From positions 62,001-126,000 of the forward strand of contig JAFLVO010000001.1 in the NCBI GenBank assembly GCA_022508245.1: DNA of 64,000 nt. The letters run 5' to 3'. The position numbers were made by a program, and so were the translations under genes. Below the pieces are notes generated by a model. The model was not told where the DNA came from. It did not search any database and saw only the letters and a program-made list of their open reading frames with translations. Source of the DNA: Clostridiales bacterium. GTDB taxonomy: Bacteria; Bacillota; Clostridia; Christensenellales; Borkfalkiaceae. Below, piece after piece: positions 1 through 64,000 of the stretch; position 1 is the first letter of the stretch, and each line of letters starts with the position of its first letter.

Positions 1-193
1 GCGCAGCGAAGAAAAGCTTAAAATTTACCGTGAAGAACAGTTGAAATCGGCGCAGGCGGTTGCGGAGGAGGAATATAAAAACACCCTTCAGTCAAGTGCC
101 AAAACTGCCGAAGAGTATGCAAGTTCGCTTATTAAAAGAACGGATATTCAGGTAAACGAAGTCGTCGGGAGGGTTTCTCGTGGCAATTGCTGA
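1..193 (+). CDS. V-type ATPase subunit H/G, 3' part only
   Basis: The reading frame enters from the left edge (first full codon at 2) and gives 63 residues before a TGA at 191-193. It is highly charged and rich in Glu, Lys and Ala with no Pro, as expected for the coiled-coil peripheral-stalk subunit (H/G, NtpF type) that pairs with subunit E. It sits directly before subunit I, the usual place in bacterial and archaeal V-type ATPase operons. Its 3' end overlaps the GTG start of subunit I by 14 bp, which suggests translational coupling. The identification rests on position and composition because the N-terminus is missing. Confidence 0.75.
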   Translation, partial: RSEEKLKIYREEQLKSAQAVAEEEYKNTLQSSAKTAEEYASSLIKRTDIQVNEVVGRVSRGNC

Positions 194-2156
194 AATGAGC
201 AAGCTCAATCTCGTTGCCGTCTCTTCTGAGCGTGATAAAATTTTAAACGCTCTGCAGAGAACGCGCGCGGCGGAGATAAAAACTCATACCGTTTTGGAAA
301 ACACGCAGGTTTGCAGTAGCAGTCTTTCGGAGCTTGAAGAACGCATCCGCGTTTTGGAAGGTGCGCTCGATTATCTCGTTACGGGCGTTTCGGGCTATAT
401 CAGCGACAACAAAATTAAGGATATTAAGATAGAGAGCGAGTACTCTTTGACCTATTCCGAGTTTTTGGAAGCAGGCGAAAAGAGAGAGCAAATCGAAGAG
501 TATATTTCCCGAATAACTTCGCTCGAAGAGCAAAAAAAGGAGCTTGAAGCCACCCTTTTAAAGAGTCGTCGTCTATCAAAGACAGCAAGCATTTACCGTG
601 TTATAAAGCAACCCTTTTCAGTTTTGGAAAACACTACGCGCGTTGTATACAGACTCGGCACTATGCCCGCTCAAGCATTTGAAGAACTCGGAAAGGAGCA
701 AGAGCCTCTCTTTTATATTTCCAAACTGAATACCGAGGACAACGAAGCGCTCGTATTTGCCGCCTTTCATAAATCTTTTGCCGGCGACAAAATTTTGCAG
801 GGCGCGTCTTTTAATGCCTGCCCTTTTAAAGAGGGCACGGGCGAGAGCATCTATAACGGTGCGGTTGCCGAAATTGAAAGGGCAACGGATGACTTGAGGG
901 ATAACGCCGACAAGCTCTTTGAAATGCGGGAATTTATAAAACCTCTCCGCATATACTGCGATTATCTTAAATTCGAGCTTGAAAAAGCCTCGCTTTCGGA
1001 TAAGCTTCGTGCAACGCAGGAGACTTTTCTTTTGGAGGCTTACGTCCCCAAAGAGAGCGAACAAGAGGTGGGAGAGGCAATCGACGGAGTTACGAACGCG
1101 GCGTATTACGAGTTCACAAAACCCGCCGAAGACGAAATTCCCCCCACACTATACCGCAACAACGCAGTTGTAAGCAATTTCGAGACGATTACGGATATGT
1201 ATTCTCCGCCCTCCTCGAAGGAGTTCGACCCCAACACGATAATGGCGTTCTTTTACAGCCTTTTCCTTGGCTTTATAATGGCCGACGTGGGCTACGGGCT
1301 GATAATGCTTTTGGGCGGCGGTGCAATCTGGCTTAAAATGCGCGCCAAAGGCGGCGGGCTTGCAAGACTGTCCGGTGTGTTCGCAGTAAGCGGTATCTTC
1401 GCCATAGTATGGGGTGTTTTGTTCGATTCGGTGTTCGGAATGTCCCTCGGAATGCCCTTCAAACTGCCCGACGCACAGAATGATATGTGGGCGTTTGTCG
1501 GCATAAAAGTTCCCGCCGTTTTGGTTATAAGTATGGAACTTGGCGTGTTCCAGCTCTTTGCGGGATATATCTGCAAAGCAGTTCAGTGTTTCAGGCGCGG
1601 AGAAATTGTAGACGGTATCTGCGAAGGCGTCGTCTGGGCGGTCTTTTCGCTCGGCGCGGGGTTTGCAATTGCGGGATTCGTCGACGAGCTCAACTTTATA
1701 GAACTCGCGTACGCGGGCGGAATATTGGCGGGGGCGTCCCTCGTTATGGCAATGCTCACCGCGGGCAGAAAGGAGAAATTCTTCGGCAAGTTCACAAAGG
1801 GCTTCGGCGCGGCGTACGGCATTATTAACTACGCTTCGGATATTCTGAGCTATGCAAGGCTCTACGGACTTATGCTTTCGGGTGCGGTTATTGCAAAAAT
1901 CGTATCGGGATATGCGGTTACGGGAATGAACGGCTCGGTAGGCTTTGTTGTGAGCGGTAATCCCCTTCTCATAGTTTTGGGCGTTCTGATTTTAATCGTC
2001 GGGCATGCGTTCAATTTTGCGATAGGTTTGCTCGGCGCATATATTCACGATGCAAGATTGCAGTACGTAGAATTCTACGGCAAGTTCTTTGAGGGCGATG
2101 GCGAGTTATTTGCTCCTCTCGGTTCAAAGCATAATTACGTAAGATTAAAAAAATAA
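180..2156 (+). CDS. ntpI: V-type ATP synthase subunit I
   Basis: This 658-residue protein is the membrane stator (subunit I/a) that forms the ion half-channels against the K ring. The first ~350 residues are a soluble, coiled-coil-rich stalk domain. From about residue 360 onward there are seven to eight hydrophobic helices, with the family-typical stretch after SPPSSKEFDPN where the first helix begins (FFYSLFLGFIMADVGYG). The late helix segment with SYARLYGLMLSG contains the conserved Arg thought to face the rotor carboxylate. The start is GTG at 180, preceded by GGGAGGG, and it overlaps the preceding stalk gene. Length is normal for the family. Confidence 0.96.
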   Translation: MAIAEMSKLNLVAVSSERDKILNALQRTRAAEIKTHTVLENTQVCSSSLSELEERIRVLEGALDYLVTGVSGYISDNKIKDIKIESEYSLTYSEFLEAGEKREQIEEYISRITSLEEQKKELEATLLKSRRLSKTASIYRVIKQPFSVLENTTRVVYRLGTMPAQAFEELGKEQEPLFYISKLNTEDNEALVFAAFHKSFAGDKILQGASFNACPFKEGTGESIYNGAVAEIERATDDLRDNADKLFEMREFIKPLRIYCDYLKFELEKASLSDKLRATQETFLLEAYVPKESEQEVGEAIDGVTNAAYYEFTKPAEDEIPPTLYRNNAVVSNFETITDMYSPPSSKEFDPNTIMAFFYSLFLGFIMADVGYGLIMLLGGGAIWLKMRAKGGGLARLSGVFAVSGIFAIVWGVLFDSVFGMSLGMPFKLPDAQNDMWAFVGIKVPAVLVISMELGVFQLFAGYICKAVQCFRRGEIVDGICEGVVWAVFSLGAGFAIAGFVDELNFIELAYAGGILAGASLVMAMLTAGRKEKFFGKFTKGFGAAYGIINYASDILSYARLYGLMLSGAVIAKIVSGYAVTGMNGSVGFVVSGNPLLIVLGVLILIVGHAFNFAIGLLGAYIHDARLQYVEFYGKFFEGDGELFAPLGSKHNYVRLKK

Positions 2157-2188
2157 AATATTAAGGAAATTTTTTGGAGGTTTAATAT

Positions 2189-2608
2189 ATGGACAAATTG
2201 ATTGGCATTATCGGCGTTGCAATGTGCGTGATTTTGTGCGGCATCGGTTCGGCGATAGGTCTTTACAAGACGGGCAGCGCGGCAGCGGGAGTATTGGGCG
2301 AGAATCCCAAAAAGTACGGCAAAGTGCTTTTATTGGTGCTTCTGCCCGCAACGCAGGGTATCTACGGCTTTATCATCGGCATTATAGCGCAAGGTCATAT
2401 TGCAGAGGGCTGGGAACTCTTCGGTAAGGTTCTTCCCATGGCGCTTTCCGGTCTTGTTACGGGTATTTTGCAGGGTCAGTCGGCAGTAAACTGTATTTAT
2501 GCGGCAGGCAAGCAGGATTCGCTGGGCATGAAGCTGGTAGTTTACCCCGCAATGATTGAGTTCTATGCAATTTTGGGACTCATCGTTTCCATTATGCTCG
2601 TTGCATAA
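2189..2608 (+). CDS. ntpK: V-type ATPase rotor subunit K, sodium-type signature
   Basis: This 139-residue, four-helix proteolipid is a duplicated c-type hairpin and forms the rotor ring. The ion-binding residues known from the Enterococcus hirae sodium V-ATPase have visible counterparts: Leu52, Thr55 and Gln56 in LLPATQG, Tyr59 in GIYGF, Gln95 in ILQGQS, and Glu124 with Tyr126 in AMIEFYAILG. Only the second hairpin has the carboxylate, as in other V-type K subunits. It is somewhat shorter than E. hirae NtpK because the N-terminus and a loop are shorter. The RBS TTGGAGG lies just upstream. The sodium assignment follows from known structures; it is an inference for this protein. Confidence 0.96.
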   Translation: MDKLIGIIGVAMCVILCGIGSAIGLYKTGSAAAGVLGENPKKYGKVLLLVLLPATQGIYGFIIGIIAQGHIAEGWELFGKVLPMALSGLVTGILQGQSAVNCIYAAGKQDSLGMKLVVYPAMIEFYAILGLIVSIMLVA

Positions 2609-2623
2609 CTTAAAGGATACCCT

Positions 2624-3199
2624 ATGAGCAAAGAAGGAATAGTCGAAAGAATACTTTCCGACGCGGAAGACAGGGCACAGGCGACAATTGCCGCTGCCCA
2701 AAAGCGGGCGGAGGAAATTATTGCCGAGGCAAACGAGAGCGCGGAGCGTGAAGAGAAAGGCGTTAAGGCGGAAGTAGCAGGGAAATGCGCAGCTATTAAA
2801 AGCGGCAAAGAGGCGGAAGCAAGATTGGACTCCGCCAAGATTTTACTTACCCAAAAACGCAGAGTAATCGACAGCATTTACGAGCGTGCGCTCAATCAAC
2901 TTAAAGAGCTGAAAAAAGCGGAGGCGGTTGCTTTTGCAGATAAAATTCTGCAAAGATACGCAGAGGACGGCGACACGATAGCGTTTGCATCCGATTTCAA
3001 GTACGCGCAAGAGATTTCCCGCCTTGATATATGCGCGGAGAAAAAGTTGAAGATAGCTTTGAATGCAGAGGGTGTAGACGGAGGCTTTGTGCTTCGCGGA
3101 AAAATTGCGGACAAGGACGTGTCGTACGGCGCTCTGCTTTTAGCTGACAGAGAGCAATACGAGGTTGAAATAGCGGCGGCGGTCTTTCTCGATAAATAA
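2624..3199 (+). CDS. ntpE: V-type ATPase subunit E
   Basis: This 191-residue peripheral-stalk subunit pairs with H/G to brace the catalytic head. The first ~110 residues are a long Ala/Glu/Lys-rich helix (EDRAQATIAAAQKRAEEI). The C-terminal globular part is the E-subunit head, with a segment reading VDGGFVLRGK that matches the GG-hydrophobic pattern of the family. It starts 15 bp after the subunit K stop and is followed 12 bp later by subunit C. Length is typical. Confidence 0.92.
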   Translation: MSKEGIVERILSDAEDRAQATIAAAQKRAEEIIAEANESAEREEKGVKAEVAGKCAAIKSGKEAEARLDSAKILLTQKRRVIDSIYERALNQLKELKKAEAVAFADKILQRYAEDGDTIAFASDFKYAQEISRLDICAEKKLKIALNAEGVDGGFVLRGKIADKDVSYGALLLADREQYEVEIAAAVFLDK

Positions 3200-3211
3200 C
3201 GGCGGTGAATT

Positions 3212-4186
3212 GTGGCAAAGGACTTAATTTACGTCAACGGCATAATTGCCGTGAAAGAAAACAGTCTTTTAAAGGACAAAATATTGGCGTTTTGCGAAAT
3301 GAGTGCGGATACAGCTTTCCGTGCGCTTTCGGAGAGCGGTTTTATAAAGAATACCGACGCAAATTCGGTGTTCGATTACGAGAAGATTTTGCAAGCCGAC
3401 GAGGCGGATATTGACGGATTCGCCCGCGAATATGCCCCGAATAACGCAATAAAGACCTACTTTTTTGCCTCGCGTGACTTCCACAACGCAAAGGCGCTTG
3501 TAAAAGCGAAATATTTAAATACCGAAGCAGACAAAATGCTTGCGCCCGAGGGGCTTTTAAGTCTTGAAACGCTTAGTAAAGTTATTGACGGCGAAGTGGC
3601 AGAAGGCGTATATCCCGAGCTTGTAAGCGGGATAAAATCGGCGGTTGAGCTCTTCGAAAATGACGGTGCAAACACCTCCGGTGCGGAGATTGGAAAGATA
3701 TTCGAGCAGCAGATGTATGCCTGTCTTTTAAAGGCTTGCAAACACAACGCTCTTTTAAAAAAGCTGCTCACTCAAAAGGTCGATATGACCAACATTTTGA
3801 TAACGATGCGCTCAAATACCCCCGAATATGCCGCAAATAATGTAATTTCGGGTGGAAAAATACCATTGAATAAGCTGCTTTTGTTATTTGACGAAAACGA
3901 GGAAAAGGCAGAGCGGGCGCTCGATAATACCTATCTTGAAAAATATTGGAAAGAGTGCTATAAGACTCGCAAAACGGGACTGCCGTTTATGGAGACGGAA
4001 AAGAGAGTTGCCGCGCTTGAGATAAATTTTTTATCCGAGCACAAATACGAGCTAAAGCGCAGTCAGCCCTTTATGTACTATATTTTCAGGCGTCGCACCG
4101 AAAACGAGAATGTAAGAATAGTGCTTTCCTGCCTTTTGGCGGGGATGTCTGCGGACGAAATTAAAGCAAGACTTCGGAATTTTTAA
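3212..4186 (+). CDS. ntpC: V-type ATPase subunit C (central rotor cap)
   Basis: This 324-residue protein of the V-type subunit C / archaeal AhaC family (homologous to V-ATPase subunit d) is an almost all-helical funnel. It sits on the K ring and receives the central shaft (D and F). Family features include the C-terminal signature segment FYYIFRRRTENENVRIVL-like (here PFMYYIFRRRTENENVRIV). The start is GTG at 3212, only 12 bp after the subunit E stop, with GGCGGTG as a weak ribosome site. It lies in the expected order between E and F. Confidence 0.93.
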   Translation: MAKDLIYVNGIIAVKENSLLKDKILAFCEMSADTAFRALSESGFIKNTDANSVFDYEKILQADEADIDGFAREYAPNNAIKTYFFASRDFHNAKALVKAKYLNTEADKMLAPEGLLSLETLSKVIDGEVAEGVYPELVSGIKSAVELFENDGANTSGAEIGKIFEQQMYACLLKACKHNALLKKLLTQKVDMTNILITMRSNTPEYAANNVISGGKIPLNKLLLLFDENEEKAERALDNTYLEKYWKECYKTRKTGLPFMETEKRVAALEINFLSEHKYELKRSQPFMYYIFRRRTENENVRIVLSCLLAGMSADEIKARLRNF

Positions 4187-4195
4187 GGAATTATT

Positions 4196-4522
4196 ATGAA
4201 CGGAAAAACGGCAATCGTCGGCGACGGCGACAGTATTATAGTTTTCAAGGCGGCGGGCGTGGATGCGTTCCCCGCGGAAAACGATACAAAAGCGAGGGAT
4301 ATAATTCGCAGAATTGCAAGAGAATATTCCGTTATTTTCGTGACGGAGGAGCTTGCAAAAGATTTGGGAACTTTTTTAAAGAGGTTTGACGAAGAACCCT
4401 ATCCCGTGGTTTTGGCGGTGCCTTCTGACAAGGGCACAACAGGCTACGGCGACAACTTTTTGAGAGAGGCTATGGAGCGCGCTTTGGGCGTGGATATCCT
4501 CTTTAATAAAGACAACAAATAG
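4196..4522 (+). CDS. ntpG: V-type ATPase subunit F
   Basis: This 108-residue central-shaft subunit binds subunit D and transmits rotation. The Rossmann-like core is recognisable: TAIVGDGDSIIVFKAAGVDA at the N-terminus, a mid segment SVIFVTEELA, and PVVLAVPSDKGTTGYG, the family's conserved PxxxxIPSxxG-type turn. It starts 9 bp after subunit C. A 60-bp gap to subunit A contains a small hairpin at 4529-4545. Confidence 0.94.
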   Translation: MNGKTAIVGDGDSIIVFKAAGVDAFPAENDTKARDIIRRIAREYSVIFVTEELAKDLGTFLKRFDEEPYPVVLAVPSDKGTTGYGDNFLREAMERALGVDILFNKDNK

Positions 4523-4528
4523 CGTTAA

Positions 4529-4545
4529 ACGGGACATATTCCCGT
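4529..4545 (+). other. Small intercistronic hairpin between subunits F and A
   Basis: ACGGGA and TCCCGT form a 6-bp stem around a 5-nt loop. No U-run follows, so it is not a terminator. It may tune processing or the subunit ratio in the operon, since A and B are needed in more copies than F. That role is only a guess. Confidence 0.35.
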
Positions 4546-4582
4546 GTCAATTTAAATTTTAAGAAGTTAATAAGGATAAATT

Positions 4583-6349
4583 ATGGCAGGTAAGACGGTA
4601 AAAATTTCAGGACCTTTGATTATTGCGGAGGGCATGGCGGACAGTAAAATGTACGACGTCGTCCGCGTCTCGGACATGGGGCTAATAGGAGAAATTATTG
4701 AGCTCCGCGGCGACAAGGCGTCTATTCAGGTTTACGAAGAAACTTCGGGCTTGGGCCCCGGCGAGGAAGTTACGTCCACGGGCGAGCCTCTCTCGGTCGA
4801 GCTTGCGCCCGGTCTTATTTCGGGCATTTTCGACGGAATTCAACGCCCCTTAACCACCCTGTTCTTTAAATACGGCGCGCGCATTTCTAGGGGTGTCAGC
4901 GTAAACAACCTCGACAGAGAAAAGAAATGGAAATTCATTCCCTCTCTGAAAAGCGGCGATACCGTACAGGAGGGCGACGTACTCGGAACCGTTCAGGAGA
5001 CCGAGCTTATTGAACACAGAATTTTAGTTCCCAACGGAGTGGACGGCACAGTCCTCTCTATTTCCGAAGGGGAATTTACGATAGAAGATACGGTTGCCGT
5101 AATTCAGACCAAAAACGGCAAAAAACCCGTGAGCATGCTCCGTAAGTGGCCCGTGCGTCGCGGCAGACCTTACCGCGAAAAGCTTACCCCCGACCAACCC
5201 ATGGTTACGGGTCAGAGAGTTGTAGACACGCTCTTCCCCATAGCTCGCGGCGGTGTTGCCGCCGTTCCCGGCCCTTTCGGCAGCGGTAAGACGGTCGTTC
5301 AGCATCAGCTTGCAAAGTGGGCGGATGCGGATATCATAGTTTATATCGGTTGCGGCGAACGCGGAAACGAGATGACAGACGTTTTAAACGAGTTCCCCGC
5401 GCTCAAAGACCCCAAGACGGGCGAACCTTTAATGAAGCGCACTATACTTATTGCGAACACTTCGGATATGCCCGTTGCCGCGCGTGAGGCTTCCATTTAC
5501 ACTGGTATTACGATTGCCGAATATTTCCGCGATATGGGCTACAACGTGGCGATAATGGCGGACTCGACTTCACGTTGGGCTGAGGCGCTCCGCGAGATGA
5601 GCGGAAGACTTGAAGAGATGCCCGGCGACGAGGGCTATCCCGCGTACCTTTCCAGCCGACTTGCTGAATTCTACGAGCGCGCAGGCGCAGTCAAAATTCT
5701 CGGCTCCAAAAATCTGACGGGCTCGGTTACGGCGATAGGTGCCGTTTCCCCTCCAGGAGGCGATTTATCTGAACCCGTATCTCAGGCAACCCTCAGGATA
5801 GTCAAAGTTTTCTGGGGCTTGAGCGCTTCACTTGCTTATAAGAGGCACTTCCCCGCAATCGACTGGCTTATAAGCTATTCACTCTATGCCGACAAGATAA
5901 AGGATTGGTTCGACAAAAACGTCGGAGCGGATTTCTACCGTTTGAGGCAGTTCGTCATGACGGTGTTGCAGGAAGAGGCTGCGCTTGATGAAATTGTCCG
6001 CCTCGTAGGTATGGACGCCCTCTCTTCAAACGACAGACTTACTATGGAAACTGCAAAGATAATAAGAGAAGACTATCTGCACCAGAACGCGTTCGACGAG
6101 GTTGACACCTATACCTCGATGAAAAAGCAGTATATGATGCTCAAACTCATTTACGAATTCGACGCAAGGGCGAGGGAAGCGGTTGCAAACTACGCAGACC
6201 TGAACGCCGTACTTGCGTGCTCGTGCAAGGAAAGGATAGGCAGAGCAAAATATATAAAAGAAGAAGATATAGGCGAGCTTGACGAAATTCTTGCTCTTAT
6301 CAAGACGGAAATGAAGAATTTCAGTCAAAGTGAGGATGAAGATGTTTAA
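4583..6349 (+). CDS. ntpA: V-type ATP synthase catalytic subunit A
   Basis: This 588-residue subunit is the nucleotide-hydrolysing/synthesising subunit of the hexameric head. The Walker A motif [10 protein letters not shown] lies near residue 235. The V-type-specific non-homologous insertion domain occupies about residues 110-195, ending before the [12 protein letters not shown] segment. The Walker B region and the [20 protein letters not shown] signature are both intact. It has a normal length and a start with AAGGA upstream. Its 3' end overlaps the start of subunit B, coupling translation of the two head subunits. Confidence 0.98.
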
Positions 6350-7724
6350 AGAGTATAAGACAATACGCGAAATCGTCGGTCCCCTTATGATTGTAGAGGG
6401 CGTCGAGGGCGTAACCTATAACGAACTTGTTGATATTATCTGTTCAAACGGCGAGATAAGGCGCGGTAAGGTACTTGAAGTCAACCGCGACAAGGCCGTA
6501 GTTCAGCTTTTCGAGAACTCGCAAGGACTGCAGATTTCTACAGCAAAGGCAAGATTTACGGGTCACAGCCAACAGCTTGCTGTGTCCGAGGATATGCTCG
6601 GCAGAGTCTTTGATGGTATGGGCAACCCCCGCGACGGCGGCGATCCCGTCATACCCGAAAAGGTTTTAGATATCAACGGCGAGCCCATCAACCCCGCCGC
6701 AAGAAATTATCCCGACGAATTTATTCAGACGGGCATTTCGGCAATAGACGGGTTAAATACCCTTGTAAGAGGACAAAAATTACCCGTGTTCTCAATGAGC
6801 GGACTTCCCCACGCCGAGCTTGCCGCGCAGATTGCAAGGCAGGCTAAGGTTCGCGGCGGCGACAGCAAATTTGCGGTCGTGTTCGCGGCAATAGGTATAA
6901 CTTTCGAAGAGGCGCAGTTCTTCGTAAACGACTTTAAAAAGACGGGTGCAATCGAAAGGACTGTTCTCTTTACAAACCTTGCCGACGACCCCGCGGTAGA
7001 GCGTATTGCAACTCCCCGTATGGCGCTTACCTGCGCAGAATACCTCGCTTTCGAGCGCGGTATGCACGTGCTCGTAATTTTGACTGATATAACCAACTAC
7101 GCCGAGGCGTTGCGTGAAGTCTCCGCGGCAAGGCGCGAAGTTCCCGGCAGGCGCGGCTATCCCGGCTATCTCTACACCGACCTTGCAACTATGTACGAAA
7201 GGGCTGGCAGAATTCACGGCAGCAGCGGTTCGATTACGCAAATTCCCATTCTGACCATGCCTGAAGACGACAAAACCCACCCTATTCCCGACCTTACGGG
7301 TTACATTACCGAGGGACAGATAATTCTTTCCCGCGACTTGTACAAAAAGGGCATTAACCCGCCCATCGACGTTTTGCCGTCCCTTTCGAGACTTAAAGAC
7401 AAGGGTATAGGCAAGGGCAAGACCCGCGAGGACCACGCCGACACTATGAACCAGCTCTTTTCGGCGTATGCAAGCGGTAAAGAGAGCAAAGAACTTTCTG
7501 CAATTCTCGGCGAGGCGGCTCTGTCCGATACCGACAAGCTCTACGCAAAATTTGCCGAACAGTTTGAAAAGCTGTACGTCAATCAGGGCTTCGATACCGA
7601 CCGCCCGATAGAGGAAACGCTTGATCTCGGTTGGGAGCTTATGAAAATTCTGCCCGAGAGCGAGTTGAAGAGAATAAGAAAAGCTTATATAGACAAATAT
7701 CTGCACGGCGAAAATAAGGAATAA
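6342..7724 (+). CDS. ntpB: V-type ATP synthase subunit B
   Basis: This 460-residue non-catalytic head subunit alternates with A. The start is taken at ATG 6342 because [16 protein letters not shown] aligns with the known N-terminus (MIKEYRTI-type) and TGAGGA sits 5 bp upstream. GTG 6330 and ATG 6336 are in frame but would add residues not seen in the family. It lacks a Walker A lysine, as expected, and retains the signature [20 protein letters not shown], which contributes the Arg finger region. It overlaps the end of subunit A by 8 bp. Confidence 0.97.
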
Positions 7725-7725
7725 A

Positions 7726-8346
7726 ATGGCAAGACTTAACGTAAATCCCACGCGTATGGAGCTTAAAAAGCTTAAAACACGGCTTTCAACGGCAACGCGC
7801 GGGCATAAACTCCTTAAAGATAAGTCGGACGAGATGATAAGGCAGTTTTCCATAATTATAAAGGAAAACAAGAGGCTTAGAGACGAAGTTGAAAAAGAAC
7901 TTTCGGAGACTCTGCGCCAATTTTCAATCGCCCGCTCGGTAACGCCCGCATACAGCGCGGAGGCGGCTTTTGCCATGCCCTCCGTTTCGGTTACGGTAAA
8001 TTGCAAGATAGGGTCTGTCATGGGCGTAGAGGTTCCGTCTATGGAATTACAGAGTCAAAAGCGCTCGGACGGACTGCCCTACGCATATTCCGAAATTACG
8101 AGCGAGGCGGACTATTCCGTAACGAAGGCATCACAGCTGCTTCCCAAAATGGTTAAGCTTGCCGAGGTTGAAAAAACGGTGCGTCTTTTAGCCGAAGAAA
8201 TTGAAAGAAATAAACGCAGAGTAAACGCTCTCGAATATATAATGATTCCCCAGCTTGAAGAAACTATAAAATATATCAAGAGCAAGTTAGACGAAAACGA
8301 ACGCGCGGCAGTCGTTCGGCTTATGAAGGTAAAGAGCAAGCAATAG
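7726..8346 (+). CDS. ntpD: V-type ATP synthase subunit D (central shaft)
   Basis: This 206-residue subunit is a long antiparallel coiled coil that forms the rotating shaft inside the A3B3 head. The opening VNPTRMELKKLKTRLSTATR and the C-terminal RRVNALEYIMIPQLEETIKY are family hallmarks; the latter half of the coiled coil contains the highly conserved RRVNALE. It begins one base after the subunit B stop. It is the last ATPase gene of the operon. Confidence 0.97.
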   Translation: MARLNVNPTRMELKKLKTRLSTATRGHKLLKDKSDEMIRQFSIIIKENKRLRDEVEKELSETLRQFSIARSVTPAYSAEAAFAMPSVSVTVNCKIGSVMGVEVPSMELQSQKRSDGLPYAYSEITSEADYSVTKASQLLPKMVKLAEVEKTVRLLAEEIERNKRRVNALEYIMIPQLEETIKYIKSKLDENERAAVVRLMKVKSKQ

Positions 8347-8361
8347 AGCGAGGAGTAAATC

Positions 8362-9375
8362 ATGAAAATTCTCGTAACGGGCGGGGCGGGCTATATAGGC
8401 TCGCACACCTGTGTAGAGCTTTTAGAGCGCGGATTTGAAACCGTTGTGTTGGACAACTTCTCCAATTCCTCGCCCGAAAGTATAAAACGTGTTGAAAAAA
8501 TCACGGGCAAAAAGGTAAGCCTGTACGAGGGCGATGTCCGCGACGAAGCAATACTTTCAAAAATTTTTCAAGAGCACAAAATAGATTGGGTAATTCATTT
8601 TGCAGGACTAAAAGCCGTCGGCGAAAGCTGTGAAAAGCCCGTTGAATACTATAATAACAATATTTACGGTACTCTCGCGCTCGTTAGCGCAATGAGGGAG
8701 TTCGGCTGTAAAAAAATCGTGTTCTCGTCGTCGGCAACCGTCTACGGCACACCAGAACACCTTCCCCTCGACGAAACCTGCACAGTAGGAGGCACTACCA
8801 ACCCCTACGGCACTTCGAAGTACTTTCAGGAAATAATTTTAAAGGATATTTATTCTGCCGACAGCGAGTGGACGGTTGCGCTTTTGAGATATTTTAACCC
8901 CGTCGGCGCGCACGAAAGCGGACTTATCGGCGAGGACCCCAAGGGCATACCTAACAATTTAACGCCATATATTGCAAAGGTTGCGATTGGCGAATTGAAA
9001 GAAATAGGCGTGTTTGGCAACGACTATCCCACGAAAGACGGAACGGGAGTAAGAGACTATATTCACGTAGTCGACCTTGCAAAAGGACATGTCGCGGCTA
9101 TTGAAAAGCTTACAAAAAGCGGCGTTTATACCTACAATCTCGGAACGGGAGTGGGGTATAGCGTGCTCGACGTAATTCACGCGTTCGAAAAGGCTTGCGG
9201 ACGTAAACTTCCATATGTAATTAAACCCCGCCGAGCGGGCGATATTGCCGCTTGCTATGCGGACGCGGACAAGGCGTATAAAGAGCTTGGTTGGGAAGCC
9301 AAGCTCGGCATAGACGAAATGTGCGCATCTCTTTGGAATTGGCAGCAAAAGAACCCCCGCGGCTACAACGGCTAA
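8362..9375 (+). CDS. galE: UDP-glucose 4-epimerase
   Basis: This 337-residue extended short-chain dehydrogenase interconverts UDP-glucose and UDP-galactose. The NAD-binding GGAGYIGSH lies at residues 7-15, the catalytic SSATVYG is followed by the Tyr-x3-Lys pair in PYGTSK, and the substrate loop FNPVGAHESG is intact. Length matches the family. It starts 15 bp after subunit D with GCGAGGAG upstream and ends in a strong terminator, so it is probably co-transcribed with the ATPase operon. It would supply UDP-galactose for surface glycans. Confidence 0.96.
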   Translation: MKILVTGGAGYIGSHTCVELLERGFETVVLDNFSNSSPESIKRVEKITGKKVSLYEGDVRDEAILSKIFQEHKIDWVIHFAGLKAVGESCEKPVEYYNNNIYGTLALVSAMREFGCKKIVFSSSATVYGTPEHLPLDETCTVGGTTNPYGTSKYFQEIILKDIYSADSEWTVALLRYFNPVGAHESGLIGEDPKGIPNNLTPYIAKVAIGELKEIGVFGNDYPTKDGTGVRDYIHVVDLAKGHVAAIEKLTKSGVYTYNLGTGVGYSVLDVIHAFEKACGRKLPYVIKPRRAGDIAACYADADKAYKELGWEAKLGIDEMCASLWNWQQKNPRGYNG

Positions 9376-9392
9376 ATTTACAGTTTGGTTAT

Positions 9393-9430
9393 AAAACCGC
9401 GCAGTTGATATCTGCGCGGTTTTAAGTTAA
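9393..9430 (+). terminator. Intrinsic terminator after galE
   Basis: AAAACCGCGCAG (9393-9404) and CTGCGCGGTTTT (9412-9423) form a 12-bp perfect stem with a 7-nt loop. It closes the ATPase-galE transcription unit. Confidence 0.9.
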
Positions 9431-9469
9431 AAAATATAAAACAAAATTTTTTAAATTTTTAAAAAGAGT

Positions 9470-9498
9470 TTGACATTGTAATTATTATTTAGTAAAAT
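9470..9498 (+). promoter_or_regulatory. Promoter for the tRNA-Arg locus
   Basis: TTGACA (9470-9475) and TAAAAT (9493-9498) are separated by 17 bp. It lies upstream of the degenerate first tRNA copy and the intact tRNA. Confidence 0.75.
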
Positions 9499-9535
9499 AA
9501 TTAAGCAAATTTAAATACGCACTGTTAATACATAT

Positions 9536-9701
9536 GCACTGTTAGCTCAACTGGATAGAGCGACGAGCAACGCATTTCTCAAAACAGTACGGTGTACTGT
9601 TTTGGCGGTGCGAGATGAGTGAGCGCATAGCCACGCGCGAACGGTGCCCGAGTTCGGCGCCTATTCCTTACGCCGAACGAGAGGTCTACGGAACCGAAGG
9701 C
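9536..9701 (+). pseudogene. Broken tRNA-Arg copy interrupted by about 120 bp
   Basis: Positions 9536-9562 repeat the first 27 bases of the intact tRNA-Arg exactly (acceptor strand and D arm). The anticodon-arm sequence GGTCTACGGAACCGAAGGC reappears only at 9683-9701, after about 120 bp of unrelated sequence that includes a perfect 10-bp hairpin (9581-9603). No T arm follows. The acceptor start GCACTGTTA occurs once more at 9518-9526. It is a decayed or rearranged duplicate and cannot fold as a tRNA. Confidence 0.65.
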
Positions 9702-9734
9702 GAGCCGTATAAATACCAAAAAACTTAATATTAT

Positions 9735-9810
<76 letters not shown>

Positions 9811-9811
<1 letters not shown>

Positions 9812-9853
9812 AAATACCGAGCAAGGCGGCTGTTGTCTTGCTCGGTATTTTTA
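9811..9853 (+). terminator. Terminator after tRNA-Arg
   Basis: AAAATACCGAGCAAG (9811-9825) pairs with CTTGCTCGGTATTTT (9837-9851), a 15-bp stem with an 11-nt loop, followed by T residues. Confidence 0.88.
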
Positions 9854-9867
9854 GTATATCGTAAGCG

Positions 9868-9958
9868 TGAGAACTCCTACAGTGCGCGCGAGGGCATAAG
9901 CCCGACGCTTTGCCGAGGCTCCGCTTGCGGAAACGGCAAAACCTCTTACGGTGCACCA
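9868..9958 (+). pseudogene. 3' remnant of a further tRNA-Arg copy
   Basis: CCTCTTACGGTGCACCA (9942-9958) repeats the T-stem, acceptor and CCA end of the intact tRNA, with one changed base at the discriminator. Another degenerate version, GAACTCCTACAGTGCGC, lies at about 9870. The D and anticodon arms are missing. A separate terminator follows, as if this was once a complete gene. Confidence 0.55.
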
Positions 9959-9959
9959 T

Positions 9960-10001
9960 ACGCAACCTTATTCGAATACCGAATATAGGTTGCGTTTTTT
10001 T
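9960..10001 (+). terminator. Terminator after the tRNA remnant
   Basis: ACGCAACCT (9960-9968) pairs with AGGTTGCGT (9987-9995), with an inner TATTCG/CGAATA extension and one bulge, followed by seven T. It also faces the 3' end of the DUF4062 gene on the other strand. Confidence 0.85.
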
Positions 10002-10064
10002 ATGCGAAAAGCGTACCGATTATATCCGTACGCTTTTATGGTTTTTATTGAATCATTTCAAATA

Positions 10065-11036
10065 TTAAAAAGGTATATCACCATCATCATCGAAAGGCGA
10101 AACGGTTTCAACTTCCTCCCATAAGATTAAGGATTTTAGCTTTTCCTTATTTCTAATATCTAATAAAATATAATTTTCATCAAATAAGTTTTCTGACAGT
10201 TTTAATGTTTGTGTCTTTTTTAGCATCTCTTTTGTATACACTCTTACCTTATCAGGCAATTCTTGCGATATTGAAAAACCTAATAAAGTCATAAATTCAT
10301 CGATTGTGTCAATATCATTGAGATATAAATATGCTTTTGATAATCCTAAATGATTTCTAATTATTTGCAAAGGCACTTTGTTTACTAAAACTGAACAATC
10401 AAATTTTTGCTTAAATTCTTCTTGCTCTTGAATAAAGTTAGACAAGATAGCTTTCATATTATCAGCCGTTTCTTGTAAATCATACATAGTTTTAGAATTT
10501 GTTAAAGTCGCTTCTTGGGTTAAGAGCCGTTGAAACATACCAGCAAATTGCAGTTTTAAATTTTCAATTATATCGCTTGTATTTTCGAATGCTATTATAG
10601 GGTTCTTTTTGACAGTTTGCTTTAATTCAGCAATAAACTCGTGAATTTTTATGTTATCAGCAAATGCAGGAACAAAACTACCGCTATCTTTGTTTTTTAA
10701 ATAGGTAGTGTTTTCAACAAAAACATCTTTCATAATGAAAATAAAAATTTTCTTTCTATCTTTCATAGCTGATTTTAGTTCATTCATTGTAATTGAGTAA
10801 TTATTTTCAGCAGAAGAAGAACCAAAATGATTGCCTATTATGCATACTAAAATATCGCAATTTTGTATTTCCTTATAACAATCATTTTCTAATGTTTCAC
10901 TTTGAGTATATGTAACGCCTGCTCGTTCGTGCATAACAGGTTCATATCCCAAGCTTTTTATAAAATCAGCAATGTTACTTCTTTCTTGCTTTAAATCATA
11001 GTAAGTTGAACTAATAAATATCTTTGGTACTGCCAT
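10065..11036 (-). CDS. DUF4062 protein with an SSB-like C-terminal peptide
   Basis: This 323-residue protein opens with the DUF4062 signature (PKIFISSTYYDLKQERSNI, residues 4-22). DUF4062 is a TIR-like/flavodoxin-like domain often found at the N-terminus of NACHT/STAND-type and other putative defence proteins. The domain runs to roughly residue 100. The rest is mostly helical with no ATPase motif, so it is a short stand-alone form. The last ten residues are PFDDDGDIPF; the SSB at 23594-24019 ends PFDDDSDIPF. This acidic D-I-P-F tip is the docking peptide SSB uses to bind repair and replication partners. The codons differ between the two genes, so the match is not a recent copy. The gene is AT-rich and lies beside a tRNA, which suggests transfer. 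A phage- or DNA-damage-related role is inference. Confidence 0.85.
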   Translation of the reverse strand: MAVPKIFISSTYYDLKQERSNIADFIKSLGYEPVMHERAGVTYTQSETLENDCYKEIQNCDILVCIIGNHFGSSSAENNYSITMNELKSAMKDRKKIFIFIMKDVFVENTTYLKNKDSGSFVPAFADNIKIHEFIAELKQTVKKNPIIAFENTSDIIENLKLQFAGMFQRLLTQEATLTNSKTMYDLQETADNMKAILSNFIQEQEEFKQKFDCSVLVNKVPLQIIRNHLGLSKAYLYLNDIDTIDEFMTLLGFSISQELPDKVRVYTKEMLKKTQTLKLSENLFDENYILLDIRNKEKLKSLILWEEVETVSPFDDDGDIPF

Positions 11037-11082
11037 TTGTAACTCCTTCTTTAAAATATATACTCCAATTCAATTTTTTTAA

Positions 11083-11110
11083 ATTATAAATTTGACTACT
11101 GATTAGTCAA
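11083..11110 (-). promoter_or_regulatory. Promoter and palindromic operator of the DUF4062 gene
   Basis: Read on the minus strand, TTGACT (11105-11110) and TATAAT (11083-11088) are 16 bp apart. The -35 box is the right arm of the inverted repeat TTGACTA-5 nt-TAGTCAA (11092-11110), a natural site for a dimeric repressor. AAGGAG lies 6-7 bp before the ATG. Confidence 0.6.
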
Positions 11111-11157
11111 CCTTCTTTCACATTTAAATTACTAAGTTGATTAGCCTCAAATTGAAA

Positions 11158-11916
11158 TTATTTAATAGCAATTACGATAGGTTGATAAAAGCGTGTCTCC
11201 TCTGGGAATTTCCACTCAACTTTTGTAAAACCACAAGAAAGTAGGTGTTGTGTTAATTCTTCTCTTTTAACGGCTCTATATTCGCAATCGAATTTGCCGA
11301 TACTTAAAGAATTTTCGTCGTCAATTATGTATTGAGTGAATTTATAGTTCTCGCCAAACCATTCCCAAGTTTGAAATGATACTTTTTGCCCTTTATCGGT
11401 TTTATGGATATAAGGCGTTGAGCATTGCGGTTTTTGCTTTAACAATTCGTCGTAATCACGAATACTTGCAACAAATATTCCACCTTTATCCGTTTGATTT
11501 GAAATGCTTTCAATAGCACAATGTAAATCTTCTTTTGAAAGCATATGGGGAAGGGCGTTGTCCATAGCAATTACTATATCAAATTTATCCAAAAAACTGT
11601 ACGACAGTTTGCAAAAGTTTGCTTGCTTAAAAGAAATAATTACACTGTTTGCTTTTGCTCTTTTTTCTGCCTCTTTTAATTCCCCGTCGCTTAAATCAGA
11701 AGCAGTTACTTTATACCCAAGCATAGCAAGACCTATTGCTTGCGTACCTATACCGCAAGCGCAATCAAGCAGTTTAGCATTTTTATTAAAGCCGTAAGAT
11801 ATAAAAATCTTATCAAGAATTTTTGCTTGAATTTTAGTTGTTTCAAGCCAATCTTGAAAAAGCATATCATATTGAGTTGCCATATCGTCATAAAACGATT
11901 TAATTTTATCTTTCAT
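11158..11916 (-). CDS. Class I SAM-dependent methyltransferase, substrate unknown
   Basis: This 252-residue protein has a Rossmann methyltransferase fold. Motif I is LLDCACGIGTQAIGLA (about residues 49-64), the acidic ribose-binding residue is in VTASDLSDGE, and motif IV-like IVIAMDNALPHM follows. The ACGIGTQ form of motif I resembles small-molecule N-methyltransferases of the glycine/sarcosine type, but the substrate cannot be read from sequence. The gene is AT-rich like the adjacent DUF4062 gene, though each has its own promoter and 121 bp lie between them. The -10 box is 6 nt before the ATG, so its mRNA is probably leaderless. Confidence 0.88.
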   Translation of the reverse strand: MKDKIKSFYDDMATQYDMLFQDWLETTKIQAKILDKIFISYGFNKNAKLLDCACGIGTQAIGLAMLGYKVTASDLSDGELKEAEKRAKANSVIISFKQANFCKLSYSFLDKFDIVIAMDNALPHMLSKEDLHCAIESISNQTDKGGIFVASIRDYDELLKQKPQCSTPYIHKTDKGQKVSFQTWEWFGENYKFTQYIIDDENSLSIGKFDCEYRAVKREELTQHLLSCGFTKVEWKFPEETRFYQPIVIAIK

Positions 11917-11922
11917 AGTTGC

Positions 11923-11951
11923 ATTATAACACTATTACTATAAAAAATCAA
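11923..11951 (-). promoter_or_regulatory. Leaderless-type promoter of the methyltransferase gene
   Basis: On the minus strand TTGATT (11946-11951) and TATAAT (11923-11928) are 17 bp apart, and the -10 box is only 6 nt from the ATG at 11916. No ribosome-binding site fits. Confidence 0.75.
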
Positions 11952-12084
11952 ACTTGTAAAGAGCTAATAAAATCAAATGGTACTGTTGCAGGTACTTGAT
12001 ATAATGATGTAACGAGCGGAGCACTTTTTGTGCCAAACCCGTTAAAATTCATAATATTTCTTACTAGCGTTGACAAGTTTGATT
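11946..12084. repeat. 12-bp inverted repeat spanning two divergent promoters
   Basis: AATCAAACTTGT (11946-11957) and ACAAGTTTGATT (12073-12084) are perfect reverse complements. One arm overlaps the -35 box of the methyltransferase and the other the -35 box of rubrerythrin. The ~115 bp between them contains no gene that I can see. Confidence 0.6.
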
Positions 12085-12098
12085 AAATTATATATAAT
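12070..12098 (+). promoter_or_regulatory. Promoter of rubrerythrin
   Basis: Perfect consensus TTGACA (12070-12075), a 17-bp spacer, and TATAAT (12093-12098). AAAGGAG at 12118-12124 is the ribosome site for the ATG at 12131. Confidence 0.92.
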
Positions 12099-12130
12099 GA
12101 AACAAAAAATTTTAATCAAAGGAGTTAATT

Positions 12131-12667
12131 ATGAACAAATACAAAGGCACACAGACCGAAAAGAACTTGGAGGCAGCTTTTGCAGGCGAGTCGCAGGCAA
12201 GAAACAAGTATACATACTTTGCTTCGGTTGCTAAAAAAGAGGGCTACGAGCAGATTTCGGCGTTATTTTTAAAGACCGCAGAAAACGAGAAAGAGCACGC
12301 AAAACTTTGGCTTAAAGAGTTGCAAGGAATTGGTGACACCGCGCACAATCTTGCGGCTGCGGCAGACGGCGAAAACTACGAGTGGACGGATATGTACGAA
12401 GAATTTGCAAAGACCGCAGAAAAAGAGGGCTTTGCAGAGCTTGCGGCTAAATTCCGTCTTGTCGGCGCAATCGAAAAGCATCACGAAGAGAGATACCGCG
12501 CACTTTTAAAGAACGTGGAGACGGCAGCCGTATTCGAAAAGAGCGAAGTCAAGGTTTGGGAGTGCCGCAACTGCGGACATATCGTAGTAGGCACCAAGGC
12601 TCCCGAAATCTGCCCTACCTGCGCTCATCCTCAAAGCTACTTCGAAGTTCACGCCGATAATTATTGA
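12131..12667 (+). CDS. rbr: Rubrerythrin
   Basis: This 178-residue cytoplasmic peroxidase of anaerobes reduces hydrogen peroxide at a di-iron site. The N-terminal ferritin-like four-helix bundle supplies iron ligands in [35 protein letters not shown] and [10 protein letters not shown]. The C-terminal rubredoxin domain has paired cysteines CRNCG and CPTC, which bind the single iron that passes electrons to the di-iron centre. The length is slightly shorter than the usual ~190. A perfect promoter and strong ribosome site suggest high expression. It supports a strictly anaerobic life style. Confidence 0.97.
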
Positions 12668-12690
12668 TAAAATCATTTTAAATTTTTTAC

Positions 12691-12926
12691 TGCACAAACA
12701 AAAACCACGCTTTTTGTTTGTGCACCCAATTTGCGAATGCTTTTTGCACTCGTATATTAGATTTTTTTAAAATAAGGTGTGCAAAGCGTCGCTTCGCTCG
12801 CACGCCTGAGTGGAGGGGAATTTGCGTAATATTATTATTGTTTGCCCTTGGGAATTGCATCAAGGGGAACATAGTTCCCCAAATCACGAAAAATTGTAAA
12901 CGCAGAATAGTTTTTAATTTTTGTGA
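12691..12926 (+). repeat. Structured intergenic element, copy A
   Basis: This is the first of three related elements (others at 26837-27013 and 40154-40330). Its opening hairpin is TGCACAAACAAAAA (12691-12704) / TTTTTGTTTGTGCA (12711-12724) with loop CCACGC. A hairpin GGGGAAC-ATA-GTTCCCC (12864-12880) replaces the GAGAAAC-ATA-GTTTCTC of the other copies, so both sides of the stem changed together. It ends in the hairpin around CGCAGAATAG (12884-12926). This copy carries a ~50-nt expansion in the middle. It fills the space between rbr and the radical SAM gene and supplies an in-frame GTG just before the latter's ATG. Confidence 0.75.
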
Positions 12927-12934
12927 AAAAACTT

Positions 12935-13525
12935 ATGGATACACATATATATAAAATAGATAAAAATTTATATATCAACCTCACAAACCGCTGCACAAAC
13001 CGCTGCACTTTCTGTGTGCGCGACCAAAGTGCGCAGTACGAGGGGTATTCTCTTTGGCTCAAAGAGGGGGAGCCGACCGCCGAGCAGGTCATAGCCGAAA
13101 TAGGCGACCCCTGTAAGTACGGCGAAATAGTTTTCTGCGGTTACGGCGAACCCACTTACAAATTGGACGAAATTTTGAAAATCTGCGATTTCGTGCACTC
13201 GCGCGGAGGTAAAACCCGCCTCAACACAAACGGTCACGGCAACATTATAAATAAAAGAAATATCGCCCCCGAGCTTTTCGGCAAGCTTGACGGAGTGAAC
13301 ATCTCTTTGAACGCCCCCGACAAAGCAAGTTATGACGGCGTATGCCGTCCGAATATCGGCGGCGCGTTCGAGGGAATGATTGAGTTCGCCAAAGCCTGCA
13401 AAGCGGCGGGCGTAAACTGCTGGTTTTCCGTCGTGGATTGCATAGGAGAGGAAACGGTTGCGCGTTGCCGGGAAATAGCGAAAAGCGTGGGAATTCCCCT
13501 GCGCGTCCGCAAATTTATCGGCTGA
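12935..13525 (+). CDS. Radical SAM protein, TatD-associated family
   Basis: This 196-residue compact radical SAM enzyme has the iron-sulfur motif CTNRCTFC (C-x3-C-x2-C) near residue 21, a GGE-like segment FCGYGEPTY, and the downstream LNTNGHGN and ISLNAPD strands of the partial TIM barrel. It resembles the short radical SAM family often encoded beside or fused to TatD nucleases; no tatD gene is nearby here. The start is taken at ATG 12935. GTG 12923 is in frame but lies inside the repeat element, and neither has a good ribosome site. Substrate unknown. Confidence 0.85.
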   Translation: MDTHIYKIDKNLYINLTNRCTNRCTFCVRDQSAQYEGYSLWLKEGEPTAEQVIAEIGDPCKYGEIVFCGYGEPTYKLDEILKICDFVHSRGGKTRLNTNGHGNIINKRNIAPELFGKLDGVNISLNAPDKASYDGVCRPNIGGAFEGMIEFAKACKAAGVNCWFSVVDCIGEETVARCREIAKSVGIPLRVRKFIG

Positions 13526-13552
13526 TTTTTAAGAAATTCCGGAAAATTTTGT

Positions 13553-13581
13553 TTGACAAATTTTTAAAAAAATTATAAAAT
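13553..13581 (+). promoter_or_regulatory. Promoter of the MATE transporter
   Basis: TTGACA (13553-13558) and TAAAAT (13576-13581) with a 17-bp spacer. It implies a ~120-nt untranslated leader before the ATG at 13707. Confidence 0.75.
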
Positions 13582-13605
13582 TTAATGCGTTGAGCAGCTT
13601 GGAGT

Positions 13606-13641
13606 GCGTAGAATTTCAACAATTCTACGCCCTCTTTTTTT
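13606..13641 (+). terminator. Terminator inside the MATE leader (possible attenuator)
   Basis: GCGTAGAATT (13606-13615) and AATTCTACGC (13621-13630) make a perfect 10-bp stem with loop TCAAC, followed by CCTC and seven or eight T. It stands between the promoter and the gene, so it should stop most transcripts unless an alternative fold forms. GGAGTGCG (13601-13608) could pair, with one mismatch, with CGCTCTCC after the T run, which would break the terminator. Confidence 0.7.
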
Positions 13642-13671
13642 GCGCTCTCCGTAGGTTTCAGACGTTCTTTA

Positions 13672-13699
13672 CTCCGACAAAGACGATAACTTTTCGGAG
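13672..13699 (+). promoter_or_regulatory. Hairpin masking the MATE ribosome-binding site
   Basis: CTCCGA (13672-13677) can pair with TCGGAG (13694-13699), which contains most of the CGGAGG ribosome site. Together with the upstream terminator it makes the leader look regulatory. No known riboswitch class is recognised. Confidence 0.4.
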
Positions 13700-13706
13700 G
13701 CTTTTT

Positions 13707-15167
13707 ATGGAAAATTCGCAATTTTTGGGTACGGAAAAGATATCGAAGCTTATGATTAAATTCTGTATCCCCTGTATTTTGTCACTGCTTGTGAGCGCGC
13801 TGTACAACATAGTCGACCAAATTTTCGTCGGCAACAGCGAACTGAGCGTGTTGGGCAACGCGGCAACGGGAGTAGTATTCCCCATATTCATTATAGCGCA
13901 GGCTTTTGCCTGGTGGATAGGCGACGGCTGTGCGGCGTATCTCAACATAAGTCAAGGTCGTGACAATTCGCAGAATGCGCACAAGGCAATAGGCACGGGC
14001 ATACTTTTTACGGTCGTTGTAAGTCTTATTTTAATGGCGGTGTTCTATCCCCTGCAAAGACAAATTTTACTTACTTTCGGTGCGACTACGGACGGCGTTA
14101 TAAACGGCGAATTTGTTCCCGGAAGTATCGACTATGCCATTACATATTTCAACATAATACTCGGCTTTTTCCCTGTATTTATGGCAATGAATATGATGAA
14201 CGCCGTCGTCCGTGCGGACGGTGCGCCCGGCTGGTCTATGGCATCTATGCTTGCGGGCGCGGTTATTAACATAATTCTCGACCCCGTGTTTATCTACGCG
14301 TTCCATTGGGGTATGGCCGGCGCGGCGTGGGCCACCGTTATAGGACAGAGCGTTTCGTTTATAATAAGTCTTTTGTACTTCGTTTTAAAAACAAAAACCT
14401 TTAAGCTGTATTTAAAGAGCTTTATTCCCGATTTCAAGGAATTTTCTCATCCCGTAAAACTCGGGCTTTCGTCGTTCATTACGCAAATGACGATAGTAAT
14501 AATTTCGCTTGTGTGCAATATAATGCTCAAAAAGTACGGCGCACTGTCCGTCTACGGCGAAAATATCCCCATTTCGATAATTGCGATAGAGAGCAAGGTT
14601 TTCACGGTTGTTATAAATATAGTTGTGGGAATAGTTTTGGGCTGTCAGCCGATAATCGGCTATAATATAGGCGCAAAAAAGACAGACCGCGTCAAAAAGC
14701 TGTACCTTAATATCCTTTTAAGTACAGTGGCGGTGGGGCTTATATTTACAATTTTATTCGAAGCCGCGCCGTCGGCTGTAGTAGCTATATTCGGTCAGCC
14801 CGACCCCGAGCAGGTCAATCCCGCAAATTATTGGAAATTCGGCGTAAAAGTTTTCCGTATATTTCTGATGCTTTTAACCTTTACCTGCACAATAAAGATG
14901 ACATCTATCTTTTTTCAGGCGGCAGGCAAACCCGTGTTTGCAATAATAGCGTCGCTAATTAGAGATATAGTTCTGTTTATTCCGCTGATATGTGTACTGC
15001 CGATATTTTTCGGGATAGAGGGCATATTATGGGCGGCGCCCATAGCAGATTTCTTTGCAATGGCTGTCTCCGCCGCTCTGACTGTTAGCTTTTTCAAGGA
15101 TATTAACAAGAAAAACAAGAAAGAAAGTATCCAAACCCAAGAGCAACCTGCGGAAATTAAAATGTAA
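13707..15167 (+). CDS. MATE family efflux transporter
   Basis: This 486-residue membrane protein has twelve predicted helices arranged as two related halves; each half begins with a MATE-type pattern (SALYNIVDQIFVG in the first, ITQMTIVIISLVCN in the second). Family members export drugs or metabolites using sodium or proton gradients. ATG 13707 is chosen because CGGAGG sits 6 bp upstream; an in-frame extension back to 13590 would run through the leader terminator. The substrate is unknown. Confidence 0.94.
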   Translation: MENSQFLGTEKISKLMIKFCIPCILSLLVSALYNIVDQIFVGNSELSVLGNAATGVVFPIFIIAQAFAWWIGDGCAAYLNISQGRDNSQNAHKAIGTGILFTVVVSLILMAVFYPLQRQILLTFGATTDGVINGEFVPGSIDYAITYFNIILGFFPVFMAMNMMNAVVRADGAPGWSMASMLAGAVINIILDPVFIYAFHWGMAGAAWATVIGQSVSFIISLLYFVLKTKTFKLYLKSFIPDFKEFSHPVKLGLSSFITQMTIVIISLVCNIMLKKYGALSVYGENIPISIIAIESKVFTVVINIVVGIVLGCQPIIGYNIGAKKTDRVKKLYLNILLSTVAVGLIFTILFEAAPSAVVAIFGQPDPEQVNPANYWKFGVKVFRIFLMLLTFTCTIKMTSIFFQAAGKPVFAIIASLIRDIVLFIPLICVLPIFFGIEGILWAAPIADFFAMAVSAALTVSFFKDINKKNKKESIQTQEQPAEIKM

Positions 15168-15171
15168 ATTA

Positions 15172-15198
15172 AAAAACACCCCGCGAAGGGGTGTTTTT
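15172..15198. terminator. Bidirectional terminator
   Basis: AAAAACACCCC (15172-15182) / GGGGTGTTTTT (15188-15198) with loop GCGAA. It serves the MATE gene and the convergent gene on the minus strand, whose stop codon lies at its edge. Confidence 0.9.
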
Positions 15199-16060
15199 AT
15201 TTCCATAATTCTTTGGGATTAAAGCCGAAGACCTGCACAACTTCCATTTTGGGGGAATTGGCAAAGTCCTGCGGAGTGACGAGCCCGCCGCCGTTGCCGT
15301 CGATATCAACACCGAACTGATTGTAGGCGTACCACACGAGGTGGGCGCACTGTGTTGTGGTTATTTTATTCTTCGAACTGAACAGCCCTCTGAACGGGTC
15401 GTAAGATATTCCCAAAAGGTTTTCTTTAGCGTATTTGACGACCTGTTGTTTGATTTCCTTATCAACCTTGGGGGATAAAATCATAAAAGCAGGCGAATTG
15501 GTAAAAGTGTCAATATCGCCGATAGCCGAAACCGTGCCTATTGCCGCGGCTTGCAGTATATCTCCGGTTACACCGTAAGCGCGGGTTACAAGTCCCGAGT
15601 GTCCCATACGCCAGCCTATAAGCTGAGTGGAGGCGTCTACAATCACGTCTCCTTCTTCGAGATAGATATTACTGATATGTTTTTCAATCTGGCAAAAGCA
15701 GATATAGGGGGCAAATTTTTTGTGCTCTACGGTATGCTTTTCGAAATAGTCGTCCTGAATTTCCGAAACGCGGTCTATGCCCCATTTATTTTTGCGTGCG
15801 CGCTCTATGCCTAATTTTGTAAGACCCGTCTGACTGTATAAAAACGAATAATCTTCGTCCGTAAGCTCCGAGTCGGGTTTAGCCATAATGCGGAGCAGTT
15901 CGACCTTTTGCATTTCATAGCCCGGATGCCAGCACTCGAAAGTTTCCGCAACCTCGTAGGCAATCTGTCCCGAAGCGCAGATTAAAGTCAAAATTCCTAT
16001 AATAAGTGCGCAAATAGCTACGCACATTATATTTTTAGGTAATTTTTTTCCTTTCTTCAT
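15197..16060 (-). CDS. Membrane-anchored permuted NlpC/P60-like (YiiX type) protein
   Basis: This 287-residue protein has an N-terminal hydrophobic helix (about residues 11-32) after KKGKKLPK, so it is exported and anchored or cleaved. The later part carries GDVIVDASTQLIGWRMGHSG with the candidate catalytic His and TTQCAHLVWYAY with the candidate Cys. His before Cys is the circularly permuted order typical of YiiX/YebB and LRAT-like papain-fold enzymes. Such proteins cleave amide or ester bonds, in some cases in cell-wall peptides. The substrate here is unknown. Confidence 0.75.
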   Translation of the reverse strand: MKKGKKLPKNIMCVAICALIIGILTLICASGQIAYEVAETFECWHPGYEMQKVELLRIMAKPDSELTDEDYSFLYSQTGLTKLGIERARKNKWGIDRVSEIQDDYFEKHTVEHKKFAPYICFCQIEKHISNIYLEEGDVIVDASTQLIGWRMGHSGLVTRAYGVTGDILQAAAIGTVSAIGDIDTFTNSPAFMILSPKVDKEIKQQVVKYAKENLLGISYDPFRGLFSSKNKITTTQCAHLVWYAYNQFGVDIDGNGGGLVTPQDFANSPKMEVVQVFGFNPKELWK

Positions 16061-16093
16061 TTATTAAGTATTGATTTTCTATTTAAATTGAAA

Positions 16094-16120
16094 TCACAGA
16101 ATAGCTGACTATTTTTGTGA
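16094..16120. repeat. Hairpin of the CGCAGAATAG family at the pepV stop
   Basis: TCACAGAATAG and CTATTTTTGTGA pair around CTGA. Read on the minus strand, the last codons and TAG stop of pepV lie inside this hairpin. It is a short variant of the hairpin that ends the three large intergenic elements. Confidence 0.5.
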
Positions 16121-17359
16121 ACACAGTCTTTCTATTGCAAGTTTGTAAGCTTTGAAGCAACGCTCTATCTTTTCGAAAGTTATGTATTCGTTAGCTTGAT
16201 GAACGGTATTTTCCTCGCCCGCTTCCTCGGGTCCGAAAGCCGCACCGCACTTTAAAGCGCGCGCATAGGTTCCGCCGCCTATCGCAACGGGCTGAACGCT
16301 CTTTCCCGAAACCTCGTTATATACCTCGCACAAGGTCTTTATAAGAAAGCAGTTTTTATCGTTGAACAGGGAGGCTTGCTCGGATAAAATTTCATACTCG
16401 ACGCCCGCGCTTTTTACTGCGTTCAAAACCTCCTCGCGGCTATGCGTTGCGGGATAGCGGATATCGCAGGTAACGTATACGCAGTTCTTCCCGCCATCGA
16501 TAACGTTAGGCGAGAAAGTGAGAGAACCCGTTTCGTCCTTTAAATCGCAAAGGGAGAAGGGGTTATGAAAGAGTGTACTTTCAATACCGTCAAGTCCCAG
16601 ATATTTCAGAATTGCGGGCATAGCGTTAATACCCTCGTCCGGAGTGGAGCCGTGCGCCGACTTGCCCTTTGAAACTATTTTTCCGTCCTCGACAGAAAGG
16701 TTAAATTTATTAACCTTATCTTGGTCAATATTGCCTGTGTATTCGCATCTGTCGCAGACCATATTCACCCTCTCTCCGCCGTGAAGAGAGGAAAAATCTC
16801 CGTCTGCCTTAAATTTGAGCTTGAGATGCATAATACCCTTTTCGGCGTAAATTACGGGGAAATCGGCGTCGGGCGAAAAGCCCTCGTCGGGCATATGCGC
16901 GTGAGCCTTGTAGTAGTCTATGCACTTCCAGCCGCTCTCTTCGTTGCAGCCGACTATAAGCTTAATCTTTCTCTTGGGTTTAAAACCCTCGTCTTTTAAT
17001 GCCTTTAAAGCGAACAGCGCAATAATGGCGGGACCCTTATCGTCCATTGCGCCCCTGCCCCAAATTTTTTTGTTTACGGTGTCTATTTCGCCGCCGAAGG
17101 GGTCGTGACTCCAGCCGCTTCCCGCGGGAACTACGTCAAGGTGGGCAAGAATTGCAAACTCCTTGCCCTTACCGAAGATAACTTCCCCCGCGTAGCCGTC
17201 GTAGTTCTTGGTTTCAAAGCCCAAAAACTCGGCAAGCGAAAGAAAATAGTCAAGCGCCTTTTTGTTGTCTTCGCCGAAGGGTGCGCCCTCGGCTGCGGGC
17301 TGCTGATAGGAGGGAAATCTGATAATTTGAGAAATATTCTTAATAATGTCATTAATCAT
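16109..17359 (-). CDS. pepV: Dipeptidase PepV (M20 family)
   Basis: This 416-residue zinc metallopeptidase of the M20 family hydrolyses dipeptides in the cytoplasm. Metal and catalytic positions are visible in LAHLDVVPAG (His, catalytic Asp), GRGAMDDKGP (bridging Asp) and CNEESGWKC (catalytic Glu and metal Glu). The dimerisation/lid domain with AHGSTPDEG is intact, and the final metal His is in ENTVHQANE. Length is slightly below the usual ~465. AAGGTGA lies upstream of the ATG. Related Sapep enzymes use manganese. Confidence 0.93.
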   Translation of the reverse strand: MINDIIKNISQIIRFPSYQQPAAEGAPFGEDNKKALDYFLSLAEFLGFETKNYDGYAGEVIFGKGKEFAILAHLDVVPAGSGWSHDPFGGEIDTVNKKIWGRGAMDDKGPAIIALFALKALKDEGFKPKRKIKLIVGCNEESGWKCIDYYKAHAHMPDEGFSPDADFPVIYAEKGIMHLKLKFKADGDFSSLHGGERVNMVCDRCEYTGNIDQDKVNKFNLSVEDGKIVSKGKSAHGSTPDEGINAMPAILKYLGLDGIESTLFHNPFSLCDLKDETGSLTFSPNVIDGGKNCVYVTCDIRYPATHSREEVLNAVKSAGVEYEILSEQASLFNDKNCFLIKTLCEVYNEVSGKSVQPVAIGGGTYARALKCGAAFGPEEAGEENTVHQANEYITFEKIERCFKAYKLAIERLCSQK

Positions 17360-17389
17360 ACGGTCACCTTAAAAAATTATATTAAAAAC

Positions 17390-17419
17390 ATTATACAACT
17401 TTTTTTTAATATGTTACAA
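17390..17419 (-). promoter_or_regulatory. Promoter of pepV
   Basis: On the minus strand TTGTAA (17414-17419) and TATAAT (17390-17395) are 18 bp apart. The -35 box lies within the first copy of a direct repeat shared with the divergent sensor-kinase gene. Confidence 0.6.
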
Positions 17420-17493
17420 TTAAATTATCGGTAAACAACAAAAAGTATTTTTATATTACAATTAAATTATCGGTAAACAGCAAAAAGTATTTT
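17414..17493. repeat. Two 38-bp direct repeats before the sensor kinase
   Basis: Copies at 17414-17451 and 17456-17493 differ at a single base and have a 42-bp period, about four helical turns. Each holds TTACAATTAAATTATCGGTA. The second copy ends exactly at the kinase ATG and the first overlaps the pepV -35 box. Confidence 0.85.
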
Positions 17494-18744
17494 ATGGTAA
17501 AGAAGCTAAACTTTAAAAATCCCGTTCTATATATAAAAATTGCGCTGATTGTGCTGCTCGTAATTATAGAAATTATAGTTTGCGCGCAGGCGTTCGGCGC
17601 GGTAGGTATACGAAAACAGCTTGGCGCGTTTATGGCGGTTGTCCTGTGCTGTGTCGCACTTGCCGCAATGGAGTCGGTCAGCGCGTTCGCCGTAAAAAAT
17701 TTTGCCGTTAAAATGGTGTTCTACGGAATTAACTGCGCACTTTTGTTGACTATATGTCTTTTGACGGGCTTTTCGTTTCTTTCAACGCTGTACTGCATTA
17801 TGCTTACAGAGTGCTATATGACGGTGGAAAAGTTTAAGGATAAAGTCATACTCTTCGGCGTCGGTTGCGTGCTGTTTATCGTATCGTTTACGATAGGCTG
17901 GGTTATAATGAACGTCGGCGCGTCGCTGTACGACAGTATTGTAAGCATTTTAAGCGGTATTCTCTTCGGACTCATGATAATGTTCGTGGACTTTGCAATA
18001 GTTCAGTTTATCATAAAGTTCAATAAGACAAATAAGGAGCTTTCAGCCTCGCTCAAAGCCGAGGAAGATAGCCGCGCACGGCTTGAAGAGGTGTACAGTC
18101 AGCTGACTCAGACCAAAGTCTTTGAGGAGCGCAACCGAATTGCAAAGGATATTCACGACAACGCGGGTCACTCAATGACAACCGTAATTATGCAGACGGA
18201 GGCGGCTAAACTCTTAATAGACACCGACCCCGCGGAGGCTAAAAACAGAATTATTTCGGCTAACATTCAGGCTCGGAACGCCCTTGAACAGATGCGCGAA
18301 AGCGTGCATCTGCTTGCGGGCAGGGAGCAGACCCATACCTTAAAGGACGAGATTGAGGAAATCGTTGCCCAGACGGTGGACGGTACGGATATTAAAGCGA
18401 GAGTAGATTTGGACGACTGCGCGGTAACGCCAGATATTCACAGATTTATCTGCAACAGCGTAAAGGAGCTTATCGCCAACGGAATAAGGCACGGAAAGGC
18501 TACGGCTTTCTATATAGAGCTAAAGCAAAACGAAGGACAGCTCAAGCTTTTCGTATCCGATAACGGAGTAGGCGTTTCGGGGTGTATTGAGGAGGGCTTC
18601 GGCTTAAAGGGAATAAGAAAACGGGCCGAGGAGTTCGGCGGAAGCGCCGTGTTCAACGGTGAAGAGGAAGAGGGCTTCGAGAGCGAAATTTGCGTGCCGT
18701 TAAAGGATAGCGAAAAGTCCGAAAATAAGGAGGAAATAAAGTGA
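17494..18744 (+). CDS. NarL-type sensor histidine kinase
   Basis: This 416-residue kinase has about six N-terminal membrane helices (residues ~12-175) with very little extracytoplasmic sequence, then a short coiled coil (~178-208). The HisKA_3 dimerisation domain carries the phospho-acceptor His221 in IAKDIHDNAGHSM. The HATPase domain shows an N box SVKELIANGIRHGKA and a G box DNGVGV followed by GFGLKGIRKRAEEFGG. Its 3' end overlaps the response-regulator start. Membrane-buried sensors of this shape often answer envelope or membrane signals. No transporter target lies next door. Confidence 0.93.
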   Translation: MVKKLNFKNPVLYIKIALIVLLVIIEIIVCAQAFGAVGIRKQLGAFMAVVLCCVALAAMESVSAFAVKNFAVKMVFYGINCALLLTICLLTGFSFLSTLYCIMLTECYMTVEKFKDKVILFGVGCVLFIVSFTIGWVIMNVGASLYDSIVSILSGILFGLMIMFVDFAIVQFIIKFNKTNKELSASLKAEEDSRARLEEVYSQLTQTKVFEERNRIAKDIHDNAGHSMTTVIMQTEAAKLLIDTDPAEAKNRIISANIQARNALEQMRESVHLLAGREQTHTLKDEIEEIVAQTVDGTDIKARVDLDDCAVTPDIHRFICNSVKELIANGIRHGKATAFYIELKQNEGQLKLFVSDNGVGVSGCIEEGFGLKGIRKRAEEFGGSAVFNGEEEEGFESEICVPLKDSEKSENKEEIK

Positions 18745-19379
18745 TAGAGGTTTTACTTGTAGACGACCAGCAAATTTTGGCGGAGGGTATTAAATCCGTG
18801 CTTGAAACGTGCGCTGAAATCAAAGTTTGCGGGATTGCGCTCGACGGGGTTCAGGCAGTTGAATATTGCGAAAAAACTCCGCCCGATATCGTCCTTATGG
18901 ATATTCGTATGCCCAATATGAACGGTGTAGTCGCAACCAAGCGCATAAAAGAAATTTGCCCTTCGACAAAGATAATAATACTGACCACCTTCGACGACAG
19001 CGACTATATTTTGAGCGCAATAAACAACGGTGCAAGCGGTTATCTTTTAAAGGATATAGGCTCAACCGCGCTTATAGACGCCGTTAAAAATGCGTATGCG
19101 GGCGACACAATTCTGCCCGCAAAAATAGCAAAAAAAATTACCGAAGCTGCAACTATGGTTTCTTCGGATAAGGAATTTAAGCTCAAAAAGCAGTTCAATC
19201 TTTCTGAGAGGGAAGTGGAGATTGCCTTAATGCTCTTCGACGGATTTTCAAATAGGCAGATTGCCTCTGCCCTGAAGCTTTCGGACGGCACGGCAAGAAA
19301 TTATATAAGCAATATCTATTTAAAACTCGGTGTGGAGGGGCGTGCCGCCGCAGTGGAAAAAATCAAGAAATTGTCTTAA
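18741..19379 (+). CDS. LuxR/NarL-family response regulator
   Basis: This 212-residue regulator has a receiver domain (1-120) with the phospho-acceptor Asp54 in DIVLMDIRMPN, acidic pair DD at residues 7-8, Thr in LTTFDD and Lys in LLKDIG. The C-terminal HTH (about 150-212) has the LuxR pattern LSEREVEIALMLFDGFSNRQ and GTARNYISNIYLKLGV. The start is GTG at 18741, overlapping the kinase stop by 4 bp, with AAGGAGG upstream. It forms a two-component pair with the kinase before it. Confidence 0.95.
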   Translation: MIEVLLVDDQQILAEGIKSVLETCAEIKVCGIALDGVQAVEYCEKTPPDIVLMDIRMPNMNGVVATKRIKEICPSTKIIILTTFDDSDYILSAINNGASGYLLKDIGSTALIDAVKNAYAGDTILPAKIAKKITEAATMVSSDKEFKLKKQFNLSEREVEIALMLFDGFSNRQIASALKLSDGTARNYISNIYLKLGVEGRAAAVEKIKKLS

Positions 19380-19386
19380 AACAAGT

Positions 19387-19416
19387 AAAAAACAGCGGCA
19401 TGACCCGCTGTTTTTT
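19387..19416 (+). terminator. Terminator after the two-component operon
   Basis: AAAAAACAGCGG (19387-19398) / CCGCTGTTTTTT (19405-19416), a 12-bp stem with a 6-nt loop. Confidence 0.9.
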
Positions 19417-19444
19417 ATATTTAATTGCAATTAAAATTATTTAA

Positions 19445-20515
19445 TTATAAGTCGAAAGCTATTGCCGTGATGTCATCGTTTAAATTGTCGCAGAAAGAGT
19501 TCAGATTATTTTCAAGGTTCTTTATAAAGTCGTCTGCCGTTTTGGAATAGGACAGCGTCTTAATTGCACCCTCTACGCCGAACATTTCGCCCTGACCGTT
19601 CTTGCACTCCGTCACACCGTCTGTCAAAAGCACGAGTATATCTCCCTTTTTGTATGGTATAGTGTCGTCGAAGTATGAGGGGTTTTCAAACCAATTTGAT
19701 ATGGGTGGAGAGTTCAGCATAATTCTTGTTACTCCGCTGTCCGTCTTTAAAAGTATGGGAACGTTGTGTCCCGCCATAGAGTAGGTTATGTGTTCGGGGT
19801 CAATGCGTACCGCCGCAACCGTCACGTAGTTGCGCTCGTCGAGGTTGAGCTGGGTAAATTTCGAATTTAAATTTTTAAGCGCAAGAGCGGGGGAGGGGGC
19901 GTCCTTGTCGTACGCCGCCTTGACGAACGCGGACAGCATTCCCGCCGAAATTCCCTTGCCCGAAACGTCCGCAACTACGCCGAAGGGGGTACCATCCTGC
20001 GTGTACACGTCGGGCAAATCTCCGCCGATTTCGCGGCAGGGAATATACATATACGAGTACTTCTTTCCGCCCGCCCATTTACCCGCGGGCAGGAGCCTTT
20101 GCTGAATATTCTTTGCCGACTGCAATTCCCTTGCAATTTCAAGCTCTATTGCGTTGTCGATTGCACCCATACAGAAACCGCCTCCGATTGGGGTAACGGT
20201 TATGGAATAGGAAATTTCGCGTACGCTGTCGTCAACCTTAACTCTTTGAAATATCCGCCTTGCAACTTCCTTTTGGGATAAAAAAGCGTCCTCGAAAGCT
20301 GAAGCAAGCCCACAGCGCTTACAGCCGCCATCAACTCCGCAGAGCGCTATATCGCCCGTGCAGGCAGTGACCGCGCCGATATTTCCGTTTAAATCTCCCT
20401 TTGGGAAGAGTACGCCAAAGGCGCGGTTTGCATAAACCGCTTTAAGGTTTTCGTCGACTACGACTACTGCGGATTTGATGTTGTCTAAAATGCGCCTTAA
20501 ATATTTTTCGGTCAT
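19445..20515 (-). CDS. PAS-PP2C (SpoIIE/RsbU-type) phosphatase with four-cysteine PAS
   Basis: This 356-residue protein has a PAS domain (about 8-125) followed by a PP2C phosphatase domain (about 150-356). The phosphatase motifs are CREIGGDLPDVY, VADVSGKGISAGMLSAF, VLLTDGVTECKN and NDDITAIAFD, which hold the metal-binding aspartates. Such enzymes dephosphorylate anti-sigma-factor antagonists (SpoIIAA/RsbV type). The PAS domain carries Cys52, Cys59, Cys65 and Cys68 (C-x6-C-x5-C-x2-C), a spacing that could bind an iron-sulfur cluster or zinc. It follows dagK on the same strand with 24 bp between. No partner antagonist gene is nearby. Confidence 0.88.
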   Translation of the reverse strand: MTEKYLRRILDNIKSAVVVVDENLKAVYANRAFGVLFPKGDLNGNIGAVTACTGDIALCGVDGGCKRCGLASAFEDAFLSQKEVARRIFQRVKVDDSVREISYSITVTPIGGGFCMGAIDNAIELEIARELQSAKNIQQRLLPAGKWAGGKKYSYMYIPCREIGGDLPDVYTQDGTPFGVVADVSGKGISAGMLSAFVKAAYDKDAPSPALALKNLNSKFTQLNLDERNYVTVAAVRIDPEHITYSMAGHNVPILLKTDSGVTRIMLNSPPISNWFENPSYFDDTIPYKKGDILVLLTDGVTECKNGQGEMFGVEGAIKTLSYSKTADDFIKNLENNLNSFCDNLNDDITAIAFDL

Positions 20516-20520
20516 AGTTT

Positions 20521-20542
20521 AAGTTCGGCTCTCCTAAACTTA
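20521..20542 (-). repeat. Solo end of the TAAGTTTAGGAGAGCC repeat at the dagK stop
   Basis: On the minus strand, TAAGTTTAGGAGAGCCGAAC begins exactly with the TAA stop of the lipid kinase. It matches the terminal inverted repeat of the elements at 22884-23159 and 27946-28009. Confidence 0.75.
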
Positions 20543-21415
20543 TGGTAAATAGAATTTGAGCTTGCCCTCTACGATATGCGCCTCAATGGGCATATTGTCG
20601 TAGAGCTCGCCCTCCGCCTGAATTGTATATTTTTCGTCCTCGTGGATAAAGGTTGCCGACTTGGTTTTTACCACCGTCGCGCCCTTGATGGAGTTGACTT
20701 TGCCGCGCATAAGCTTTATAAATGCGCCCAAAATCTTGCTCCTAGATATATAATCGACTATTATAAAGTCGAGATATCCGTCGTTTATCTTAGCATCGGG
20801 GAACATCTTGATTCCTCCGCCGAACTGTCTGCCGTTGCCGAGTGCGGCAATGAGTCCGAAGCGCTTTTCCTTAATGCCGTTGTATTCAACAGTAAAGGAA
20901 CAGCCTTTGAACTTTCTTATGCTCGTCAAAAGCGCTCTGAGATATTTTGAGCGACCCTTGTATTTGCCGGCATATGCGCGTTTTAAAACGTCTACGTCAA
21001 TGCCAAGACCTACGGAGTTAATTGAACGCAGACCCGAAGATAATTCTATAAAATCTATGGGTTGGGGAGCGCGGTAGGCGATAATCTCCGCCGCCTTTTT
21101 TGTGTCGAAAGGTATGCCTGCGCCCTCGGCAAAGTCGTTGCCTGTGCCGGAGGGGATGAGACCCAAATAGCAGTTTTCAAAATTGTGAAAGCCGTTTATT
21201 ATATCGTGCAAAGTGCCGTCGCCGCCCATCACGGCAAGGGTATGAGTCCCGCCCGAGGTGGTTATTTTCTCGGCAAGTATTTTGGCGTCGCCTCTCTTAT
21301 AGGTAAATACAACCTCGTATTCCTTGCCCGCCCTTTCAAAAACTTCTTTAACTATTTCAAGTTGTTTTAAGTTTTTGCCCTTTAAACGCTTTCCGTTTGC
21401 AATTATGTAGTACAA
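20540..21415 (-). CDS. Diacylglycerol/YegS-type lipid kinase
   Basis: This 291-residue protein belongs to the DagK_cat family, which phosphorylates diacylglycerol or similar lipids at the membrane face to recycle them into phospholipid synthesis. The nucleotide-binding GGDGTLHDIINGF lies near residue 68 and LIPSGTGNDFAEGAG follows, both diagnostic. The start codon is TTG at 21415, with AGGGG 7 bp upstream and the N-terminus YYIIANGKR typical of the family. It has its own promoter and probably carries the downstream phosphatase gene. Substrate specificity cannot be fixed from sequence. Confidence 0.92.
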   Translation of the reverse strand: MYYIIANGKRLKGKNLKQLEIVKEVFERAGKEYEVVFTYKRGDAKILAEKITTSGGTHTLAVMGGDGTLHDIINGFHNFENCYLGLIPSGTGNDFAEGAGIPFDTKKAAEIIAYRAPQPIDFIELSSGLRSINSVGLGIDVDVLKRAYAGKYKGRSKYLRALLTSIRKFKGCSFTVEYNGIKEKRFGLIAALGNGRQFGGGIKMFPDAKINDGYLDFIIVDYISRSKILGAFIKLMRGKVNSIKGATVVKTKSATFIHEDEKYTIQAEGELYDNMPIEAHIVEGKLKFYLP

Positions 21416-21446
21416 CTCAGTTCCCCTTAGTGTAAGCTCTTTTTTA

Positions 21447-21475
21447 ATTATATATTAATTGCGATAAAATTGCAA
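21447..21475 (-). promoter_or_regulatory. Promoter of the lipid kinase operon
   Basis: On the minus strand TTGCAA (21470-21475) and TATAAT (21447-21452) are 17 bp apart. Confidence 0.75.
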
Positions 21476-21489
21476 TTAAATTAAAAACG

Positions 21490-21518
21490 TTGCAAACAAA
21501 TTAAAAACCCGCTATAAT
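21490..21518 (+). promoter_or_regulatory. Leaderless-type promoter of the CCA-adding enzyme
   Basis: TTGCAA (21490-21495), 17 bp, TATAAT (21513-21518). The ATG at 21528 is only 9 nt after the -10 box and has no ribosome-binding site. Confidence 0.8.
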
Positions 21519-21527
21519 TAAGTTGTT

Positions 21528-22886
21528 ATGAAAGATACTCTTTCGAAAACGTTAATAGCTTTTGCGGAAAAGCTGCCCCGACCGCTGTATATCGTCGGTG
21601 GCAGAGTGAGGGACTTTATCGCAAACCTACAAGCCGGAGATATCGACACCGACCTCTGCTCGCCCGTTTCCGCGGAGGAGTTTTCGCGTGTAGCCGAAGA
21701 GTTGGGCATAAGGACGGACGCAACCTATAAAAACACGGGCACGGTAAAAATTACCGTTGACGGCGAGTGGTGCGAATATACCTGCTTCCGCTCGGACGAG
21801 TATGTAAGGGGAGAACACCGTCCCGCCGCAACCTATTTTACGGACGACATCAATCTCGACGCAAGACGGCGCGATTTCAAGTGCAACGCCGTGTATTACG
21901 ACATAGCCGCAGACAAATTTGTTGACCCGCTCGGCGGGATAGATGATATTAAGGCTAAAAGAATTACAACGGTAGCGCCCGCAAAAAAGGTGTTCGGGGA
22001 GGACGGTCTGCGCCTTATGCGTCTTGCCCGAATTGCCGCCCAAACGGGCTTCGCGCCCGACAGCGAGTGCTTGAAAGGGGCAAGGGACAATTCGGAGCTC
22101 ATCAAAGACATTTCGGTTGAAAGAATTTTTGCGGAGCTTTGGGCAATACTTTATTCCGACTTAAAATACGGCTGTGCGGACGGGCCGTACAGAGGCTTGA
22201 AAATTTTGCAGGAAATCGAAGTGCTTGAAAAAATTCTGCCCGAGCTATACAAAGGTGCAGGGCTTGACCAGCGCAAGGATTTTCATAAATACGACGTCTT
22301 GGAACACTCTCTGCGTGCCGTAAAATATTCCCCCGAAAAGGTGCGTTTTGCCGCCCTGTTGCACGATATAGGCAAGCCGTACTGCTATGAAAGAAACGGA
22401 AAATTCGCCGGACACGAGGAGGAGGGGGCAAGAATAGCGCGCAACATATGTGCCCGGCTCAAGGTTTCCAAAAATCTGACAGAGGAGACGGCGCAGCTCA
22501 TTGCCCTGCATATGTACGACCTCAGATGTGACGCAAAAGTAAACAAAGCGCGCAAATTTATAGTCAAAAACTATGCAATTTTAGATAAGCTTTTTATGCT
22601 CAAGCAGGCAGATTACAGCGCGTGCATGGACCAAACGGACACCGCGCCTTTCGTTCAAAAATATACCGAAATTTTGGCTGAAATGAGAGCGGAGGGAGTA
22701 CCTTTTACGTTAAAAGAGCTTAAATTAAAGGGCGACGCGCTCATAAAGGCGGGTTTCGCGCCCGCAGAGGTCGGCAAAACGCTTGAAAACTTACTATATG
22801 ACTGCTGTATAGGACAGGTGGAAAACGATACTCAAAAACTGCTTGACAGGGCGCTTAAAATTTATTTGCGCACAGATAAGGGGTAA
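21528..22886 (+). CDS. cca: tRNA nucleotidyltransferase (CCA-adding enzyme)
   Basis: This 452-residue class II nucleotidyltransferase adds or repairs the CCA end of tRNAs. The opening LYIVGGRVRDFIANLQAGDIDTD contains the GG-x2-RD and catalytic D-x-D motifs. DARRRDFKCNAVYYD and the EDGLRLMRLARIAAQ motif follow, which recognise ATP and CTP by protein templating. The C-terminal part has an HD domain (FAALLHDIGKP ... HEEEGARIA), found in many bacterial homologues. Its stop codon TAA is the first three bases of a 276-bp palindromic element. Confidence 0.95.
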   Translation: MKDTLSKTLIAFAEKLPRPLYIVGGRVRDFIANLQAGDIDTDLCSPVSAEEFSRVAEELGIRTDATYKNTGTVKITVDGEWCEYTCFRSDEYVRGEHRPAATYFTDDINLDARRRDFKCNAVYYDIAADKFVDPLGGIDDIKAKRITTVAPAKKVFGEDGLRLMRLARIAAQTGFAPDSECLKGARDNSELIKDISVERIFAELWAILYSDLKYGCADGPYRGLKILQEIEVLEKILPELYKGAGLDQRKDFHKYDVLEHSLRAVKYSPEKVRFAALLHDIGKPYCYERNGKFAGHEEEGARIARNICARLKVSKNLTEETAQLIALHMYDLRCDAKVNKARKFIVKNYAILDKLFMLKQADYSACMDQTDTAPFVQKYTEILAEMRAEGVPFTLKELKLKGDALIKAGFAPAEVGKTLENLLYDCCIGQVENDTQKLLDRALKIYLRTDKG

Positions 22887-23159
22887 GTTTAGGAGAGCCG
22901 AACCCGCGAAGCCCTGAGGGTGTCTATTTCGCGCTTTCCGCACGGCTTGCGCTTGAAATACGTCCGGTATTCCTGCGCGCAATCCGCACAAAAATCATCA
23001 AAATATACTTACTCGGGGTGCGCAGCAGTTTTTGCCATAAAATCAAAGCAAGACGAGGAGTTTGGACGCAGGCGTATCGAATATACGTCAAGTTCAAACG
23101 ACAAAGTATCGCAAAGATTTTATGTCAAAAACCTTGCGGGTTCGACTCTCCTAAACTTA
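22884..23159. repeat. 276-bp long-hairpin (MITE-like) element
   Basis: The left end TAAGTTTAGGAGAGCCGAAC (from 22884) and the right end (23136-23159) are inverted repeats over about 24 bp with one mismatch. The interior is also a diverged palindrome: GCTTGAAATACGTCCGG near 22950 mirrors sequence near 23070-23100. It encodes no convincing protein. Shorter relatives lie at 20521-20542 and 27946-28009. The element fills the gap between cca and the rpsF promoter. Confidence 0.8.
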
Positions 23160-23171
23160 GGTGTAAAACAG

Positions 23172-23201
23172 TTGACAAGCTTTTATCAAAAGTGATAAAA
23201 T
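23172..23201 (+). promoter_or_regulatory. Promoter of rpsF-ssb-rpsR
   Basis: TTGACA (23172-23177), 18-bp spacer, TAAAAT (23196-23201). Confidence 0.8.
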
Positions 23202-23235
23202 GCCTGTATTATAAAAAACTTTTTTATAAAACCTT

Positions 23236-23262
23236 GCACGCCGCAGGTGGCGTGCCGATTAA
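23236..23262 (+). promoter_or_regulatory. rpsF leader hairpin, candidate S6:S18 autoregulatory site
   Basis: GCACGCC (23236-23242) pairs with GGCGTGC (23249-23255), closing the loop GCAGGT, and CCGATTAAG-like sequence follows. The S6:S18 complex is known to bind a structured rpsF leader that mimics its 16S rRNA site, and CCGCAGGTGGCG here resembles the CCGGTGGCG segment of 16S rRNA. Function is inferred from position and resemblance. Confidence 0.45.
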
Positions 23263-23279
23263 GTCCGGGAGGTGAAAAT

Positions 23280-23561
23280 ATGAAAACTTACGAGATGATT
23301 TACGTTCTCGACGCAACACTTGCAGACGATGCAAAAGAAGCGTTCGGAAAGAAGTTCGAGGATATTATCGTATCCAAGGGCGGCTCGGTAGTTTCCGTTG
23401 ACAAATGGGGTGTTAAAAAGCTTGCTTATCCCATCAACTACAAGACGGAAGGCGACTACTGCGTACTCACTTTCGAAGCAGACGGAAGCGCTGTTAAAGA
23501 GCTTGAAAGAATTTCCGATTTGTCTGTCGAAGTTTTAAGAAGAATTATTACTGTAAAATAA
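23280..23561 (+). CDS. rpsF: 30S ribosomal protein S6
   Basis: This 93-residue protein binds S18 and the central domain of 16S rRNA. The start is ATG 23280, preceded by GGGAGGTG. Its opening MKTYEMIYVLDATLADDAKE is typical S6, and the middle strand VDKWGVKKLAYPINYKTEGD carries the conserved WG-x-R/K-x-LAYPI block. First gene of the conserved rpsF-ssb-rpsR operon. Confidence 0.98.
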   Translation: MKTYEMIYVLDATLADDAKEAFGKKFEDIIVSKGGSVVSVDKWGVKKLAYPINYKTEGDYCVLTFEADGSAVKELERISDLSVEVLRRIITVK

Positions 23562-23593
23562 ACGGTTACGTAAAATCAGTTTAGGAAAAAATT

Positions 23594-24019
23594 ATGAACA
23601 AAGTATTTTTGATTGGGAATTTAACTCGCGATCCCGAGCTTACGGAAACGGCATCCGGCGTGAAAATCTGCCGCTTTGCAATTGCCGTAAACCGCAGCTA
23701 TTCCGGCGGCGACGGTGAGAGAAAGACAGACTTTTTCAACTGCGTTGCATGGCGCGGCTTGGGCGAAACTATTGCAAGGTTTACCCGCAAGGGAACCAAA
23801 GTCGCGGTATCCGGTTCTATCGAACTCAGAAATTACGAGGATAATCAGGGCATCAAGCGCACGGCTGTTGACATTGTTGCGCAGGACGTGGAATTCCTTT
23901 CGCCCCGTGCAGGTTCTTCGGACTACGACGAGTTTTCCGAGCCTTCACAGCCCGCACCTGGCGGCAGGGCTAAACCTCAGCTTCAACCCTTCGACGACGA
24001 TAGCGATATTCCCTTTTAA
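23594..24019 (+). CDS. ssb: Single-stranded DNA-binding protein
   Basis: This 141-residue protein coats single-stranded DNA. The OB fold spans about 1-105 (MNKVFLIGNLTRDPEL ... FFNCVAWRGLGE), followed by a short Gly/Pro linker and the acidic tip PFDDDSDIPF (132-141). That tip docks partners such as RecQ, PriA, RecO and ExoI-type proteins. The same tip, with one changed residue, ends the DUF4062 protein at 10065-11036. It sits between rpsF and rpsR as usual in Firmicutes. Confidence 0.98.
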   Translation: MNKVFLIGNLTRDPELTETASGVKICRFAIAVNRSYSGGDGERKTDFFNCVAWRGLGETIARFTRKGTKVAVSGSIELRNYEDNQGIKRTAVDIVAQDVEFLSPRAGSSDYDEFSEPSQPAPGGRAKPQLQPFDDDSDIPF

Positions 24020-24038
24020 TTGAGTTAAGGAGATAATT

Positions 24039-24293
24039 ATGGAAGAGAATAAAACGGCACCCGTAAAAAAGAGCTATAAAAAATTTCAGCGCAAAAAGGT
24101 TTGTCTTTTCTGTCAGGAAAAGGTAGAGGCTATCGACTATAAAGATATCGCCCGCCTTAAAAAGTACGTTACAGAGAGCGGCAAAATGATTCCCCGCAGA
24201 ATGAGCGGAACCTGCGCTAAGCACCAGAGAGAGCTTTCCACGGCTATCAAGCGTGCAAGAATTGCGGCTTTGCTTCCTTTCAAAGCCGAATAA
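24039..24293 (+). CDS. rpsR: 30S ribosomal protein S18
   Basis: This 84-residue partner of S6 on the ribosomal platform has the conserved block [19 protein letters not shown] followed by [24 protein letters not shown] near the N-terminus with a later Cys/His suggests the zinc-binding form. A diverged copy of its last 16 codons and stop occurs downstream of nhaC at 26134-26184. Confidence 0.98.
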
Positions 24294-24310
24294 TTTAAAA
24301 TTTTAATTAA

Positions 24311-24340
24311 AAAAGGCCTTGTGTAAACAGGGTCTTTTTA
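24311..24340 (+). terminator. Terminator after rpsR
   Basis: AAAAGGCCT and AGGGTCTTTT pair with one G-U, followed by T residues. Confidence 0.8.
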
Positions 24341-24350
24341 TGTTAATAAA

Positions 24351-24393
24351 ATATTTTCACAAAGCACAGGTGCTTTCCATAAAATGAAAATAT
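24351..24393 (+). other. Hairpin directly before the nhaC promoter
   Basis: ATATTTTCA (24351-24359) and TGAAAATAT (24385-24393) are perfect complements enclosing a second small stem AAGCA/TGCTT. It ends two bases before the -35 box, so it may be an operator rather than an RNA structure. Confidence 0.4.
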
Positions 24394-24394
24394 A

Positions 24395-24423
24395 TTGACA
24401 TATCATAATAAAAAGTATATAAT
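24395..24423 (+). promoter_or_regulatory. Promoter of nhaC
   Basis: Perfect consensus TTGACA (24395-24400), 17 bp, TATAAT (24418-24423). The ribosome site AGAGGAG precedes the ATG at 24464. Confidence 0.9.
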
Positions 24424-24463
24424 AAACAAGACTTGTTAAGTTTACACAGAGGAGACATATTCT

Positions 24464-26155
24464 ATGGTTGTTACAATGGCAGAAGTTGCCATAACTGCGG
24501 AGAACGCGCTACAGAACATGGGACAATACTTTTGGGCGCTGCTGCCGACGGTCGTTGCGATTATTCTTGCACTCGTAACAAAGGAAGTATATATCTCGCT
24601 TTTTCTCGGCATCTTCGTCGGTGCGATGTTTTTAGGTAACGGCAACCCCGTCACGGCGCTTTCCGAGCTTTTCAACCTGATGGCGGGCGCTTTGGGACCG
24701 AGTACCGCGGTAGTGGACGGCCAGACCGTTATAACGGGTGCGGGGAATGCGGGTATCCTCATTTTCGTGCTTGAATTAGGTATAATGGTGACGCTGATGG
24801 CAAAGGCTGGCGGCTCAAAGGCGTTCGGAGATAAGGTGTTTAAGCGCATTAAATCACGCAAGGGCGCAATGCTTGCAACGGCGGGTTTTGGCTGCGTTTT
24901 GTTCATGGACGACTATTTTAACCGCCTTACAGTGGGTCCCATTATGCAGCCCTTAAACGACAAGTACAGAATTTCCCGCGCAAAAACCGCCTTTATTGTC
25001 GGAAGCGTTTCGGCGTCCGTCTGTATCCTCGCCCCCATTTCAAGCTGGGCAAGCGCAATTTCGGGCAGCATTGGCGAAGGCTTAAAGACAACGTCCACAG
25101 AAGCGTTCGGATATTACGTAAAAACGATATTCTGCAATTTTTATCCTATATTGCTGTTGCTGTTTGTCATAGCTACGTCCGTGCTCGGTATTGATATGTT
25201 CGGGCTGTTCAAGCATGAAAAGCATGCCATCGAAACGGGCGACGTCACGGGTGGACTTGAAATGGCGAAATCGGAAGAAGTGATTAAATCTAGCTCTAAA
25301 GGCGCGATTTGGGACCTCATTGTTCCCCTTGCCGTACTCATCGCAAGCTGCTGCACTCTGCTGTTGCTCAAGAAAGACGGCGAGGCGATGTTCGACACAA
25401 ACACCGCTCTCGCAATGGGCGGATGTATTGCGATTTTCTCCTGTCTCATTCTCTATTTGCCTCGCAGACTCATGACCTTGAAGGAGTTTACGGGCTGCTT
25501 CGGAACGGGATTCAAGTCGGTTGCCGAAGTCATTATTATTCTTGCCTTCGCCTGGACGCTTGCAAGCGTCTGCGAAGAGATGCACCTGTCCGAATTTGTC
25601 ACGGCGTTCGCCTATTGGATGGGCGACGCAAAATCCCTGCTTCCCGCAATTTTCTTTATTGTGTCTATGGGTACCGCCTTCGCAACGGGTACTTCCTGGG
25701 GCACGTTCGGTATTATGGTACCTATCGTCGTTCCCATGGGTCAGCAGATAGGCCCCGACATGATGATTCTCACGATTGCGGCGGTACTGTCCGGCTCCGT
25801 ATTCGGCGACCATGTATCGCCCATCTCGGACGCAACCATTCTATCTGCGGCGTCCTGCAAGTGCAATCACCTCGGGTACGTTAAAGCGCAGTTCCCCAGT
25901 GCTTTGATGGTTGCCGGAATTACCTTCGTCACTTTCCTTGTGTCAGGGCTCACGGAGCTCATTTGGCTCGGCTGGATTGTAGCGGTTGTTCTTATTACGG
26001 CGCTCATTGTGACAGCATATTTTATCCAGAGAAAGAACGGAAGATTGACCGACAGGCTCTATAAAGAGGCGACTACAACGACGGACGAGGCAGCAAAAGA
26101 GGTAGCAGTGGGCGAGGTAGCGGCGGAGGACAGCCTATCAAGCACGCAAGAATAG
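24464..26155 (+). CDS. nhaC: NhaC-family sodium/proton antiporter
   Basis: This 563-residue membrane protein of the NhaC/ion-transporter superfamily has about twelve or thirteen helices. Family signatures include GFGCVLFMDDYFNRLTVGPI, the SWASAISGS turn, FATGTSWGTFGIMVPI and SGSVFGDHVSPISDATILS. It should exchange external protons for internal sodium, which fits the sodium-type V-ATPase in this window. The last ~30 residues are a Glu/Ala/Thr-rich tail. The final codons and TAG stop are written within a sequence derived from the 3' end of rpsR, so the tail end was set by the insertion junction. Confidence 0.93.
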   Translation: MVVTMAEVAITAENALQNMGQYFWALLPTVVAIILALVTKEVYISLFLGIFVGAMFLGNGNPVTALSELFNLMAGALGPSTAVVDGQTVITGAGNAGILIFVLELGIMVTLMAKAGGSKAFGDKVFKRIKSRKGAMLATAGFGCVLFMDDYFNRLTVGPIMQPLNDKYRISRAKTAFIVGSVSASVCILAPISSWASAISGSIGEGLKTTSTEAFGYYVKTIFCNFYPILLLLFVIATSVLGIDMFGLFKHEKHAIETGDVTGGLEMAKSEEVIKSSSKGAIWDLIVPLAVLIASCCTLLLLKKDGEAMFDTNTALAMGGCIAIFSCLILYLPRRLMTLKEFTGCFGTGFKSVAEVIIILAFAWTLASVCEEMHLSEFVTAFAYWMGDAKSLLPAIFFIVSMGTAFATGTSWGTFGIMVPIVVPMGQQIGPDMMILTIAAVLSGSVFGDHVSPISDATILSAASCKCNHLGYVKAQFPSALMVAGITFVTFLVSGLTELIWLGWIVAVVLITALIVTAYFIQRKNGRLTDRLYKEATTTTDEAAKEVAVGEVAAEDSLSSTQE

Positions 26156-26184
26156 AGGCTTTGCTCCCTATCAAAGCTGAATAA
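26134..26184 (+). pseudogene. 3' remnant of an rpsR copy behind nhaC
   Basis: In the frame of rpsR this stretch reads as 16 codons ending in TAA and matches the real rpsR end (24243-24293): IKHARIEALLPIKAE against [15 protein letters not shown]. The nine bases after the stop (TTTAAAATT) also match. Some differences are synonymous, so the copy comes from a translated, related rpsR. It overlaps the nhaC stop in another frame. Confidence 0.85.
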
Positions 26185-26194
26185 TTTAAAATTG

Positions 26195-26221
26195 AAAGCG
26201 TTGCTGTATGCAACGCTTTTT
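26195..26221 (+). terminator. Terminator between nhaC and luxS
   Basis: AAAGCGTTGC (26195-26204) / GCAACGCTTT (26210-26219) with loop TGTAT and more T. It ends only about 12 bp before the luxS ATG, so luxS must rely on read-through or a promoter within this hairpin region. Confidence 0.8.
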
Positions 26222-26233
26222 AAAGGAAAAAAT

Positions 26234-26701
26234 ATGGAAAAGATTGAAAGCTTTAAGATAAATCATTTGAATTTGGAGGCGGGGTTGTACGTTTCGCGCA
26301 GGGACATTCGCGGGGAGTGCGTGATTACTACCTTTGATATGCGCATAACCGCGCCGAACAGAGAGCCCGTAATAGATATGCCCGCCCTGCACACCATAGA
26401 GCACCTCGGCGCGACCTATTTAAGAAATTGCGAAAGAAAGAACGAGGTTGTCTATTTCGGACCCATGGGCTGCAGAACGGGTTGCTATATTCTTATGTTC
26501 GGGAATTTAGCGCCCGCCGATATTTACCCGCTTGTGATAAAAATGTGTGATTTTATTATAAATTTCGAGGGCGAAATTCCCGGCGCAAAGCCCGAGGAGT
26601 GCGGAAACTACTCCGAGCAAAACCTCAATATGGCTAAGTACTACATAAAAAAATACAAGCACGATTTACAGACTTTCAAAAACTTCGAATATAAAGATTA
26701 A
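26234..26701 (+). CDS. luxS: S-ribosylhomocysteine lyase
   Basis: This 155-residue metalloenzyme cleaves S-ribosylhomocysteine to homocysteine and DPD, the autoinducer-2 precursor, in the methyl cycle. Metal ligands lie in HTIEH and in EECGNY; the catalytic Cys is in GPMGCRTGCY. The His that usually follows ECGNY (ECGNYxxH) is replaced by Gln here. ATG 26234 is used because AAAGGA lies upstream and MEKIESFKINHLNLEAG is the family N-terminus; an in-frame start at 26192 lies before the terminator hairpin. Confidence 0.95.
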   Translation: MEKIESFKINHLNLEAGLYVSRRDIRGECVITTFDMRITAPNREPVIDMPALHTIEHLGATYLRNCERKNEVVYFGPMGCRTGCYILMFGNLAPADIYPLVIKMCDFIINFEGEIPGAKPEECGNYSEQNLNMAKYYIKKYKHDLQTFKNFEYKD

Positions 26702-26703
26702 GA

Positions 26704-26736
26704 AAGCGCGGGGCGTTCGCCCCGCGCTTCGATTTT
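26704..26736 (+). terminator. Terminator after luxS
   Basis: AAGCGCGGGGC (26704-26714) / GCCCCGCGCTT (26719-26729) with loop GTTC, followed by CGATTTT. Confidence 0.85.
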
Positions 26737-26752
26737 AACAAAAAACAACTTA

Positions 26753-27013
26753 CGCAGAATAGTTTTTAAAAATCACGAAAAATTGAAAACGCAGAATAGT
26801 TTTTAATTTTTGTGAACAATATCAAAACATTTAACGGCGTGAGGAAAAACCACGCTTTTTCTTCACGCACTCAATTTGCGTATGCCTACGGCTCGCTGGA
26901 AGTGAATGCCCGCAATTTTATGTTGGTGTGCCCTTAATTATTGCGGGCAGAGAAACATAGTTTCTCAAAATCACGGAAAATTGAAAACGCAGAATAGTTT
27001 TTAATTTTTGTGA
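26753..27013. repeat. Structured intergenic element, copy B, with extra hairpins
   Basis: The full element runs 26837-27013. Hairpin 1 is GCGTGAGGAAAAA/TTTTTCTTCACGC with loop CCACGC. Further stems are TGCCCGCAAT (26907-26916) / ATTGCGGGCA (26940-26949), then GAGAAAC-ATA-GTTTCTC (26950-26966) and the CGCAGAATAG hairpin (26971-27013). An additional CGCAGAATAG hairpin (26773-26815) and a half copy (26753-26772) precede it. It fills the gap between the convergent luxS and yggS genes; the yggS stop lies inside the last hairpin. Confidence 0.8.
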
Positions 27014-27672
27014 ACCCGTTCGCCGAATATTGAGGTGCCGAGACGTATCATATTACTGCCCGCCTCAACGCAGATTTTCCAATCTCCGCTCATGCCCATT
27101 GAAAGACAAGTGCAGTCCGCGTCATATGCGCGGACGGTATCGTAAATTTCGCGCATATGCTTTGCAAGGCATATGCTTTGCTCCTCACTTGCGTCAAGGG
27201 GCAGCATAGCCATAAATCCCCGTACTTTGAGGTGGGGGAGGGACTTGATTTTTTCATAAGCCTCTATCGCCTCCTGAGGGGGGAAGCCCCCTTTAGAAAG
27301 CTCGCCGCCTATATTTATCTCAATCAATATGTTGGAAGTCACATTTTTATCTGCGCTCATCTGAGACAGCTTTTCGGCAAGCGCAAGTCTGTCCACTGAC
27401 TGATACAGGTCGCACTTTCCCAACAGATACTTTATTTTATTGGTCTGCAATCTCCCTATAAAGTGGCGGCGGGGATTGCCCGAAATAAGCTCGAACTTGT
27501 CGCGGAACTCTTGAACGTGGTTGTCGCCTATATCCGTAATCCCCGCGTTTATTGCGCGGTTGATGTCCTCGGGAGTTTGAAATTTAACTGCCGCAACAAC
27601 AGTAATCTTCTCCCCGAATGGGTTTGTTTCGGGAATTTCTTCAAAAAGATTTTTTATATTATTTTCAATCAT
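27001..27672 (-). CDS. yggS: YggS-type pyridoxal phosphate homeostasis protein
   Basis: This 223-residue PLP-binding TIM barrel belongs to the PLPBP/YggS family, which buffers free PLP and affects amino-acid pools. The PLP lysine lies in VVAAVKFQTPEDI, followed by HFIGRLQTNKIKYL and the C-terminal SMGMSGDWKICVEAGSNMIR and RLGTSIFGER blocks. ATG 27672 is chosen because the promoter -10 box ends 10 nt upstream; an in-frame start at 27714 would fall upstream of the -35 box. The last codons and the TAA stop lie in the repeat element. Confidence 0.92.
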   Translation of the reverse strand: MIENNIKNLFEEIPETNPFGEKITVVAAVKFQTPEDINRAINAGITDIGDNHVQEFRDKFELISGNPRRHFIGRLQTNKIKYLLGKCDLYQSVDRLALAEKLSQMSADKNVTSNILIEINIGGELSKGGFPPQEAIEAYEKIKSLPHLKVRGFMAMLPLDASEEQSICLAKHMREIYDTVRAYDADCTCLSMGMSGDWKICVEAGSNMIRLGTSIFGERVHKN

Positions 27673-27682
27673 AACAAATAAT

Positions 27683-27711
27683 ATTTTATTGAAAAGAAAA
27701 GTCTTTGTCAA
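27683..27711 (-). promoter_or_regulatory. Leaderless-type promoter of yggS
   Basis: On the minus strand TTGACA (27706-27711), 17 bp, TAAAAT (27683-27688), then 10 nt to the ATG at 27672. Confidence 0.8.
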
Positions 27712-27718
27712 CATTATT

Positions 27719-27747
27719 TTGACAATCGAAAGATATGGTGGTATAAT
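27719..27747 (+). promoter_or_regulatory. Leaderless promoter of the 64-residue membrane protein
   Basis: Perfect consensus TTGACA (27719-27724), 17 bp, TATAAT (27742-27747). The ATG at 27754 sits where transcription should begin. It is back to back with the yggS promoter; the two -35 boxes are 7 bp apart. Confidence 0.85.
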
Positions 27748-27753
27748 ATTATT

Positions 27754-27948
27754 ATGAATAAGACGGTGCTTATAGTTTGGCTTGTGATAGCCGCAATATG
27801 TTTGGGACTGGGAATCATGTACGGTGTTATGCAGAACTTTACCGCAATGGTCGGCTTTATAGTAGTTGCGGTAGGAACAGTCGTAGTCGGAGTAATGCGT
27901 TACAGGCGTATGAAGAGCGAGCAGGATAAAAAGAATAAAGAAGAATAA
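27754..27948 (+). CDS. Small two-helix membrane protein, function unknown
   Basis: This 64-residue protein has two hydrophobic helices (about 4-22 and 28-47) and a very basic/charged C-terminal tail (RYRRMKSEQDKKNKEE). No family is recognised. A perfect promoter and an apparently leaderless start support that it is real. Its TAA stop is the first three bases of a palindromic repeat element. Divergent from yggS. Confidence 0.7.
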   Translation: MNKTVLIVWLVIAAICLGLGIMYGVMQNFTAMVGFIVVAVGTVVVGVMRYRRMKSEQDKKNKEE

Positions 27949-28009
27949 GTTCAGGAGAGCCGAACCAGCGAAGCTATAAGGGTGTATATTTCGCGCTTTC
28001 CTAAACTTA
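27946..28009. repeat. 64-bp short copy of the TAAGTTTAGGAGAGCC element
   Basis: It starts TAAGTTCAGGAGAGCCGAAC and ends CCTAAACTTA. The left 50 bp match the left end of the 276-bp element at 22884 (…GGGTGTATATTTCGCGCTTTC); the rest has been deleted. The first three bases are the stop codon of the gene before it. Confidence 0.8.
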
Positions 28010-28036
28010 AAGTCCCGAATAATTTCGGGGCTTTTT
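28010..28036 (+). terminator. Terminator after the small membrane protein
   Basis: AAGTCCCGA (28010-28018) / TCGGGGCTT (28025-28033) with one G-U pair and six T. Confidence 0.85.
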
Positions 28037-28050
28037 TAATACAATAAACT

Positions 28051-28704
28051 ATGTTTAAAACATCGGATATTCTCGATTTATCGCATACTTTTGCGGGCGT
28101 AGAGCTTTCGCAGTTTATTTATCCCTTTGAAATTATTCCGCACATAGGCGAAATAATTATGAAAGCAATCTGCGCCCTTCCAAGGGAGTATATCCGAATT
28201 TTTGACGGTGTCTATGCGCATAAAAGTGCAAAGATTTCGCCAAATGCCCAAATCGAGCCCCTCACAATAATTGGCGCAAATACGCAGATAAGGCATGGCG
28301 CTTTTATCCGCGGGAAGGCGCTTATCGGCGACAACTGCGTCGTTGGCAACTCAACCGAAATTAAAAATTCAATCCTCTTTGACGGCGTGCAGGCACCGCA
28401 CTTCAACTATATAGGCGACAGTATTCTGGGCTACCGCGCGCATACTGGAGCGGGGGTAATTCTTTCGAATTTAAAGTCGGATAAGACCTCGGTCAGTATT
28501 GATGTGGGCGGCGAAAAATTTTACACGGGACTAAAAAAGCTTGGCTCAATTTTGGGCGATTATACCGAGGTGGGCTGTAACAGCGTTTTAAACCCAGGCA
28601 CGGTAACGGGAAAGGGAGTGCGGATATATCCTCTGTCCTGCGTAAGAGGGATAGTTCCCGCAAACAGCATTTATAAAGAGGGAAGGATAATTCCCATAAA
28701 ATAA
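28051..28704 (+). CDS. Left-handed beta-helix acyl/nucleotidyltransferase-like protein (GlmU C-domain type)
   Basis: This 217-residue protein has a helical start (1-50), then hexapeptide repeats forming a left-handed beta helix (KISPNAQIEPLTIIGANTQI, GKALIGDNCVVGNSTEIKNS, and later LGDYTEVGCNSVLNPGTV). The YIGDSILGYRAHTGAGVILSN segment resembles the acetyltransferase site of GlmU. It lacks the GlmU uridylyltransferase domain. A role in aminosugar activation or acyl transfer is likely but unproven. TACAAT lies 5 nt before the ATG, so this may be another leaderless gene. Confidence 0.82.
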   Translation: MFKTSDILDLSHTFAGVELSQFIYPFEIIPHIGEIIMKAICALPREYIRIFDGVYAHKSAKISPNAQIEPLTIIGANTQIRHGAFIRGKALIGDNCVVGNSTEIKNSILFDGVQAPHFNYIGDSILGYRAHTGAGVILSNLKSDKTSVSIDVGGEKFYTGLKKLGSILGDYTEVGCNSVLNPGTVTGKGVRIYPLSCVRGIVPANSIYKEGRIIPIK

Positions 28705-28739
28705 AAGGCGGTAGTTACAATTTGTAACTACCGCCTTTT
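28703..28739. terminator. Bidirectional terminator between convergent genes
   Basis: AAAAGGCGGTAGTTAC (28703-28718) / GTAACTACCGCCTTTT (28724-28739), a 16-bp perfect stem with loop AATTT. Confidence 0.93.
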
Positions 28740-28755
28740 ATTTTATACCTTAATT

Positions 28756-30405
28756 TTATTCGTTTTGAACGGCAGGCGCTGTCTGAACCGTTTCGTCCTT
28801 TACTGCGGGCTCTAATTTCTCTGTAGGGGTTTGCCCCTTTATCAAAATTGCCAAAAGGAAGCTGTAGAGTATGGTCGGCAAAATGTAGAACAGGTGGTTG
28901 TCAAACAGCGTGGTAATCAGAATACAGAGAATAGAAAGCCCTATAAACGAGCGTTCGACTGACATATTCTTGCTGAAAGAGATTAAAGTGAACACTCTGT
29001 GTGCAATATATGCCAAAAGTCCGAAAATTCCGCATGCGCCCAACAGCTGGAAGAAGGTGTTGTGGTACATATTCGGTATAATTTCCATACCCGCAAAGCC
29101 GGGGTCGTTGTTGAGGTTCACGAAGAAGCCTATACCGAATACGGGAGCGGACCGGAAGTTATCTACCGAATCTTTCCAAAGCACGTTTCTGCCGTTAGAG
29201 CTCTCAATAAGCTTATATAAAAGCTCGAAGGTCTTTTCGTAGAATATCCCCGCAACGATAAGTATTATCAGAACACTTCCGCCCGTGATGCCGTATTTTA
29301 CGGGTTTGTTTTTGCACTTTATATTGAGTATGCTTATTGCAATTACGTAAAGGGCTACGCCAAGCAAAAGGACTGCCGCCTTCGTTCCCTTCGCATTGGG
29401 CGTGCCGGAAAGAAGAAGTAAAATTTTGTCCTTGAGCGTCAAAATGAGAATTAAAAAAACTACCGCGACCACGCCCGTAATTATAGAGTTTATAAGTCTG
29501 TGCTTACCTATAAGCAGCAGCGCAACGAGCGAAATGAGGTAAATGACCACGAGCGCAACCCAAGCCTGACGGCTCATTGAAAGAATTACGCCGATAGAAA
29601 CAAATATGGAATAAACAAAGTAGAGGTATCCGTACTTTTGGGTGCCTGCAAGGTACATCACCGAAGGAACGCAGATTAAAAGCAGCAACGCAAAATTATT
29701 GTACATGCCCCAGCCGAACGCAAGCAGATTTCTGTTAATTTTACCGTCTTGTATTACGCCCGCCGAAATATATTTGACGACAAGCTCGAAAAGAAGGGCA
29801 ACGCTGAACACAAAGAAGGTAAACGCAATGCGCGAGTACGCCTCTTGTGTGCAGGACAGGCTGTCCTTTACTATGCAGAAAATTCCGAGGAAGCAAAAGG
29901 CAAGGAACACGCCGTAGACAAAGTCTAAAAATCTGTAATTTTTGCTGAATACACCGTTTAAAAGAAGTACAGCCGAAAACGCTACGAGCGTCCAGAATAC
30001 GGGTGTTATTTTAAATTTGTTTTGCTTTATCGTAAGCGCAAGCCGCACGAACGTCGCAATAACGTAAAGGCAAATAAGTACAATTATCTGCGCAAGTATT
30101 GCAGGCTGTCCGAGGTAGTTCGAGCCGTTACCGTCGCCGACAAGGAAAGTGGATGGCGAGTGCTTGACGGATATCATTATGCACATAAACAAAAAGTTTG
30201 AAAGAAGGGGGGTAAGATCGTCAAGCAGAAGTACCGTCAATGCGCCCGTTATGGCTATATAATATATGGTAATTATTTCAAGATTGAGATAATAAAAAAG
30301 CACAGTCACGCAAGCTGTGGCAACAGTAAAATATTTATCCGATAATACGCGTTTTAAAATTTCAACCGCTTTACTCTGTTTAATTTTGGATAAGACGTCT
30401 TTCAT
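28756..30405 (-). CDS. O-antigen ligase-like (Wzy/WaaL superfamily) membrane protein
   Basis: This 549-residue polytopic membrane protein has about twelve hydrophobic segments and one larger external loop near residues 400-450. That loop contains SSNGRNVLWKDSVDNFRSAPVFGIGFF and MYHNTFFQLLGACG, a pattern typical of the Wzy_C/O-antigen ligase family, whose loop His/Arg residues handle lipid-linked glycans. The C-terminal ~25 residues are a charged tail. In a Gram-positive it would polymerise or attach a surface polysaccharide. It diverges from the giant surface protein gene. Confidence 0.88.
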   Translation of the reverse strand: MKDVLSKIKQSKAVEILKRVLSDKYFTVATACVTVLFYYLNLEIITIYYIAITGALTVLLLDDLTPLLSNFLFMCIMISVKHSPSTFLVGDGNGSNYLGQPAILAQIIVLICLYVIATFVRLALTIKQNKFKITPVFWTLVAFSAVLLLNGVFSKNYRFLDFVYGVFLAFCFLGIFCIVKDSLSCTQEAYSRIAFTFFVFSVALLFELVVKYISAGVIQDGKINRNLLAFGWGMYNNFALLLLICVPSVMYLAGTQKYGYLYFVYSIFVSIGVILSMSRQAWVALVVIYLISLVALLLIGKHRLINSIITGVVAVVFLILILTLKDKILLLLSGTPNAKGTKAAVLLLGVALYVIAISILNIKCKNKPVKYGITGGSVLIILIVAGIFYEKTFELLYKLIESSNGRNVLWKDSVDNFRSAPVFGIGFFVNLNNDPGFAGMEIIPNMYHNTFFQLLGACGIFGLLAYIAHRVFTLISFSKNMSVERSFIGLSILCILITTLFDNHLFYILPTILYSFLLAILIKGQTPTEKLEPAVKDETVQTAPAVQNE

Positions 30406-30466
30406 ACGCCTCCTGTCTGTTGTTTTTCGCCGTAAATTTCAATTAAATCGGAAAACTGCTTATTAC

Positions 30467-30495
30467 ATTATAGTACAGGCACGGGTCTTTGTCAA
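30467..30495 (-). promoter_or_regulatory. Promoter of the ligase-like gene
   Basis: On the minus strand a perfect consensus TTGACA (30490-30495), 17 bp, TATAAT (30467-30472). A ~60-nt leader follows to the ATG at 30405, with AGGAGG just upstream of it. Confidence 0.88.
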
Positions 30496-30611
30496 GTGCG
30501 AAAAATTTGCTTGAATACTCTCTAAGCCGCCCAAAGTTGTTCGATATATCCGCCAAAAAACAGAATATTTAAATAATTCTTAATTTTTTATCATATATTT
30601 TTATTACAAAC

Positions 30612-30640
30612 TTGACATTTTGTCATATAAATATTATACT
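30612..30640 (+). promoter_or_regulatory. Promoter of the giant repeat protein
   Basis: TTGACA (30612-30617), 17 bp, TATACT (30635-30640). It shows that the reading frame upstream of 30663 is not translated. Confidence 0.85.
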
Positions 30641-30662
30641 TGCCCTATACACATATTACAAA

Positions 30663-33600
30663 ATGGAGTATAATACGCAAAGCAACAGTAAAAAAATGAA
30701 GAGATTAAAGAAAAAGGGCGAGCCTTTCGAAGAGCTGTCTGTAGTTAAAAGCGCGGGCTTTGAAAAGGGAAAACGCCGTGACAAATCAATAAATAAAAAG
30801 GCGGGACTGCACGGTAAAACCGTGTCACAGGACCAGACGAGGGTCTATCGCTGCAAGCCCCTTGCCGTAAAGCATAAGAGAAGGCTGAGAAAGGTGCTTC
30901 CCGCCCTGCTCGCCTTAATTTCTGTCGCCATGGTAATTATTATTACGGGTTCGTATATGCCCCCCGTAAATTTTGACGACCTTGAAGGCGACTACCGCAC
31001 GGTATATCTTGAAGTCCCCCAGGATAGCTCATCCCCCGAAAATCACACCGTCGTTGAGACGATAGGTTATTTAAATTATACTCTGCAGAACCAGCCCTAT
31101 TGGTCGTCCGAAATGGAGCAGTCCCTTTCGGCTATGTTCAATATCAAGCAGAGCACCTATAACTATAAAAAATATTACAACAACACATTAATTTCGGTTG
31201 ATATTGCAAAGGGTGCGTCCACTTCGGCAAAGCAGTTCTGTCAGACGGACAAAGTAGTACTTTGGCGTGATGCCGTAGACGTAAACAGCACTAACGGCTT
31301 CTACACCAATTGGAAAACCGGTCAGCCTGCGGGACTTACCGTCAGCGAATTCAGAAAAAAGCGCGGCTTGCCCCCCGCAGAGTTTTCGGTATACGTCTTA
31401 AACGAAAATACAATTTTAAACGCGCAGGAAAATGGCGTAGTCAATAACGGCGACGGCACCTATTCTGTTACGGTAAACTTAAACGTAAACACCAAGGGCG
31501 GCGAAGAGAACGATATGCGCTCTGCCGTATACTACTACAAGCAGCAAATGGCGGTAACGGGCGGACTTTCTCAGCTTCCCACCTACGAATATACCAACGT
31601 AACGTACGTATTTGATGCAAACTACCGCGTTTTGAGCTTTGAAATACGCGATAAGTACGAGGCGACCCTCAGGATTACCGGGCTCGGCGAGGTAACTTCC
31701 GGCTGTACCTCTACCACGAAAACGGTATTCAGCTACGAGATGGAGGACTGCATAAACTCGGTTTACGACGACTTTAAGCCCTACCTCAACGACTTCGGCG
31801 AAGGAGATGACAAGGAGCCGGAGTTCTCGGTAAGCGCCACCAACTGTCTTGCGGGTGCGTTTGCAAGCGTGCTTTCTGAAGGTGCGGTGTTCAAGCTCGA
31901 CCTCGGACTTGGCGGAAAGACTGTCGAGGGCGTGGTCGGTGTGGCATTAAAGGACGGCGGACTCGACAATTTAGTATTAAAGCTCGGCAATATCACGGCG
32001 CACGTATTGAACGGGCAGGACGGGTACGTAGTGTACCTTGCGCTCGATTCCAATAAATATAAAGTCAGCCTCGGCGAGCTTGACCTCTCCGCGGCTATGG
32101 GAAATATCGAATTGCCCGCAACAGACGGCGAGGGAGAGGGCGACCTTTTGAGCGGTCTGCTGGATTCCCTCCTCGGCGGCGACTTCGCGTACGACAGCCA
32201 AAAAGGACTTGCAACTTTGGATTCCGATATAAGTCTGTTCGGAATAAATATCAACATAAGCTTTGCATTCAGCGTAGACGAGGAGAAGGAAGAAATTTCG
32301 CTCATAGACGTCAAGGCAAATATTAAGTACGGCAAGATAGACGTGGATGCGACCCTCAAATTCGGAGACGAAAGCGATAAACCCGCCGAACTTACCGCTG
32401 CCGATAAGGTCCTCTATAAGGATATCTTAAACGACGGAGTTGCCGTCGGCGTAGATCTTACGCTCGGCGAAAAGGCAATCAAGGGCGTTGCCAAAGTAGA
32501 CCTATTGAACGGAGAGTTTGTAGGACTGCGTGCAAAGCTCGGAGAAATTACCGTACACTATGACGGAGCCAATCTCTATATCTCAAGCGGAGACAGTAAA
32601 TACAAACTCGGCTTGGATTCGCTCGGCGGTACGGCTGAGCTTTCCGCAGGCGTAGAATTTGATATAAATTCGCTCCTTTCGGATATACTTGAAAATCTCT
32701 CAATAGAAAACGGCATAATCAAAGTGCAGGTATTGGGCCTGGATATTTCGATTGACTTGTTCGGCGGAATTAAAGTAAGCGCATACTACGACGCATTCGG
32801 CGGAATAGGGGTAGATGCATATCTTAGCAACGACACTGTACCCGCACAGCTTACCGAGCAGGATAAAGCTGCCTACACCGACATATTGAACGACGGCGTA
32901 ACGGTAGGCGTAGACCTTACACTCGGCGAAAAGGTAATAAAGGGCGTTGCCAAAGTAGACCTATTGAACGGAGAGTTTGCAGGACTTCGTGCAAAGCTCG
33001 GAGAAATTACCGTACACTATGACGGAGCAAACCTCTATATCTCAAGCGGAGACAGCAAATACAAACTCGGCTTGGATTCGCTCGGCGGTTCGGCTGAGCT
33101 TCCCGCAGGCGTAGAATTTGATATAAATTCGCTCCTTTCGGGCATACTTGAAAATCTTACAATAGAAGACGGAATAATCAAAGTGCAGGTATTGGGCCTG
33201 GATATTTCGGTAGACTTATTCGGCGGAATTAAAGTAAGCGCATACTACGACTTATTCGGCGGAATAGGGGTAGATGCATATCTGAGCAATGACACCGTAC
33301 CCGCACAGCTTACCGAGCAGGATAAAGCTGCCTCCTACACCGACATATTGAACGACGGAGTTACCGTCGGCGTAGACATTACGCTTGGCGAAAGTGTAAT
33401 AAAGGGCGTTGCCAAAGTAGACCTATTGAACGGCGAGTTTGCAGGACTGCGTGCAAAGCTCGGAGAAATTACCGTACACTATGACGGAGCAAGCCTCTAT
33501 ATCTCAAGCGGAGACAGCAAATACAAACTTGGTTTGGATTCGCTCGGCGGTTCGGCTGAGCTTTCCGCAGGCGTAGAATTTGATATAAATTCGCTCCTTT

Positions 33601-36600
33601 CGGATATACTTGAAAATCTTACAATAGAAAACGGAATAATCAAGGTACAGATATACGGCCTGGATATTTCGGTTGACTTATTCGGCGGAATTAAAGTAAG
33701 CGCATACTACGACGCATTCGGCGGAATAGGAGTAGATGCATATTTGAGCAACGACTCTGTACCCGCACAGCTTACCGAGCAGGATAAAGCTACCTACACC
33801 GATATATTGAACGACGGTGTAACGGTAGGAGTAAGTCTTACTATTGACGGAAAGTTTATAAACGGCGTTGCTAAAATTGACCTTTCAAACGGCGAATTTG
33901 TGGGACTTCGCGCAAAATTGGGCGATGCGATAGTTCATTATGAGGACGATATCCTCTATATTTCCGTCAGCGGCTCAAAAATAAAGCTTCCCCTTTCGGC
34001 ATTTGGCGGTGCGACAGTCAACACGGACGGGTCAAACCTCAACGGGCTAATCAAAGATATCTTAAACGGCGTACATATCGAAAACGGAATAATCAATACC
34101 GTGCTCTTCGGCGCGGACGTTTCACTCGACATCTTCGGCGGTATCAGAGCAGACATCTTGTACAAAATCTTCAACGCTAAGATAAAGGCAAGCGTAACCC
34201 TCTTATCCGGCGGTGCGCCCGCAAGTCTTAACGCCGGCGAAAAGAACGGATACGTTGACGTGACGCAAGGGTTCAGCCTTTCGGGAATGCTCGGCGTAAC
34301 GCTCGGCGGAGAGCAGATCTCACTTGCTGTAAACAACCTTGCGGTGTCGTTCGAAAACTCATTCAGCTTCAAGCTCGACACAACTCTGCTCCTCAACAAT
34401 ACGTACAACAACTTCTATATCGAATACTTAAATGGCGTACTTACGGTAACCTACGGCGCAGTTTCGCCCATGCCCATGTCCATGGACGGAGCGGAGGTTG
34501 TATATGACGTTATCTCCGTTCGTCTCGACCTCTTGGGCGGCGATCTGGAGGTACTTGAAAAAGAGATTGTAAACGTTTATAACAGAATAGTTGCCGTGTA
34601 TAACGAAATAGCTAAACAAAACGTGCAGGCTGCGGGCGAGCTTCAGGATATTTTGGATATGCTCGGAATTGCCCAAGACGGCGTAAACGGCATGAGCGAA
34701 ATCTTTGAAAAACTCGCGCTTCCAGTCAAGGACGGCAAGCTGGATATGCAAACGCTTTTAAAGACTATAGCTATTTCCTCAACGCAGAACGGAATAAGCG
34801 TAACGCTCGGCAACATCTTTGCGGAATTCGCATTGAAGAGCAGCGGAGTAAACTGCGGTGCAAATATCAGGTTCGGAACTTCAAGCTTTGATTTGACTAT
34901 TTCGGACGTAATTGTAGATAAATATTGCGACTTCGAAGTTCCCTGCGAAAGCCCGCTCGACAGATACGGCTTTACAGAGCTTTTGGACTACCTCGGCGCA
35001 ACTGCCGAAATGCTGTTACAGCACAATATCTCCCTCGATTTGTCGGGTACAATCTACGACTACGACGCATCTTACAGCGAATACGGCAACATAAAATACA
35101 TATTTAATGCGCTTTTGGAGTACGACGACGGCGGTTCAATGCCCGTAACGTTTAAGGACGGTCAGCTATATGTAAGCAACGACCTATATCTTCACGCAAA
35201 GCTTGACCTCGTTGCGCAGAACACTAAAGCAGACGATAGTCTGTATCTCGACGTGTATATTCTCGACGGATATCCGGGCGGCACAGACAGCAATGGCTTT
35301 ACTACTGGCGGCTACACCCCTGACGGCACGGGTCTTGACTTCTACGTAAGCGTTTCAAAGCTTGCAGAGGGAGTCCCTGGCTACAATCCGCTCAAATTCT
35401 ACGGCTCCATGAACGAAGTTCTGAGTATCGCCTCTATGGGCGTTGCCATGCTCAACTTGCAGGATATAAATACCACGAACGACAAGGTAAACGAAACCGT
35501 GGCAAGCATATACGAGCTGTTAAACGGTATGCTGATTGAAAACTATATTCCTTCTGTTAAGTCGCAGTTTGCATCATTGGGCGAAAGCCTTATTCCCAAT
35601 ATATTGGGTACGGATTTGTCAACCCTTCTGAACAAAATTATTGCCGAGTACGAAAGGGTAATGGACGGCGTTGAGCACAAGACGGAAATTACCGAAGGCA
35701 ACTTTATAAAGAAGGCGACTTACGCGGACGGACGGCTTGATGTGGCGTTAAATTCGGCTACTTTGTTCGGCGAGCCCGAATACGAGGATTTGACATTCTA
35801 TATAACCAAGACGGAGGGAGAGCGCTCACTCATCTCGGGCTTGGGTATAAACAATATTTACTTCGGAGATAACGGCGTAAACAAGCTTAACCTTGCGGCG
35901 GGAATAACCTATAACCCCGTATCAAAGCCTGACAGTGCGACAGCGTTCAAGAACTACCACAACTTCGAGGGGCTTGACAAACTGCTCTTGACAGCGGTAA
36001 ATTCGGCAACGCACGAAACGACTGCAGAAGAGGAAGCGGAAGGCTATCTTGCCGACTACAAGCTCAACAACGACTACTGCGTAGACGGCAACATAACTCT
36101 TAAAATTCTCGGCAAAGAAATACCTATTAAGATAAATACTTTGCATATCAATATAGACGAGAACAACGAGGTTTCGTTCGACATAAATTTAAGCCACGAT
36201 AGAGCGACTTTCTTGGGTATGGAGCTCCTTACGGACAGTGCGACGGTGGATATTTCCATAAAGAAAGATATGGTATATGTCAAAAAAGCCATCGAAGGCG
36301 GCGCAACTTCGTATAGAATAATGCCGTCAAACGTCTTTATGAACGATATGTTTAATCAGCTATCGTATATATTGAGTTTCGGAGATACGATTAACAATCT
36401 CGCCGACCAATTTATGTCGGGTTCTTCCGAAAAGGTTATGCCCGAATTTAAAGACTACGGCGACTATATCAGCAAATTCGTAAACGTGTACACGTACAGT
36501 CAAAGCGAAAACTCGTCAGAGTGGACAATAACGGCAAACGGCAACACTCTCGGCGGTTTGGCGGGTATGAGCGGTTTAAAGGATATAGAAGTAAAGTTCA

Positions 36601-37376
36601 AGGGCGAGAACGGCGTTTTAAATACCCTTACCTTAACCGGCGGACTCTCGATTATAACCTTCAGCGGCACGCTCAACTACATCAATCCCAACGAGAAATT
36701 CGTTGACGGCAAATCGGATTTATCCAACAATGTTGCGAACCTGGTTGCGGACGGACTGTATTACACTTGGACGGAAATTCTCGGCGGCGATACGCTTGGT
36801 AAAATTTCCGAGCATTTGATGTGGGAACAGGTTGCGGACATTGAAACGAGCTATCTGTCTTATGACGGTATTGAACTGACTTTGGGCGGTTACAAGTATA
36901 TTGGCGCAAGCTATCTCGTTGACAACGATTATGCAATAGGATCTTTTGCAGATCTCAAAGAATGTGGCATAGACCTTGCAAATACGCAGCCGATATGGAT
37001 GAAAGCCGATATTGGAATGAGTGCAAAGCGAGATATAGCTGGTTGGAAAAAGTACAAGTACACTATTGTAGCTAACAGTATAAATATTGATTTCATTGGC
37101 AATGCGGAAGTAATTGATAAAATCAGCATTTCGGGTATTGCTTTCGGATACGCAAACGACAGCGAGACATATGAACCCAACTCATCCCGTTCATCTGATG
37201 TTACGCTTCAGTTCACAGGTGGAAACGGAAGCTTCTCGCACGCTGGGATTAGCTTTGGCGCGTTCACTACGGATTATAAGTCCTACGGTCAAGTTGCCGT
37301 CAACTTAAGTTTGGACTGCAACGGATATAGGCTCGATACTTGGGCACATTCATTTGCAAAACTGCCGTTGATTTAA
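30663..37376 (+). CDS. Giant single-helix-anchored surface protein with tandem repeats
   Basis: This 2,237-residue protein has a basic cytoplasmic N-terminus (1-77, many Lys/Arg), one membrane helix (about 78-97, VLPALLALISVAMVIIITGS) and no cleavage site, so it should be a type II membrane protein with a ~2,100-residue external part. Residues 587-1195 hold four tandem repeats of 153-154 residues (see repeat entry), preceded by a diverged unit (about 400-586) and followed by related beta-rich segments. The chain is rich in Gly, Asp, Leu and Val with few Cys. No sortase motif, catalytic motif or known domain is recognised. ATG 30663 is used because the promoter lies at 30612-30640; no ribosome site is obvious. 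It lies between polysaccharide genes, suggesting a role at the cell surface. Confidence 0.85.
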   Translation: MEYNTQSNSKKMKRLKKKGEPFEELSVVKSAGFEKGKRRDKSINKKAGLHGKTVSQDQTRVYRCKPLAVKHKRRLRKVLPALLALISVAMVIIITGSYMPPVNFDDLEGDYRTVYLEVPQDSSSPENHTVVETIGYLNYTLQNQPYWSSEMEQSLSAMFNIKQSTYNYKKYYNNTLISVDIAKGASTSAKQFCQTDKVVLWRDAVDVNSTNGFYTNWKTGQPAGLTVSEFRKKRGLPPAEFSVYVLNENTILNAQENGVVNNGDGTYSVTVNLNVNTKGGEENDMRSAVYYYKQQMAVTGGLSQLPTYEYTNVTYVFDANYRVLSFEIRDKYEATLRITGLGEVTSGCTSTTKTVFSYEMEDCINSVYDDFKPYLNDFGEGDDKEPEFSVSATNCLAGAFASVLSEGAVFKLDLGLGGKTVEGVVGVALKDGGLDNLVLKLGNITAHVLNGQDGYVVYLALDSNKYKVSLGELDLSAAMGNIELPATDGEGEGDLLSGLLDSLLGGDFAYDSQKGLATLDSDISLFGININISFAFSVDEEKEEISLIDVKANIKYGKIDVDATLKFGDESDKPAELTAADKVLYKDILNDGVAVGVDLTLGEKAIKGVAKVDLLNGEFVGLRAKLGEITVHYDGANLYISSGDSKYKLGLDSLGGTAELSAGVEFDINSLLSDILENLSIENGIIKVQVLGLDISIDLFGGIKVSAYYDAFGGIGVDAYLSNDTVPAQLTEQDKAAYTDILNDGVTVGVDLTLGEKVIKGVAKVDLLNGEFAGLRAKLGEITVHYDGANLYISSGDSKYKLGLDSLGGSAELPAGVEFDINSLLSGILENLTIEDGIIKVQVLGLDISVDLFGGIKVSAYYDLFGGIGVDAYLSNDTVPAQLTEQDKAASYTDILNDGVTVGVDITLGESVIKGVAKVDLLNGEFAGLRAKLGEITVHYDGASLYISSGDSKYKLGLDSLGGSAELSAGVEFDINSLLSDILENLTIENGIIKVQIYGLDISVDLFGGIKVSAYYDAFGGIGVDAYLSNDSVPAQLTEQDKATYTDILNDGVTVGVSLTIDGKFINGVAKIDLSNGEFVGLRAKLGDAIVHYEDDILYISVSGSKIKLPLSAFGGATVNTDGSNLNGLIKDILNGVHIENGIINTVLFGADVSLDIFGGIRADILYKIFNAKIKASVTLLSGGAPASLNAGEKNGYVDVTQGFSLSGMLGVTLGGEQISLAVNNLAVSFENSFSFKLDTTLLLNNTYNNFYIEYLNGVLTVTYGAVSPMPMSMDGAEVVYDVISVRLDLLGGDLEVLEKEIVNVYNRIVAVYNEIAKQNVQAAGELQDILDMLGIAQDGVNGMSEIFEKLALPVKDGKLDMQTLLKTIAISSTQNGISVTLGNIFAEFALKSSGVNCGANIRFGTSSFDLTISDVIVDKYCDFEVPCESPLDRYGFTELLDYLGATAEMLLQHNISLDLSGTIYDYDASYSEYGNIKYIFNALLEYDDGGSMPVTFKDGQLYVSNDLYLHAKLDLVAQNTKADDSLYLDVYILDGYPGGTDSNGFTTGGYTPDGTGLDFYVSVSKLAEGVPGYNPLKFYGSMNEVLSIASMGVAMLNLQDINTTNDKVNETVASIYELLNGMLIENYIPSVKSQFASLGESLIPNILGTDLSTLLNKIIAEYERVMDGVEHKTEITEGNFIKKATYADGRLDVALNSATLFGEPEYEDLTFYITKTEGERSLISGLGINNIYFGDNGVNKLNLAAGITYNPVSKPDSATAFKNYHNFEGLDKLLLTAVNSATHETTAEEEAEGYLADYKLNNDYCVDGNITLKILGKEIPIKINTLHINIDENNEVSFDINLSHDRATFLGMELLTDSATVDISIKKDMVYVKKAIEGGATSYRIMPSNVFMNDMFNQLSYILSFGDTINNLADQFMSGSSEKVMPEFKDYGDYISKFVNVYTYSQSENSSEWTITANGNTLGGLAGMSGLKDIEVKFKGENGVLNTLTLTGGLSIITFSGTLNYINPNEKFVDGKSDLSNNVANLVADGLYYTWTEILGGDTLGKISEHLMWEQVADIETSYLSYDGIELTLGGYKYIGASYLVDNDYAIGSFADLKECGIDLANTQPIWMKADIGMSAKRDIAGWKKYKYTIVANSINIDFIGNAEVIDKISISGIAFGYANDSETYEPNSSRSSDVTLQFTGGNGSFSHAGISFGAFTTDYKSYGQVAVNLSLDCNGYRLDTWAHSFAKLPLI
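32421..34240 (+). repeat. Four tandem repeats of ~459 bp inside the giant gene
   Basis: Units begin at 32421, 32880, 33342 and 33801, with periods of 459, 462 and 459 bp. Units 1-3 are nearly identical in DNA. Unit 4 keeps its first ~90 bp and then diverges. Each protein unit begins DILNDGV and contains IKGVAKVDLLNGEF, GLRAKLGEITVHYDG, DINSLLS and IKVSAYYDAFGGIGVDAYLS. The extra Ser codon accounts for the 462-bp unit. Confidence 0.93.
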
Positions 37377-37385
37377 AACGATAAG

Positions 37386-37414
37386 CGGGGGAGGCAAGTC
37401 CTTCCCCGTTTTGC
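37386..37414 (+). terminator. Terminator after the giant gene
   Basis: CGGGGGAGG (37386-37394) / CCTTCCCCG (37400-37408) with one G-U pair and a TTTT run. Confidence 0.8.
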
Positions 37415-37415
37415 T

Positions 37416-37562
37416 TAGCCACACGAGAATCGACCAACACAAGTTAAGGTATTTCAAGTGCAGTGAGTGCAGTTGTACAGTGGCGTACTACAAACGAGCT
37501 GAGCGCAGAAAGAACAAAAAAGGCGCCTTGTGGACTTATGCCCTTCGATTCTCGTGTGGCTA
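37416..37562. mobile_element. 147-bp element with perfect 18-bp inverted ends
   Basis: TAGCCACACGAGAATCGA (37416-37433) is repeated in inverted orientation at 37545-37562 without mismatch. The interior (about 110 bp) encodes nothing obvious. It has the form of a small non-autonomous (MITE-like) element, lodged between the giant gene and the sugar transferase. No second copy and no transposase are in the window. Confidence 0.65.
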
Positions 37563-37583
37563 AAAATAACGTTATAAAATTAC

Positions 37584-37612
37584 TTGTCATTTGACCGCAC
37601 CTTTGTTATAAT
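37584..37612 (+). promoter_or_regulatory. Promoter of the sugar transferase operon
   Basis: TTGTCA (37584-37589), 17 bp, TATAAT (37607-37612), just after the 147-bp element. Confidence 0.75.
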
Positions 37613-37652
37613 GGGTAATACGAAATTGCAAAAAGCAGTTAAAGGATTACTT

Positions 37653-38396
37653 ATGAATAATAATAACCGTCCTGCAAACGAAGTTTTGGACGACAAAGAT
37701 ATAAATACTCAAAGTTCGGCTACAGAGGATAAGCCCGTGCAAACCGAAAATGCCGGATTTACTCCGATTACACCCAAAGGAGGCAAGGGCTACCTCTTTT
37801 TCAAGAGGCTGTTTGATATAGTTTCGGCAACTCTTTTATTTATTTTGACAAGCTGGATAATTGCAATATGTCTGCTTGCAAAGTGGCTTGAAGATTTTTC
37901 CAATCCCATCTACGTTTCAAAGCGGGTTGGGAAGGACGGAAAGATAATTAAATTTTATAAAATACGCACTATGTGTCCGCACGCGGACGAGCTTAAACAA
38001 AAGCTTATAGCCGCCGGATTGAACGAGGCAGACCCTCCCGCATTTAAAATGAAGAACGACCCCAGAATTACACCCGTGGGCAAGTTTTTGCGCAAGTTCT
38101 CGCTGGACGAGCTGTTACAGCTTTTTAACGTTATCGGCGGAAGCATGAGCGTGGTGGGACCCCGTCCCCCAGTGCCCTCGGAGGTGGAAAGCTATACCGA
38201 TGAGCAGAAACAGAGGCTCATGGTCAAGGGCGGACTTCTGTGCACCTGGCAAATTCAGAAAAACCGTAACTCTCTGTCCTTTGACGAATGGGTAAAGCTC
38301 GACCTTGAATATATTCAAAACCGTAGCTTAGGGCTCGATTTAAAAATTATTTTCAAAGGACTTTTCATGGTCATTTTCGACCACAGCGGAGAGTAA
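37653..38396 (+). CDS. Initiating sugar-phosphate transferase (WbaP/EpsL type)
   Basis: This 247-residue membrane enzyme moves a sugar phosphate from a nucleotide sugar to undecaprenyl phosphate, the first step of a surface polysaccharide. A disordered N-terminal ~50 residues is followed by one reentrant membrane helix (KRLFDIVSATLLFILTSWII). The catalytic domain has YVSKRVGKDGKIIKFYKIRT, the Asp-Glu pair in FSLDELLQLFNVIGGSMSVV, and VGPRPP. ATG 37653 has AAAGGA upstream; a longer in-frame reading begins at the -35 box. It leads a three-gene operon with GT2 and LicD genes. Confidence 0.92.
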   Translation: MNNNNRPANEVLDDKDINTQSSATEDKPVQTENAGFTPITPKGGKGYLFFKRLFDIVSATLLFILTSWIIAICLLAKWLEDFSNPIYVSKRVGKDGKIIKFYKIRTMCPHADELKQKLIAAGLNEADPPAFKMKNDPRITPVGKFLRKFSLDELLQLFNVIGGSMSVVGPRPPVPSEVESYTDEQKQRLMVKGGLLCTWQIQKNRNSLSFDEWVKLDLEYIQNRSLGLDLKIIFKGLFMVIFDHSGE

Positions 38397-38402
38397 ACGC
38401 AA

Positions 38403-39296
38403 ATGAGCGCAAAAATCACTATTTTGACGCCCACATACAACAGGGCGGACAAGCTTGAAAATCTGTTCGCGTCTTTACTCTCTCAAACGAATAAAAATTT
38501 CGATTGGCTGGTTGTGGACGACGGCAGTGCGGACGGCACGCGCGAGGTCGTGGAAAGCTTCAAACAAAGGGCGGATTTTCCCGTAAATTATATCTATAAG
38601 AAAAACGGCGGCAAGCACACGGCGTTAAACGTCGGTATTGCCGCTATTTCAGCATTATTGACCTTTATAGTAGACAGCGACGATACTCTGACGGACGACG
38701 CCGTTCAGACTGTTATAGACAGTCAAGAGAAGTATAAAGATTTGGAAAATATCTGCGGATTTGCCTTTTTAAGAAAGTTCACAGACGGTAAAATTAACGG
38801 CGAACAGTTCAAGCCGGACGGAAAAGTCGGCACATATATAGACGTTCGTATAAATTCGGGAGATATTTTTGCGGATAAAGCCGAGGTTTTCTATACGGAA
38901 ATCCTAAAAAAATACCCCTTCCCCGAATTTGAAGGGGAGAGGTTTTTGGGCGAGGATGTGGTCTGGATAAGAATGGCTCTCGACTATTCTATGGTGCATA
39001 TAAACCGCGCAATATATATTGGCGAATATCTTTCGGACGGATTGACAAGCGGCAGGCGCTTAAACAATATCCGCTCGCCCCGCGGTTGCGTTTTACGGGC
39101 GCGCGAGTTCATGCGCAAGCAGATAAAATTCAAGTACAGATTAAAGGGCACCGTTCAGTATATAGTCTACGGAAAATTCGCAGGGTATAAATACGGCAAG
39201 TTAATGAAGGAGAGTCCCAAAAAATTTCTTACTTTTTTGTGCTATCCCGCCTCGCTTATTATATATAGAAAATGGAAAAAGAGTGCAAAAGTCTGA
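38403..39296 (+). CDS. GT2 family glycosyltransferase
   Basis: This 297-residue GT-A fold enzyme opens with ITILTPTYNRADKLENLFAS, has the nucleotide-binding VVDDGSADGT and the metal-binding D-x-D as VDSDDTLT, then a likely catalytic-base region GEDVVWIRMALDY. It should add a sugar to a lipid-linked glycan started by the upstream transferase. Donor and acceptor sugars cannot be predicted. It starts 6 bp after the upstream stop. Confidence 0.92.
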   Translation: MSAKITILTPTYNRADKLENLFASLLSQTNKNFDWLVVDDGSADGTREVVESFKQRADFPVNYIYKKNGGKHTALNVGIAAISALLTFIVDSDDTLTDDAVQTVIDSQEKYKDLENICGFAFLRKFTDGKINGEQFKPDGKVGTYIDVRINSGDIFADKAEVFYTEILKKYPFPEFEGERFLGEDVVWIRMALDYSMVHINRAIYIGEYLSDGLTSGRRLNNIRSPRGCVLRAREFMRKQIKFKYRLKGTVQYIVYGKFAGYKYGKLMKESPKKFLTFLCYPASLIIYRKWKKSAKV

Positions 39297-39298
39297 CT

Positions 39299-40108
39299 AT
39301 GGAAAAGTTGACAACACGGCAAACACAGCTTGCCGAGCTTGAAATATTAAAAGAATTCGACCGTATATGCCAAGAGCGCGGCTTTATATACAGTCTGTAT
39401 GCGGGAACGCTTCTGGGCGCAGTTCGGCACAAGGGGTTTATTCCGTGGGATGAGGACGTGGACGTTTTAATGCCCCGACCTGATTACGAAAAATTCCGCG
39501 CAGGCGTTTTGAGCGGCGAAATTAAATTTAACGGCGGTTATACTCTTGCGGACGACAGGGAAAAGGGCGCAGAGCACCCCTTTTTGAAAATTCTCGATAA
39601 AAGATTTCTAGTAAAATCGGCGCTTACGGAAAAGTTCGATACCAACTTATGGATTGATATCTTTCCTGCCGACGGCTATCCTCAAGACGAAAAGAAGTGC
39701 ACAAAAATTAACAAAAAAGCAAAATTTTTAAACCGCGTAATGTTTTTCAGCAGGCTTACGAATTTCAGCGGTTATAAGGGATTGGGAAAATTAAAGACCA
39801 AGCTTTTTTGCGTATATGCTAAAATGTACGGCATAAACCGCGTTGTGAAAAATGCCAACAAGCTCTATAAGGAGTATGAATTCGGCAAATGCCAAAGCTG
39901 CGGTTTTAAAATGAGCGGTGTCAAGGATTTGGGCAATATATTTTCGTCCGCCGCCTTTTCAAATATGATTCAAATGGAGTTCGAGGGCATTTCCTTCCCC
40001 GTCATGGCTGATTTGGAAAGATATCTCAAAGGCGTGTACGGCGACTATATGCAGCTCCCTCCCGAGGACAAGAGAGGCGCACACGATATTTCGGTTTATA
40101 GAATTTGA
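39299..40108 (+). CDS. licD: LicD family phosphotransferase
   Basis: This 269-residue LicD/fukutin-type nucleotidyltransferase-fold protein has the diagnostic SLYAGTLLGAVRHKGFIPWD and DEDVDVLMPRPDYEKF near the N-terminus, which provide the metal aspartates. Family members attach phosphocholine or other phospho-substituents to surface glycans and teichoic acids. MEKLTTRQTQLAELE is the family-typical N-terminus, so ATG 39299 is preferred over in-frame ATG 39272, which would overlap the GT2 gene. It ends the glycan operon. Confidence 0.88.
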   Translation: MEKLTTRQTQLAELEILKEFDRICQERGFIYSLYAGTLLGAVRHKGFIPWDEDVDVLMPRPDYEKFRAGVLSGEIKFNGGYTLADDREKGAEHPFLKILDKRFLVKSALTEKFDTNLWIDIFPADGYPQDEKKCTKINKKAKFLNRVMFFSRLTNFSGYKGLGKLKTKLFCVYAKMYGINRVVKNANKLYKEYEFGKCQSCGFKMSGVKDLGNIFSSAAFSNMIQMEFEGISFPVMADLERYLKGVYGDYMQLPPEDKRGAHDISVYRI

Positions 40109-40114
40109 AGAAAT

Positions 40115-40142
40115 AAAGCGGAGCAATAAGCTCCGCTTTTTT
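40115..40142 (+). terminator. Terminator after licD
   Basis: AAAGCGGAGC (40115-40124) / GCTCCGCTTT (40130-40139) with loop AATAA and seven T. Confidence 0.92.
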
Positions 40143-40153
40143 TATTATTTACG

Positions 40154-40330
40154 GCGCAAGCAGAACCACGTTTCTGCGCTCGCGCACTCAATTTGCGTAT
40201 GCCTACGCCTCCGTGGAAGTGAATGCCCGCAATTCAGTATTTGTTTGCTCTTAATTATTGCGGGCAGAGAAACATAGTTTCTCAAAATCACGAAAAATAT
40301 AATTCGCAGAATAGAATTAAATTTTTGTGA
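40154..40330. repeat. Structured intergenic element, copy C
   Basis: Hairpin 1 has GCGC (40154-40157) / GCGC (40182-40185) and GCAGAA/TTCTGC with loop CCACG, so the stem sequence differs from copies A and B while the loop is kept. TGCCCGCAAT (40214-40223) / ATTGCGGGCA (40257-40266), GAGAAAC-ATA-GTTTCTC (40267-40283) and the CGCAGAATAG hairpin (40288-40330) follow. It lies between the convergent licD and radA genes; the radA stop is inside the last hairpin. Confidence 0.8.
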
Positions 40331-41684
40331 ACAAAGTTTTTATCATAGTGTTTATATAGAGTATGGGAACGATTGAAATGCTGTCCTTGTATTTGAGGAC
40401 GGACTTCATATTTTTTGCGGGCACTAGCACCCGTTTAAAGCCCATTTTAACGCACTCGGCAACCCTCTTTTCGCAGTAGGAAACGGCTCTTACCTCGCCC
40501 GTCAAGCCCACTTCGCCGAATACCGCCGTGTACTTGTCTATGGGTGTTCCGAAGTACGCAGAGGCAAGCGCGGCGCATACGGCAAGGTCGCAGGCGGGTT
40601 CGTTCAGCTTAATTCCGCCCATTGCGTTTATGTACACGTCGTATCCGCCAAGCGGAAGTCCGCACCGCTTTTCAAGCACGGCAATGAGTAGCACGAGTTT
40701 GTTGTAGTCTATCCCGAGCGGCATTCTTCGGGGTTGACCGAAAGGGGTCTTGGAAACGAGGCTCTGAATTTCCACGTTCATACACCTTGCGCCCGTCTGC
40801 GAGGGGGTAACGGCAGAGCCCGCCTCCTCGCCGCGGCTCTCGGAAAGAAATACGCCCGAGTAGTCGGTTACAGCCTTAATTCCCTCGCCCGTCATTTCAA
40901 ATACGCCGACTTCGGCAACGTTGCCGAATCTGTTTTTGACAGCGCGCAGAATTCTGAAATTCTCCTGATTTTCGCCCTCGAAGTAGAGGACGGTGTCCAT
41001 AATGTGTTCCAATACCTTGGGACCTGCAAGCGCGCCCTCTTTAGTCACGTGCCCCACGATAAAGAAAGTAATATTTTTGCTCTTTGCAATGCGCATAAGC
41101 TTGGAAGCGCACTCCCGAACCTGCCCTACCGAGCCCGCAGAGGAAGAGAGGTCGTCCGTATAAACTGCCTGAATAGAGTCTATTATGCAGAATTTAACGT
41201 CGTCAAGCTCGTTCTCCAATCCGTCTATGCAGGTTTCGTTGATAATTAAAAGGTCGCCGTAGTCGAGTTCGAGTCGCTCGGCGCGCATTTTAAGCTGTGA
41301 ACAGCTCTCCTCCGCCGAAACGTACAAAACCTTTGCGGTTTTCGACAGGTGTGCGGCAATCTGCGTAAGAAGTGTAGACTTGCCTATTCCGGGGTCGCCG
41401 CCGAGCAGAACAAGCGAGCCCGCAACAATTCCGCCTCCCAACACGTTGTCAAATTCCGAAATTCCCGAAGGGGTGCGGTTGTATCGTTCGAATGTAATCT
41501 GAGAGAGGGGCTTTCTTGCGCTTACGGCAGGCTTTGAAGTGTTTTTCTGTGGTTCGGCGGGGGCAATTATTTCCTCCGCCATAGTGTTGAATTTTCCGCA
41601 AGAGGGGCATTTGCCAAGCCAGCGCGGACTGCTTGCACCGCACTCGCTACACACGAATTGAGTTATCGTCTTATTCTTTGCCAT
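40317..41684 (-). CDS. radA: DNA repair protein RadA
   Basis: This 455-residue RecA-like helicase/branch-migration protein has an N-terminal zinc finger CSECG-x-CPSCG, Walker A GGDPGIGKST (near 95), the RadA-specific KNRFG motif in RAVKNRFGN, and a C-terminal Lon-protease-like domain (about 285-455). ATG 41684 is preferred; TTG 41690 is in frame. It starts 12 bp after ispDF and is the last gene of rqcP-ispDF-radA. Its last codons and stop are inside a repeat hairpin. Confidence 0.96.
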   Translation of the reverse strand: MAKNKTITQFVCSECGASSPRWLGKCPSCGKFNTMAEEIIAPAEPQKNTSKPAVSARKPLSQITFERYNRTPSGISEFDNVLGGGIVAGSLVLLGGDPGIGKSTLLTQIAAHLSKTAKVLYVSAEESCSQLKMRAERLELDYGDLLIINETCIDGLENELDDVKFCIIDSIQAVYTDDLSSSAGSVGQVRECASKLMRIAKSKNITFFIVGHVTKEGALAGPKVLEHIMDTVLYFEGENQENFRILRAVKNRFGNVAEVGVFEMTGEGIKAVTDYSGVFLSESRGEEAGSAVTPSQTGARCMNVEIQSLVSKTPFGQPRRMPLGIDYNKLVLLIAVLEKRCGLPLGGYDVYINAMGGIKLNEPACDLAVCAALASAYFGTPIDKYTAVFGEVGLTGEVRAVSYCEKRVAECVKMGFKRVLVPAKNMKSVLKYKDSISIVPILYINTMIKTLFTKI

Positions 41685-41696
41685 GTTCAATGTACC

Positions 41697-42833
41697 TTAT
41701 ATTTCTTTTAAAAGAAGAGAACAGTAGGCGGTAATTCCAAGCCCCTTGCCCACAAAGCCCAGCCCCTCGCAGGTGCCCGCAGCTATCGCGCAGTTTTCCC
41801 TTGAAATTCCGCAAGCCGTTGCTATGTTTTCAACCATATTTTCTATATGGGGGGAGAGGCGGGGCGTCTCCGCCTGCACCGTAATTGATATGTTCGAGGG
41901 CGCATATCCGCGCTCTCTTATAATTTTACATACTTGCGTAAGCATACATATGCTGTCCGCACCCGAATATTTATCGTCCGTGTCGGGAAAGTAGTGTCCT
42001 ATATCTTTGAGTCCCGCAGCAGATAGAAGTGCGTCCATAACGGCGTGTGCAATTACGTCGCCGTCGCTGTGGGCTATGAGCCTCTTGTCGCAGGCAATTT
42101 TCACTCCCGCCAAGGTAACGGAATTTCCCTCTCCGAAAGCGTGCGTATCCACCCCGAAGCCTACCTTACTGCCGAATGCGGAAAGGGTGGGAATTTCCCC
42201 TAAAAAGTCCTCTTTATATGTCAGCTTTATATTGCTCTCCGAGCCCTCGAAAATGATGGGAGGGGCTATAAATTTTCCGTAAACTTCGCTGTCGTCCGTA
42301 AAGCTTTCTCCGTTTGCTCTTTCGTACGCAAGGCGCAGGTCCTTTGTGAAAAAGCCCTGCGGAGTCTGCAGGCGGTAGAGGCAGTCTCTTTCAAGCCGTT
42401 GAACAATTTCGCCCTCTTTACAGCACACGGTCGTGTCCGTGGCTTTAACGGCACAAATTCCGCTCCCGTGCTTTTTAACGCTTTGTATGCAGTTTAAAAT
42501 TATTTCGCGCAAAACGTACGGACGCGCGCCGTCGTGGACGAGAACGATATCGCCCGTAACGCAGGAGAGGGCACATTTAACGCTCTCCGTCCGCGTCTTT
42601 CCGCCCAAAACAACTTTAAATCCAAAGGGGGAAGCGAGGGCGGAAATTTCTTCAAAGTCGTCCTTTGAAGAGGTTATAATAACCTCGTCTATTTCGGGTA
42701 AATTAAATTTTTCAAGCGTGTGCCAAAGCGCGGGCGCACCCGAAAGGGGGGCAAGAAGCTTGTTTTTGTCAAAACCCGCCCGCTCGCCTCTGCCAGCAGC
42801 ACAGATAATTGCGCTTATTTTATAATTTTTCAT
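41697..42833 (-). CDS. ispDF: Bifunctional IspD-IspF enzyme of isoprenoid synthesis
   Basis: This 378-residue fusion has an N-terminal cytidylyltransferase (about 1-215) with IICAAGRGERAGFDKNK and VLVHDGARPYV, and a C-terminal MECDP synthase (about 220-378) with GFGVDTHAFGEG, the zinc ligands in DVIAHAVMDALLSA and DIGHYFPDTD. Together they carry out steps three and five of the methylerythritol phosphate pathway. ATG 42833 is chosen because GAGGA lies 5 bp upstream; an in-frame TTG four codons earlier lacks this. Fusion forms are known in several bacterial groups. Confidence 0.95.
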   Translation of the reverse strand: MKNYKISAIICAAGRGERAGFDKNKLLAPLSGAPALWHTLEKFNLPEIDEVIITSSKDDFEEISALASPFGFKVVLGGKTRTESVKCALSCVTGDIVLVHDGARPYVLREIILNCIQSVKKHGSGICAVKATDTTVCCKEGEIVQRLERDCLYRLQTPQGFFTKDLRLAYERANGESFTDDSEVYGKFIAPPIIFEGSESNIKLTYKEDFLGEIPTLSAFGSKVGFGVDTHAFGEGNSVTLAGVKIACDKRLIAHSDGDVIAHAVMDALLSAAGLKDIGHYFPDTDDKYSGADSICMLTQVCKIIRERGYAPSNISITVQAETPRLSPHIENMVENIATACGISRENCAIAAGTCEGLGFVGKGLGITAYCSLLLKEI

Positions 42834-42846
42834 TGTAATCCTCAAA

Positions 42847-42886
42847 TCACGGTAAATGTGCGCAGAACGGCGTGCAATTTACGTGA
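42847..42886. repeat. Variant CGCAGAA hairpin between rqcP and ispDF
   Basis: TCACGGTAAAT and ATTTACGTGA flank GCGCAGAACGGCG. It keeps the CGCAGAA loop of the large elements' last hairpin with a changed but mostly paired stem. Confidence 0.5.
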
Positions 42887-42888
42887 GC

Positions 42889-43131
42889 CTACTCTATTAT
42901 CTCGTAAAGGGAGGAGGCCTCTTCTTTTTTGACCGTTTCCTTTATCATTAAAATTTTAAATTTCAGCGAACCGCCTGCAAAGCATAATTCAACTTGGTCG
43001 CCCTCTTTAATTTTGTGACCAGCCTTTACTTCTTTGCCGTTTACAATGACTTTTCCCATCTCGCATGCCTGCTTTGAGAGGGTGCGTCTTTTGAGTATTC
43101 TCGAAACCTTTAAAAACTTATCAATTCTCAT
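42889..43131 (-). CDS. rqcP: RqcP, S4-domain ribosome quality control protein
   Basis: This 80-residue single S4 RNA-binding domain (MRIDKFLKVSRILKRRTLSK, then ACEMGKVIVNGKEVKAGHKI) matches RqcP (YabO/Hsp15-like). RqcP binds stalled 50S subunits with RqcH and helps add poly-alanine tails that mark the nascent chain for degradation. First gene of the minus-strand group with ispDF and radA. Confidence 0.93.
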   Translation of the reverse strand: MRIDKFLKVSRILKRRTLSKQACEMGKVIVNGKEVKAGHKIKEGDQVELCFAGGSLKFKILMIKETVKKEEASSLYEIIE

Positions 43132-43162
43132 AAAATTAATTAAAAAACATTAAAAAAATGGC

Positions 43163-43191
43163 TTGACATCTTTATTTGAGTGAATTATAAT
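43163..43191 (+). promoter_or_regulatory. Distal rpoBC promoter P1
   Basis: Perfect consensus TTGACA (43163-43168), 17 bp, TATAAT (43186-43191), about 320 bp before the rpoB ATG. The 43132-43513 gap holds only P1, P2 and a leader with a weak hairpin (AAACGGG/CCCGTTT near 43383-43405). Confidence 0.88.
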
Positions 43192-43289
43192 AATAAACTG
43201 TATTAAAATGCGTATTCTGCACAAAAATACACTTTTTGATAATTTTTCGAACAGAAAATACGACATTTTTTAACAAAATTTGATCCGCG

Positions 43290-43318
43290 TTGACGGTTAA
43301 AGTATACTACATTATATT
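43290..43318 (+). promoter_or_regulatory. Proximal rpoBC promoter P2
   Basis: TTGACG (43290-43295), 17 bp, TATATT (43313-43318). It gives a ~190-nt leader. AAAGGAG at about 43496 is the ribosome site for rpoB. Confidence 0.7.
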
Positions 43319-43513
43319 AATTTTGTAAAGAGTACGCGGGGAAAAATCGTCTTGAAAATAAAATTTTTTCAGGGCGTAAAAAACGGGGTAGACAAGCCCG
43401 TTTGTCAATAGGTTAATGAACATTTGATTTTTTGCGGTGAAAAGATATAAACGCATAATCGCCAAAATGTGATTAAATAAAATGACGAAAGTCAAAAGGA
43501 GTTCTTTTCTTCA

Positions 43514-47593
<4,080 letters not shown>

Positions 47594-47606
47594 GGGAGGA
47601 TATAAA

Positions 47607-50600
47607 ATGTTCGAATTAAATGATTTTAACTCTATAAAAATCAGCGTTGCATCTCCCGAAAAAATAAGGGAACTTTCCAAGGGCGAGGTTACCAAGCCCG
47701 AAACAATAAATTACAGAACGCAGAAACCCGAAAAAGACGGACTTTTCTGCGAGCGCATTTTCGGACCGATGAAGGACTGGGAGTGCCACTGCGGTAAATA
47801 CAAGCGCAACCGCTACAAGGGTATTACCTGCGAAAAGTGCGGCGTCGAAGTTACCCGTGCTAAAGTAAGGCGTGAAAGAATGGGACATATCGAGCTTGCC
47901 GCTCCGGTGTCGCACATCTGGTATTTCCGCGGCGTTCCGTCGAGAATAGGTCTTATTCTCGGCATGAGCCCCAAGGCGCTTGAACAGGTAATCTATTTTG
48001 CGGCGTACGTCGTAATAGACCCCGGCACAGTGCCTATGCTTGAATACAAGCAGGTAATAAATGATAAAGAGCTTCGCGAAATCGAAGAAAAATACGGCGA
48101 CAGCGAAACAACGGGTCTTAAAGTCGGTATGGGCGCAGAGGCAATCCGAGAGCTTTTAATGGCTGTTGACCTCGACAAGGAGTGCGAGGAAACCAAGCTT
48201 ATAATCGACACCAGCACTTCGAGTCAGAAGAGGGTCAAGGCAGTTCAGAGAATTGAAATTTTGGAAGCGTTCAGAAAGAGCGGAAATCGCCCCGAGTGGA
48301 TGGTTCTGACCGTTCTTCCCGTGCTTCCCCCCGATTTAAGACCGATGGTTCAGCTCGACGGCGGCAGATTTGCTTCCTCCGACTTGAACGACTTATACAG
48401 AAGAGTAATTAACCGCAACAACCGCTTGAAGAGGATGATTGAAATCGGCGCACCCGATATGATTGTCAAGAACGAAAAGCGTATGCTCCAGGAGGCGGTT
48501 GACGCGCTTATCGATAACGGCAGGCGCGGCAAGGCGCTTTCGGGCCCTTCGAACAGAGAACTCAAATCTCTTTCGAGCATGCTACGCGGCAAGCAGGGCA
48601 GATTCCGTCAGAACCTTCTCGGAAAGCGTGTCGACTATTCGGGCCGTTCGGTTATCGTCGTAGGTCCCGAGCTCAAGCTTTATCAGTGCGGACTTCCCAA
48701 GGAAATGGCAATAGAGCTCTTCAAGCCTTTCGTAATGAAAAAGCTTGTCGAAAGCGGTCAGTGCCACAACATCAAGAGCGCAAAGCGCACCGTTGAAAAG
48801 GCTAAGCCCTTCGTTTGGGACGTCTTGGAGCAGGTTATTAAGGAGCACCCCGTACTTTTGAACCGTGCGCCCACCCTGCACAGACTTTCGATTCAGGCGT
48901 TCGAGCCCGTGCTTATCGAGGGTCGTGCAATTAAAATTCACCCCCTCGTATGTACTGCGTTCAACGCGGACTTCGACGGCGACCAGATGGCAGTTCACGT
49001 GCCTCTCTCGGTAGAGGCTCAGGCGGAAGCGAGATATCTTATGCTCTCTTCCAACAATATATTAAAGCTTTCGGACGGTAAACCCGTTATGCAGCCCGCA
49101 CAGGATATGGTTTTGGGTGCATATTATCTCACGATTATCCGCAGAGAGGACGGCAAATACTACCGTTGCGTAAGCGACAGATATTACGAGTGCTCCGAAG
49201 GCGAAGAGGGCGCAGAGCTCTACCGCGGCGGCGCATATATCTCCGAAGACGAGGCAATGATTGCCTACCAGCTCAAAAATATTCACATGCAGGACGAAAT
49301 CTTCGTGCGCAGAGCGGTAACCGTAGAGGACAAAAATTCCCCCTATTACGGTCAGACCGTGCATGGCATTGTAAAGACTACCGTCGGCAGAATTATATTC
49401 AACTCCAACATGCCCCAGGATTTGGGCTTTGTCAAGCGTGAAAACCTTGAGGACTACCTCAAATACGAGATTTCCTACGAGTTCCTCGGCAATGCGGTTG
49501 CAGTCGGCAAGAAACAGCTCGGTAAAATCGTAGAACGCTGCTTCAAGACGGGCGGAGCTCCCAAGGCTGCGGACGTCCTTGACAAAATAAAGACGCTCGG
49601 CTATAAATATTCGACTATCGGCGCACTTACCACCTCGGTATTCGATATGCATATTCCCGTAGCAAAACAGGATATCATTGCAGAGGCAGAAGACAAAGTA
49701 ATTAAAATCGAAAAGAAGTATCAGCGCGGACTTCTCAGAGAGGAAGAGAGATACAACGCCGTAATCAACGCTTGGGAGGAGGCAACCGATAAGGTTACCG
49801 ACGCGCTTGAAGAGACGCTAGACAAGTTCAACCCCATTTGGATGATGGCAGACTCGGGCGCCCGCGGTTCGATGGCGCAGATGAAACAGCTTTCGGGCAT
49901 GCGCGGACTGATGGTTAACCCCCAAGGTAAAAAGATTGAAGTTCCCGTTAAATCGTGCTTCAGACAGGGACTTTCCGTTCTCGAGTACTTCATTTCCTCG
50001 CACGGCGGCAGAAAGGGTCTTGCGGATACAGCACTTAAAACGGCAGACTCGGGTTATCTTACCCGTAGGCTTGTAGACGTTTCGCAGGACGTCATAGTAA
50101 GAGAGGAAGACTGTATGGCGGGCAGCAAAAAACCCCGCGGTATGGTTGTAAAGGCAATAATCGGTCCCAACGGCGAGGTCATTGAAGGACTTGAAGACAG
50201 AATTCAGGGCAGATTCGTTGCCGAGGACGTCAAGGACAAGAACGGCAACATTATAGTTGCACAGAACGACTTCGTCACAGACGCACTTGCCAAGCAAATC
50301 GTTGCAGAGGGTATAGAGCAGGTTGCAATCCGTTCGATATTCACCTGCAACTCGCGCTACGGCGTCTGCGCAAAATGCTACGGCAAAAATATGGCTACCA
50401 ATACACCCGTTCAGCCGGGCGAGGCGGTCGGCGTTATCGCGGCTCAGTCCATAGGCGAGCCCGGTACACAGCTTACCATGCGTACCTTCCATACGGGCGG
50501 TATTGCGGCAACGGGCGATATTACGCAGGGTCTTCCCAGAGTCGAAGAGCTCTTCGAAGCAAGAAAACCCAAGGGTTGCGCAACCCTTTGCGAAGTTTCG

Positions 50601-51278
50601 GGTGTGGTTACGGTTGACGATAAAGACAACCTCAAGCATATCGTCGTTCGCGACCCCGATACGAACGAAATTAAGAAGGAATACACCTTGCCTTTCAATG
50701 CAGGACTGCACGTAAAGACGGGCGACATCGTTCAACCGGGTACGGTTTTGAACATCGGCTCTGTTTATCCTCAGGATATTTTAAGAATTTCGGGCGTAAA
50801 GGGCGTTCAGGACTATATTCTTGAACAGGTTCAGTCAGTTTACCGTTCGCAGGGCGTTGATATCAACGATAAGCACGTCGAAATTATCGTGCGTCAGATG
50901 CTCAGAAAGGTCAGAATAGAGAACGCAAACTCCACCGACCTTCTTCCCGGTGAAACTGTCGATATGTTCACGGTTGAAGAGGAGAACCAAAAGGCTATTG
51001 CGGCAGGCGGCGAGCCCGCACTTCAAAAGCGTATTCTTTTGGGTATTACAAAAGCCGCTCTTTCGACCGATTCCTTCCTGTCGGCGGCTTCGTTCCAGGA
51101 GACGGCAAGGGTGCTCACCGATGCGGCTATCAAGAACAAGGTTGACCCGCTTATCGGCTTAAAGGAAAACGTTATTATAGGTAAACTCATTCCCGCAGGT
51201 ACGGGCGTGAAGGAATACAAAAATATGTCCCCCGTAATCAACGTAAACTATAACAGCGTGGTCGACAACAACGACTAA
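47607..51278 (+). CDS. rpoC: RNA polymerase beta' subunit
   Basis: This 1,223-residue catalytic subunit has an N-terminal zinc site ([20 protein letters not shown]), catalytic magnesium aspartates in NADFDGD (453-459), the bridge-helix/trigger-loop region ([35 protein letters not shown]) and a second zinc site ([13 protein letters not shown]). Length and order match the Firmicute form without large lineage insertions. It starts 13 bp after rpoB with GGGAGG upstream and ends at a strong terminator. Confidence 0.99.
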
Positions 51279-51291
51279 TTAAAACAAAATT

Positions 51292-51322
51292 AAAAACGAG
51301 GCGGTTTCCGCCTCGTTTTTTT
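51292..51322 (+). terminator. Terminator after rpoC
   Basis: AAAAACGAGGCGG (51292-51304) / CCGCCTCGTTTTT (51308-51320), a 13-bp stem with loop TTT. Confidence 0.95.
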
Positions 51323-51360
51323 ATAGTTAAAATAATTGATTGATTTCGGACACATATGAA

Positions 51361-51603
51361 TTACTGCAATTCTTTTTCATATCCCTTGAATATTTCAGTA
51401 TCAAAAAACTCGCTCAAAGATATTCCGAATCCCTCGCAAATAAGCTTTAAAGTTACTATCCCCGGATTTTTGCTCTTGCCGTACAAAATATTTTTCAAGG
51501 AGGAAGGCGAAAGTCCCGATTCGGTCGCAAGTTTATTAATGGTCATTGACTTTTGCTCACATAAAAGCAATATCCTGTTTTTTACTTCAAAATAGGTGTT
51601 CAT
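51361..51603 (-). CDS. Small XRE-family (Cro/CI-type) HTH regulator
   Basis: This 80-residue protein is a single HTH domain: NRILLLCEQKSMTINKLATE, SGLSPSSLKNILYGKSKNPG (recognition helix), then TLKLICEGFGISLSEFF. There is no effector domain. It is AT-rich like its neighbour. An inverted repeat in the intergenic region to the divergent membrane gene is a likely operator. It probably regulates itself and that gene. Confidence 0.88.
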   Translation of the reverse strand: MNTYFEVKNRILLLCEQKSMTINKLATESGLSPSSLKNILYGKSKNPGIVTLKLICEGFGISLSEFFDTEIFKGYEKELQ

Positions 51604-51608
51604 AATTT

Positions 51609-51649
51609 TAGGCTAATTATAGCCTATTATACTTGACTTTAATAGGCTA
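51609..51649. promoter_or_regulatory. Operator-like TAGGCTA repeats
   Basis: TAGGCTA-ATTA-TAGCCTA (51609-51626) is a perfect inverted repeat. AATAGGCTA (51641-51649) repeats the half-site and mirrors TAGCCTATT (51620-51628). TTGACT (51633-51638), the likely -35 box for the rightward gene, lies between them, so a bound repressor would block the promoter. Confidence 0.7.
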
Positions 51650-51693
51650 TATATGATACTATTTTGTCAATTAAACTACTAAGGAGAAAGTTT

Positions 51694-52452
51694 ATGGAGA
51701 ACGATATTCGATATTCAAGTTATGTTAAGTCCTGCAAAACTTTGGGACTGCTTGAGCTGTTCATTCTAATTTTATTTATTGTATGCGTTGCGCTGTTGTT
51801 TTTTACGCCGCTATTAGTAATTGACGGTGAAATTATTAAAAACAACATCAATGACGTAGATTATATTAGTTTTTCATTTTTTGACGAGTTTAAATCAGTT
51901 TTTCATGGCGAGCGTATTTCTTATGCGCTTGGTAGCCTTTACGGATTTGAAGCCGTAAAGTTTTTTATTGAAATTGCCTATGAAAATGCAGGAGTTGAAA
52001 AATTTGCTTCATTCGCCATGTATGGTATAGTAATAATTAGTATATTCATTTTGTTTATTATTCTTTTAGCTATAGGAATTTCTCACATATTATTATATTT
52101 AGAACCTGAGCATCGTGTAAAACAGTACAATGATTTAAAAAACAACACCTTAAATAAGAAAAAATTCAGTAATAGATATTATTATATCGGCTCTATTGCA
52201 GGAGGGCTAATGATGTTAACGCTATTTGTTGTCGTTTTTATTGTGGCAAATATTTTTATAAAGGCGCCGACACCTCTTGAAATTTTACAGTCTAAACCTA
52301 AATATTATATAAGTGGCATTAAATATACAACTAAACTTTCATGGCTTATTAGTTTCCCTATTATATTGACAATTTTCGCACAGGTTGTATATATTTATCG
52401 CACAAGAATTTTCAACAAAATGTACAATGAAATAATGAGAGATAAGTATTAA
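51694..52452 (+). CDS. Four-helix membrane protein of unknown function
   Basis: This 252-residue, AT-rich protein has predicted membrane helices near 21-43, 107-132, 164-189 and 219-241 and a ~60-residue external loop after the first helix. No family is recognised. ATG 51694 has AAGGAG upstream. It is divergent from a small XRE regulator with shared operator sites, an arrangement seen in stress, immunity and toxin-antitoxin-like modules. Function unknown. Confidence 0.75.
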   Translation: MENDIRYSSYVKSCKTLGLLELFILILFIVCVALLFFTPLLVIDGEIIKNNINDVDYISFSFFDEFKSVFHGERISYALGSLYGFEAVKFFIEIAYENAGVEKFASFAMYGIVIISIFILFIILLAIGISHILLYLEPEHRVKQYNDLKNNTLNKKKFSNRYYYIGSIAGGLMMLTLFVVVFIVANIFIKAPTPLEILQSKPKYYISGIKYTTKLSWLISFPIILTIFAQVVYIYRTRIFNKMYNEIMRDKY

Positions 52453-52458
52453 TTATAT

Positions 52459-52495
52459 AAAAGCCGCCCGCGATTTAGTCGCTGGCGGCTTTTTG
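52459..52495. terminator. Terminator after the membrane protein gene
   Basis: AAAAGCCGCC (52459-52468) / GGCGGCTTTT (52484-52493) with an inner CGCGA/TCGCT stem. It also faces the 3' end of the convergent popT gene. Confidence 0.9.
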
Positions 52496-52510
52496 CTCAT
52501 ATATGTGCAG

Positions 52511-53416
52511 TTATTCAGTTATTTGGCTATTTTGCGCGTCGCTTTCGGCGGACTTTTTAAGGCGGCTTTCCGCCCAGCTTGTAAAGGCATAGCTTGCGAT
52601 TGCGCCTGCAAGAAGAAGTATTACGCCGATTGCAATCTGAATTGCATCCAGGGGTGCGGAGGAGTAGTCAAACGCAATGAGTATTGCGGGAACAGAGCCT
52701 ATAACGAACCCGATTATTGCCCAATGCGTGCCGCGCGGAAATTTGTCGAGTAAAAGCTTCATAAGTTTTGCGATACTGAAAAAGCCCGCGATAAGCCCGA
52801 GCGCAAACAGCGCAAGCACGGCAATAGAGTGACCGAAGGAAGTAAAAAGTCCTTTAAAAGTGTCCAGAATTGGCTTATAGTAGCCGAAAATCATAAGCAT
52901 CATCGAGCCGCTGACACCGGGAATGACGAGTGCACATGCGGCGACAGCACCCATTAAAATCAGGATAAAATATGTTTGAACGGGCATATCAGCACTTAAA
53001 CTTACGTCGCCGATATACGGTATAAAGCAAATTCCGACAACCGCCGCAAGCGGAATTATAAGGTTTAAAATATCAAGCTTTTTAAAACCGAGTCTTGCGC
53101 TGTCTTTTAAGAGCTTAGGAAAAGAGCCGAGCATTAGCCCGACAAATAATAGCACGGTCGGAAGTGGCGCATATTCAAGCGCAAACTGCAGCGGAAAGTA
53201 CATTGCCGCAAAGGCAATTACTATTCCCAAAGCAATCGGCAATAAAAATTTGAAACTGTTTTTAAAATCTTTTTTCAGGTTGCTTACGGCGCTTATCATC
53301 CTGTCGTAGATATTCAAAAGTACGGCAAGCGTTCCGCCGCTGACTCCCGGAATTATTACCGCAACGCCTATTACGGCGCCGCAACCCAAATTCTTAAAAA
53401 ATTCCCTTAACCGCAT
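52511..53416 (-). CDS. popT: DUF368 undecaprenyl-phosphate transporter (PopT type)
   Basis: This 301-residue membrane protein of the DUF368 family has about eight helices and two related motifs, AVIIPGVSGGTLAVLL near residue 20 and ALVIPGVSGSMMLMIFG near 162, which mark an inverted repeat. DUF368 proteins were recently assigned as carriers that return undecaprenyl phosphate to the inner leaflet for reuse in cell-wall and polysaccharide synthesis. This fits the surface-glycan genes in the window. The C-terminus is a short polar tail. It follows EFR1 after 27 bp. Confidence 0.9.
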   Translation of the reverse strand: MRLREFFKNLGCGAVIGVAVIIPGVSGGTLAVLLNIYDRMISAVSNLKKDFKNSFKFLLPIALGIVIAFAAMYFPLQFALEYAPLPTVLLFVGLMLGSFPKLLKDSARLGFKKLDILNLIIPLAAVVGICFIPYIGDVSLSADMPVQTYFILILMGAVAACALVIPGVSGSMMLMIFGYYKPILDTFKGLFTSFGHSIAVLALFALGLIAGFFSIAKLMKLLLDKFPRGTHWAIIGFVIGSVPAILIAFDYSSAPLDAIQIAIGVILLLAGAIASYAFTSWAESRLKKSAESDAQNSQITE

Positions 53417-53443
53417 AGTAGTTTTTAATTTCCGTAAAAGATT

Positions 53444-54355
53444 TTACTTATAATCTTCAATATTGATACCGGCTTCTTGAAGGCGCTTGTCGCACTCTCT
53501 ATAATATTTTTTATACAACTTATATATTCCCTTTGCGCGGGTCGGAATATACGGGAATTGCAAACTTTCGTCCCCTTTAAGCTCGTCAAGCCGGTAACTG
53601 CCGTTGACTTTCCAGAATTTGAACACGCCGACCTTTACTGCGTTCTTGGGGCAACCGAAGGAGCACCCCATGCACAGCACGCACTTGTGCCCGAATTTAT
53701 ATTTCCCGTCCTCAACTTTGATATTGTTCTGCGGGCAGACGTTTACGCAACGGTTGCAGCCTACACATTTCTTTTTGTCAACTTTAAATGCAGTGCCGTG
53801 CATATGCGCAAATTTTTGTTCCAAAAAACGGATAGGGGGCATCCAACAACCCAAAATTGCGCTCTTTTTGACTTTTTCGCGCTTGCCATCTGAAATTTCC
53901 CTGCAATTTATATCCGCCAACGCGTGCGCATATATCCACATATGCTTTGCCATTTCGTCGTTGTGCCTGTAAATCATATTGTAGGGCATAACTATGTGCC
54001 GCTCAAGCATTACGTCATAGCCCTTCTTTTTTAGTATTTTAATGCACTTCTGCGACGAAAAATCGTTTAAATGCAGCCCCTCGCCCGAGGTTTTAAATAT
54101 AAAAGTGCGTTTATTTTGGCACTCGGGCAGGCTTTTACAAAATTTAATCGTAGGTTCGGGCGCGCTGAATGCATGTATGGGATAGCCTAAACCTACGATA
54201 TCAAAATCCGCGGGGGAGGGCGCCTCCCCGCTCTTTTCGGAAATTTTATAAATTGTTACTTGGTTTTCGCCGCTTGCTTCAAAATATTTTTTATAAAGGT
54301 TTGCAACGGCAAACGTGTTTCCCGTACCGGAAAACACGTAAATAATTATCTTCAT
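53444..54355 (-). CDS. EFR1-type flavodoxin-ferredoxin protein
   Basis: This 303-residue protein has an N-terminal flavodoxin-like domain (about 1-160) with the FMN phosphate loop YVFSGTGNTFAVANLY. The C-terminal ferredoxin domain has two 4Fe-4S motifs, CVGCNRCVNVCP and CVLCMGCSFGCP. This architecture is the EFR1 family, common in Clostridia; its partner is unknown and an electron-transfer role is inferred. Its start ATG overlaps a TGA that ends a remnant of the upstream epimerase C-terminus. Confidence 0.9.
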   Translation of the reverse strand: MKIIIYVFSGTGNTFAVANLYKKYFEASGENQVTIYKISEKSGEAPSPADFDIVGLGYPIHAFSAPEPTIKFCKSLPECQNKRTFIFKTSGEGLHLNDFSSQKCIKILKKKGYDVMLERHIVMPYNMIYRHNDEMAKHMWIYAHALADINCREISDGKREKVKKSAILGCWMPPIRFLEQKFAHMHGTAFKVDKKKCVGCNRCVNVCPQNNIKVEDGKYKFGHKCVLCMGCSFGCPKNAVKVGVFKFWKVNGSYRLDELKGDESLQFPYIPTRAKGIYKLYKKYYRECDKRLQEAGINIEDYK

Positions 54356-54434
54356 TTTTTAATAAAATCTTCCTCGTGCCCGAAAAGGGAGTAAAATTCG
54401 GTTACATCACTAAAGAACACGTAAATTATTATTT
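54356..54434 (-). pseudogene. Duplicated C-terminal remnant of the epimerase
   Basis: Read on the minus strand, this gap encodes DVTEFYSLFGHEEDFIKK followed by TGA, against DINEVYPLSEHEEDFIKK at the end of the epimerase. The similarity continues past the stop, so an ~85-bp unit is tandemly repeated. The TGA overlaps the EFR1 start as ATGA. It marks an old tandem duplication or a lost second epimerase gene. Confidence 0.8.
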
Positions 54435-56000
54435 TTATTTCTTAATAAAATCTTCCTCGTGTTCGGAAAGAGGGTAAACCTCGTTTATATCGCTCAAGTC
54501 ATGCGAATCGAAGTAGACCTGCTTATAGAAAGGGATATCGGCTATTGCGCCGTACTTCCAGGGCATGGGCTCGCAGCAGTGCGGGCACCAGTATCCGCCC
54601 TTTAAAACCGTGTAGGGCGTAAGCGCAAATTCGTGCCCGTCGCGGCATTTCCAAAGCACTTTTTCGTGCAAATGCGCGCTGTCATAGCTTTTAGCAAGGC
54701 ATTTTCCGCTTCTGAACTTCGCCGCAGACTGCAAATCTTCAAGCGTGATAGCTTCAAGCGGTTTGCTGTCGTCGTAGCCGTGGTCCAACAAAAGGGGCTT
54801 TGCATTCTCCTCTTTTTTGAGCGCGGCGTAGTCGATTTCCGTACCGTCCGCAAGCTTTCCCTCGCATAAAAGGTTGTAATATTCCCATTTGTGCGGAATT
54901 TGAGTGTACTTTTCCCGTCCGCCGAAAAACGCCTTTACTCTGCCCTCTTTGTTATGTTTTAACCAGTACATAGGTGCATTTGTATTCTTGAACAGGCGTT
55001 TAATCGTAAGCGAGGAAATAAGCGACGGGGGCAGCAATTTCCCGAGCTTGAAATAGAAGTATTTCTTGCTCATCCTGCCCCAGAACTCTTTACCCGTCTC
55101 CGTGCGGAAATTAAGCTTGTCCTCAAGCTCCTGACCGTCGTAAAACCATACGCCGTGGAAGTTGCGCGAAATATTCCAGTTGGGCTTAAAAAACTTTTTC
55201 GCGCTCTTGCCCATGAGAGAAAAGCAGTCATTAAAGGTCTCGTAACCCGTTCTGCGGCACGCCTCGCCACCGCCGACGTTGTAAATTCTGTTCCAGAAAT
55301 CGGGCAGCTTGCTCTCTTCGTCGCGCTCGATTATATTTTTAATTAGTATTCCGCTGTCAACGTCCGTAACCCACTCAAGCGCGCAGTTCCAGGTGGTATG
55401 GAACATAAGCCCGTCTTTCATATTGTTTTTAACGAAGTACTTATGCCAGACTGCCGTCTGACGGAGAGATACAAAGTAATTGAGTCCGCTCTCCAAAACG
55501 TACTTTTCCGCCTTCAATTTGTGGCGGGAATAGTTGTCGTAGTCGCTCGAAATGATGGGGTCGCCCACACGCCCCCAAATATGCGGATATGCACGGTTGC
55601 CGTAGAGTGCAACCGTGGCAATATGTATAAGTTTAATTTCCTTCTTTCTCTTGTCGGCAAGAATTGCATCAACGATGTTTTTGGTGCCGACGTAGTTGCT
55701 TTTATACGTGCCGTCGGGGTCGTGGTCGGACTTGGGAGGAATTAAAGAGGCGCAGTTTACAACGTAGTCGGCTCCCTCTATAAGCCTAACGCAGTCGTTG
55801 TAGCGGGAAATATCTCCTTTAAACGCTTCGACCCTGCCCTCATATTTTTTAAGCGTCTTTTTAACGAAAGTGGGAATAGTTTTTTCTTTATCAAATATAA
55901 TACAGCGCACACGCAAATCAAGGGGAGACTCCAAAAGGCTTAAAAGCACTTCGCCACCCATAGCACCCGTCGTTCCCGTGAGCGCAACAAGTTTACTCAT
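54435..56000 (-). CDS. NAD-dependent epimerase fused to a C-terminal zinc finger
   Basis: This 521-residue protein has an N-terminal extended SDR domain (about 1-330) with the NAD site ALTGTTGAMGGEVLLSLL, the mid motif VNCASLIPP, and the Tyr-x3-Lys pair in NYSRHKLKAEKY. The C-terminal 190 residues are unusual for an SDR. They include a treble-clef-like zinc site LWKCRDGHEFALTPYTVLKG followed by YWCPHCCEP (about 458-488), a pattern otherwise seen in DUF4379-type zinc fingers. A nucleotide-sugar or sterol-like substrate is possible, but none can be named. A perfect-spacing promoter lies upstream. Confidence 0.85.
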   Translation of the reverse strand: MSKLVALTGTTGAMGGEVLLSLLESPLDLRVRCIIFDKEKTIPTFVKKTLKKYEGRVEAFKGDISRYNDCVRLIEGADYVVNCASLIPPKSDHDPDGTYKSNYVGTKNIVDAILADKRKKEIKLIHIATVALYGNRAYPHIWGRVGDPIISSDYDNYSRHKLKAEKYVLESGLNYFVSLRQTAVWHKYFVKNNMKDGLMFHTTWNCALEWVTDVDSGILIKNIIERDEESKLPDFWNRIYNVGGGEACRRTGYETFNDCFSLMGKSAKKFFKPNWNISRNFHGVWFYDGQELEDKLNFRTETGKEFWGRMSKKYFYFKLGKLLPPSLISSLTIKRLFKNTNAPMYWLKHNKEGRVKAFFGGREKYTQIPHKWEYYNLLCEGKLADGTEIDYAALKKEENAKPLLLDHGYDDSKPLEAITLEDLQSAAKFRSGKCLAKSYDSAHLHEKVLWKCRDGHEFALTPYTVLKGGYWCPHCCEPMPWKYGAIADIPFYKQVYFDSHDLSDINEVYPLSEHEEDFIKK

Positions 56001-56031
56001 CTTGTTGATACCTCAACTAATTTATATCAAA

Positions 56032-56060
56032 ATTTTATCATATCAGTATAATCGTGTCAA
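56032..56060 (-). promoter_or_regulatory. Promoter of the epimerase-EFR1-popT group
   Basis: On the minus strand TTGACA (56055-56060), 17 bp, TAAAAT (56032-56037). The ribosome site GAGG precedes the ATG at 56000. Confidence 0.85.
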
Positions 56061-56093
56061 TTATCTGAAAAATTTCAGATTCGGTAAAATTTA

Positions 56094-57026
56094 CTAAACG
56101 TCGTCGTCCGTATGATTTTTATAGCCCTCGCCGTAGATTTCATTTGCAGACGAAACAATAGTGAACGCCAGCGGGTCGACTTCGCGAACTATATCCCGAA
56201 GCTTGGGATACAAAAAGTTCTTCACTGCGCACATCACAACACGCTTGCTGTCGCCCGTGTACGCGCCTTCGCCGTCGACGTAGGTTGCGCCTATGTCAAG
56301 CTCTTTTAATATTCTGTCGCATATAATCTTTGACTTATCATCGCTTGTAATAATAAAAAGCAGCTTTGCCGCGTTTCCGCCCGAGAGTATCCAGTCAAAC
56401 ATTACGGTAAACGATACGATTGAAATTACCGTATAACAGCAGTGTTCGAAGTTCGGTATTGCGATAACCGAAATCAGCACTATAATAAAATCAATGCATA
56501 TGGAGATAAACCCCGTGCGTATATAGCGAAATTTCTTTCTGAGTATTCTTATGATTATATCCGTTCCGCCCGTAGTGCTGCCCATTCTGAAAATAATTCC
56601 AAGCCCGATACCGAACAGCGCACCGCCTATCAGCGCGCATATGAGCTTATCGCTTGATACGGGTATAAAGTCCGGAAGAACGATTTCCCAAAGGGACATC
56701 AGAAGAGAGGACACAACGGACGAATAAAGGGTAGAGAAAAGAAAGTTTCTGCCGAAGAATATTGCACCTAAAATAAGCAGCGGAATATTGAGTACAATTA
56801 TAAGCATCCATGTCTCAAGCCAGTGCCAGCTCAAATAGGTCCCGCAAAAGTATCTTATAACTACAGATATGCCATAGACACCGCCCGAGGCAAGGTTGTG
56901 AGGGTCGAGGAAGAGGGATAAACCCAAAGAATATACTAAGCACCCTATCGTAATAAATCCGTATTTTTTCAGAAACTGTATTACTTCACGCTTATTCGGT
57001 TTTTTCAAAGGCTGCTTTTCATCCAT
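56094..57026 (-). CDS. YitT family membrane protein
   Basis: This 310-residue protein has five or six membrane helices in the first ~210 residues with the family blocks DPHNLASGGVYGISVVIRYF and GSTTGGTDIIIRILRKKF. The C-terminal DUF2179 domain (about 225-300) contains ERILKELDIGATYVDGEGAY-like sequence (here DIGATYVDGEGAYTGDSKR). YitT proteins are widespread in Firmicutes; their function is still unclear. It has its own promoter. Confidence 0.92.
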   Translation of the reverse strand: MDEKQPLKKPNKREVIQFLKKYGFITIGCLVYSLGLSLFLDPHNLASGGVYGISVVIRYFCGTYLSWHWLETWMLIIVLNIPLLILGAIFFGRNFLFSTLYSSVVSSLLMSLWEIVLPDFIPVSSDKLICALIGGALFGIGLGIIFRMGSTTGGTDIIIRILRKKFRYIRTGFISICIDFIIVLISVIAIPNFEHCCYTVISIVSFTVMFDWILSGGNAAKLLFIITSDDKSKIICDRILKELDIGATYVDGEGAYTGDSKRVVMCAVKNFLYPKLRDIVREVDPLAFTIVSSANEIYGEGYKNHTDDDV

Positions 57027-57045
57027 TTTATATATTCCTACGCTA

Positions 57046-57074
57046 ATTATATCAATTTATTATGCAATAGTCAA
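57046..57074 (-). promoter_or_regulatory. Promoter of the yitT-like gene
   Basis: On the minus strand TTGACT (57069-57074), 17 bp, TATAAT (57046-57051). Confidence 0.82.
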
Positions 57075-57130
57075 TATTTATAATTAAATTATAGAAAATT
57101 AGAATTGCTCAGTCAGCTGAACTTATTTAA

Positions 57131-57159
57131 TTGACATTTTGCACCTATTGAATTAAAAT
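57131..57159 (+). promoter_or_regulatory. Promoter of tRNA-Leu
   Basis: TTGACA (57131-57136), 17 bp, TAAAAT (57154-57159); the tRNA begins 16 nt later. Confidence 0.85.
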
Positions 57160-57175
57160 ATTTGAGTAATATTAT

Positions 57176-57258
57176 GCTGATGTGGCGGAATTGGCAGACG
57201 CGCAGGACTTAGAATCCTGTGGGCAACCGTGCAGGTTCAAGTCCTGTCATCAGCACCA
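57176..57258 (+). tRNA. tRNA-Leu (anticodon TAG)
   Basis: This 83-nt class II tRNA has acceptor GCTGATG pairing with CATCAGC, anticodon stem AGGA/TCCT with loop containing TTAGA (anticodon TAG), a long variable arm (TGGGCAACCG) and T arm GCAGGTTCAAGTCCTGT. Discriminator A and CCA are encoded. It reads CUN leucine codons. Confidence 0.96.
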
Positions 57259-57259
57259 T

Positions 57260-57296
57260 AAAAAATCACAATTTGTAATGCAAATTGTGATTTTTT
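57260..57296 (+). terminator. Terminator after tRNA-Leu
   Basis: AAAAAATCACAATTTG (57260-57275) / CAAATTGTGATTTTTT (57281-57296), a 16-bp perfect stem. Confidence 0.93.
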
Positions 57297-57332
57297 AACT
57301 AAATTCGCCCTTCGATCGGGTGGGTTACCGCA

Positions 57333-57361
57333 TTGACTTAATTTGATAAGTTTGCTATAAT
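57333..57361 (+). promoter_or_regulatory. Promoter of the two-gene membrane protein operon
   Basis: TTGACT (57333-57338), 17 bp, TATAAT (57356-57361). AAAGGAGAG precedes the ATG at 57398. Confidence 0.82.
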
Positions 57362-57397
57362 ATTAATTACTTTTATTATACTGCAAAGGAGAGATAA

Positions 57398-58021
57398 ATG
57401 CTTACAGATAAAGGCGCTATACGGGTTGATTCGCCGTACGACAAAAAAATGTTTGTGAGAATAAACTTAAAAAATATCATTTCCTCGTCTGTAGGTCTTT
57501 TGATTGGGCTCGGTGGACTTGTTGCATCAATTATTTTAGGCGCAACCACGGGCGAGTGGGACGGGTTCATTATTGGCGGTTGCGCAATAATAGTTGCGTT
57601 GAGCCTATTTCTTTTAATCGTAATTTTAATGTCCATAAAAAAGGGTATAGGCTTAAACAAACGCGCGCAGGCGGATATGTTCCTTGAATATATGCATGTT
57701 TCGGAGTACTCGGGCGGCGAGAAAGTTTCGGAAGAAAAAGTCTACTACAAAACACTTTTTAAAAGTGTAGAAACGAAAGAATACTTCCTGGCATATATCA
57801 GTAAATTTGTCGTTCATCCCATTTACAAAGCAGACCTTACAAAGGAAGAGATAAACACTGTAAGAAAGCTTTTAAACCTTGAACAAAACGACGACGGAGA
57901 GGTTCCCGTCGGAAGCGGTAAGGGTGCGGTTATGCTCTCCGACGATGAAAATTTAAGGGAGATTGTCATTTCCCCCAACAAAAAAACTTCTGAAAGTACG
58001 GGGGATAACGGGGAAAAATGA
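57398..58021 (+). CDS. Two-helix membrane protein, YcxB-like
   Basis: This 207-residue protein has two membrane helices (about 28-50 and 54-80) and a cytoplasmic domain containing YYKTLFKSVETKEYFLAYIS and VVHPIYKADLTKEEINTVRK. That order resembles the YcxB-like domain, though the match is by eye. The last ~50 residues are a polar tail. The next gene overlaps it as ATGA and encodes a protein of the same layout, so the two are probably a duplicated pair that may act together. Function unknown. Confidence 0.65.
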   Translation: MLTDKGAIRVDSPYDKKMFVRINLKNIISSSVGLLIGLGGLVASIILGATTGEWDGFIIGGCAIIVALSLFLLIVILMSIKKGIGLNKRAQADMFLEYMHVSEYSGGEKVSEEKVYYKTLFKSVETKEYFLAYISKFVVHPIYKADLTKEEINTVRKLLNLEQNDDGEVPVGSGKGAVMLSDDENLREIVISPNKKTSESTGDNGEK

Positions 58022-58599
58022 TTACCGAATACGGCTCTGTTCTTACCGAAAAAACCACCGCAGGAGAGGCAAGGAAAGCGTTTGCAAACTATTTTGGCTG
58101 GATTCAGAAATTAAAGTGGCTGTGGATTGTTCTCATTGTCATCGGGGCTATTGGTCTTGTAGCTTACATTGGATTAGCAACATATTGGGAAGAAGTCTAC
58201 GGGTACGAACCAAAATGGGCGGAGCTAATTTTAATTGCTTCAGCCGTTATCTTTGCGGTAGGTTTGGTATTTATTCTCATGGTCCGCTTTGCGAAAAAGG
58301 AACAGTTAAAAACGGACGATATTTTGACCAACTGCGAATTCTTTTCAGACTGCATTATTTTCAGGGAGTTTAAAGATGGCGAGCAATTGGGTGTTTTTCG
58401 CATAAACTATTCTCAAATTTTAGTAGTAAAACAGCGCGAAGGCTTTATTTATTGTACTATTGCGCAAGGTATTGCATACCCTATATTTATCGGCGAGCTA
58501 TCTCAAACAGAGCTAAATACTATACATAAACAGCTTAAGCTTCCCATTTCAGAAAGTGCCGAAATTATTAAACTCAAACAGTGCGAATTATTGAATTGA
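58018..58599 (+). CDS. Two-helix membrane protein, paralogue of the preceding gene
   Basis: This 193-residue protein has two membrane helices (about 37-60 and 76-99) and a C-terminal domain (FRINYSQILVVKQREGFIYC, then YPIFIGELSQTELNTIHKQL) that lines up with the preceding protein's C-terminal domain. It overlaps the upstream gene by 4 bp. The stop TGA lies in the first bases of a short repeat (TTGACCCCCATATATGCC). Function unknown. Confidence 0.65.
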   Translation: MITEYGSVLTEKTTAGEARKAFANYFGWIQKLKWLWIVLIVIGAIGLVAYIGLATYWEEVYGYEPKWAELILIASAVIFAVGLVFILMVRFAKKEQLKTDDILTNCEFFSDCIIFREFKDGEQLGVFRINYSQILVVKQREGFIYCTIAQGIAYPIFIGELSQTELNTIHKQLKLPISESAEIIKLKQCELLN

Positions 58600-58694
58600 C
58601 CCCCATATATGCCTTAAATAACGCGTTTTCGGCAATTTTATATTAAATCTCTGATTTAAATTGACCTCCATATATGCCTCAACTAACGCATTTT
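58596..58694. repeat. Two copies of a CCCCATATATGCC repeat
   Basis: TTGACCCCCATATATGCCTT (from 58596) and TTGACCTCCATATATGCCTC (from 58661) are 34-bp near-copies that continue with AxTAACGCxTTTT and start 65 bp apart. A third lies at 61849-61883 and an inverted core at 63843-63862. The first contains the stop of the gene before it. Confidence 0.75.
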
Positions 58695-58766
58695 AAGACC
58701 AATTGAAGTGCTTAAAATAAGACACTTCGTATAGAAGAAAAAATTTTGTCGCTTTTGAAAAATCGT

Positions 58767-58795
58767 TTGACAATATTTTCCTTCTCTGTTATACT
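58767..58795 (+). promoter_or_regulatory. Promoter of rpsU
   Basis: TTGACA (58767-58772), 17 bp, TATACT (58790-58795). AAGGAAGGTG is the ribosome site for ATG 58852. Confidence 0.85.
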
Positions 58796-58851
58796 TTAAA
58801 AGTCGTTTGATAACGAACTTCTCGCATTGGGCAAAGGAAGGTGAAAAACAG

Positions 58852-59028
58852 ATGTCAACTATCAAAGTAGGCGAAAACGAATCGGTTGAAAGCGCATTGC
58901 GCCGTTTTAAGAGAAAGTGCTCGCGCGACGGCATAATCGGTGATCTTCGTAAGAAAGAATTTTACGAATCTCCTTCCGTAAAGCGCCGCAAGAAGGCTGA
59001 AGCAGCAAGAAAGAGAAACAAGAACTAA
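58852..59028 (+). CDS. rpsU: 30S ribosomal protein S21
   Basis: This 58-residue, very basic protein has the S21 pattern [20 protein letters not shown] followed by [20 protein letters not shown] and a Lys/Arg-rich tail. It helps 30S subunits engage mRNA near the anti-Shine-Dalgarno region. ATG 58852 has a good ribosome site. It has its own promoter and terminator. Confidence 0.97.
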
Positions 59029-59034
59029 AAGATA

Positions 59035-59067
59035 CGGTCTGTCCGACAAAGTCGGGCGGACCGCTTT
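59035..59067 (+). terminator. Terminator after rpsU
   Basis: CGGTCTGTCCGAC (59035-59047) / GTCGGGCGGACCG (59051-59063), one G-U pair, loop AAA, then CTTTT. Confidence 0.9.
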
Positions 59068-59131
59068 TATTTTTGGCAAAGTCGTAATTTGTAGAATAAT
59101 GTTGCAAAATTTTAGTTTTTAAGGTGTTTTT

Positions 59132-59515
59132 ATGGACAATATAAAGAATATGGCACGTGCTGCAAAACAAAGGCTGAAAAGTAATTTTTGGGATGACTGC
59201 AAGAAAAATATTAACGAGAACGCCAATGAAGCAAAGATGCGCGGAGTGAGTGAAAGCAAGGTCAGAACGGGTATGGCGAGCCTTGTAAAGGACGAAATCA
59301 AGGGCACGGTCAAAGACGAATTCTATCTTAAGGTAAAGTCAATTTTGGACAGTGAGGGCGAGGTTTCTGACGCCATCGGCAGACTTACCGATAAAAGCGT
59401 ATATGATAAACTGTCATATGAAGAAAAACAGCGCTACAACCTTGAGCTTTCGACCAAATACCTTGAAGCTTTAAAGAGATATAAGGAAGAAAAGGAAATC
59501 TGTCTGCATTTATAA
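59132..59515 (+). CDS. Small helical protein of unknown function
   Basis: This 127-residue protein is predicted fully helical and highly charged (Lys/Glu-rich), without a signal or membrane segment. It opens MDNIKNMARAAKQRLKSNFW and has a middle RTGMASLVKDEIKGTVKDEF. No family is recognised. It lies between rpsU and pcrA in the same direction with moderate gaps. AAGGTG precedes its ATG. It may be a cytosolic regulatory or structural protein; nothing more can be said. Confidence 0.65.
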   Translation: MDNIKNMARAAKQRLKSNFWDDCKKNINENANEAKMRGVSESKVRTGMASLVKDEIKGTVKDEFYLKVKSILDSEGEVSDAIGRLTDKSVYDKLSYEEKQRYNLELSTKYLEALKRYKEEKEICLHL

Positions 59516-59549
59516 TATTGCATTGTTACATAAGTCACGCTCAATTCAC

Positions 59550-59578
59550 TTGCCCGTTTTAAGTAAAAATGATATAAT
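59550..59578 (+). promoter_or_regulatory. Leaderless promoter of pcrA-ligA
   Basis: TTGCCC (59550-59555), 17 bp, TATAAT (59573-59578), then only 6 nt to the ATG at 59585. No ribosome site fits. Confidence 0.78.
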
Positions 59579-59584
59579 AAATAT

Positions 59585-61848
59585 ATGGATAAATTGCTTG
59601 AGGAACTCAACGAGGAACAGATTAAACCCGTTCGCGATACCGAGGGCGCGGTGCTCGTGCTTGCTGGCGCAGGAAGCGGTAAAACGCGCGTGCTTACTTC
59701 GCGCATAGCCTATATTTTGCGCGAGGGCAAGGCAACGCTTTCGCAAATTCTTGCCATAACCTTTACGAACAAGGCGGCAGGCGAAATGAAAGAGCGTCTT
59801 GATAAAATGCTCGGCGGAATCGAGGGCGACGGCAAATGGATATGCACTATTCACTCGATGTGCGTCAAAATTTTGCATCTATTTGCAAGCAAGGTAGGGG
59901 TTAGGACTAATTTTTCGATTTACGGTGAAGTTGAGCGCACAAATATAATCAAAAAAGTGATTAACGAGCTTGATTTAGATGACGACAAGCTTTTAAAGAA
60001 TGCAAAATACCACATAGGCAACGCAAAAATGCTCGGGCTCGGCCCCGAGGAGTACGGCAAAAAATTCAGCTACGAGCGCAGAATGGACGATATCGTGTGT
60101 ATCTACGAAAAGTACGACGAGCACCTCCGCTCAAACAACGCGCTCGACTTCGACGACCTTCTTTTAGAGGCACTCGACCTCTTAAAGCGCGACGAAGAGG
60201 TGCGCGAGTATTTTGCGGACAAGTTCAGATATATTCTCGTGGACGAATTTCAGGACACCAACGCCGTTCAGTACGAAATTATAAAATTGCTCGCCTCAAC
60301 GCATGGAAACCTCTTTGCCGTCGGCGACGATGACCAGTCCATCTACGGTTGGCGTGGCGCGGAAATAGAGAATATATTATGCTTTGACAAGGACTTCCCC
60401 GACGCCAAAATTTACAAATTGGAGCGCAACTACAGGTCCACTAAGTCCATTTTGAAGCTTGCCAACAGCATAATTAAGAACAATTCAAACCGTAGGGGCA
60501 AGGAGCTATGGACGGAGGCAAACGACGGCGACAAGCCCGTATATTTCCAAGCTGTTGAGGAGGCGGGCGAGGCGCTTTATACCGCCAACGTGGTAGCCAA
60601 TGCAGTCGCCTGCGGTGCAAGGTATTCCGACTTCGCTGTTTTGATGAGGATAAACGCACTGACCCGCTCGTACGAGCAGGAATTTACAAAAGACGGCATA
60701 CCGTACAAGGTTTTCGGCGGCTTCAAATTCTATGAAAGAAAGGAAATCAAGGATATTCTCGCTTATTTGAGGCTTATTGCTAACCCCTTCGACGACGAGG
60801 CGGCGGAGCGCATTATCAACGTGCCGAGAAGGGGCATAGGCGCAAAGACTATAGAGATTGTTAATAGCTATGCGCAGGAGGAGGGCTTGTCCTTTTATTA
60901 CTGCGGACTAAAAGCCGAGGAGCTCCCCCTGCCCAAAGCTACGGCGTCAAAGCTCAAAGACTTTTCAAGTCGCATTAAGGATTTTACAATTTCCGCATTA
61001 ACAACCCCCGTCAATACCCTCGTAAGAGAGATAATAGAGAACTTCGACATCCGCTCGGCTTACGACGACGGTACGGATGACGGAGACAGCAAGCTTGCCA
61101 ACATAGAGGAATATATTGCCGCGGTTGACGACTATTCCCGCCTGAATCCAACGTCAAATTTGAACGACTATCTCAATGAAATAACGCTCTATTCGGATAC
61201 GGACGAAATGGACGACGGAAACTACGTCACGCTCGCAACAATACACTCGGCAAAGGGGCTTGAATTCCCCACAGTGTTCATTTGCGGACTTGAGGACGGT
61301 ATAATGCCCTCATCCCGTGCAGGAGAGGACGGTCGGGACGGCGAAGAGGAGCGCAGGCTGATGTACGTTGCAATAACCCGCGCAAAGAACAAGCTGTATT
61401 TGACCCGTTCCAAATCGCGCTATCTGTACGGACGAAGAGAGCCGACCCTTCCTTCGAAATTTATAAACGAGCTGTCTGATGAGCTTGGCATAGCGCCAAC
61501 TCAAAAGACCCACAACTATTACGCAAATAACACATATAAATACAATTCTTACCGTAATGACGGGTATGGCGACCACGAGAAAAGTACGGGGCGGGCGCTC
61601 TATTCCGACTACGGAGAGGACGATATTAAACCCCAAACCAACGTGTCCTTCAAGCCGACTTTCGGCGTACTCAAGACGGAGAAGAAGGGTGATGTCAAAT
61701 ATTCGGTAGGTATGAAAGTTAAACATCCCAAATTCGGCAACGGTATGATTATCGCCGTAAGAAACGGCGGGCAAGTTATTAACGTTGCCTTTGACGGACA
61801 GGGAATTAAAGAGCTTTCCGCCTCGCTTGCCCCCCTTACGATAATAAA

Positions 61849-61852
<4 letters not shown>
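59585..61852 (+). CDS. pcrA: ATP-dependent DNA helicase PcrA/UvrD
   Basis: This 755-residue SF1A 3'-5' helicase for repair and for clearing RecA or replication blocks has motif I VLAGAGSGKTRVL (near 27), motif Ia LAITFTNKAAGEM, motif II LVDEFQDTNAVQ, motif III GDDDQSIYGWRGA, motif IV YKLERNYRST, and motif V/VI LATIHSAKGLEF and ERRLMYVAITRAK. The C-terminal ~60 residues form a UvrD-type Tudor-like domain (VGMKVKHPKFGNGMIIAVRN) that binds RNA polymerase in other species. Followed by ligA, the common Firmicute order. Confidence 0.97.
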
Positions 61853-63839
<1,987 letters not shown>

Positions 63840-63936
63840 CTTTGGCATATATGCGGGGTAATTGAAAAATTGCGGACTTTTTCATAAGAATAATAAAAAG
63901 TGCAAAAAATTGAAAAATTGCTGTTAAATCAGGTAT

Positions 63937-63975
63937 AAAGCGGGCAAAAAATATGTTTGCCCGCTTTACTTTTTT
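63937..63975 (+). terminator. Terminator after ligA
   Basis: AAAGCGGGCAAA (63937-63948) / TTTGCCCGCTTT (63956-63967), a 12-bp stem followed by ACTTTTTT. Confidence 0.92.
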
Positions 63976-63993
63976 AACAATATATGGTATAAT
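63965..63993 (+). promoter_or_regulatory. Probable promoter of the next gene, beyond the window
   Basis: TTTACT (63965-63970), 17 bp, TATAAT (63988-63993). The -35 box overlaps the descending arm of the ligA terminator. Confidence 0.5.
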
Positions 63994-64000
63994 ACATTAA

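Follow-up and report, generated by a model that had tools for sequence, protein, structure and literature searches.

The DNA analysed here (the window, a stretch of 64,000 nt from a Clostridiales bacterium) encodes a DUF4062 protein that closes with the tip of its host's SSB, and sequence comparison indicates that such a tail marks a DUF4062 clade with a shared C-terminal domain. In the reading that we consider best, and to which we give an even chance, the protein would be an abortive-infection NADase whose SSB tip docks into the pocket of replication or recombination proteins; of the versions of this reading, that of a decoy is preferred. Phage DNA replication would probably be sensed or reached through the tail.

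The tail and its resemblance to the host SSB

The protein ends in SPFDDDGDIPF. Nine of its last ten residues equal those of the host SSB (PFDDDGDIPF against PFDDDSDIPF), as originally predicted, and the accompanying claim that the two stretches use different codons at most positions also holds, six of the ten being different. The match to Pfam DUF4062 (PF13271) at residues 5-90 reaches 79.9 bits against a curated cut-off of 24.7 (E 1.6e-22), and TIR_2 matches residues 6-104 under its cut-off; together with a fold that is TIR-like, this bears out the proposed TIR-like DUF4062 domain. An SSB domain was not found in the protein by Pfam. Given the low confidence of the structural model at its end (Table 1), the tail is probably flexible.

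Table 1. Features of the window discussed in the text, with residue numbers referring to the DUF4062 protein
Feature	Position	Strand	Basis
DUF4062 protein gene, 323 aa, with SSB-tip tail	10065..11036	-	ORF; Pfam DUF4062 1.6e-22; relatives
TIR-like / deoxyribosyltransferase-like domain, residues 1-170	10527..11036	-	Fold
Codon of Glu86, predicted catalytic residue	10779..10781	-	Invariant; aligned with KpSwz E97 site
Long predicted helix (stalk), residues 153-212	10401..10580	-	DSSP on model
Small alpha/beta C-terminal domain, about residues 221-310	10107..10376	-	C-terminal HMM of tailed family; model pLDDT 72
SSB-tip tail PFDDDGDIPF, residues 314-323	10068..10097	-	ORF sequence; model pLDDT 50-56 in last blocks
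Host SSB, end QPFDDDSDIPF, tip PFDDDSDIPF	23594..24019	+	Pfam SSB 1.9e-32; sequence
Insert of about 2.1 kb (DUF4062 and methyltransferase genes), missing in close relative G035	9954..12063		Flank alignment
tRNA-Arg(ACG) at the insertion place	9735..9811	+	ARAGORN; about 250 nt from the DUF4062 gene end
SAM-dependent methyltransferase on the insert, 121 nt upstream	11158..11916	-	Pfam Methyltransf_25 1.4e-13

Several observations bear on whether such an ending could be fortuitous. In the 1.66-Mb genome (97.6% complete), D-I-P-F followed by a stop occurs at three places, namely the DUF4062 gene, the SSB and a 44-codon open frame that has no acidic run, and the reversed pattern, used as a control in the same genome, occurs at none. 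In the loci examined, which were chosen for holding DUF4062 or SSB genes, 507 distinct ORFs begin with ATG and reach 150 aa or more, though they are not all genes. The tail pattern (a regular expression written after tails had been seen) ends 27 of them, comprising 24 DUF4062 proteins and 3 SSBs, and none of the others; in view of the choice of loci, only this absence from other ORFs is informative. The ending shared by DUF4062 proteins and SSBs exceeds chance.

A compositional accident, or an ending acquired from ssb by recombination, is accordingly an extremely improbable account of the tail. The near-identity of the two endings (26 of 33 nucleotides, stop included) would suit copying, and a second DUF4062 protein, L071, whose tail agrees with its host SSB at 10 of 11 residues, could likewise carry an old copy of an ssb end. 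The codons differ in both cases, however, including serine AGC against TCG, no other product among the 507 ORFs ends in this way, and the tail is kept across phyla while the linker before it diverges. As the reason for the retention of the tail, chance or copying is largely refuted by the ORF scan and by the conservation of the tail in 26 of 28 family members.

Distribution of the tail among DUF4062 proteins

A scan of genome contigs recovered eight relatives, six of them matched across all 323 residues, and an SSB-like tip ends all eight. Their hosts are four Clostridia-type MAGs, Anaeromassilibacillus, a Burkholderiaceae MAG, Neptunitalea and Pedobacter. With the further members from IMG/VR scans and from genome searches (L057, L146 and L148), the tailed family spreads over Clostridia, Bacteroidota, a Burkholderiaceae MAG and prophage-like contigs. 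Its definition is independent of the tail, being based on an HMM of residues 176-305 only, in which 27 rows, representing 26 distinct proteins, have E values no higher than 1.9e-33 and the next row stands at 0.02; 25 of these 27 rows had built the HMM, L035 has the same sequence as L032, and L064 matches independently. L146 and L148, which end in ELENELPF and EDEDDDLPF, match the same HMM at 6.8e-29 and 3e-33, the profile that found them having included tail columns.

As counter-evidence the original prediction had named a lack of the tail among the homologues of most genomes, and this was not what was found: by recount, 26 of the 28 distinct family members end in an acidic stretch and x-Pro-Phe. 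The two exceptions without Pro-Phe, L039 (DDVEAIF) and L043 (DDVNLF), are both Phe-terminated after acidic residues. The residue x is Ile or Leu in most members, and Tyr in L009, Asp in L030, Asn in L034, Ser in L042 and Val in L036. In the 26-row alignment, the terminal Phe is the sole invariant column of the C-terminal half, and the linker preceding the tail is variable in both length and sequence. These counts omit duplicates (L001, identical to the window; L035, to L032; L056, to L012; L081, to L010; and the repeats L133-L138, L145 and L147), loci in which the end is cut (L085-L088 and L090-L093), L002, which was not read through, frames below 200 aa (L003, L094 and L095) and the 10 of 40 DUF4062 matches in one search that came without a locus.

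Endings of this type might also mark the protein for degradation and so limit the amount of a toxic NADase, in the manner of LPF for ClpXP in Streptococcus mutans. A C-terminal LPF is reported to suffice for ClpXP degradation in S. mutans UA159, and the same report describes DDDLPF as unrecognised in E. coli and LPF as unrecognised in S. gordonii, the signal being effective neither in E. coli nor in two streptococci other than S. mutans (PMC5143411). The tails of the present family vary (IPF, LPF, YPF, DPF, NPF, SPF, VPF) yet stay acidic, whereas recognition of LPF needs no acidic residues, and a match to the host SSB would not be expected of such a signal, which makes this role very unlikely.

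Beyond the family, the picture changes. Only one of 39 complete DUF4062 proteins without the family C-terminal domain, L071, bears the tail (L052, which ends in GFPF without an acidic stretch, was scored as tail-less), and the tail is therefore a feature of a clade and not of DUF4062 as a whole; the expectation of a tail in DUF4062 homologues thus stands for the family and fails for DUF4062 at large. L071, encoded in genome G932, ends in SSRKLDDEIPF and its host SSB in SSRDLDDEIPF, so that 10 of the 11 last residues are equal, and 25 of 36 nucleotides are identical to its ssb end, with AGC TCA AGA facing TCG TCG CGT. The HMM of the family's C-terminal domain does not match it. In a tree of 61 DUF4062 domains, a quick one in which some long branches are unsure, the family together with L040 forms one starred set (SH-aLRT 98) and L071 is placed in a distant branch among KpSwz-like proteins. 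The tail was thus gained at least twice, because L071 sits in this separate branch. L071 resembles the family in its SSB-tip tail (RKLDDEIPF), matched to its host SSB, and differs from it in its KpSwz-like branch, in giving no match to the C-terminal domain and in the separate origin of its tail. By its DUF4062 domain L040 belongs to the tailed clade, yet it has a different C-terminus and no tail, and the tail and the C-terminal domain therefore appear to have been swapped together; a tree that unites the 26 family rows without L040 is not rejected (p-AU 0.245).

The variable linker and the low-confidence tail are also compatible with an internal regulator, a tail that would keep the enzyme inactive by binding to the SSB OB-fold or to a domain of the protein itself, either the TIR-like or the C-terminal one. 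KpSwz, a DUF4062 NADase, is reported to be inactive until its activation (PMC13174449), in keeping with such a regulator. A regulator alone would nevertheless account neither for the agreement with the tip of the host SSB nor for the second gain, which took place on a different domain architecture, and we regard it as quite unlikely.

The tail follows the SSB of its own host. In 11 of the 12 hosts with both endings known, the third-last residue is the same in the tail and in the tip-bearing host SSB: Ile in both for the window, L005, L006 and L071, and Leu in both for L007, L008, L011, L012, L057, L146 and L148, the mismatch being L009 with Tyr against Leu. No probability is claimed for this agreement, because the 12 host pairs fall in few lineages and are non-independent. 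The comparison is restricted to tip-bearing SSBs, as some paralogues are tip-less (for example L025 in the window's genome and L023 and L028 in G455) or have ends that were not read; a search of the genome of L010 found no SSB. With its conservation across the family, its second independent gain, its host-matched tip and its different codons, the tail looks selected, as had been suggested.

The main rival to the bait version of the best reading draws on the same agreement. The tail may dock on host SSB-interacting proteins (RecO, PriA, RecQ, RecG, primase), either parking the protein at forks or acting as a guard, such that the NADase samples phage DNA or proteins at the forks, or stays inactive until phage takeover displaces it. 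In addition to the host-matched tip, the E. coli SSB tip is described as recruiting at least 17 proteins (PMC10018359), and for AbpAB, activation by phage SSB or by damage to the DNA of the host has been reported (PMC10732053). However, a constitutive peptide that competes for essential pockets could be costly to the cell, and we take docking on host proteins to be possible though rather doubtful.

Insertion beside tRNA-Arg and the neighbourhoods of relatives

In the window, the DUF4062 gene is an acquired insert next to a tRNA. The DUF4062 and methyltransferase genes together make up an insert of about 2.1 kb, because the close relative G035 possesses the flanks without 9954-12063: its locus L139 aligns at 91-96% on either side and retains the order galE, tRNA-Arg, rubrerythrin. 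The methyltransferase has no match in the examined stretch of G035; it is the sole window neighbour checked for defence, and it shows a partial PADLOC match to mad2 (1.2e-15). A full-length copy of the DUF4062 gene is present in none of 36 same-genus genomes, and a class-wide search of 390 other genomes gave one partial match and no full-length copy. The gene has a GC content of 0.287 as compared to 0.456 for the window. Sporadic presence, an empty site and the defence or prophage neighbourhood of some relatives are all characteristics of a mobile defence gene, and the earlier description of an AT-rich, tRNA-adjacent gene resembling acquired defence genes is upheld by the GC content, the empty site in G035 and the location of several relatives among defence genes. 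As a separate observation on this site, a truncated 5' copy of tRNA-Arg lies at 9540-9575, about 200 nt upstream of the intact one, and stretches of the 9540-9811 region of the window match twice at the empty site of G035.

The contexts of the relatives, in which selected neighbours only were annotated by Pfam, are varied. L006 adjoins tRNA-Arg(ACG) and has type II R-M genes on its opposite side, and L034 lies near a Shedu gene. L007 is embedded in a type I restriction operon, in the order HsdR, DUF4062, HsdS, an unassigned 340-aa protein and HsdM; homologous flanking genes occur in the same order at L007:3246-10643, L008:3249-10533 and L009:3195-10491, of which L007 alone was annotated by Pfam. 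In Pedobacter (L012:660-4408), genes for an OLD/GajA-like ATPase-TOPRIM protein, the tailed DUF4062 protein and an HNH protein are adjacent and run in one direction. The gene that ends in DDVEAIF (L039:1363-9295) lies among ThsA (macro), ThsB TIR, TIR_2, SNase, KAP NTPase and HEPN genes; to judge by these neighbours, a locus of the Thoeris type may have taken it up.

In prophage-like contigs (L030, L031, L033, L036, L038 and L042) the gene is cargo. At L030:2943-8953 it is flanked by P2-type tail-completion and baseplate genes, and neighbours of this locus recur at L031, L036 and L042; at L033:4522-8478 it is found between terminase and portal, and at L038:1580-6969 it follows an SPP1-type portal. 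The tested neighbours of L011, of L057 and one of those of L034 look like ordinary metabolic or chaperone genes, and the examined neighbours of L041, L043, L046 and L064, as well as one of two for L010, gave no Pfam match.

Predicted NADase activity and a possible role of the tail

DUF4062 proteins have been described as hydrolysing NAD+ and as TIR-like NADases in antiphage defence, under the name Swarozyc (bioRxiv, May 2026; PMC13174449). According to the same report, KpSwz protects E. coli via abortive infection, and its activator is the dodecameric phage portal, acting through an auxiliary domain (AUX). The original statement that no DUF4062 system with such a tail had been described holds to the extent that the words SSB and single-stranded are absent from the main text of that paper, the part covered here; it no longer holds for DUF4062 itself, which is now described as an NADase defence. 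Judged by titles and the beginnings of abstracts, none of the papers listed in the literature searches connects a DUF4062 or TIR protein with an SSB tip.

In the DUF4062 protein of the window the fold is TIR-like and the predicted catalytic Glu is retained. Glu86 is invariant in all 25 rows of the family alignment A3 and aligns with the Ala that the KpSwz chain has where E97 was mutated (the numbering offset being our own count), the solved construct being reported as E97A (PMC13174449). From these features we infer that the tailed protein is an NADase, although the fold of its N-terminal domain matches DNPH1, a nucleotide hydrolase, slightly better than TIR domains. The KpSwz type is characterised by an HTH/winged auxiliary domain, and the model of the C-terminal domain of the tailed protein gave no clear fold match, at a pLDDT of only 72 and with a fold library ending in April 2026.

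For the decoy, the preferred version of the best reading, the following course may be envisaged. The SSB tip of the NADase would occupy the conserved pocket with which replication or recombination proteins bind SSB tips; phage multimers that need the SSB tip, such as annealing rings of the Sak, Erf or RecT type, or Orf, would bind the tails of several protomers; the docked rings would bring these protomers together, as happens to KpSwz on the portal ring; and clustering of the TIR-like domains would switch on NAD+ hydrolysis. Both the pocket docking and the phage protein as trigger are putative. We propose tentatively, at rather less than even confidence, that the protein is an NADase immune receptor with an SSB-tip bait which phage rings activate, the bait having been added independently to two DUF4062 architectures. 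This bait version is preferred because annealase rings would cluster protomers like the portal for KpSwz, and because proteins of this sort recognise a tip of the host type. The phage annealase Sak80alpha is reported to form heptadecameric rings and to work with its SSB via the last 7 residues of the latter; the same source notes that several defence systems target phage recombinases by mechanisms that it calls unclear (PMC11846896). The reach of RecT-type annealases has likewise been linked to the conserved SSB end (PMC10711431).

The best reading is favoured by the family-wide tail, the invariant terminal Phe, the second gain and the host-matched tip, by the variable linker and low-confidence tail, as would be expected of a flexible docking peptide, by the antiphage NADase activity of DUF4062 proteins, the alignment of Glu86 with E97 and the defence or prophage neighbours of several relatives, and by the action of a phage annealase through the last 7 SSB residues (PMC11846896). 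Against it stand the absence of a Pro-Phe end in L039 and L043, the tail-less L040 and the mismatched L009, as well as the few lineages covered by the host pairs and the slightly better match of the N-domain to DNPH1. In addition, the gene occurs in several prophage-like contigs, and the phages concerned must not set it off; for many relatives the neighbours are unannotated or have no Pfam match; KpSwz senses the portal, not an SSB-binding protein; and the C-terminal domain could be the sensor rather than the tail.

The known systems closest to the protein resemble it in different respects. With the C-terminus of SSB it has in common a flexible linker and a terminus in which I/L-P-F comes directly after acidic residues, yet it carries a TIR-like enzyme domain instead of an SSB domain. 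With Swarozyc (KpSwz, PDB 10wc) it shares the N-terminal DUF4062 TIR-like domain, the aligned catalytic Glu and the stalk helix, in addition to the organization as a single gene of about 320-330 aa that is patchy, mobile and found in defence neighbourhoods. The sequence match between the two proteins is nevertheless confined to the TIR-like part (residues 5-104), the HMM of the C-terminal domain of the tailed family has no match in the KpSwz-like L066-L070, and the AUX of KpSwz binds the phage portal, with an SSB tail unmentioned in the main text of its description. An SSB-tip mimic is not described in the cited accounts of AbpAB (PMC10732053) and SaPI2 Stl2 (PMC11846896) either, but these systems resemble the present one in that phage recombination or SSB machinery is sensed or blocked.

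A host-matched SSB-tip mimic that is kept by a clade points to a sensing principle other than the portal recognition of KpSwz, and opens to experiment the question of how recombinases and SSB of phages are sensed by defence systems that are unrelated to one another. Phages might hardly escape an SSB-tip bait, because the tip pocket is common to many essential proteins. Plant immune receptors carry integrated decoys, and the tailed DUF4062 proteins, if the proposal is true, would represent their bacterial parallel.
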